Source of the DNA: a virus
DNA length: 23,380 nucleotides
Reading direction: 5' to 3' (one strand)
IMG/VR virus record: IMGVR_UViG_3300022752_000406
Location: 1 to 23,380 of that record
Below the pieces are notes generated by a model. It did no database searches. It worked only from the letters and a program-made list of their open reading frames with translations, and was not told the DNA's origin. Below are positions 1-23,380 of the stretch, in pieces. The position numbers and the translations under genes are program-made. The first letter of the stretch is position 1. Each line of letters starts with the position of its first letter.

Positions 1-44
1 GTCATCGGTCGCTCAACCGTCAAACATTTTGCCCACCCTCCCAT
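1..44 (-). CDS. 5' end of a further gene, cut by the window edge
   Basis: An ATG at 44 opens a frame (MGGWAKCLTVERPM) that runs off the window end without a stop. It lies 12 bases downstream of the HNH gene stop, with a GGCGGG-like purine stretch 7-12 bases before the ATG. Only 14 codons are visible, so no function can be read from the protein. In many actinophages an HNH gene sits next to the terminase genes, which makes a terminase subunit a reasonable guess, but that rests on position alone. Confidence 0.35.
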   Translation of the reverse strand, partial: MGGWAKCLTVERPM

Positions 45-56
45 TGTGTACCCGCC

Positions 57-356
57 TTACTTCGCGTCGCCGCGTCGAGAATTGCAACTGCGATGCGCGG
101 GAAGTAGTGGGCTGTCAGGATCGCCAGGAATAATGTGATCGGCTGTCCATGGGTCGTCGAGCCGCGCACCTTCCATACAGATCCAACAGTATTGTGCGGA
201 GTCGCGGACTGCCTTCGCTCGTGCTTGGTAGTTGCCTGCGTAGTGCGGTCGTTTAGGTTTGGGATGGAGTCGATTGTAGGTGGTCTGACAGTCTGGGCAT
301 CGGCGTGGGTTGGTGGTGAGTTGCCGACAGGTTAGGCATGGTCTTGAGATGGTCAT
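57..356 (-). CDS. HNH endonuclease
   Basis: This 99-aa protein fits a small phage HNH nuclease, which nicks or cuts DNA and in many tailed phages works beside the terminase during packaging. Cys57-x2-Cys60 begins the HNH core, the catalytic ADHIIPGD stretch (Asp73, His74) follows, and HRSCNSRRG (His88, Cys91, Asn92) closes it. The N-terminal Cys7/Cys10 and Cys20/Cys23 pairs suggest a second zinc site. Length is typical for phage free-standing HNH proteins. It starts at an ATG 27 bases after the preceding small ORF. The family is clear; the exact role (packaging or homing) cannot be decided here. Confidence 0.9.
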   Translation of the reverse strand: MTISRPCLTCRQLTTNPRRCPDCQTTYNRLHPKPKRPHYAGNYQARAKAVRDSAQYCWICMEGARLDDPWTADHIIPGDPDSPLLPAHRSCNSRRGDAK

Positions 357-375
357 GGTGTGGTGCCAGAGTGGG

Positions 376-567
376 TCACGCCGTCACGCCATACTATGTA
401 TGGCGGTGAACGGCGTATTTGACAAATTGATTGTCACGCCGTGTTTCACGCCGTAAGTGTAGCCCAATGGATATAAGGCTTTGGCGAGGTTTTCGGCGTA
501 CGCCGTGGTCACGCCGTGTGTGTTTGGCGTGACGGCGTAAGGCGTGTTTTTTGTGGTGTTACGCCGT
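376..567 (-). repeat. Clustered ACGGCGTGA repeats with palindromes
   Basis: In under 200 bases the core GGCGT/ACGCC occurs about eleven times on both strands. Perfect copies of the 9-mer ACGGCGTGA (minus strand) lie at 376-384, 434-442, 446-454 and 509-517. The 12-base palindrome CGGCGTACGCCG is at 494-505. An 8-bp inverted repeat with a 3-base loop (CGCCATAC/GTATGGCG) is at 387-405. Partial copies occur at 383-390, 412-416, 526-538, 541-545 and 561-567. The cluster lies directly after the primase-helicase gene and inside a short weak ORF. Iteron-like arrays beside replication genes often mark origins or protein-binding sites; that reading is inference. Confidence 0.75.
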
Positions 568-581
568 TCAGAATATGTCAC
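384..581 (-). CDS. Small uncharacterised protein overlapping the repeat cluster
   Basis: This frame of 65 aa begins with GTG, overlaps the end of the primase-helicase gene by 14 bases and has a GGAG 8 bases upstream, so translation is plausible. Most of it is dictated by the DNA repeats (recurrent Gly-Val-Thr and Ala-Val-Thr tripeptides). The central residues (AENLAKALYPLGYTYG) look more protein-like. No family was recognised. It may be a real small gene or a chance frame through a cis-acting repeat region. Confidence 0.4.
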   Translation of the reverse strand: MTYSERRNTTKNTPYAVTPNTHGVTTAYAENLAKALYPLGYTYGVKHGVTINLSNTPFTAIHSMA

Positions 582-2415
582 TGGTGAAGGCTCCTTCTTC
601 GGTGTTTAGGCGTTTCATTTCGGCTTGGGCTAGGCGCATGGTTGGTCGTGTTGGTGCGTTGGGTATGGCTTTGAATATTGCCCAGAGTTTGTCTTGGCTG
701 AGGTTGTAGTCGAGGTTGTGTTGTCTGATTATGTCGATGGCTTTGTCTAGTTGTTCTATTCCTTTGACATCTGTTGTGAACATTTCTGTTGAGTCGTTGA
801 CGACGAAGTGTTGGTCTTGAATCCATGTGTGTCGTTTCTTTGTGGCTGTGAGTTTGATGTTGTCGCCGGTGCGTGTCATCTGCCAGACCAGGTCGACGTC
901 GTCGTTCTTGGCTGATGTGCCTCGTGCGCCTTTCTTTAGGTCTTTGCCTGCGTGGTCTATTCGTAGGAGTGATCTGCCTTCGGCTTTGAGGTTGATGGCT
1001 GTCCAGCGGTAGAAGTTACGGACTGTGTCGGCGTCGTTCTCTGCACCTTCTACTGCTCTTGAGAATGTGTCGATGATTACAAGTTTGGCTTGGCATTGTC
1101 TTGCTAGGTCGCAGATCTGTTTGGCTCCTTCGGGTTTGTCTAAGGATCCGATTGGTGGGAGTGAGGCGTAGTGGAGTCGTGTGAGGTCTGTCTTGTCGCT
1201 GTAGCCCATGGCGGTGAGTCGTTCAAAGAGTTGGGCTTGTTGCATCTCGTAGTCCATGTAGAGGATGTCGATTGGTTCGTTGTCGTGTCCGAAGATGTTT
1301 CTGCCTGTTGCTAGTCCTGCTGCAATGTATAGCGCGAGTAGCGACTTGCCTGTTCCGCCTGGTGCGAAGATGACGACGAGCTGGTTGCGTGGGATGACTG
1401 GTTCGATGAGCCAGTCTTCTGTTGGGAAGTCTTGTGTCCAGAAGTCTTGCCAGTTGATGAGGATGTTGTCGGTGATGGTTGGCTGCTCAACTGGGATGAG
1501 GGCTTTGCCTTGTTGCAGTAGGTGTTTGGTGAACGCGGATCTGTCTCCGTTGTGGAACATTTGTGCGGTGTATTGTGCGCGGTTGTATGCGCCTGCTGGA
1601 AGGTTTGGGAGGCTGGTGGTGAATACTTTAAGGATGTCTTTACCTTGCCATCCTGTGGTCGCGGACGTGCCTTCTCGTGCGTCTTTGCCTGGTCTGACCC
1701 AGTGTGTCTCACCTGTGTGGTCGGTGTGGGCTTGTGTCCATCCGTCTGCTCTTAATAGTTCTGGCCAGGTGGTGGCTGCGCAGTAGCGGTCGAGTGGTCC
1801 GCCTTCTTCACGGAGAAGCGATAACGATGGTGGTGTTATCTGATCAGATAACGGCTTAACCGATACTTCTGTTTGTGTTTTGGTTTTGAGTAGTAACACC
1901 ATCCATAGTGGCATGTCGGCTGGTTTGCGGTCGGCGATTGATCTGCCTTCTACCCATTCATAGTTCTTACCGTTGGGATGTTTTGTTGGTGGTGCGAGGA
2001 CTTGTCCGCCGATGCCACGGATGTCGATGCCGATGCCGAGTGTGCCGGATGCTTCGTTGCGGATTGGTTCGTCGGTGAGGAAGTAGATGTGTCGTCCGCC
2101 TGAGCCTGTGATGACTTCTACTGTGTCTGGCAGTTTGCCGTGTAACTGTTCTAGATCTGCGAGTGTTTCGCTACCGCTGAACTGTTGGCGGTCGTCTATG
2201 TCAATGACGATGAGGTAGCGGTCGCGGAACTCGCCTGTTGCGATGCCGAGTCCGCAGTCTTTAAATTGTCCTTCGAACCATGTGCGGATGGTGGTCGGGT
2301 CGGATGTTGCAGCGTTCTGCCAGCCTTGCATCGGCGGTCGTTTCTCACCTTGTTTGATTGGTATGACGCGGACTTGTTTGTTGGCGTAGGCAAGTGCAGT
2401 TGTTAACACGCTCAT
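568..2415 (-). CDS. Bifunctional primase-polymerase / RecA-like helicase
   Basis: This 615-aa replicative protein fuses an archaeo-eukaryotic-type Prim-Pol domain to a RecA/RepA-like NTPase, and would prime and unwind DNA at the phage fork. The N-terminal domain (about 1-165) has the metal-binding VIDIDD motif (Asp72, Asp74), GSGGRHIYF (105-112) and DIRGIGGQVLAPPTKHPNG (131-149). A middle region (about 210-300) has the WVRPGKDAREG stretch shared by phage primase-helicases. The C-terminal NTPase has Walker A APGGTGKS (351-358), Walker B LVIIDT (445-450) and a LLRIDHAGKD segment (483-492). The ATG has AAGGAGGG just upstream. Neighbouring nuclease and ssDNA-binding genes support a replication module. 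No separate DNA polymerase gene is visible in the window. Confidence 0.95.
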   Translation of the reverse strand: MSVLTTALAYANKQVRVIPIKQGEKRPPMQGWQNAATSDPTTIRTWFEGQFKDCGLGIATGEFRDRYLIVIDIDDRQQFSGSETLADLEQLHGKLPDTVEVITGSGGRHIYFLTDEPIRNEASGTLGIGIDIRGIGGQVLAPPTKHPNGKNYEWVEGRSIADRKPADMPLWMVLLLKTKTQTEVSVKPLSDQITPPSLSLLREEGGPLDRYCAATTWPELLRADGWTQAHTDHTGETHWVRPGKDAREGTSATTGWQGKDILKVFTTSLPNLPAGAYNRAQYTAQMFHNGDRSAFTKHLLQQGKALIPVEQPTITDNILINWQDFWTQDFPTEDWLIEPVIPRNQLVVIFAPGGTGKSLLALYIAAGLATGRNIFGHDNEPIDILYMDYEMQQAQLFERLTAMGYSDKTDLTRLHYASLPPIGSLDKPEGAKQICDLARQCQAKLVIIDTFSRAVEGAENDADTVRNFYRWTAINLKAEGRSLLRIDHAGKDLKKGARGTSAKNDDVDLVWQMTRTGDNIKLTATKKRHTWIQDQHFVVNDSTEMFTTDVKGIEQLDKAIDIIRQHNLDYNLSQDKLWAIFKAIPNAPTRPTMRLAQAEMKRLNTEEGAFTSDIF

Positions 2416-2439
2416 GAACCCTCCTTGGGTTTCGTTAGT

Positions 2440-2898
2440 TTAGTGTTTAGAAACTATGTCGACGATGTCTTGCGGTATCTTTCGTCCGCGCATCTCATAC
2501 AACCATGACACGAAGACAAGTTCGCTGAGCTTGGTGTCGTTCGCGTTGCTCGGTAGGTCGGCTGTGTGTGCGTGGCTGTTGAGCGGAATGATCTGGAACC
2601 ATGGCACCGAGTCTTCTGGTACTTCGCCCCACCAGCCGTCTTGGTTGGAGTGACCGTAACGAACGATGAACGCTGGGATGCTTGCCATGTCGCCGAGCGC
2701 GGTCAGGGTTCGGTTGTTCGCTGATTCGAGATAGATGACGCCGTGTTCATGTTTGTAGTCAATCAGTGCGACCGGTACACACTTGTCGTACTCCGCGAGG
2801 ATAAAGTCCAAGTCCATTGCTGGCACGTTGCTTCCCCACACTCGATGTCTGCCTGACAGCCAGGCGTCTCGTTTGAAGTGTTGTTCGTTACTTGCCAT
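2440..2898 (-). CDS. PD-(D/E)XK-like nuclease, putative
   Basis: This 152-aa protein carries AMDLDFILAEYDKCVPVALIDYKHE, in which Asp29/Asp31, Glu36 and Asp47-x-Lys49 fit the catalytic spacing of the PD-(D/E)XK nuclease fold (acidic residue, then D/E-x-K on the next strand). The strand-turn-strand pattern around residues 26-60 agrees. The rest, with several Trp residues (GWWGE, PWFQIIPLN), was not recognised. The start ATG has GGAGGAATACT upstream and overlaps the HTH gene stop by 11 bases. Lying between an HTH gene and the primase-helicase, it probably belongs to replication or recombination. The fold call comes from motifs only. Confidence 0.6.
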   Translation of the reverse strand: MASNEQHFKRDAWLSGRHRVWGSNVPAMDLDFILAEYDKCVPVALIDYKHEHGVIYLESANNRTLTALGDMASIPAFIVRYGHSNQDGWWGEVPEDSVPWFQIIPLNSHAHTADLPSNANDTKLSELVFVSWLYEMRGRKIPQDIVDIVSKH

Positions 2899-3154
2899 AG
2901 TATTCCTCCTGTTTTTCGTACCAGTCTGACCAGATGGTCGCTGGGTGCATACCTATTCGACATGCGTAGTAGTCCGCTTTGAAGACGTGTAGGTTGGCTT
3001 CTTCGGGTCTGTTACGCCATCGGATAATCGTTCCTCTACTGACGCCGAACACGTCAGCGAAGAACGAATTGTTTTTATCCTTTGGGTAAAGTGCCAACAG
3101 GTTTGATACTGAATAGCAGTAAGCACCTGTTGGCTTCTTGCGATGCTTGCCCAC
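2888..3154 (-). CDS. Small HTH DNA-binding protein
   Basis: This 88-aa basic protein has a helix-turn-helix-like core, FFADVFGVSRGTIIRWRN (31-48), with the small residue, Gly at the turn and Arg/Thr-rich recognition helix expected of transposase- or MerR-like HTHs. The C-terminal half has HPATIWSDWYEKQEEYY. It starts with GTG in a TAGTG overlap with the stop of the preceding gene. It may be an early regulator or bind DNA for replication of the adjacent primase-helicase region. Confidence 0.6.
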   Translation of the reverse strand: MGKHRKKPTGAYCYSVSNLLALYPKDKNNSFFADVFGVSRGTIIRWRNRPEEANLHVFKADYYACRIGMHPATIWSDWYEKQEEYYGK

Positions 3155-3387
3155 TAATCATTCCATGTGGTCAACTGATCTGAGATGACCGATGGTTCAA
3201 AGTCGTATGCGTCGTTGACGAATGTGACGATGTCTTGTGGTGCGATGCCTGAGCATTCGATCGGTTCGCGCACGACTGCTTCGATGACTGTGCCGACACT
3301 GGCGACAATGATGATGTCGTCGGTGTTTGTTTCGTCGTAGTCGATGCGTGTTGTGCCGAATCGTGTGTTGATGTATATCTGTTTCAT
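3154..3387 (-). CDS. Small acidic protein of unknown function
   Basis: The protein is 77 aa long, starting at the ATG at 3387, which has AGGAGG six bases upstream. A longer frame reaching back to 3558 lacks such a site and would overlap two genes. The sequence is acidic, with alternating hydrophobic stretches (DIIIVASVGTVIEAVV at 24-39) that suggest a small beta-rich fold. No family was recognised. It sits in a run of short early genes between the 25-aa membrane peptide and the HTH gene. Confidence 0.65.
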   Translation of the reverse strand: MKQIYINTRFGTTRIDYDETNTDDIIIVASVGTVIEAVVREPIECSGIAPQDIVTFVNDAYDFEPSVISDQLTTWND

Positions 3388-3395
3388 GTTGCCTC

Positions 3396-3473
3396 CTAGG
3401 CGTTTAGTTTTCGTTTGATAGTTAGATAAAGATTGATTGCGTTTACAGCAATTAGTGCAGGGATCAACATCAT
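3396..3473 (-). CDS. 25-aa membrane microprotein
   Basis: This ORF encodes MMLIPALIAVNAINLYLTIK plus a basic tail (RKLNA): one hydrophobic helix of about 17 residues with Lys/Arg at the C-terminus, the shape of a single-pass phage membrane peptide. Its ATG overlaps the TGA of the preceding gene as ATGA, which favours coupled translation. GGAGG lies just before; a second ATG three bases on is better spaced. It fills an otherwise empty gap of about 80 bases. No homologue is recognised and function is unknown. Confidence 0.5.
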   Translation of the reverse strand: MMLIPALIAVNAINLYLTIKRKLNA

Positions 3474-3766
3474 TCCTCCGTTTCTTCTTCAGTTGATTTC
3501 TTTGGCTCGTAGTAGAAACCTTGTGGTGGCATTCGGAACCATTGGTTCGGATGTCCACGTCTTGGTGCGCGTTTAGCGCGTGGTTGCCCGACTGAGATAC
3601 CTGGGTATTGGATTCCGTTGCGTAATGTTTCGTGCATCAACAGTGCTTCAAATTGGCGACCGATGCCACCATTGATTAGCGCGTCTGCTAACGCATCAGC
3701 GCATCGGCGTTCATGGATGATTTCGTTTTGTAGTTGCTGGAACTTTTGTCGTTCTTCTTTATTCAT
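3470..3766 (-). CDS. Uncharacterised 98-aa phage protein
   Basis: The ATG has AGGAGG at good spacing. The N-terminal half is helical (KEERQKFQQLQNEIIHERRC, then ADALADALINGGIGRQFEALLMHE). The middle is basic and Pro/Arg-rich (PRAKRAPRRGHPNQWFRMPP), possibly nucleic-acid binding, and the tail is acidic (KKSTEEETEE). The gene is coupled to the downstream 25-aa ORF by an ATGA overlap. No family was recognised. Confidence 0.65.
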   Translation of the reverse strand: MNKEERQKFQQLQNEIIHERRCADALADALINGGIGRQFEALLMHETLRNGIQYPGISVGQPRAKRAPRRGHPNQWFRMPPQGFYYEPKKSTEEETEE

Positions 3767-3784
3767 TGTGCAGACCTCCTATGG

Positions 3785-4036
3785 TCATTCGTCTTGCAGT
3801 AACTGTCTAGCTATTCTTAGTTTCTCGGCAGCCGAGGCTGATTCGAGAAGTCCGATAGTAGTAGATGTAACTTGCTCAGGCGGGCATATCGTGAAAAACT
3901 TTTCTTCGGCAGTAACAAAGTTTTGGATGGTGGCAACCAATGTGTAAGCCGTGCAAACATTGTCAACATCACACTGCGACTCGATCAAGTATTTAAGACG
4001 GTCATCAAAGGTTTGTTCTTCTTCACTCATCGTCAT
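3785..4036 (-). CDS. Uncharacterised 83-aa protein
   Basis: This small acidic protein is predicted mostly helical (DDRLKYLIESQCDVDNVCTAYTLVATIQNFV, then SASAAEKLRIARQLLQDE). Two ATGs are available, 4036 and 4030. CGGAG upstream fits the first; the second sits inside the overlap with the 28-aa ORF. It contains three Cys without a clear metal-binding arrangement. No family was recognised. It belongs to the tightly packed early microprotein run. Confidence 0.6.
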   Translation of the reverse strand: MTMSEEEQTFDDRLKYLIESQCDVDNVCTAYTLVATIQNFVTAEEKFFTICPPEQVTSTTIGLLESASAAEKLRIARQLLQDE

Positions 4037-4109
4037 CTGGCTTATCTCCGCAGCAAGGATGTGCTGGTAGCAATCTGGTGGGAAGGCAGGAGCACAGTTT
4101 CGGTTTCAT
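4023..4109 (-). CDS. 28-aa Cys-rich microprotein
   Basis: This frame encodes MKPKLCSCLPTRLLPAHPCC followed by GDKPDDDE. Cys6-x-Cys8 and Cys19-Cys20 could form a minimal zinc knuckle. Its ATG overlaps the stop of the RHH gene as ATGA, and its stop lies just inside the next gene, so it exactly bridges two genes. No distinct ribosome binding site was seen; translation would rely on coupling. It may be a chance frame, but position and Cys pattern favour a gene. Confidence 0.4.
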   Translation of the reverse strand: MKPKLCSCLPTRLLPAHPCCGDKPDDDE

Positions 4110-4270
4110 TTGTTGTCAAGTCCGAAGTGCTGTTCCAAGATACTTCGCACGACTGCTGAGAGTGTCACGTCTTGTTTGTCGGCTTCTAGTTCTATGGCGT
4201 CGCGTAACTCGTGTGAGATTGCTGCGCAAACATAACTTCGTCCGCGCACATAGTTTGTTACCGTCCTCAT
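4106..4270 (-). CDS. Ribbon-helix-helix DNA-binding protein
   Basis: This 54-aa protein has the layout of an RHH (Arc/CopG/MetJ) regulator. A short beta strand (RSYVCAAIS, 11-19) is followed by helix A (HELRDAIELEADKQD, 20-34), a turn with Thr36-Ser38, and helix B (AVVRSILEQHFG, 39-50). RHH proteins dimerise and bind operators through the paired strands. It overlaps the preceding gene by ATGA (start 4270) and the following 28-aa ORF by ATGA. It is a good candidate for an early transcriptional repressor. The target site is unknown. Confidence 0.7.
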   Translation of the reverse strand: MRTVTNYVRGRSYVCAAISHELRDAIELEADKQDVTLSAVVRSILEQHFGLDNK

Positions 4271-4584
4271 TTTTCGGCCACTGTCCGCGGGAATGGCAGA
4301 TCGTTGTAAGCCTGGTTGAGTAGTCCGAGGTAGCCGAGCGTGTCGAGCAGACTGTCGTGGTGAAGTCGGTTCTTGTCTAGGTTGGTGCGTAGTCGCGCCA
4401 GTTTCACTGACACCATGAACAGGAGCGCGTCGGCGATACTGAGCTTCACACCGGTCAAGCCTTCAAAGATTGCGATGACTTTGCTGTAATCCTCGGTCAC
4501 GTTGCCGTACGAGTCTTGTCGTGCGCCTGTGACGAGCAGGTGGGCTTCGAGAAGTATGTCTGCACCGACTGTTTCATGTTTCAT
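4267..4584 (-). CDS. DUF6378-like phage protein
   Basis: The 105-aa protein matches the pattern of a conserved phage family: ILLEAHLLVTGARQDSYGN (10-28), a central helix with IADALLFMVSVKLARLR (50-66), and HHDSLLDTLGYLGLL (75-89). The G-x-R-x-x-x-YG, KLAR and DSLLDT-GY positions are the ones I recall as conserved in DUF6378, a family resembling all-helical nucleotide-pyrophosphohydrolase-like proteins. The biochemical role is not established. It overlaps its upstream neighbour by ATGA and its downstream neighbour by ATGA. Confidence 0.65.
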   Translation of the reverse strand: MKHETVGADILLEAHLLVTGARQDSYGNVTEDYSKVIAIFEGLTGVKLSIADALLFMVSVKLARLRTNLDKNRLHHDSLLDTLGYLGLLNQAYNDLPFPRTVAEK

Positions 4585-4805
4585 AGTTCAATACCTTGCT
4601 GGATGTGTAGTCGCAGTCGGTCAATGACCGAGTTGGCGATTGCCAGTTTTGCTTTCGTGGATTCAAGTTCTTGATGTAAGGAATCTGAGATGTCACGATT
4701 CGAGTCGCGTTGTTCGGTGACTGTTTCAAGTGCGACTGATAGTTCTGCGACTCGTGTTTGAAGTTCGTTGATTTCTTGTGTCATTGCGTAAATGTCTGCG
4801 GTCAT
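4581..4805 (-). CDS. Small coiled-coil protein
   Basis: The 74-aa protein is almost entirely helical with heptad spacing (MTQEINELQTRVAELSVALE, then ELESTKAKLAIANSVIDRLR), so it should form a coiled coil of about 60 residues. It overlaps the 43-aa gene upstream and the DUF6378-like gene downstream, both by ATGA. No domain was recognised. It may be a scaffold or oligomerisation partner for a neighbouring early protein. Confidence 0.6.
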   Translation of the reverse strand: MTADIYAMTQEINELQTRVAELSVALETVTEQRDSNRDISDSLHQELESTKAKLAIANSVIDRLRLHIQQGIEL

Positions 4806-4933
4806 TTCTTTGCTCTCCTTGCTAGTTCGTCTTTAAGTGATTTGATTAATTCAAACAATCGGTCTTGACTGCCTGGTCCTACGAATATCTTCTCTAGGAA
4901 TGCGATCGCATCCTCAATATCTTTCTTTGTCAT
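4802..4933 (-). CDS. 43-aa helical microprotein
   Basis: The frame encodes MTKKDIEDAIAFLEKIFVGP, then GSQDRLFELIKSLKDELARRAKK: two amphipathic helices joined by a Gly-Pro-Gly turn, with a basic C-terminus. AAGGA is 6 bases before the ATG. The stop overlaps the next start as ATGA. It is the first gene after a strong hairpin (4950-5002). No family was recognised. Confidence 0.6.
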   Translation of the reverse strand: MTKKDIEDAIAFLEKIFVGPGSQDRLFELIKSLKDELARRAKK

Positions 4934-4949
4934 TTGTGTCCTTAATGTC

Positions 4950-5002
4950 AGAAACCCGACCCAGCCGAAACAGAGGGACCAAAACGGCTGGATCGGATTT
5001 CC
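4950..5002 (-). terminator. 18-bp stem-loop after the ssDNA-binding protein gene
   Basis: On the minus-strand RNA the arms at 4985-5002 and 4950-4967 pair over 18 bp with three G-U wobbles, around a 17-nt loop at 4968-4984. The 3' arm ends in GGGUUUCU. The wobbles would be A-C mismatches on the opposite strand, so the structure is minus-strand specific. It starts nine bases past the stop of the ssDNA-binding protein gene. It reads as a terminator or attenuator between two early gene blocks; the short U tract makes strength uncertain. Confidence 0.65.
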
Positions 5003-5010
5003 TTAGATTT

Positions 5011-5412
5011 CTACCAACGGTCGTCTGTAGCGACCTTCTCAACTTTGGCGGCGAACAGCTTCGCAGCGTTGAATCCAGCCTTCTTCTCACCATCAGCCGA
5101 ATACTTGACCGAGATCTTGTTGCCGGTCAACTCGGTGACTGATGCTTGCTTTGCAGCCTCACGGATCGCGGTGATCATTGCACCACGCGCCCACAAGTTG
5201 GCATTGCCATCACCAGTTTCTGTCTTGAGTGTGATCACATATACGAATCGTGGATCACCGTTCGGCCATGTCTTGGCGACACCTGCCGGATCTCGGTCTT
5301 CCAGTTTCTTGACATCGAGCACGATGCCTGTGTGAACATCACCTATTTTCTCGAACTTCAAACTTGGAAGTTTGGGTCCGCCTCCTGCAAGGAGATCTTG
5401 TTCATCTGACAT
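5011..5412 (-). CDS. Putative phage ssDNA-binding protein (OB-fold-like)
   Basis: The 133-aa protein has the arrangement of an actinophage family usually assigned to ssDNA binding. A strand pair enters an OB-like barrel (FEKIGDVHTGIVLDVKKLED, 20-39), then comes PAGVAKTWPNGDPRFVYVITLKT (42-64), then LWARGAMITAIREAAKQASV (73-92) and NKISVKYSADGEKK (97-110). It would coat single strands made during replication or by the RecB-like exonuclease encoded two genes upstream. The stop of the previous gene overlaps its start (TAATG). The assignment is by sequence pattern and context. Confidence 0.6.
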   Translation of the reverse strand: MSDEQDLLAGGGPKLPSLKFEKIGDVHTGIVLDVKKLEDRDPAGVAKTWPNGDPRFVYVITLKTETGDGNANLWARGAMITAIREAAKQASVTELTGNKISVKYSADGEKKAGFNAAKLFAAKVEKVATDDRW

Positions 5413-5855
5413 TACTTACCTACTTTCTGGTTGTTTGGGAATCTGAGGTTGAATGTATTCGTTTCATCTTCGTAACTCATTTCGGCTTCGTCATAGCGCA
5501 CATGGTTGCAGTATTTCTTAAACTCTTCTGCTTCCATGGCGTTTAGATGTCCGACCGCTCCGCCTGCAGTTTTCATTATGTACCCTGTCGCCGCATAGCA
5601 GACACTGCGGATCAGGTCTTCGTCGAAGTTGTCTGATAAGGCGAGGTCTATAAGACCGCGTCCGATGCAGAACCTTCGATGAGATTTGAGTTGGTCAAAC
5701 GAGATTGTTTGACCGTATTCGTTGCATTCTGTCGCAACCTTCTTGATCATTGTCCGATGTTTAGGACGGAGCGTGTCAAAGTCGGCTTGGAGTTGTAGTG
5801 CGCTGGTTCGGTCGCTGCCAGTTGTGTAGATGCGTCCCTCGAATTCGTCAGTCAT
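5412..5855 (-). CDS. Uncharacterised 147-aa protein
   Basis: The start was set at the ATG at 5855, which has AAAGGA nine bases upstream and overlaps the coiled-coil gene stop by 8 bases (ATGACTGA). The protein is mainly helical with clustered charged residues (RPKHRTMIKKVATECNEYGQ near 29-48) and a middle Cys/Arg-containing part (SHRRFCIGRGLIDLALS). The tail is acidic (EAEMSYEDE). No family was recognised. It lies between the exonuclease and ssDNA-binding genes, so a role in recombination or replication is possible. Confidence 0.6.
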   Translation of the reverse strand: MTDEFEGRIYTTGSDRTSALQLQADFDTLRPKHRTMIKKVATECNEYGQTISFDQLKSHRRFCIGRGLIDLALSDNFDEDLIRSVCYAATGYIMKTAGGAVGHLNAMEAEEFKKYCNHVRYDEAEMSYEDETNTFNLRFPNNQKVGK

Positions 5856-6042
5856 TGAGCATCCTTTCAATCCGATTGAGATTATCTTCGGCAATGTCAG
5901 CGATCAGATTTTGTATCGCCAAATTGCTTGACTGCAATTCACTCAAGGCTTCCCGACATAGTTTTTCTAATTCGGCGTTTAGATCTTGCAACCGTACAAT
6001 TTCACGACCTTGCTCCAACATCTTCTTTCGCATGTCACTCAT
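5848..6042 (-). CDS. Small coiled-coil protein
   Basis: The protein has 64 aa from the ATG at 6042, chosen because AAGGAG lies 6 bases upstream; an ATG three bases earlier is also possible. A longer reading back to 6180 would run through the zinc-ribbon gene in another frame. Residues 5-60 have continuous heptad spacing (REIVRLQDLNAELEKLCREA and onward), so it is a probable coiled coil. The function is unknown. Confidence 0.6.
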   Translation of the reverse strand: MSDMRKKMLEQGREIVRLQDLNAELEKLCREALSELQSSNLAIQNLIADIAEDNLNRIERMLND

Positions 6043-6193
6043 CATCGTCTCCTTCTGTGGCGTGTTCTTCTTCCCATTCGCAATACGAGCATGACCCGTC
6101 TTCGTTGTTCCAGTTCGCGCACACACATCTGCGATGCGGGTTGACGCCTCGGTTCTCGTTCGGATCATATTCTTTGTCAATTCGTGACCTCAT
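6035..6193 (-). CDS. 52-aa zinc-ribbon-like protein
   Basis: The protein holds Cys23-x-Cys25-x9-Cys35-x2-Cys38 (RRCVCANWNNEDGSCSYCEW), a compact four-cysteine zinc site, between a basic N-terminus and a very acidic C-terminus (EEEHATEGDDDE). Its ATG overlaps the stop of the RecB-like nuclease gene (ATGA), indicating translational coupling. The following coiled-coil gene overlaps its end. It may bind nucleic acid or protein as a nuclease accessory; no specific family was recognised. Confidence 0.65.
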   Translation of the reverse strand: MRSRIDKEYDPNENRGVNPHRRCVCANWNNEDGSCSYCEWEEEHATEGDDDE

Positions 6194-7248
6194 TTAATTA
6201 CCTTCGGCTTTACAGTTTTGCGTGGCTTCGGTGCCTTGGTTGGGTCTTCGGTAAAGAATTGGACGCTGTGTTCCGCTTCGAGCATCGCCACAATCTTGAT
6301 GAGTAGGTCAATGTGTTCGTTGAAACATTCGGCGATCTTCGGCACCTCGTTCGGCCATAATGCTCGCAACATCTTCTGAGCCGGTTCAGGCAGATGTTTG
6401 ATTCGTTCAATCATCCAGTTCTGTCGTTCAACAATGCTTGACGCAATGATCTTGCCTTCTTGGAATTGTTCGGTCAAGTTGTTGCGTTTACGCCAGGCAC
6501 GAACCGTGAACGCAAGGTCTAGACCTTCGAGTCCTGCGTTCAAGTCAACCCAGTGCAGTTCGCATCGTCCTTCGCCTGCTGGGAGATGGAACACGATGCC
6601 TCGGTCTTTGTCGACTGTTGGCAGGCTGGTGCGCACCTGCGTCTGGTAGTTGTAGATGTGTTCGGCGTTGGCGTATGCGGCGAGCTGGATTGCGATCTCA
6701 CGCCACGAGTACGACAGATTAGTGCCAGTCTTTAGGTCGGCGATATACATTCGGCCGTCCACTTCAACTATTCGGTCAAGAGTTCCCGCATATTCTTTGT
6801 TGTCATGAATTACAACTGACTCGATGTAGTCAGGCAGAATGTGGACACCGTACTTCTGCAAAGTAGACACATAGGCGTCGATGTCGGGTTGTAGTCCTGG
6901 CAAGATGGCTGGTTTCTTGCCGAGGTCAACTTGTTCGGTGATTGAATGCAACGCGGTGCCGAGGTTTGCTCGATGCGACCCGCCTCCAGCAGTTATTGCT
7001 TCTTCACATATTTTGTTGAGCGCAGATTTGTCGTCAAGTTTTGTTGACGCTTGTGCGAGTAGATCTGATCGGTTGATTAAACCTGTGACGACCATTCGGT
7101 TCGCCCACTGTTTGAGCGCACCTTCTTCGCTGCATGTTTTCGCAATGGTTGTGACTCGTGTGTAGCCGCGCTGTTTGCCGTCTGGTGTTGTGACAAGGTA
7201 TCTGCCCCAACGATCTTTGGGTGCTTCTTGCCGTGTTTCTTCTAACAT
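6190..7248 (-). CDS. RecB/Cas4-like PD-(D/E)XK exonuclease
   Basis: This 352-aa nuclease has the full RecB-family signature. His101 lies in GTALHSITEQ, Asp158 in YAGTLDRIVEVDG, the catalytic D-x-K is in IADLKTG (Asp171, Lys173), and the QxxxY motif is in QLAAYANAEHIY (Gln188, Tyr192). Such phage enzymes resect DNA ends for recombination or concatemer processing, with a partner ssDNA-binding protein, here encoded shortly downstream. The C-terminal 100 residues are helical and end in a basic Lys/Pro tail (KAPKPRKTVKPKVIK). The Cys cluster of an Fe-S Cas4 is not evident. The ATG has AAGGAG at 7-nt spacing. Confidence 0.85.
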   Translation of the reverse strand: MLEETRQEAPKDRWGRYLVTTPDGKQRGYTRVTTIAKTCSEEGALKQWANRMVVTGLINRSDLLAQASTKLDDKSALNKICEEAITAGGGSHRANLGTALHSITEQVDLGKKPAILPGLQPDIDAYVSTLQKYGVHILPDYIESVVIHDNKEYAGTLDRIVEVDGRMYIADLKTGTNLSYSWREIAIQLAAYANAEHIYNYQTQVRTSLPTVDKDRGIVFHLPAGEGRCELHWVDLNAGLEGLDLAFTVRAWRKRNNLTEQFQEGKIIASSIVERQNWMIERIKHLPEPAQKMLRALWPNEVPKIAECFNEHIDLLIKIVAMLEAEHSVQFFTEDPTKAPKPRKTVKPKVIK

Positions 7249-7288
7249 GTGCAGTCTCCTTAAGTTGTGGGAATCTTTAGAGTTTGAA

Positions 7289-7666
7289 CTATACAGTGTC
7301 GGTATGCGGAAGTGAGGGATTGTTTGGGATATTTTTGTAGGCGTTCCACAACTTGATGAACTCGCTCATTGTCATGATCGCATACCAACTATCTACTTCG
7401 ACTGCGCCTAGTTTCTTGACGGCGCAAACACCATGATTGGTGCCACGGTTCTTCTGTTCTACTTCTAATTCTTTTAACCAGCATCCGATGTCGTGTCGGC
7501 GTTGATCTTTGACTTCTATTGTCAGGTCATCGATCCCGTCTATGTCACCGCGGTCGTCCGACCAGCCTGCTCTAGATCTCTCCGCCTTCGGATGGCCGTT
7601 CTTGTTCAAGAACTTCGCTACCAACAATTCTGCGCGCGTACCTTTTCTTCTGTTTGGATTCGACAT
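7289..7666 (-). CDS. Holliday-junction-resolvase-like nuclease
   Basis: This 125-aa protein resembles small archaeal/phage Holliday junction resolvases of the PD-(D/E)XK fold. Glu13 lies in RKGTRAELLVAKFL, Asp41/Asp43 in RGDIDGI, and Glu51-x-Lys53 in LTIEVKDQ, the usual order and spacing. It would resolve branched DNA before packaging. The start is set at the ATG at 7666; a GTG at 7678 would add four residues. The gene overlaps the end of the WhiB gene by 95 bases in another frame, which is unusually long for this genome. Confidence 0.75.
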   Translation of the reverse strand: MSNPNRRKGTRAELLVAKFLNKNGHPKAERSRAGWSDDRGDIDGIDDLTIEVKDQRRHDIGCWLKELEVEQKNRGTNHGVCAVKKLGAVEVDSWYAIMTMSEFIKLWNAYKNIPNNPSLPHTDTV

Positions 7667-7955
7667 ATTCGCCTGCACTCCTCATCAATCTGATTTTGTG
7701 TCTTCGCTCTACTGTGGTCATTCCGCCCCACACACCAACGCAATCGTTCTTAATTGCAAAGTCTAGACAACTTTCACGGACTACGCATATGTCGCAAAGT
7801 TTCTTCGCTTCGCGTACCGCGTGAGAGTATCGCTCGTGGAAGAAGATGTCGGTGCCTTCGCCTCGACATGTCCCGTGTTGTTGCCAGGCTGGTCGGAGTA
7901 GTTCGAAGACACTTTTGGATTCTGACCAGACATCAACTACGCCGTATTCGGTCAT
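7572..7955 (-). CDS. WhiB-family protein
   Basis: The 127-aa protein is a WhiB-like Fe-S transcription factor. Four cluster cysteines are in place (Cys30, Cys54-x2-Cys57-x5-Cys63) and the signature GVWGG is at 74-78, followed by a basic RRHKIRL stretch. WhiB proteins bind a [4Fe-4S] cluster and the host sigma factor SigA; phage versions can interfere with host WhiB control or superinfection. The family is confined to Actinomycetota and their phages, so it is the best host marker here. The ATG overlaps the upstream gene stop (ATGA). The C-terminal ~30 residues are lysine/arginine-rich and overlap the resolvase gene. Confidence 0.92.
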   Translation of the reverse strand: MTEYGVVDVWSESKSVFELLRPAWQQHGTCRGEGTDIFFHERYSHAVREAKKLCDICVVRESCLDFAIKNDCVGVWGGMTTVERRHKIRLMRSAGEYVESKQKKRYARRIVGSEVLEQERPSEGGEI

Positions 7956-8128
7956 TGTGTGACTTCGCGCAACCAGAAGTGAACTTTGACCATGACAAAG
8001 AAGTTGATCAACGCAAAGATGGCGATGTGTCGAGTGATGTCAAGTTCTACATTTGGTCGGGCGAACAGTATGAACCATCCGAGCGCGATGTAGCCGAGCG
8101 TGACTTGAATCTTGTTTGTAGTTCTCAT
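7952..8128 (-). CDS. 58-aa membrane protein
   Basis: This short protein has two hydrophobic segments, VTLGYIALGWFILFA (9-23) and HIAIFALINFFVMVKVHFWL (34-53), separated by a polar RPNVELDITR turn, consistent with a two-pass membrane protein. AAAGGAG lies 6 bases before the ATG. The stop overlaps the WhiB start (ATGA), so the pair may be translated together. No family was recognised. A holin-like or superinfection role is possible but unproven. Confidence 0.65.
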   Translation of the reverse strand: MRTTNKIQVTLGYIALGWFILFARPNVELDITRHIAIFALINFFVMVKVHFWLREVTQ

Positions 8129-8172
8129 TGTGTCTCCTTTAGTAGTTGATTAGCAGTATCAGTTGTAGTACA

Positions 8173-8763
8173 TCACGGTAGGGACTTGGTGGATGCTTTA
8201 CAAGTCCTTGTGCGGTTGCACGGATCCCACGGGATCCAGCCGTTACCCGCAGCCTTCTCCCAATAGTCAAACAGCAGTTTGCCTGCCTTCAGATTGGTTA
8301 ATGGGTCAAATAGTGGTTCTTGTGTACAGATTTTCATCTGTAAACAGATCGGTGCGGTCGGGTTTCTTGTCGGGTCAAAGTTTTGACCGTTTATCTGAAG
8401 CAAGGATGTGTCTGACCTGTGATTCCATTCGGACACGCCAGTCAAGTTGCAGTCCTTATCCACCATGTCGCCACCACGGCGGTTCGGACATCCACCAGAT
8501 TCGCGTAGCACTATTTCAGCCAACTTAGGTATCTGGTCGGCTGTCCAGCCTGCCTTGAGTGCGAGTGCTGGAAGCCAAGACACATCGCCATGCCTGAACA
8601 CGATCGGCTGATCGGCTGGGATTGGGTCGAGTCGGTCGGCTGACATCGGGTTTAGATGCACGGCGGCTCGATGCTCGTGAGCTGGTGCTGAGACCGCTTG
8701 TGCGATTCCGAGACTGTAGGTCAAACTTGCGAGTGTTGCCATGATTGCGGTGAGTATGCGCAT
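8173..8763 (-). CDS. Secreted lysozyme/transglycosylase-like protein
   Basis: The 196-aa protein starts with a Sec-type signal peptide (basic start, hydrophobic 4-20, AQAVSA near 21-26 as a likely cleavage site). The mature part fits the lysozyme-like/SLT fold: LAEIVLRESGGCPN (81-94, Glu88 the likely catalytic acid), DTSLLQINGQNF (118-129) and NLKAGKLLFDYWEKAAGNGWIPWDPC (157-182). Six cysteines (92, 105, 140, 146, 182, 188) could make disulfides outside the membrane. It would cut peptidoglycan glycan strands. It lies beyond the holin/VanY genes, with its own leader containing a stem-loop, so it may be an exported endolysin or act early. AAAGGA precedes the ATG. Confidence 0.75.
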   Translation of the reverse strand: MRILTAIMATLASLTYSLGIAQAVSAPAHEHRAAVHLNPMSADRLDPIPADQPIVFRHGDVSWLPALALKAGWTADQIPKLAEIVLRESGGCPNRRGGDMVDKDCNLTGVSEWNHRSDTSLLQINGQNFDPTRNPTAPICLQMKICTQEPLFDPLTNLKAGKLLFDYWEKAAGNGWIPWDPCNRTRTCKASTKSLP

Positions 8764-8768
8764 CGTGG

Positions 8769-8821
8769 TCCTTTCGTATATGTGCAGGAATAACGCAACC
8801 AGAAGGAGGTGACTGGTTGCG
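8769..8821 (-). promoter_or_regulatory. Leader stem-loop with anti-Shine-Dalgarno loop
   Basis: Arms at 8813-8821 and 8794-8802 form a perfect 9-bp stem. The 10-nt loop (8803-8812) reads UCACCUCCUU on the minus-strand RNA, the same sequence as the 3' end of 16S rRNA. Its UCCUU (8803-8807) can pair with AAGGA (8769-8773), the ribosome binding site of the lysozyme-like gene, giving a possible translation-blocking pseudoknot. Terminator function is also possible, but only a weak U run follows. The pairing is seen in the sequence; regulation is inference. Confidence 0.55.
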
Positions 8822-8899
8822 GTGTTACATCAACCCTAGTGGGGAGAACACTCAACTACCTTAGCCGATCGGCTGGTTAGACCGCTATAACTAAGGCTT
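8822..8899 (-). other. Untranslated upstream part of the lysozyme leader
   Basis: Together with the stem-loop this is a 136-base gap, one of the longest in the window. It holds a 12-base palindrome AGCCGATCGGCT at 8863-8874, flanked by CCTTAG (8859-8864) and CTAAGG (8892-8897), which could be an operator. A convincing promoter could not be placed. Confidence 0.4.
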
Positions 8900-9154
8900 T
8901 CAGATATTTATATCTAATTCCATCAGAACTTTTATCTTCTGCACCATGCCAACTGGGATGTGTAGAACATGGTCAACTGAGTCTTCCATCCGTGATTGAA
9001 ACAGTGTGAGATGGTTTGGTTTGCCACCGTTGTCTTCGTTCAGTAAGAAGCCAACCGATTCGACGACCGCTGGTTCGCGGTCAAGGTCTTTGATGTTGAT
9101 CCACGACTCGGCACCACTATGCGCATCATGCCAGGTGACGAGTACGACGCTCAC
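8900..9154 (-). CDS. Conserved phage protein, function unknown
   Basis: This 84-aa protein, read from the GTG at 9154, contains VTWHDAHSGAESWINIKDLD (6-25), VVESVGFLLNED (30-41) and HLTLFQSRME. The pattern of a short strand, WHDA, an acidic loop, then VGFL and LT-x-x-QS is one I recall in many aquatic phage genomes as a conserved hypothetical. GTG was chosen because it overlaps the preceding stop as GTGA; a TTG at 9193 would add 13 residues. It lies in the lysis cluster, but involvement in lysis is not shown. Confidence 0.65.
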   Translation of the reverse strand: MSVVLVTWHDAHSGAESWINIKDLDREPAVVESVGFLLNEDNGGKPNHLTLFQSRMEDSVDHVLHIPVGMVQKIKVLMELDINI

Positions 9155-9381
9155 TTCTTTTGGTCTTCGGTCTGTTTCTTGTCTAGATGCCAATCAAGAT
9201 GGCTTGTCATTCGTGCGCCTTGTTTACCGACCATGTCAATCAGGTTGTCTAAACGCTTTTGAACTACTGCGTGGTCGTCTTTGTTTTCTTGGCGGAAGCC
9301 TCTGAGTTGAATAATGGTGATGATGATCGCACCGAAGGTTGCAACTGCTGCTGCAAGAACGGTGGCAAGTCCAGCATCCAT
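9151..9381 (-). CDS. Single-TM phage membrane protein (lysis cluster)
   Basis: The 76-aa protein has an N-terminal transmembrane helix (LATVLAAAVATFGAIIITII, about 5-24), then a charged, partly coiled cytoplasmic segment (VVQKRLDNLIDMVGKQ) and a Lys/Asp tail. This resembles small actinophage membrane proteins next to endolysins that act as holin-like or accessory lysis proteins. The ATG at 9381 has AGAAGG upstream; longer readings run through the VanY gene. Function is inferred from position and topology. Confidence 0.6.
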   Translation of the reverse strand: MDAGLATVLAAAVATFGAIIITIIQLRGFRQENKDDHAVVQKRLDNLIDMVGKQGARMTSHLDWHLDKKQTEDQKK

Positions 9382-9382
9382 G

Positions 9383-9934
9383 TCACACAACCTTCTTGCT
9401 GTCAAGCCATGCTTGAACTGCTGGTGGCACGTTGTCACCGGCTGTGTATCGAAGATGCCATGGTTCTTCTGGTACTACTTCCCAACTGAATCCGAAGTCA
9501 AGTGCGTTGGCGAGCATCCATTCAAAGCGCGGACCTGATGCCGACCAGATGTCAACTGCGATGCCGAGGTTGTGCATCGACGTGCCAGGTGCGGCGAGTG
9601 ATGCGAGTGTTGGTGATTTCTTGTACCACTTCACACCTTCCCAAGTACGAGTTGACGCGCCTTCGAGTGGTTGCTTCTGGTATCTCTGCAAGAACGATGT
9701 GGTTTGCATCTGTAATGTTCGATAGGTGTCACCAACTGATGTTGGCTTGAATGGGACGATTCCATCGGCTAGTGCTTTGTCGCGCATCGCATGATACGCA
9801 TCCGCTGCCCGCCAGTGAAGTTTGCCACCAGGTTGGATGGTGCGTAACAAAGTTTCAGGCAACGCACCAGGCTTCACGCCTTTGAGGTCCGCGGGCAAAG
9901 TTACTTTGACTATCGGCCAGTTCTTGGCATTCAC
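9383..9934 (-). CDS. VanY-type D-Ala-D-Ala carboxypeptidase endolysin
   Basis: The 183-aa protein carries the zinc-binding motifs of the VanY/peptidase M15 family: SMHNLGIAVDIW (His then Asp, 119-130) and EEPWHLRY (157-164, Glu and His). It also has a preceding domain with a helical YHAMRDKA segment. Such phage enzymes cleave peptide stems of peptidoglycan at lysis. There is no signal peptide, so access to the wall should depend on the holin-like genes directly upstream. The start is a GTG overlapping the preceding stop (GTGA). Confidence 0.85.
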   Translation of the reverse strand: MNAKNWPIVKVTLPADLKGVKPGALPETLLRTIQPGGKLHWRAADAYHAMRDKALADGIVPFKPTSVGDTYRTLQMQTTSFLQRYQKQPLEGASTRTWEGVKWYKKSPTLASLAAPGTSMHNLGIAVDIWSASGPRFEWMLANALDFGFSWEVVPEEPWHLRYTAGDNVPPAVQAWLDSKKVV

Positions 9935-10197
9935 TTCTTCTTCGCTCCTGTGAACGCTTCTTTGATTTCTTCGGATGTCAGTTCACCGTCAACTGATGCT
10001 GTTGCAAGTTTCTGCACGACCGCGATGACAGCCATAGCACCAGCCATGATCGCCGACTTAGCGACCGAGATACCGATCACGGCACCTGTGGTGACTGCTG
10101 GTAGCGCATTCGCCAAGAACAGCGAGAACAGTCTTTGTGTCAGGTCAAGAAACTTTGCAATTGTTTGGTTCTGTTTAATCTTCACTTCTTCCACCAT
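9931..10197 (-). CDS. Holin-like membrane protein
   Basis: The 88-aa protein has hydrophobic segments at about 23-45 (LFSLFLANALPAVTTGAVIG) and 46-63 (AKSAIMAGAMAVIAVVQ), followed by an acidic helix (GELTSEEIKEAF) and Lys tail. Its size, topology and location immediately before the endolysin fit a holin. The start has GGAG upstream and overlaps the previous membrane gene by 23 bases. Holin versus antiholin cannot be decided. Confidence 0.65.
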   Translation of the reverse strand: MVEEVKIKQNQTIAKFLDLTQRLFSLFLANALPAVTTGAVIGISVAKSAIMAGAMAVIAVVQKLATASVDGELTSEEIKEAFTGAKKK

Positions 10198-10366
10198 CGT
10201 TTTCTCCGTCCTTGCTGATTACTCCTGCCAAGTGTAGTGCTAGTGATAGGAACGTAAATATCAACGCCCAGTTCTGCACAGTTCCTGACAAAGTCATAAT
10301 AGTTATGGCTGATGCGCCCAGCGTGAAGCCGAGTGCGAACAATTCATCTTTCAATTTACGGATCAT
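10175..10366 (-). CDS. Small two-TM membrane protein, holin-like
   Basis: The 63-aa protein has two predicted membrane helices, FALGFTLGASAITIMTLSG (10-28) and WALIFTFLSLALHLAGVIS (33-51), and a charged hydrophilic C-terminus (KDGENDGGRSED), the classic small-holin layout. Its start overlaps the stop of the secreted PA14/Thr-rich gene (TAATG), so translation is coupled. It may pair with the next membrane protein as a two-component holin/antiholin. Confidence 0.65.
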   Translation of the reverse strand: MIRKLKDELFALGFTLGASAITIMTLSGTVQNWALIFTFLSLALHLAGVISKDGENDGGRSED

Positions 10367-11949
10367 TATCTGTCTCTTCTTCGCAGGCTCGCTCCTACCG
10401 CTACCAGTGTATTAGAAACCGCTAGAAGAGTTCTACGCTCGCCGACAGGAATCGTGGATCCGACCATCTTGTACGAGTCGAATACGCCTGCAAACACGTT
10501 GATTGTTTCTTGAAACTTCTTCTTTACTTTGGTTGGTGCCTCATTTAACACCGCGACTAGTTCTTCGGCCACTTCGGCAGTCAGCTCGTCCACGACTATC
10601 TCTTCGAATATGGCTTCGGCTTGTTCTTCGGTCACTGCCGCCAACACCTCAGCACTCGAAGCAATAACGACCGCCTGGTCGCTGGTGATGTCTGCGGTCA
10701 AAACCTGCTGGATTGTAGCCACAATTTGTGCCGGTGCCTGATCAGCCAACACTTGAACCATCTGTTCAACCTTGACATTGCTGATCGGCTGGTTCGGGAT
10801 TATCTCCACTAGGGTCTTTTGTAATGAAAGCACTTTTGATTGTTCTTGGATTTGTTGGTTATCTTGGATTTGTTGTTTCGGTACTTCTAGCGGTACTGTT
10901 CCGAGAAGAGAAGTCTCAGATCGACTGGGAACAAGAGAGGAAGGATCGGTTCTAGATGTTTCAGGTTGTGTCGTTCTTGGTGTCCGTTGTGGAATTGTTA
11001 TTTCGATTGGTGCTATTACCTGCACAAGTGTTGTTGGCAGTATTGAAGTTGGTGGTGGTGGCAATGTTGTTTCTGGTGGCAGAGTCGTTGGCGTTGTTGT
11101 CACTGACGGTTCTGTTCTTTCGGGAAGCACCGTTGTGGTGGATTGTTGCACACTTGGCAATTCTCTCGGCGGTTCGATCGTGGTTGAAACTTCTACAGGC
11201 GCGATAGATGTTGTTGCAGTTGGTACAGGACGCGGCTCAGTGGTTGTGGTCGTCATGGGAATCGTTGTGGTGGTGGCTGGTTGAGTTGTTGTTGAAGATG
11301 TGGAAGTTTGCTCAGGAAGGGTTGATGTAGATGAAGTGGATGTCGCTGATGTCGTTGTCGTACTTGGCAATAGTGTTGTGGTTGTTGTCGAAGTGGATGA
11401 AGTAGTAGTCGTGGTGGTCGGTGCTGCCTGAGTAGTAAACGCAGAATCTGGCACGATCTGCCAGCCTGCACCGTTGATATTCCAAGCCAACATATAACAG
11501 GCACGACCAGTTGCTTCGAAGAACCATCCGTCAAGTGGATAGGTTCCGCTTGTCAGCGCGAAAGATGTTGGCGTAGACCAGGAGCAGCCTTTGAAGTTCC
11601 ATGTGCCGAACTCGGCTGTGTCACCAATCTTCACTGTGCCGCCATCGTCGGCTGCGACCATGAAACTGATTGTCTGATTCTCTGGGATCGTGATTGCGCC
11701 GGTGTAATGAACCATGAAGTTGTCGTTGCCACATTGCTGGAATGGTTCACCGTCAAAGTTGCGGTTGATGTTGTTTTCTAACTCCGAACCACATTGCGGA
11801 TAAGCGATATCGGACCTGGTTGGAAGACCAGATATCAGATATCCGACCGCGTTCAATCCTGCGACTGGATCAGCGTGGACAGGGTTTGGAAAGAATGCGA
11901 ACAATAAGGCTGGGATAGGTATCAGCCATCGAGTCAAGTTTCGTTTCAC
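10366..11949 (-). CDS. Secreted PA14-like protein with long Thr-rich linker
   Basis: This 527-aa protein has a signal peptide (about 1-26, ending PVHA), an N-terminal PA14-like region (28-170, four Cys at 53, 73, 122 and 151, with VHYTGAITIP and ISFMVAADDGGTVKIGD), then a Thr/Ser/Pro mucin-like linker (174 to about 350, long Thr runs). A helical C-terminal part (375-490) follows, ending in a moderately hydrophobic stretch before RRRDR (507-527). PA14 domains often bind carbohydrate. It may be an exported cell-surface protein or an adhesin-like structural part. It lies between tail and lysis genes and starts at a GTG with GGAAG upstream. Export makes virion-fibre function less certain. Confidence 0.6.
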   Translation of the reverse strand: MKRNLTRWLIPIPALLFAFFPNPVHADPVAGLNAVGYLISGLPTRSDIAYPQCGSELENNINRNFDGEPFQQCGNDNFMVHYTGAITIPENQTISFMVAADDGGTVKIGDTAEFGTWNFKGCSWSTPTSFALTSGTYPLDGWFFEATGRACYMLAWNINGAGWQIVPDSAFTTQAAPTTTTTTSSTSTTTTTLLPSTTTTSATSTSSTSTLPEQTSTSSTTTQPATTTTIPMTTTTTEPRPVPTATTSIAPVEVSTTIEPPRELPSVQQSTTTVLPERTEPSVTTTPTTLPPETTLPPPPTSILPTTLVQVIAPIEITIPQRTPRTTQPETSRTDPSSLVPSRSETSLLGTVPLEVPKQQIQDNQQIQEQSKVLSLQKTLVEIIPNQPISNVKVEQMVQVLADQAPAQIVATIQQVLTADITSDQAVVIASSAEVLAAVTEEQAEAIFEEIVVDELTAEVAEELVAVLNEAPTKVKKKFQETINVFAGVFDSYKMVGSTIPVGERRTLLAVSNTLVAVGASLRRRDR

Positions 11950-11976
11950 TTCGCTTCCATCTTCGGAATACTAGTT

Positions 11977-12003
11977 GTCCGACCGAAACGCTACCGATCG
12001 GAC
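11977..12003 (-). promoter_or_regulatory. Stem-loop in the leader of the PA14-like gene
   Basis: Arms GUCCGAUCG and CGGUCGGAC on minus RNA form 9 bp with one G-U around a 9-nt loop. It lies 28 bases before the start of the PA14-like gene, with no U tract after it. It may be an attenuator or RNA-stability element. Confidence 0.4.
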
Positions 12004-12040
12004 TTAGAAAACAAAGACTCGCCAGTTAGACAAGTCTGAA

Positions 12041-12062
12041 TCCAGACACCGAAGCATCTGGA
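12041..12062 (-). terminator. UUCG-capped hairpin after the tail module
   Basis: The minus RNA folds as a 9-bp stem (two G-U pairs) closed by C(UUCG)G, an exceptionally stable tetraloop, starting ten bases past the stop of the last tail gene. The following UUCAGACUUGUCU is only weakly U-rich. It marks the boundary between structural and host-interaction/lysis genes; termination or 3'-end protection are both possible. Confidence 0.6.
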
Positions 12063-12071
12063 GTGAGAACT

Positions 12072-12422
12072 TTATGAACTGAGAACCCATCTAAGTTCTG
12101 CTTCGTTCCACCAATACATTTTGCCATCATTAGGTCGAGCTGTTGGTGGTTGCCAATCATGGTTTTTGTCAAGAGTCCAAGAAGCGTAAGGTTTTGGTGC
12201 GATAAAAACATCCGATACAGAGTTGTAGGTGTACCCAATACCGGCGAATTGTTTTCGGATCTTATGGTTAAAAGAAGTTTTAATCCAAGTGCCACCCAAG
12301 AGATTTGTACAAAACTCTGCGCCTTTTGATTCTGTTTCAATACCGTCAACAAGTAGTTCGTTGTTGTGAACAGAAATAACATTTGTGACAATGTTGTCAA
12401 CTATTTGTGCGTAGTAAGCCAT
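12072..12422 (-). CDS. Conserved small tail-fibre-associated protein
   Basis: The 116-aa protein follows a pattern common in marine and freshwater phages near tail fibres: MAYYAQIVDNIVTNVISVHN (1-20), EFCTNLLGGTWIKTS (36-50), FAGIGYTYNSVSDVFIAPKP (59-78) and YWWNEAELRWV near the end. The family is often listed as hypothetical or tail-fibre/assembly related. The start overlaps the stop of the Gly-rich gene (TAATG). Structural role is inferred from the family's usual context. Confidence 0.7.
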   Translation of the reverse strand: MAYYAQIVDNIVTNVISVHNNELLVDGIETESKGAEFCTNLLGGTWIKTSFNHKIRKQFAGIGYTYNSVSDVFIAPKPYASWTLDKNHDWQPPTARPNDGKMYWWNEAELRWVLSS

Positions 12423-13258
12423 TAGTAGGTGATCGTTCCTGAGTCAGTAAATGTATAGATTGTGCCTGACACTGTTGGTGAACCTGTAGTCGATATCGCT
12501 GCTTTGCCTGCATCAATGATTACGACTCCCTTGCCACCTGCTGCACCAATTAAATAACTTCCGCCGTTTGTACCGCCACCGCCACCGCCACCCTTGTTAG
12601 CCGCGCCAGCCTGTGGGCTTGTATCTGGACTATTTATGCCACCGTTACCGCCACCACCAAGACCGCCCGTACCGTACGCTGTCCCGTCCGCGTCGGTTGA
12701 TCTTGCGCCCGCGCCGCCACCAGCGTAATAAACGCCGTTAAATAATGCACCGTCACCACCGTTACCGCCTCGCTGTGGCGCATTCAAACCAGTTGCACCT
12801 ACCGCCGATTTTCCGCCACCGCCTGACGCTGCGTAATCAACACGAGTACCACCAGCATTACCTTCACCGCTAACTCCTGTACCACCGGTAGAACCTATTG
12901 GTGAACCTGAGCCACCGCCCGAGCCACCGTTGCGACCGTTTACGAAAAGTCCTGAACTTCCGCCTCCACCACCACCACCACCTGTCGTTGACACAGATAA
13001 ATTAGTGCCAACAATTGACGAAGTGTTTCCGTCATTACCAAGAGTACCTGCACTGACTTGTGCACCACCAGCACCGATTGTAATTGTGTAACTTCCCGTT
13101 AGAGCAATTTCTGCACCGACCGCTGATTTCATGCCACCAGCACCACCACCTCCGCCAACACCTTGCGCATAGTTTTCTTGACCGCCTGAGCCTCCGCCCG
13201 CAACTACAAGATAACTTATTAACGCTGGGACTGCGCCAACGCCTGCGAGTATTTGCAT
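12422..13258 (-). CDS. Gly-rich tail tip/adhesin protein
   Basis: The 278-aa protein starts YLVVAGGGSGG and holds many Gly tracts (e.g. TTGGGGGGGGSSG, 92-104; NKGGGGGGGTNGG, about 221-233) broken by variable loops such as FVNGRNGG, VDYAASGGGG and YYAGGGAG. This resembles Gly-rich phage receptor-binding tips, where polyglycine helices pack and loops meet the host surface (as in T4-like gp38 adhesins, which it resembles in composition only). It ends with an Ile/Thr beta-rich tail (SPTVSGTIYTFTDSGTITY). It follows the minor tail genes, as host-recognition genes do. Confidence 0.75.
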   Translation of the reverse strand: MQILAGVGAVPALISYLVVAGGGSGGQENYAQGVGGGGGAGGMKSAVGAEIALTGSYTITIGAGGAQVSAGTLGNDGNTSSIVGTNLSVSTTGGGGGGGGSSGLFVNGRNGGSGGGSGSPIGSTGGTGVSGEGNAGGTRVDYAASGGGGKSAVGATGLNAPQRGGNGGDGALFNGVYYAGGGAGARSTDADGTAYGTGGLGGGGNGGINSPDTSPQAGAANKGGGGGGGTNGGSYLIGAAGGKGVVIIDAGKAAISTTGSPTVSGTIYTFTDSGTITY

Positions 13259-13260
13259 TA

Positions 13261-13644
13261 CTACGCCTTAAGATTGCCGACAGCGACCCATTCGTTCGTG
13301 TCGATCTTTATGCAAGTCGCAACGGAGAACTGATCGTTAGTTTTCAACTTTGAACCACTTGAACGCACCGTGACTGTCGCAGCAGGAGTGATTGTCACGG
13401 TTGCTGTGCCGTACTGAAGAATGTTGATCTGGTCGCCGACAGCGAATGCAACAGTTGCGTTGGCTGGAATTGTGAATGCAACCGCGGTTCCAGATGTGAA
13501 ACTAATTAACTTGCCGACATCGGTGAGTGCTGCGGTGTACGCGGTTCCGGCTTGAGTATTAAGTGCGACGATTGAAGATGCCAAGATATTGGCGTTCGCT
13601 GCTGTGAATACATCTCCACTAGTGAAACTTGGTCGTGTTGCCAT
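13261..13644 (-). CDS. Beta-rich minor tail/fibre protein
   Basis: The 127-aa protein opens with MATRPSFTSGDVFTAANANI, a start seen in phage tail-fibre proteins. It continues as a beta-strand repeat region (LTDVGKLISFTSGTAVAFTI, then GDQINILQYGTATVTI and QFSVATCIKIDTNEWVAVGN) like stalk or head-binding domains of phage fibres. GGAGC is upstream of the ATG. It likely joins the Gly-rich tip to the tail. Confidence 0.65.
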   Translation of the reverse strand: MATRPSFTSGDVFTAANANILASSIVALNTQAGTAYTAALTDVGKLISFTSGTAVAFTIPANATVAFAVGDQINILQYGTATVTITPAATVTVRSSGSKLKTNDQFSVATCIKIDTNEWVAVGNLKA

Positions 13645-13651
13645 ATTGCTC

Positions 13652-14896
13652 CTATCCTAGTCCAACATCAACATCGTCAAGTTGGCTTGTGTTAAGTATG
13701 AATGCGGTCAAGAGTTGAGCCTGACCTAGTTTGAATGATATCCGATGATCAGATGGTGTGATGTCGTGCGAGACGGATTCTATGAACACGGACTCGGTGC
13801 GCGACAATGGCAGACCTTGGTCGTAGCGTTTTGTGACTGAGATAACGTCTCCGACATCGAGTGTGAGGACGGTTGGCCAGAGTGCTGACCCGCAAGCGTT
13901 GAGGCTGGTTGAGATCTCGTCGAAGCGGATCTTGGGTTCTTTGTATTTGTTGAGCAGGTTCTGTGCCAAGGCTGACCCAGCCGCCAAAGTATTGAGAGGC
14001 ACATTTGAGAACGACAAAGTTTGCACACCATACTGAGTTTGGCTTGTGGCATCGAATGCGACTTGTGCTGCTGTGCCACCATCAACATCTATCTGTACAC
14101 GGTTGAACAATGTTTCTTGACCGTACGCAACGCCGATCGCCAAGATTGGTATCTCGTTCGTCGCGGTGCCACCGAATGATGCGATAGCGGTTGAGAAGGT
14201 GAACGATATTCTTGGATCAAACACAATCTGGTTTTTGCGGTTTGCCAGGAGTCTGCCGTCTTCGGCGATGGCGACAGACTGCAACGCCGACAAAGTGTTT
14301 GTGTTGTCGGCATAGGCGACCGTGCCACAGGTTGCGACACCTGTTGAGATGTCTCGTAACGCGGTTGAGAAGTTCACTTCTGGTCTATCCAAGATCGCCG
14401 ACACGCGAGCCGATGTAAGTTGTGAAGAAGGTTCGAATGCCGTCAGCGCGGTGCGTGACAGCTCGTACAGTGCGTCAGCAGATTGAATTGACGCGAACGA
14501 CAGGTTCGGTTGCTCATAGGTGATGTCAAGGTCGGTGATTGCACCGACGAACAGTTCTGCGGTACCGGCAAGAACCTTGATCGCTCGCCTCGGAGCCAAG
14601 TCGAATGATCCTTGATACCAGGCTGATGCGGTGTTCGCTGGATCAAATAACCGTCCAGAAGCACGATCATCAGCCAACACTCGACAGGTGCCAGGTGAGA
14701 ACTGATCGGTCTGACTGCCACGACCGCGCTGGATTGCAACCGATAGCACATATTGGGTTGCGTCCACGAAGTCGGTTGTGCCGTCAAGTGTGTTTGTGCC
14801 GTTGAGTGTTGATGTGTCGAGTATGAATGCGTCAGCGACCGCGCCAACATCCAGCAGAACCGAATATGCCTGTCCCCACTTCAATGTCTTTGGCAT
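13652..14896 (-). CDS. Minor tail protein, Dit/Tal-like baseplate component
   Basis: The 414-aa protein directly follows the tape measure, where the distal-tail/baseplate hub proteins of siphoviruses lie. It begins with a beta-rich part holding YVLSVAIQRGRGSQTDQFSPG (48-68) and RVLADDRASGRLFDP (72-86), the pattern of actinophage minor tail proteins. Repeated strands and an ISVTKRYDQGLPLSRTESVFI segment follow near the end. Similar motifs occur near both ends (AFILDTSTLNG at 23-33; AFILNTSQLDD near 398-408), possibly adhesin contact loops or an internal duplication. Confidence 0.75.
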   Translation of the reverse strand: MPKTLKWGQAYSVLLDVGAVADAFILDTSTLNGTNTLDGTTDFVDATQYVLSVAIQRGRGSQTDQFSPGTCRVLADDRASGRLFDPANTASAWYQGSFDLAPRRAIKVLAGTAELFVGAITDLDITYEQPNLSFASIQSADALYELSRTALTAFEPSSQLTSARVSAILDRPEVNFSTALRDISTGVATCGTVAYADNTNTLSALQSVAIAEDGRLLANRKNQIVFDPRISFTFSTAIASFGGTATNEIPILAIGVAYGQETLFNRVQIDVDGGTAAQVAFDATSQTQYGVQTLSFSNVPLNTLAAGSALAQNLLNKYKEPKIRFDEISTSLNACGSALWPTVLTLDVGDVISVTKRYDQGLPLSRTESVFIESVSHDITPSDHRISFKLGQAQLLTAFILNTSQLDDVDVGLG

Positions 14897-14898
14897 CG

Positions 14899-16989
14899 TT
14901 ACCTTTGCGACACGAGTTGCGCAATCGCGTTGCGATCAAGTTTCGTGTAAGTTTGCAACACTTCAACGATCTCTCGACCAGCTTGAATACCGTTCGTGCC
15001 AATACCTGTATTGATTGTGATGTTCGCACCGCCACCAACAGTTGAACCTCCACCACCAGTTGAACCTCCAGGTGTTGGCACAGTTGGCAAAGTTGGAACG
15101 ACCAGATTCGCTCGACCAGCGTTCTTCGCCGCTTCAGCCACTTTGGCGATCGCTTCGGCGAGATTCTCGTATGCTTCTTTCTCTCGATCTAGCGCGTCAG
15201 TCAAACGATCCGAAGCAGTTTCCTGTTGTTCTTTCGCTTTGTTGACCGCATCAAGAAACACCATATAAGTAGCAGACCCGACAACCGCACCACTGACCGC
15301 TTCGTTCAACAGATTCTGAGCCTTTGACAAGCCAGTAGTTGCTTCATACTGTGCGTCGGTCGCATCAGACACAGCCAACTTCGCTTGAGCCAAACTGATC
15401 TCGGCTTCTCGAATCATCTGCGGATTCGATTCAGGATCCGCACGAACCTCGGCAAGTTTCTTCTCAGCATCGCGAACAGCGAACACCGCTTCTTCAACTC
15501 GATACCCAGAGTTCTCCACACCGCGTTGAGCCTTCGAAAGTTCACGCTGGGCATCTTTGGCTTGTTGCGAATCTGCACCGTATCCGTTGATTGCTTTAGT
15601 GAAGTTTTCTTGCGCGGTCGTTAGCGCAGTGTTGGCGTCGTTCAAAGATTGTTGCGCCTGAACACTACCCTTCTGCGCACTCGTGAACGCCTTCTGTGCA
15701 GAAGTGGAACCTTTCAGCGCGTCGGTGTACTTCTCAAACTTCTGTTTGGCTGTCTCAACAATCTTCGATGCGCCACCTGCCTTGCTACCGAGACCGGTAA
15801 GCGAGTTTGACCAGTCATCTGTTGCTTCTTTGGCTTTCGGCAGAACTTTGTTGCCTAACCTGTCGGTCTGGTCAATCAATGGCGAGATCTTGTTGCCTTG
15901 CAGATTCAACGCATTGCTGGTGTTGGTCACCGAGTTACGCAACCTGTCAAATGTAGCGTTGACATTGTTGGTTCGGTCGATGAGCATCTGTTCAACTGTG
16001 ATGATTCCGTCGCCACCTGTAACCGCCGAAGCGATGAGTCGCAGACTGTCAATGAATAAGAACGCAGGTTTGAAGAAGTTGACGATTGATTGTTCAAACT
16101 CGATCACTGACAGAATCATTCGTTCAACACTGTCAATGACTGCGATTGAGACTGGACCCATCGCCGCAGCAAAGTATTTCACTGCACCGGTCAGACCTTC
16201 TTCTTTGAATCCGTCAACAGCGGCTTTCAACGCTGGAATGATTCGAGTTTGTAAGAACCCGACAATTTTCTCAAATGCTGGGAGCAACAAGAAGCCAACT
16301 GTTTCAACAACTTCACCGAATGATGTTTTAAGAATCTTTACCCGACCAGAGAACGTGTCGGCTGCGGTCGCGGCTGCACCACCGAACTGTTGCTCCAAAG
16401 TTCCAAGAATCGCACTGAAGTCTTTTGACTTCTTCGCACCTTCATCAAGCGGGATGCCGAGTCGAGTGAGGGCACCAATGTTGCCCGTCGCCGCACGACC
16501 CAAACCTAAGGTCACTGACGTGAGGTCGCGTTGTGTCGCGGCTGAGATGTCGAGCGCGAGATTGAACAGGCGTTGAGATTTGTCTAGATCACCTGTAGCA
16601 CGAGCAAGGTTGCCGAACGCTGGTCGGAGTTCATCGTCGGCGATACCTGTCGCCATCATCGCCTTCTCAATGAATGCTTCGGTCGCTTGCACTTGTGCAG
16701 TGGTTGCACCAGCTGATCGGATCAACTGTGCTTCAAGACTTTTCTGTGATGCTTCGTCTTGCGCTGCTGCATAGACCGCGGCTGTCGCTGCACCTGCAAC
16801 CGCTGTGACCGCACCGAACGCAATCAACGCACCCTTCTTTACAACATCAAACGCATTGCCTAACGAGTTGCCAACTGATTGAAGTTGACCGATTGTGTCT
16901 TGACCTTCTTTAGCAAGTTTCTTGAACGCCGTGATTGCGCCGTCCGCGTTGCCAAGAATCTGTACAACGAATGTGCGTTCACCTGCCAT
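14899..16989 (-). CDS. Tape measure protein
   Basis: The 696-aa protein sets tail length and is injected or released with DNA. It has an N-terminal helical part, a hydrophobic stretch (ALIAFGAVTAVAGAATAAVY, 54-73), conserved tape-measure motifs (RATGDLDKSQRLFNLALDIS, 130-149, and LGRAATGNIGALTRLGIPLD), further hydrophobic segments near 225-245, and a long coiled coil (about 415-640). It ends with a Gly/Pro linker and a VEVLQTYTKLDRNA segment. At the usual 0.15 nm per residue it implies a tail near 100 nm. Its position after the tail chaperone genes agrees. Confidence 0.93.
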   Translation of the reverse strand: MAGERTFVVQILGNADGAITAFKKLAKEGQDTIGQLQSVGNSLGNAFDVVKKGALIAFGAVTAVAGAATAAVYAAAQDEASQKSLEAQLIRSAGATTAQVQATEAFIEKAMMATGIADDELRPAFGNLARATGDLDKSQRLFNLALDISAATQRDLTSVTLGLGRAATGNIGALTRLGIPLDEGAKKSKDFSAILGTLEQQFGGAAATAADTFSGRVKILKTSFGEVVETVGFLLLPAFEKIVGFLQTRIIPALKAAVDGFKEEGLTGAVKYFAAAMGPVSIAVIDSVERMILSVIEFEQSIVNFFKPAFLFIDSLRLIASAVTGGDGIITVEQMLIDRTNNVNATFDRLRNSVTNTSNALNLQGNKISPLIDQTDRLGNKVLPKAKEATDDWSNSLTGLGSKAGGASKIVETAKQKFEKYTDALKGSTSAQKAFTSAQKGSVQAQQSLNDANTALTTAQENFTKAINGYGADSQQAKDAQRELSKAQRGVENSGYRVEEAVFAVRDAEKKLAEVRADPESNPQMIREAEISLAQAKLAVSDATDAQYEATTGLSKAQNLLNEAVSGAVVGSATYMVFLDAVNKAKEQQETASDRLTDALDREKEAYENLAEAIAKVAEAAKNAGRANLVVPTLPTVPTPGGSTGGGGSTVGGGANITINTGIGTNGIQAGREIVEVLQTYTKLDRNAIAQLVSQR

Positions 16990-17005
16990 GGTGACGCAAT
17001 TCTAC

Positions 17006-17719
17006 TCAGTTGGCGAGCATCCGTTTGCGCAACTCCGCCCACTCGCTTTGCATGTCACGATGAATCTGTTCATGTGTCATACCGTCATATTGTGACAAGT
17101 CAACTGGTGCATCCCACCACTTCGGATCCTGCACGATTCGCGCCCACTTGCCACTTCTAGTTTGTCGAGTTGAGCGAATGTTCGGAGTGTTGAAAGTGCG
17201 GGTCGGCGCAGCGATATCGGTGATGGTTGGGTCAATGAATCGCCAACCTGAGTGATGTGTGCGGAATGGTTGACCAGCCTCATGTTGTGGCAGGTAGAAA
17301 ATACGCGCAGGATCCTTGGTTGCTGGGTCGCCTTTGAGACGGAGACGAGCGTGTGTCTCGTGCCAAACTTCATCCCAGTTGTCAACCGGCACAGCCTGCT
17401 CGAATGGGATGACAACATGCCAGTGAGGATTGTCTTCACGATGCGACCAGGTTGTGTACGCGAAGTGGATATACGATCCGATATCACAATTCTCAAATGC
17501 TTCACCGTCAAGGTCGGCGACCAGCGCGTGGATCTCGGTCACATTGGCGTTGCCTCGCGTTGTGTGGTCACGATAGGTGACTGGCGAGTAAAGCGAGCCG
17601 TCTGACTTCTTTTCATGTTCTTGATGCTTGCCGAGCATTGAAGCAAACTGCATCCAAGATTCGGCGATGGTCTTTGGATAGACAGATTTGACCGATGGGA
17701 ACCCGACGACTTCAAACAT
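17006..17719 (-). CDS. Stand-alone AEP primase-like/Rep-like protein
   Basis: The 237-aa protein looks like a single primase-polymerase (AEP/Rep-type) domain, not a tail part. ALVADLDGE gives the metal-binding D-x-D (Asp69, Asp71). FAYTTWSHREDNPHWHVVIP (86-105) matches the strand with Ser-His and the H/R-x-V-x-P segment of replication primases. DPATKDPARIFYLPQ (131-145) is the downstream conserved block. No helicase domain is attached. The C-terminal 60 residues are Trp/Arg/Asp-rich and unrecognised. It lies between the gp10-like gene and the tape measure, preceded by a 52-base gap. Activity is inferred from motifs. Confidence 0.65.
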   Translation of the reverse strand: MFEVVGFPSVKSVYPKTIAESWMQFASMLGKHQEHEKKSDGSLYSPVTYRDHTTRGNANVTEIHALVADLDGEAFENCDIGSYIHFAYTTWSHREDNPHWHVVIPFEQAVPVDNWDEVWHETHARLRLKGDPATKDPARIFYLPQHEAGQPFRTHHSGWRFIDPTITDIAAPTRTFNTPNIRSTRQTRSGKWARIVQDPKWWDAPVDLSQYDGMTHEQIHRDMQSEWAELRKRMLAN

Positions 17720-17771
17720 TGTGCAGAACCTCCGACTTCAAGGATAGCGAATCCTCAGCCGATTGCAAGTA

Positions 17772-18317
17772 TCAAATGCCTAGTTCCTTAACAACACGGT
17801 CTATGCCTTCTAGGTATTGTTTAGCGATCTCGTTCTTGCGTTTACGGACGGTCGGCCAAAAGAAGTAACCAGACTGACCTCGATGCCTTAAGAACTGTTT
17901 GGTCTTAGGTGTAGCACCACCACCGAACTCCGCACCGAAGAACACATCGGCGCGGGTCACTGGTTTCTTGCGTCGACGATTCGGACGAGACTTTGAGATG
18001 AACGGTTCTTTGCCGCGCAACGAGATAGTTGGAATGCGGTCATTTTTTGCTCGTAATCCTTTGGCAACCTGTATCGCTTGACTGGCTCGACTAACCGTGC
18101 CAGCTTCAATGCGAACCGAACCTTGCAGATCTTTCGCGATTGTGTAAGCAACCTTACGCATCTCTTTGTCAAACTGCGGACTTGCCTTTGAGAACTTGCG
18201 CAACATCTCAAACAAGTCTTTGACGACGACACTGTTACCTGCGACAGCGGCTTCACCAGCACGACCGAGAGTTCCACCTGTATCGCCTGGCAGATTCGGG
18301 AATGCTGAATATGCCAT
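17772..18317 (-). CDS. HK97 gp10-like head-tail/tail completion protein
   Basis: The 181-aa basic protein carries FFGAEFGGGATPKTKQFLRH (127-146) and GYFFWPTVRKRKNEIAKQYLEGIDRVVKEL, a pattern typical of HK97 gp10-like proteins that complete the tail-head interface. An N-terminal helical part (SVVVKDLFEMLRKFSKASPQ) matches as well. The ATG overlaps the stop of the frameshifted tail chaperone (TGATG). The position after, not before, the chaperone is unusual. Confidence 0.7.
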   Translation of the reverse strand: MAYSAFPNLPGDTGGTLGRAGEAAVAGNSVVVKDLFEMLRKFSKASPQFDKEMRKVAYTIAKDLQGSVRIEAGTVSRASQAIQVAKGLRAKNDRIPTISLRGKEPFISKSRPNRRRKKPVTRADVFFGAEFGGGATPKTKQFLRHRGQSGYFFWPTVRKRKNEIAKQYLEGIDRVVKELGI

Positions 18318-18735
18318 CAGTTGATCCTTTGCGGTGGGTTCATCTTGACACTCTTCCAGCGCAGATAGCCGAGCATCGTGTACAGCATTCTAGGTGATTC
18401 TTGCAGAAGTAAAGATGGAGCGATGTGAGTCTCACACGCTAGATATGCGATCAGCCAGTGGGCTGAGGATTCTCCAAAGGGACGATCACCGCAGAATCGG
18501 TTCCAACCTCCACACTCTCGATTGTTTCAATCCATTCTTCAAACTTCATCGCGGTATTCTTCGTGCGTTTCGTTGCGTGCCACGCCAACCATGCAAGGTC
18601 GGTGAGGCGTAGTTCTGTTTGGAAGTTTGCGACCGAACGATTCTTCTCTGTTTCGAATGCGATGAAGTCGGCGAACTGTGCAGACACTTTCGTTGTGACG
18701 GCGTCCAGCGTTGTTACTTCTAGATTGATTTTCAT
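18317..18735 (-). CDS. Tail assembly chaperone GT (by -1 frameshift)
   Basis: The full-length 139-aa chaperone is made when ribosomes slip -1 on CCCTTTG (18475-18481) after Leu87 of the G frame. They then read 52 further codons: GESSAHWLIAYLACETHIAP, SLLLQESPRMLYTMLGYLRW and a basic tail ending QRIN. The added part has the ESPRML helix pattern of tail chaperone T regions and lacks its own good start. G/GT proteins bind the tape measure and recruit major tail protein, and are not in the virion. The next gene starts at its stop (TGATG), supporting translation of this frame. Confidence 0.8.
18451..18466 (-). promoter_or_regulatory. Frameshift-stimulating stem-loop
   Basis: UCAGCC-CACU-GGCUGA on minus RNA gives a perfect 6-bp stem with a 4-nt loop. 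It begins 8 nt after the slippery heptamer, within the usual spacing for -1 frameshift stimulators. It also contains the stop codon of the zero-frame protein. Confidence 0.7.
18451..18735 (-). CDS. Tail assembly chaperone G (zero frame)
   Basis: This 94-aa zero-frame product lies between the major tail protein and the tape measure, the invariant position of G/GT chaperones in siphoviruses. The fold looks alpha-helical with a TELRLTDLAWLAWHATKRTK (40-59) core and a FEEWIETIESVEV stretch (65-77) typical of the family's G part. It ends shortly after the slippery site. AGGAGG is upstream of the ATG. Confidence 0.8.
   Translation of the reverse strand: MKINLEVTTLDAVTTKVSAQFADFIAFETEKNRSVANFQTELRLTDLAWLAWHATKRTKNTAMKFEEWIETIESVEVGTDSAVIVPLENPQPTG
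18475..18481 (-). other. -1 ribosomal slippery heptamer CCCTTTG
   Basis: In zero frame the codons read GTC CCT TTG, so the heptamer is C CCT TTG and fits X XXY YYZ exactly. Slipping to CCC TTT preserves first and second position pairing. It lies 21 bases before the zero-frame stop codon and 8 before a stem-loop. Confidence 0.8.
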
Positions 18736-18763
18736 TCTTACCTCCTGATTGTTTACTTAAGAA

Positions 18764-19174
18764 TTATGAAACAGTTTTTGTGATCGCTCCGCTGATTGGC
18801 CACGTTACGTCCGCTGTGTTTAGCTCGCCCACGGCACCGTTTACCAAACTGAACTCCGTGCATAAAACACTGAAAGTGTAGTGAGGTGAAGCCGTTCCTG
18901 CTGCTGCTGTGCCTGCTGGTTTGATGATCATCGTGACAGCGGTTGAACCGATCAATGGTTGAACCAATCCGTCAATCGCGTTGTAGTCGTTCATCAATGA
19001 AAGTGTGACAGAGTTGTCGATCAATCCTGATACGCGGGTCACTGCGCCACCACTGCCGAACGAAGTTGTTGGAACCTCTGCTGCTGAGGTGCTTAGAGTT
19101 ATTGCAGCCACGCTTGAGGTGATATCTGTGCCATTCAAAGAAACATTTGAGTTAAGAAGGACTAACTTTGCCAT
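18764..19174 (-). CDS. Major tail protein
   Basis: The 136-aa protein is a small beta-rich tail tube subunit. Features are LLNSNVSLNGTDITSSVAAI (6-25), TSFGSGGAVTRVSGLIDNSV (37-56), MIIKPAGTAAAGTASPHYTF and a LNTADVTWPISGAIT end typical of actinophage tube proteins. Its place before the G/GT chaperone is the expected one. AGGAG in the end of the previous gene precedes the ATG. Confidence 0.85.
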   Translation of the reverse strand: MAKLVLLNSNVSLNGTDITSSVAAITLSTSAAEVPTTSFGSGGAVTRVSGLIDNSVTLSLMNDYNAIDGLVQPLIGSTAVTMIIKPAGTAAAGTASPHYTFSVLCTEFSLVNGAVGELNTADVTWPISGAITKTVS

Positions 19175-19176
19175 GA

Positions 19177-19344
19177 TTATTTATCTCCTGCCGTTTCGGC
19201 TTTCGAGGTTGATTTATCTGCGACCAAGACAATGCGACCCGATTGCAGTAGTGAGTCTAGATGATCAAACTCCTCACCATCAATAGTGGCTGGATATTGT
19301 TTACCGAGAACAGTGAAGCCCTCAACTACCTGATACTTTGCCAT
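19177..19344 (-). CDS. 55-aa structural-module protein
   Basis: The frame encodes MAKYQVVEGFTVLGKQYPAT, then a DGEEFDHLDSLLQSGRIVLV core and a Lys/Ser/Thr tail. The pattern 'core strand - helix - SGRIVLV - charged tail' is seen in small phage head or tail proteins. Its stop lies two bases before the major tail protein start. A possible tail or head decoration factor; function unknown. Confidence 0.65.
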   Translation of the reverse strand: MAKYQVVEGFTVLGKQYPATIDGEEFDHLDSLLQSGRIVLVADKSTSKAETAGDK

Positions 19345-19347
19345 GAC

Positions 19348-19758
19348 CTAAGCGTACACCACGACCCGAAAGTCAACAGTCAGGTAGGTCGTGTCGTTTG
19401 CGTCAACGGTTGCGATGTTGGATGCCTCTTCAACTTTCAAGGTCTGGGCATATCCGCCGAGTGTCTGGTCGGCTTCAATGGCGGCACGAATCCCGCTGTC
19501 GTAAGACAGATAAGTGTCGAGCAGGTTCTGCGATGTGCGTTCAGCTGCACGACCGACGATCACACTGACAGTGAAGACATGTGTGACAAGCCCTTTGCCC
19601 ATCGCACCGTGATAGGTGATTGATTCAAGTGTCGGCCATGCAAGTCCGCCGATTGAAGGGTTGACCTGGTCGGGTTGTTGTGCGAATGCGCGAAGGTTCG
19701 TGATTGTTGCGAGACGTGTCTGCAATCCTGTTTTGAGTTCGGTGATTGTTGCGGTCAT
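19348..19758 (-). CDS. Tail terminator protein
   Basis: The 136-aa protein fits the tail terminator family by position between connector and major tail genes, and by layout: an N-terminal helix (TITELKTGLQTRLATITNL), PTLESITYHGAMGKGLVTHVFTVSVIVG (strand pair), a helix (SQNLLDTYLSY) and a beta-rich end (TYLTVDFRVVVYA). It caps the tube and joins it to the head. The start overlaps the upstream gene (ATGA). Confidence 0.75.
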   Translation of the reverse strand: MTATITELKTGLQTRLATITNLRAFAQQPDQVNPSIGGLAWPTLESITYHGAMGKGLVTHVFTVSVIVGRAAERTSQNLLDTYLSYDSGIRAAIEADQTLGGYAQTLKVEEASNIATVDANDTTYLTVDFRVVVYA

Positions 19759-20381
19759 GCAAACATTCGCATTCGGCGATATGGCTCGACAAGTTGTGCG
19801 ACATCTGGGTCGAGTGCGCGTGTCACTCGTATCGCACCCAAGTCTCCGAAGCCTGCAACGCCGAGCGGTGAATCGTAACGCTTGAAGATTCTTGATGCCT
19901 GAATGATCACCGCTTGTGTGATCGGTTCAGGCACGGACGGCCAACCATAGACCGCGGTGAGTTGCACTAATGCTTCTGAACCGTAGTTTGCGTTCACGGT
20001 TGGGAATAGGAAGTCGCCGACTGCGCGGATGCGTGTGAACGGAACAGTCAAGCCGTCAAGGATTCCGTTGACTGGTTCTAGTTGATAGTCGGTTCGTGTG
20101 AATGTGACATCAAAGTTGCCATCAGCCATCGTTGAAGTTTTGAGTGTGATCGCAGTTCCTGAGATGTCATCAATCTCGCAAACATATTCGTCACCAGCAG
20201 TGAACACTCTGGTCGTCGCAGAACCATACGCCCAGAACTGTCGATTGGCGTAGCCGTCAATTAGTCGTGACGCTGCACCGGCACAGTTGTCTATCAGTTC
20301 ATCGTCTTGCGTGTCGGCTGTACCGATTCGAAGTGCAGCCTTGATCTGGTTGCGTGTGGCGTAGCCGTTGGTGATTGCCAT
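19755..20381 (-). CDS. Head-tail connector (HK97 gp6-like)
   Basis: The 208-aa protein begins with helices (YATRNQIKAALRIG and DELIDNCAGAASRLIDGYAN) typical of gp6-type adaptors that dock on the portal. A beta-rich middle (VFTAGDEYVCEIDDISGTAI) and a helical C-terminus (EPITQAVIIQASRIFKRYDS) complete it. It probably forms the ring between portal and tail. Position upstream of the tail terminator supports this. Confidence 0.75.
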   Translation of the reverse strand: MAITNGYATRNQIKAALRIGTADTQDDELIDNCAGAASRLIDGYANRQFWAYGSATTRVFTAGDEYVCEIDDISGTAITLKTSTMADGNFDVTFTRTDYQLEPVNGILDGLTVPFTRIRAVGDFLFPTVNANYGSEALVQLTAVYGWPSVPEPITQAVIIQASRIFKRYDSPLGVAGFGDLGAIRVTRALDPDVAQLVEPYRRMRMFA

Positions 20382-20392
20382 AGTTCCTTATC

Positions 20393-21055
20393 TTACTTCA
20401 AGATCCGTGGTGGGAACTCTACTCCAGGCACAACTTCATGTTGACGCAAGATTGCACGCATCTGCTCACACTCAAGTTCGCCGTTCGCCTTCGGTGCAAT
20501 TGAGTAGGAATCTGATCGCCGAATATGGTCGCCACATGGGTTGCCTCGGAACGCAACTTTGTAGCCAAGTTTCTTGATCTCCATCCACTGAATCCAATCA
20601 TTCCAAACAACTTGCCGATAAGGGATCGACCACAGAACCGACCGACGAATCAGAGATCCGCCAACCATCGGGTTGTGAGATACATGAAGAATCTGATTAA
20701 AGGCTTCTTCCGTTGCAGCCCAAACTTGTCCGTCTTGCATCCACGGATTAGAGATGATCTTCACATCCTCATCAACATCTGTCAGACCATCTAGCGCGTC
20801 AGGGAACCAGATGTCGTCCATCCCTACTGGCATCACCCAGTCCGAGTTCGCTGCGAACATTGTGTCATTCCAATTATTCCACTTGTGGTGTGGTTGAACA
20901 ATTTCGTGCCAATGCTTCGGCAGATTCAACGGCACAGGTGAAGACACAATCACCTCATCAGGTTCAGTGTTCAACTTCTCCATCTGCTCAATGAACTGTC
21001 CACCGAACCGATCCCAGAAGTCACCCCAAACTGTGACACACACAGCGATGCTCAT
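20393..21055 (-). CDS. Putative GT-A-type glycosyltransferase
   Basis: The 220-aa protein has a GT-A-like layout: a nucleotide-binding first strand (SIAVCVTVWGDFWDRFGGQF), DEVIVSS (33-39), and a metal-binding acidic motif in VMPVGMDDIWFPDAL (74-88, Asp80, Asp81). Residues near the end (CGDHIRRSDSYSI) are plausible acceptor-side loops. It would transfer a sugar from an activated donor. It is the third glycosyltransferase in a row before the connector gene. Acceptor is unknown: virion protein, cell-wall glycan or DNA. Confidence 0.65.
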   Translation of the reverse strand: MSIAVCVTVWGDFWDRFGGQFIEQMEKLNTEPDEVIVSSPVPLNLPKHWHEIVQPHHKWNNWNDTMFAANSDWVMPVGMDDIWFPDALDGLTDVDEDVKIISNPWMQDGQVWAATEEAFNQILHVSHNPMVGGSLIRRSVLWSIPYRQVVWNDWIQWMEIKKLGYKVAFRGNPCGDHIRRSDSYSIAPKANGELECEQMRAILRQHEVVPGVEFPPRILK

Positions 21056-21056
21056 T

Positions 21057-21710
21057 TCAATCCCAACTTAGATCTAGTCGGCGTTGCAGATCCCATTGAC
21101 CTGCATCAAGTCTTGCGTTGCGAAGTTTGAACAGTTCAAGATTCGATGCGAAAGTTTGCGCGTTCTTACCTTGCAACGCCACATCTGACAGAAGTGTTGA
21201 AGAGTTGTCGTGCATGATGATGTCTTGTGACTTGCGAATAGTTTTGCCCATCCGCACAGCGCGACGCTCATAATCGTTGTCTTCAAAGTATGCGGGATGG
21301 AATGCTTCGCAGAACAGTCCGACATCTTTCACAACTTCGGATCCGATCCACGCGCAAGCCCACTCTGGTGAACCAGTGAGATGAATCTCATCTCGGTCAC
21401 ATCCGTTCCAGAACTGTTCAAGTTTGTCTGGCAGGAACCAGGCGTCCGAGTTGAGAAGAATCCAACCAGAAGCAAACGGTGTCATCTTGATACCAAGATT
21501 CCATGATGTAGCCACACCAAGGTTGCTCGGCATATCCATGATGTAAGTCTTGCCGTGACGACTATGTCGTGGCATCATCAAACAGTCCTCTTCGATCTTG
21601 CCTCCGTTGTCGATGATGATGATCTTTTCGACTGGGAAGTCGAGCGAATCAATGCACCGTTCAAGTAGGTCGTATCGGTTGAGAACTGGGATGATTACGA
21701 CCGGCACCAT
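21057..21710 (-). CDS. Family 2-like glycosyltransferase
   Basis: The 217-aa protein has a typical GT2 N-terminus (VVIIPVLNRYDLLERCIDSL, 4-23), EKIIIIDNGG (28-37) and the catalytic acidic segment GWILLNSDAWFLPDKLE (82-98, Asp89). A late HPAYFEDNDYERRAVRMG region (about 157-174) matches the Asp-Glu-rich loop of GT2 enzymes. The start is at the ATG at 21710, with AAGGAG upstream and a 16-base overlap with the GT-B gene; a longer frame to 21740 has no better site. Donor and acceptor are not inferable. Confidence 0.8.
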   Translation of the reverse strand: MVPVVIIPVLNRYDLLERCIDSLDFPVEKIIIIDNGGKIEEDCLMMPRHSRHGKTYIMDMPSNLGVATSWNLGIKMTPFASGWILLNSDAWFLPDKLEQFWNGCDRDEIHLTGSPEWACAWIGSEVVKDVGLFCEAFHPAYFEDNDYERRAVRMGKTIRKSQDIIMHDNSSTLLSDVALQGKNAQTFASNLELFKLRNARLDAGQWDLQRRLDLSWD

Positions 21711-22990
21711 GCGGACAACTCCTTCATAGTCGGCTTCCAATGCTGCTCAAATACCGTGTCGGCTCCATACCCTTGCGCATGGCTAATAGCCTGCTCAGAA
21801 CGCCCTCTAGGCGCGTCATACGCCGACTTGAGAGCATTCACGATGTCAGGCACCGACGGTGTGAAGAACCATGACTTCTGAGCCGCATCCCACCATGGCT
21901 GACCTTCAACCGTCCAGCCGTCGCCGACCAGCTCAGGTTGTGCAGTGAAGTTTGAGACAATTACTCGACATCCACACGCTTGCGCCTCAATGACAGGAAT
22001 GCCGAACCCTTCACCCATCGAGCAAGCCAACAGAACATCTGACGCCGTGTACATCGCAGCCATCAGGTTCTGTGGCATACCGTGCCGATATGCGTACTGG
22101 TCGACAATCTTGTATTTGTCTGAACTGACTCCGCAAGCGTCAAGAAGTTGAATCAGATTGATACCAGACATCGCACCCATCGGTTCGGTGTAGAGATACA
22201 GCACCGCATCAGGATGATCTTTCGCAAAGATTGAATACGCAAGCAGATTCTCTGCCCATGCCTTACGCGCAGGCTGACTGCCTTTGTTCGTTGCGACCAT
22301 TGAGATGACGAATCTGTCTTCTTCCCATCCCATAAACTTACGGCCAGTCATCTTGCCACCATCAGCCAACGCAACAGTCTCGGTCGGTTTGAACACAGGT
22401 TCAATCGCGTGAGGAGCGTAGAGATGATCGATGCCTGCGATGTTCAACATTCGTGAACCAAACTTTGACATCGCGATCGGTTTCACATTCTCACGCGCAC
22501 ACCACTCCAACACTTCTGGCGGTGCAGGCTGATGATCAATCGGAACCCATGACGCGATGTTCTTCAACTCTTTCAAAGAATCCGACTTCAACACCCACAC
22601 ATCAAACAAAGTCATCAACAATGTTGGTGTTGAAAGATCTTGGCTTGACCATTCCATTGTGTGCGCAACCACAACATCGTCGCTGTATGTTGCGAGTCCT
22701 TGTGGATACATTTTGAAACCATTCCAAGTCGATACCGAACCCGCAAGTCCGTACATCGCGTGAACTGCTATTTGGTGGTCTTCTTTCGCGAGCCTTTGGA
22801 TGACTTGCGCGGTTTGCTGACCGTATCCGGTGGCAGCCCAAGGTGCGTTTGAATACCAGAGGACTCTGAGTCGGTCGGGATTGGTTGGTCTGATGTTTCC
22901 AAGTAGTGCGCTACGCCCGCTCGGACTAATCGCTCCGCTAACGCTCCTGGCATCTCGACTGGTATGCCTTTTACTATTACTGTTTCCCAC
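21695..22990 (-). CDS. GT4-like GT-B glycosyltransferase with nested start
   Basis: The 431-aa protein has the GT-B fold pattern: first strand LRVLWYSNAPWAATGYGQQT (41-60), SWVPIDHQPAPPE (147-159), and the donor-binding signature SMGEGFGIPVIEAQACGCRV (324-343) with the E-x7-E pair (Glu327, Glu335). No ATG, GTG or TTG codon lies between residue 1 and the conserved first strand, so the GTG at 22990 is the only canonical start. That start shares one AGGAGG with the 74-aa gene beginning two bases earlier, which lies wholly inside this gene in another frame. Residues 1-39 look unconserved. Likely acts on virion or cell-surface sugars. Confidence 0.85.
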   Translation of the reverse strand: MGNSNSKRHTSRDARSVSGAISPSGRSALLGNIRPTNPDRLRVLWYSNAPWAATGYGQQTAQVIQRLAKEDHQIAVHAMYGLAGSVSTWNGFKMYPQGLATYSDDVVVAHTMEWSSQDLSTPTLLMTLFDVWVLKSDSLKELKNIASWVPIDHQPAPPEVLEWCARENVKPIAMSKFGSRMLNIAGIDHLYAPHAIEPVFKPTETVALADGGKMTGRKFMGWEEDRFVISMVATNKGSQPARKAWAENLLAYSIFAKDHPDAVLYLYTEPMGAMSGINLIQLLDACGVSSDKYKIVDQYAYRHGMPQNLMAAMYTASDVLLACSMGEGFGIPVIEAQACGCRVIVSNFTAQPELVGDGWTVEGQPWWDAAQKSWFFTPSVPDIVNALKSAYDAPRGRSEQAISHAQGYGADTVFEQHWKPTMKELSAWCRS

Positions 22991-22992
22991 AT
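22768..22992 (-). CDS. 74-aa head protein nested in the glycosyltransferase gene
   Basis: The frame encodes MWETVIVKGIPVEMPGALAE, then RLVRAGVAHYLE and a Lys/Arg-rich tail (KPRKSSKGSRKKTTK). Short proteins with this 'V-K/R-G-x-PVEMP-x-ALA-x-RLVRAG ... basic tail' pattern are common just after capsid genes in actinophages. AGGAGG is three bases from its ATG (short spacing). It is wholly embedded in the glycosyltransferase frame. Both look genuine by sequence pattern. Confidence 0.7.
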   Translation of the reverse strand: MWETVIVKGIPVEMPGALAERLVRAGVAHYLETSDQPIPTDSESSGIQTHLGLPPDTVSKPRKSSKGSRKKTTK

Positions 22993-23008
22993 GATCCTCC
23001 TAAGAATA

Positions 23009-23059
23009 GTGCAGGAATAGATAAAGCCTCGGCAAGTCCTGCACGACCGACCGAGGCTT
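23009..23059 (-). promoter_or_regulatory. Possible H-type pseudoknot/terminator leader
   Basis: Stem 1: AAGCCUCGG (23051-23059) with CCGAGGCUU (23024-23032), 9 bp. Its 18-nt loop contains GUGCAGGA (23037-23044), which pairs exactly with UCCUGCAC (23009-23016) downstream, giving an 8-bp stem 2 with linkers of 6, 4 and 7 nt, a regular H-type pseudoknot. It ends 7 bases before the AGGAGG used by two overlapping starts. Stem 1 plus UUAUCUAUU could also act as a terminator after the capsid gene. Confidence 0.6.
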
Positions 23060-23069
23060 AATCTTAGTC

Positions 23070-23087
23070 ACAGTCCTTGCGGACTGC
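23070..23087 (-). terminator. GNRA-capped hairpin after the capsid gene
   Basis: A 6-bp CAGUCC/GGACUG stem plus an outer G-U, closed by a GCAA tetraloop, lies 30 bases after the major capsid stop. No U tract follows, so it may protect the mRNA 3' end or act jointly with the next structure. Confidence 0.45.
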
Positions 23088-23117
23088 TATGTCTTTATTC
23101 GGATTAGTTCCTGATTA

Positions 23118-23380
23118 TCAGGATGCGCCACCGATGAAGTATTTGACATGTGATGGTTGTGGCAAGTTGCCGTCGACACGCATTGTTGCGCGGAAGGTAA
23201 CAAGTCCGGTGTTGAATGCGAAGTCATCGCTTCGATCCAAACGGATGCCACCAACTTGGCGAACATAGTACGAAGGAAGGTGTCCGAAGATAACCGACTT
23301 CGCTGCTGTTCCTGTTGATGCCATTGCTGGGTTCTCGAACACTGGGTATCCGAGGAGCAAGTCATTGGCGTCAGCGTTGA
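23118..23380 (-). CDS. Major capsid protein (C-terminal part)
   Basis: Only the last 86 residues are in the window; the frame is open to the edge (NADANDLLLGYPVFENPAMA at the start of the visible part). LLGYPVFENPAM, IFGHLPSYYVRQVGGIRLDR, DDFAFNTGLVTFRATMRVDG and a short tail ending PSHVKYFIGGAS are typical of the C-terminus of HK97-fold capsid proteins. It makes the icosahedral head. Confidence 0.9.
   Translation of the reverse strand, partial: NADANDLLLGYPVFENPAMASTGTAAKSVIFGHLPSYYVRQVGGIRLDRSDDFAFNTGLVTFRATMRVDGNLPQPSHVKYFIGGAS

Follow-up and report, generated by a model that had tools for sequence, protein, structure and literature searches.

The shared start site and its two products

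The window analysed here comprises an entire IMG/VR virus record (23,380 bases). Read directly, its minus strand from 23001 to 22987 is AGGAGG ATC ATGTGG, an arrangement in which two start codons in different frames follow one Shine-Dalgarno (SD) motif (Table 1). The reading given in the preliminary description was confirmed on the sequence: the ATG at 22992 opens a small gene of 74 aa at a spacer of 3 nt from AGGAGG, and the GTG at 22990 opens a glycosyltransferase (GT) gene of 431 aa at a spacer of 5 nt. Only one SD-like motif is found near the starts, AGGAGG in the window and GGAGG, AGGAGG or AAGGAG(G) in its relatives. The two genes overlap by 223 nt. The small gene had been described as nested in the GT gene, which holds strictly in clades B and C of the relatives introduced below and not in the window, where its first two bases lie outside the GT gene. 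The GT frame was also said to have no other ATG, GTG or TTG before the first beta strand (residues 42-48), and this is borne out: the next such codon is codon 79, inside the fold, so the GT needs either GTG 22990 or some non-standard entry.

Table 1. Features of the shared start region in the window (DtoStart, aligned SD spacing)
Feature	Positions	Strand	Basis or remark
Candidate pseudoknotted leader	23009..23059	(-)	Hairpin AAGCCTCGG...CCGAGGCTTT; loop GTGCAGG pairs with CCTGCAC just before the SD
Shine-Dalgarno AGGAGG, common to both starts	22996..23001	(-)	Sequence; motif in all four start arrangements
Small-gene start ATG	22990..22992	(-)	DtoStart 11
GT start GTG	22988..22990	(-)	DtoStart 13; GTG in 134/134 relatives
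Small gene, 74 aa, stop TAG	22768..22992	(-)	Open frame, fold model, selection tests
TAG stop of small gene	22768..22770	(-)	Maintained via rare GT codons ATA/GTA
GT gene, 431 aa, GT-B type	21695..22990	(-)	PF00534, PHROG 2170, AlphaFold

The earlier identification of the large product as a GT-B glycosyltransferase stands. It matches PF00534 at 44.8 bits (cutoff 26.4) as a GT-B, GT4-like enzyme and PHROG 2170 at E 1.5e-29, and an AlphaFold model built from an alignment of relatives (pTM 0.82) has a confident two-domain fold from residue 42 on, with the first beta strand at residues 42-48. Residues 1-34, which are encoded over the folded domain of the small gene, have pLDDT below 50 and are predicted to be disordered. 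The small protein, 74 aa in the window and 72-118 aa across the relatives, was modelled from a corresponding alignment as a confident beta-beta-alpha-beta domain (residues 1-30) with a low-confidence, unstructured tail; a disordered linker leads into a conserved basic tail, KPRKSSKGSRKKTTK, with the consensus KPRKSSKGSRKKxTK. The last ~50 nt of the overlap encode this basic tail together with the first helix of the GT (residues 55-69) and its surroundings. Except in those ~50 nt, the models predict that the folded part of each protein is read where the other is disordered.

Family searches of the small protein gave no Pfam match and no significant PHROG match, and the best Foldseek hits were to a phage protein without a name (E 0.02) and to a head-to-tail connector (E 0.32). 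Its designation as a head protein was not upheld, since with no family match it is only the position beside the major capsid gene that suggests such a role. The best PDB match, to archaeal GINS at E 1.5, was too weak to use. Standalone copies of the small gene were absent from the INPHARED phages, from the best 80 viral-contig matches inspected and from the records of overlap-free relatives; two weak matches in overlap-free relatives (E 9e-5 and 9e-4) involved the profile tail only and were read as the shifted frame of the GT.

Start geometries and constraint among relatives

Searching viral contigs with the GT returned 294 encoding stretches, and reading covered the best 80 of these (81-98%). 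From the best 80 of 294, 78 distinct overlaps were scored; each has ATGTGG and an open GT frame, the small frame is always exactly 74 aa long, and the third frame contains 2-6 stops. Wider searches, in fragmentary contigs of uncultured phages, extended the set to 134 distinct overlaps with about 56-98% amino acid identity in the GT. Both frames are open in every one, the GT frame opens with a GTG no more than 7 nt from the small start, and the distance from the small core to the WYSN motif of the GT is 122 nt throughout, with no indels in the overlap. Over the first 40 core codons of the small gene the third frame has a mean of 2.6 stops, and synonymous shuffles keep the GT frame open in ~15% of cases (17% for the window), as against the 134/134 observed.

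Four start arrangements are represented. Clade A, which includes the window, has ATGTGG, with the small start at 0 and the GT GTG at +2, and clade D (e.g. L379 and L382) has GTGTGG, with GTG for both starts; across A and D the small gene starts with ATG in 72/73 and with GTG in 1/73. Clade B (n=57) has GTGAATG or GTGGATG, so that the GT GTG stands 4 nt upstream of the small ATG, and in the GTGAATG form a TGA closes the small frame immediately upstream. Clade C (n=4) has GTGNNNAATG, where the GT GTG precedes the small ATG by 7 nt. With the small core codon as reference, the GT GTG occupies -10 in 130/134 (clades A, B, D) and -13 in 4/134 (C), whereas the small start is at -12 or -6; these positions show the GT start to be fixed and the small start to be mobile. 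The GT-frame GTG underwent 0 changes on the trees of clade A and clade B (n=55 for the latter), and because in clade B it lies outside the small gene, its invariance is explained by the GT alone. Clade B is also variable at the other end of the small ORF, which stops after 72, 90, 97, 104 or 118 aa (L220, L288, L298, L300, L307, L317 and others), a natural series of tail lengths.

Spacing was expressed as DtoStart, the aligned SD spacing measure of PMC9841429, whose optimum of about 13-14 comes from E. coli and may differ in the phage host. By this measure the GT GTG is at 12-14 in 133/133 scored sequences from all clades, and at 13-14 in overlap-free relatives; the small start is at 11, 12, 16-18 or 20. 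The small/GT pair is at 11/13 in A, 12/14 in D (GUGUG) and 17/13 in much of B, and the small ATG of clades B and C, 4-7 nt 3′ of the GT GTG, has a long spacer of about 9-12 nt.

The preliminary description proposed an alignment across related phages with a test of synonymous sites, and this found, besides the two open frames in 134/134, suppression in the GT frame. Nucleotide changes sit on the third base of the small frame to about small codon 43 and on the third base of the GT frame thereafter. In the first part of the clade A overlap pN/pS is 0.15-0.5 for the small frame versus ~3 for the GT frame, and after ~43 codons the relation reverses, with GT-frame values of 0.06-0.33 from GT codon 41 on (the sequence pairs used for pS share ancestry and so are not independent). 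GT codons 2-23 show little constraint in the GT frame. Relative to the gene body, synonymous change in GT codons 61-76 falls to 0.19 in clade A and to 0.29 in clade B, below every body window of the same length (0/266 as low in each clade). At codons 77-97 the ratio is 1.01 (95% 0.95-1.06) in clade A, where the small gene has already ended at 74 aa, and 0.61 (0.55-0.69) in those clade B members with a 97-aa small gene; at codons 98-118 the rate is at least 1 in both clades. The return to a normal rate past clade-specific small stops shows that suppression tracks the small ORF and not the GT.

The stop codon itself leaves a mark on the larger gene. In clade A the TAG needs an A as third base of a GT Ile or Val codon, and A is present in 73/73, in a gene whose body uses ATA for 5.5% of Ile and GTA for 4.6% of Val codons; on the clade A tree this codon underwent 11 Ile/Val changes, and in none did the third base change. 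At synonymous sites of the small gene, a T that would create a stop in the GT frame occurs in 0/672 cells versus 28% in the gene body. Counted by column the avoidance is 0/5 versus 13/22 (p=0.04), and T is generally rarer in the overlap (6.5% at non-risk sites).

These substitution patterns show both frames to be under purifying selection, as befits an overlapping, dual-coding gene pair, and the suppression that follows the stop of the small gene bears out the claim that both products are genuine. The accompanying picture of equal constraint on both frames over 225 bases has to be replaced. As judged by the comparisons above, constraint rests first on the small frame and then on the GT frame, and true double constraint is found mainly in the last ~50 nt.

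Proposed initiation from a single Shine-Dalgarno motif

We propose that ambiguous initiation from a single SD very probably drives the two overlapping genes. A 30S subunit anchored on AGGAGG would bring into the P site either the AUG of the small gene or, two bases on, the GUG of the GT, and both proteins would be made from one mRNA, with local sequence setting their ratio. The GT would use the weaker codon at the better spacing, and the small gene mostly AUG at an off-optimal spacing; in clades A-C a weaker GT codon so placed is what might be expected if both products must be made. The proposal of two starts from one SD draws support from the invariant GTG and from clade-specific starts that keep the same frames. 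We infer from these features that initiation is actually split between the codons at some ratio, in which the upstream hairpin might have a role.

In E. coli, AUGUG and GUGUG sites start two overlapping ORFs, depending on SD spacing (PMC9841429). Reporters with AUGUG at DtoStart 11/13 gave product only from GUG, and both products appeared only at 12/14 (PMC9841429). The window has 11/13 in place of the 12/14 at which E. coli best uses both starts; if the E. coli rules applied, initiation of the small gene in clade A would be weak, although the host may differ. The share of the small gene in clade A may thus be low or dependent on the host ribosome.

Other routes to the two products have to be weighed against this evidence. 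A programmed -1 frameshift, put forward in the preliminary description, would have ribosomes start only at the small ATG and some of them slip to yield a fusion of the small N-terminal domain to the GT. The GT frame is indeed -1 relative to the small frame, and a fusion would supply the GT with a folded N-terminal domain; however, an X XXY YYZ heptamer is conserved nowhere in the overlap (at any site ≤3/73 in clade A and ≤2/57 in clade B), so that such a shift lacks a conserved slippery site. The GT frame is moreover open back to an invariant GTG, superfluous for frameshifting; this GTG precedes the small ATG in clades B and C and has its equivalent at the start of the GT in overlap-free relatives. 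Frameshifting is on this evidence very improbable. Only a slim chance attaches to the reading in which both proteins are genuine and the GT is started elsewhere, at a near-cognate codon (ATT at codon 21 or ATC at codon 33) or by internal entry before the first beta strand. Weak GT-frame constraint on codons 2-23 and the disorder modelled for residues 1-34 would suit it, yet neither clade A nor clade B conserves a near-cognate codon ahead of the first strand, whereas GTG at codon 1 is at 100%. The best near-cognate conservation is 60% ATH at GT codon 43, inside the strand, and a GT frame free of stops back to the GTG in 134/134 compares with ~15% per sequence expected by chance.

One might also suppose that the GT alone is genuine, the small ORF being a side effect of its reading frame, given that the small protein belongs to no Pfam or significant PHROG family, that the gene is missing from overlap-free relatives and that GUG is favoured at the spacing of the window by E. 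coli rules (PMC9841429). We hold this to be extremely improbable. The low small-frame pN/pS (0.15-0.5) against a GT-frame value of ~3 over the first part of the overlap, the rare codons that maintain the TAG and the confident predicted fold of residues 1-30 all speak against it, and GT synonymous suppression that follows the clade-specific stop rejects the small ORF as annotation noise. Start choice from one SD is accordingly left as the remaining option and, on comparative grounds, the best reading, because neither a slippery heptamer nor an alternative start is conserved. A more elaborate version, which we consider rather unlikely and offer tentatively, is that the site is a tuned two-outcome device in which the weak GT codon, at the best spacing, competes with a small-protein start that is strong or placed differently to give a set ratio, a conserved pseudoknot-like leader sets or regulates that ratio, and one phage group has rebuilt the whole in four geometries.

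Origin, known systems and neighbouring genes

Relatives L203-L216 (54-56% identity) and L217 are without the small gene, and their GT opens at a GTG close to the first strand; in L203, L206 and L217 the start context is CTGC-GTG-AA, as in clade B. The GT of phiPsal1 and its kin (~42%) likewise begins near the first strand. The same GT family directly follows the major capsid gene in Pontimonas phage phiPsal1 (42% identity) and Microcystis phage Mae-JY09 (37%), where no small gene overlaps it and no more than about 14 codons separate its start from the first beta strand. Since the GT of the closest overlap-free relatives opens at the equivalent GTG and no small gene is present there, the overlap is, on this distribution, lineage-specific. 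Probably the small gene became superimposed on the 5′ end of the GT gene, which lengthened the GT by about 40 disordered residues at its N-terminus. In the simplest history it was placed over, or born on, that 5′ end once, before clades A-D split.

Several known systems resemble parts of this arrangement. E. coli pqiA and tamA (PMC9841429) likewise have an SD followed by two starts that differ in frame and lie two bases apart, and in pqiA a single SD serves both, as here; clade A corresponds to AUGUG and clade D to GUGUG. In E. coli, however, the second ORF is a peptide of 10-15 aa of unproven function, whereas the phage pair consists of full genes (72-118 aa and ~431 aa) under selection in >100 phages. 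The Thermus rnpA-rpmH pair (AUGGAUG, one GGAGG), described as the sole earlier bacterial case (PMC9841429), has starts 4 nt apart in different frames, which is the geometry of clade B (GUGAAUG/GUGGAUG). It is a bacterial housekeeping pair that uses AUG for both starts, whereas in the phage pair the larger gene starts with GUG and four geometries occur. The phage lambda S holin and antiholin, as described in PMC9841429, are also two phage proteins with starts a few bases apart, but those starts share one frame and have two SD motifs, unlike the different frames and one SD found here.

The 2022 paper on initiation in two frames from one SD offered one earlier bacterial pair, Thermus rnpA-rpmH, and short E. 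coli peptides of uncertain value. The present locus is a natural case in which evolution kept both products, rearranged the start codons more than once and held the start of the larger gene near the best spacing. Its 134 natural variants are a ready set in which to test the choice that ribosomes make between adjacent starts, and it shows that conserved phage proteins can stay hidden when gene callers assume a single gene at such a start.

Upstream of the shared start, the capsid-side gene stops at 23087 (minus strand); in relative L014 the gene at this position is a major head protein (PHROG 10, E 5e-67). Between the capsid gene and the shared start sits the candidate RNA pseudoknot, in which a loop xYGCAGG pairs over 6-7 bp with CCUGCRx. 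The candidate leader is also found upstream of the GT start in L203-L217, L219-L221 and L240-L378. Loop and partner covary, as GUGCAGG/CUGCAC in clade A, ACGCAGG/CCUGCG in clades B and C and GCGCAGG/CCUGCGU in the overlap-free relatives, and the stem sequence also varies between clades. An Rfam search of the leader returned no match. In phiPsal1 (L139), positions 2552-2633, just before the major capsid gene, gave an Rfam tmRNA-family match of 54.6 bits that covers only 82 bases of the 374-position model. Downstream of the GT, two more glycosyltransferase-like genes lie at 21057-21740 and 20393-21055 (minus strand; GT2 family, PF00535; PHROG 9549). As listed, the GT2 frame starts at TTG 21740 and shares 46 nt with the end of the first GT gene; its true start may be further in. 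The stretch from the capsid gene to the head-tail connector gene thus contains three glycosyltransferase-like genes.
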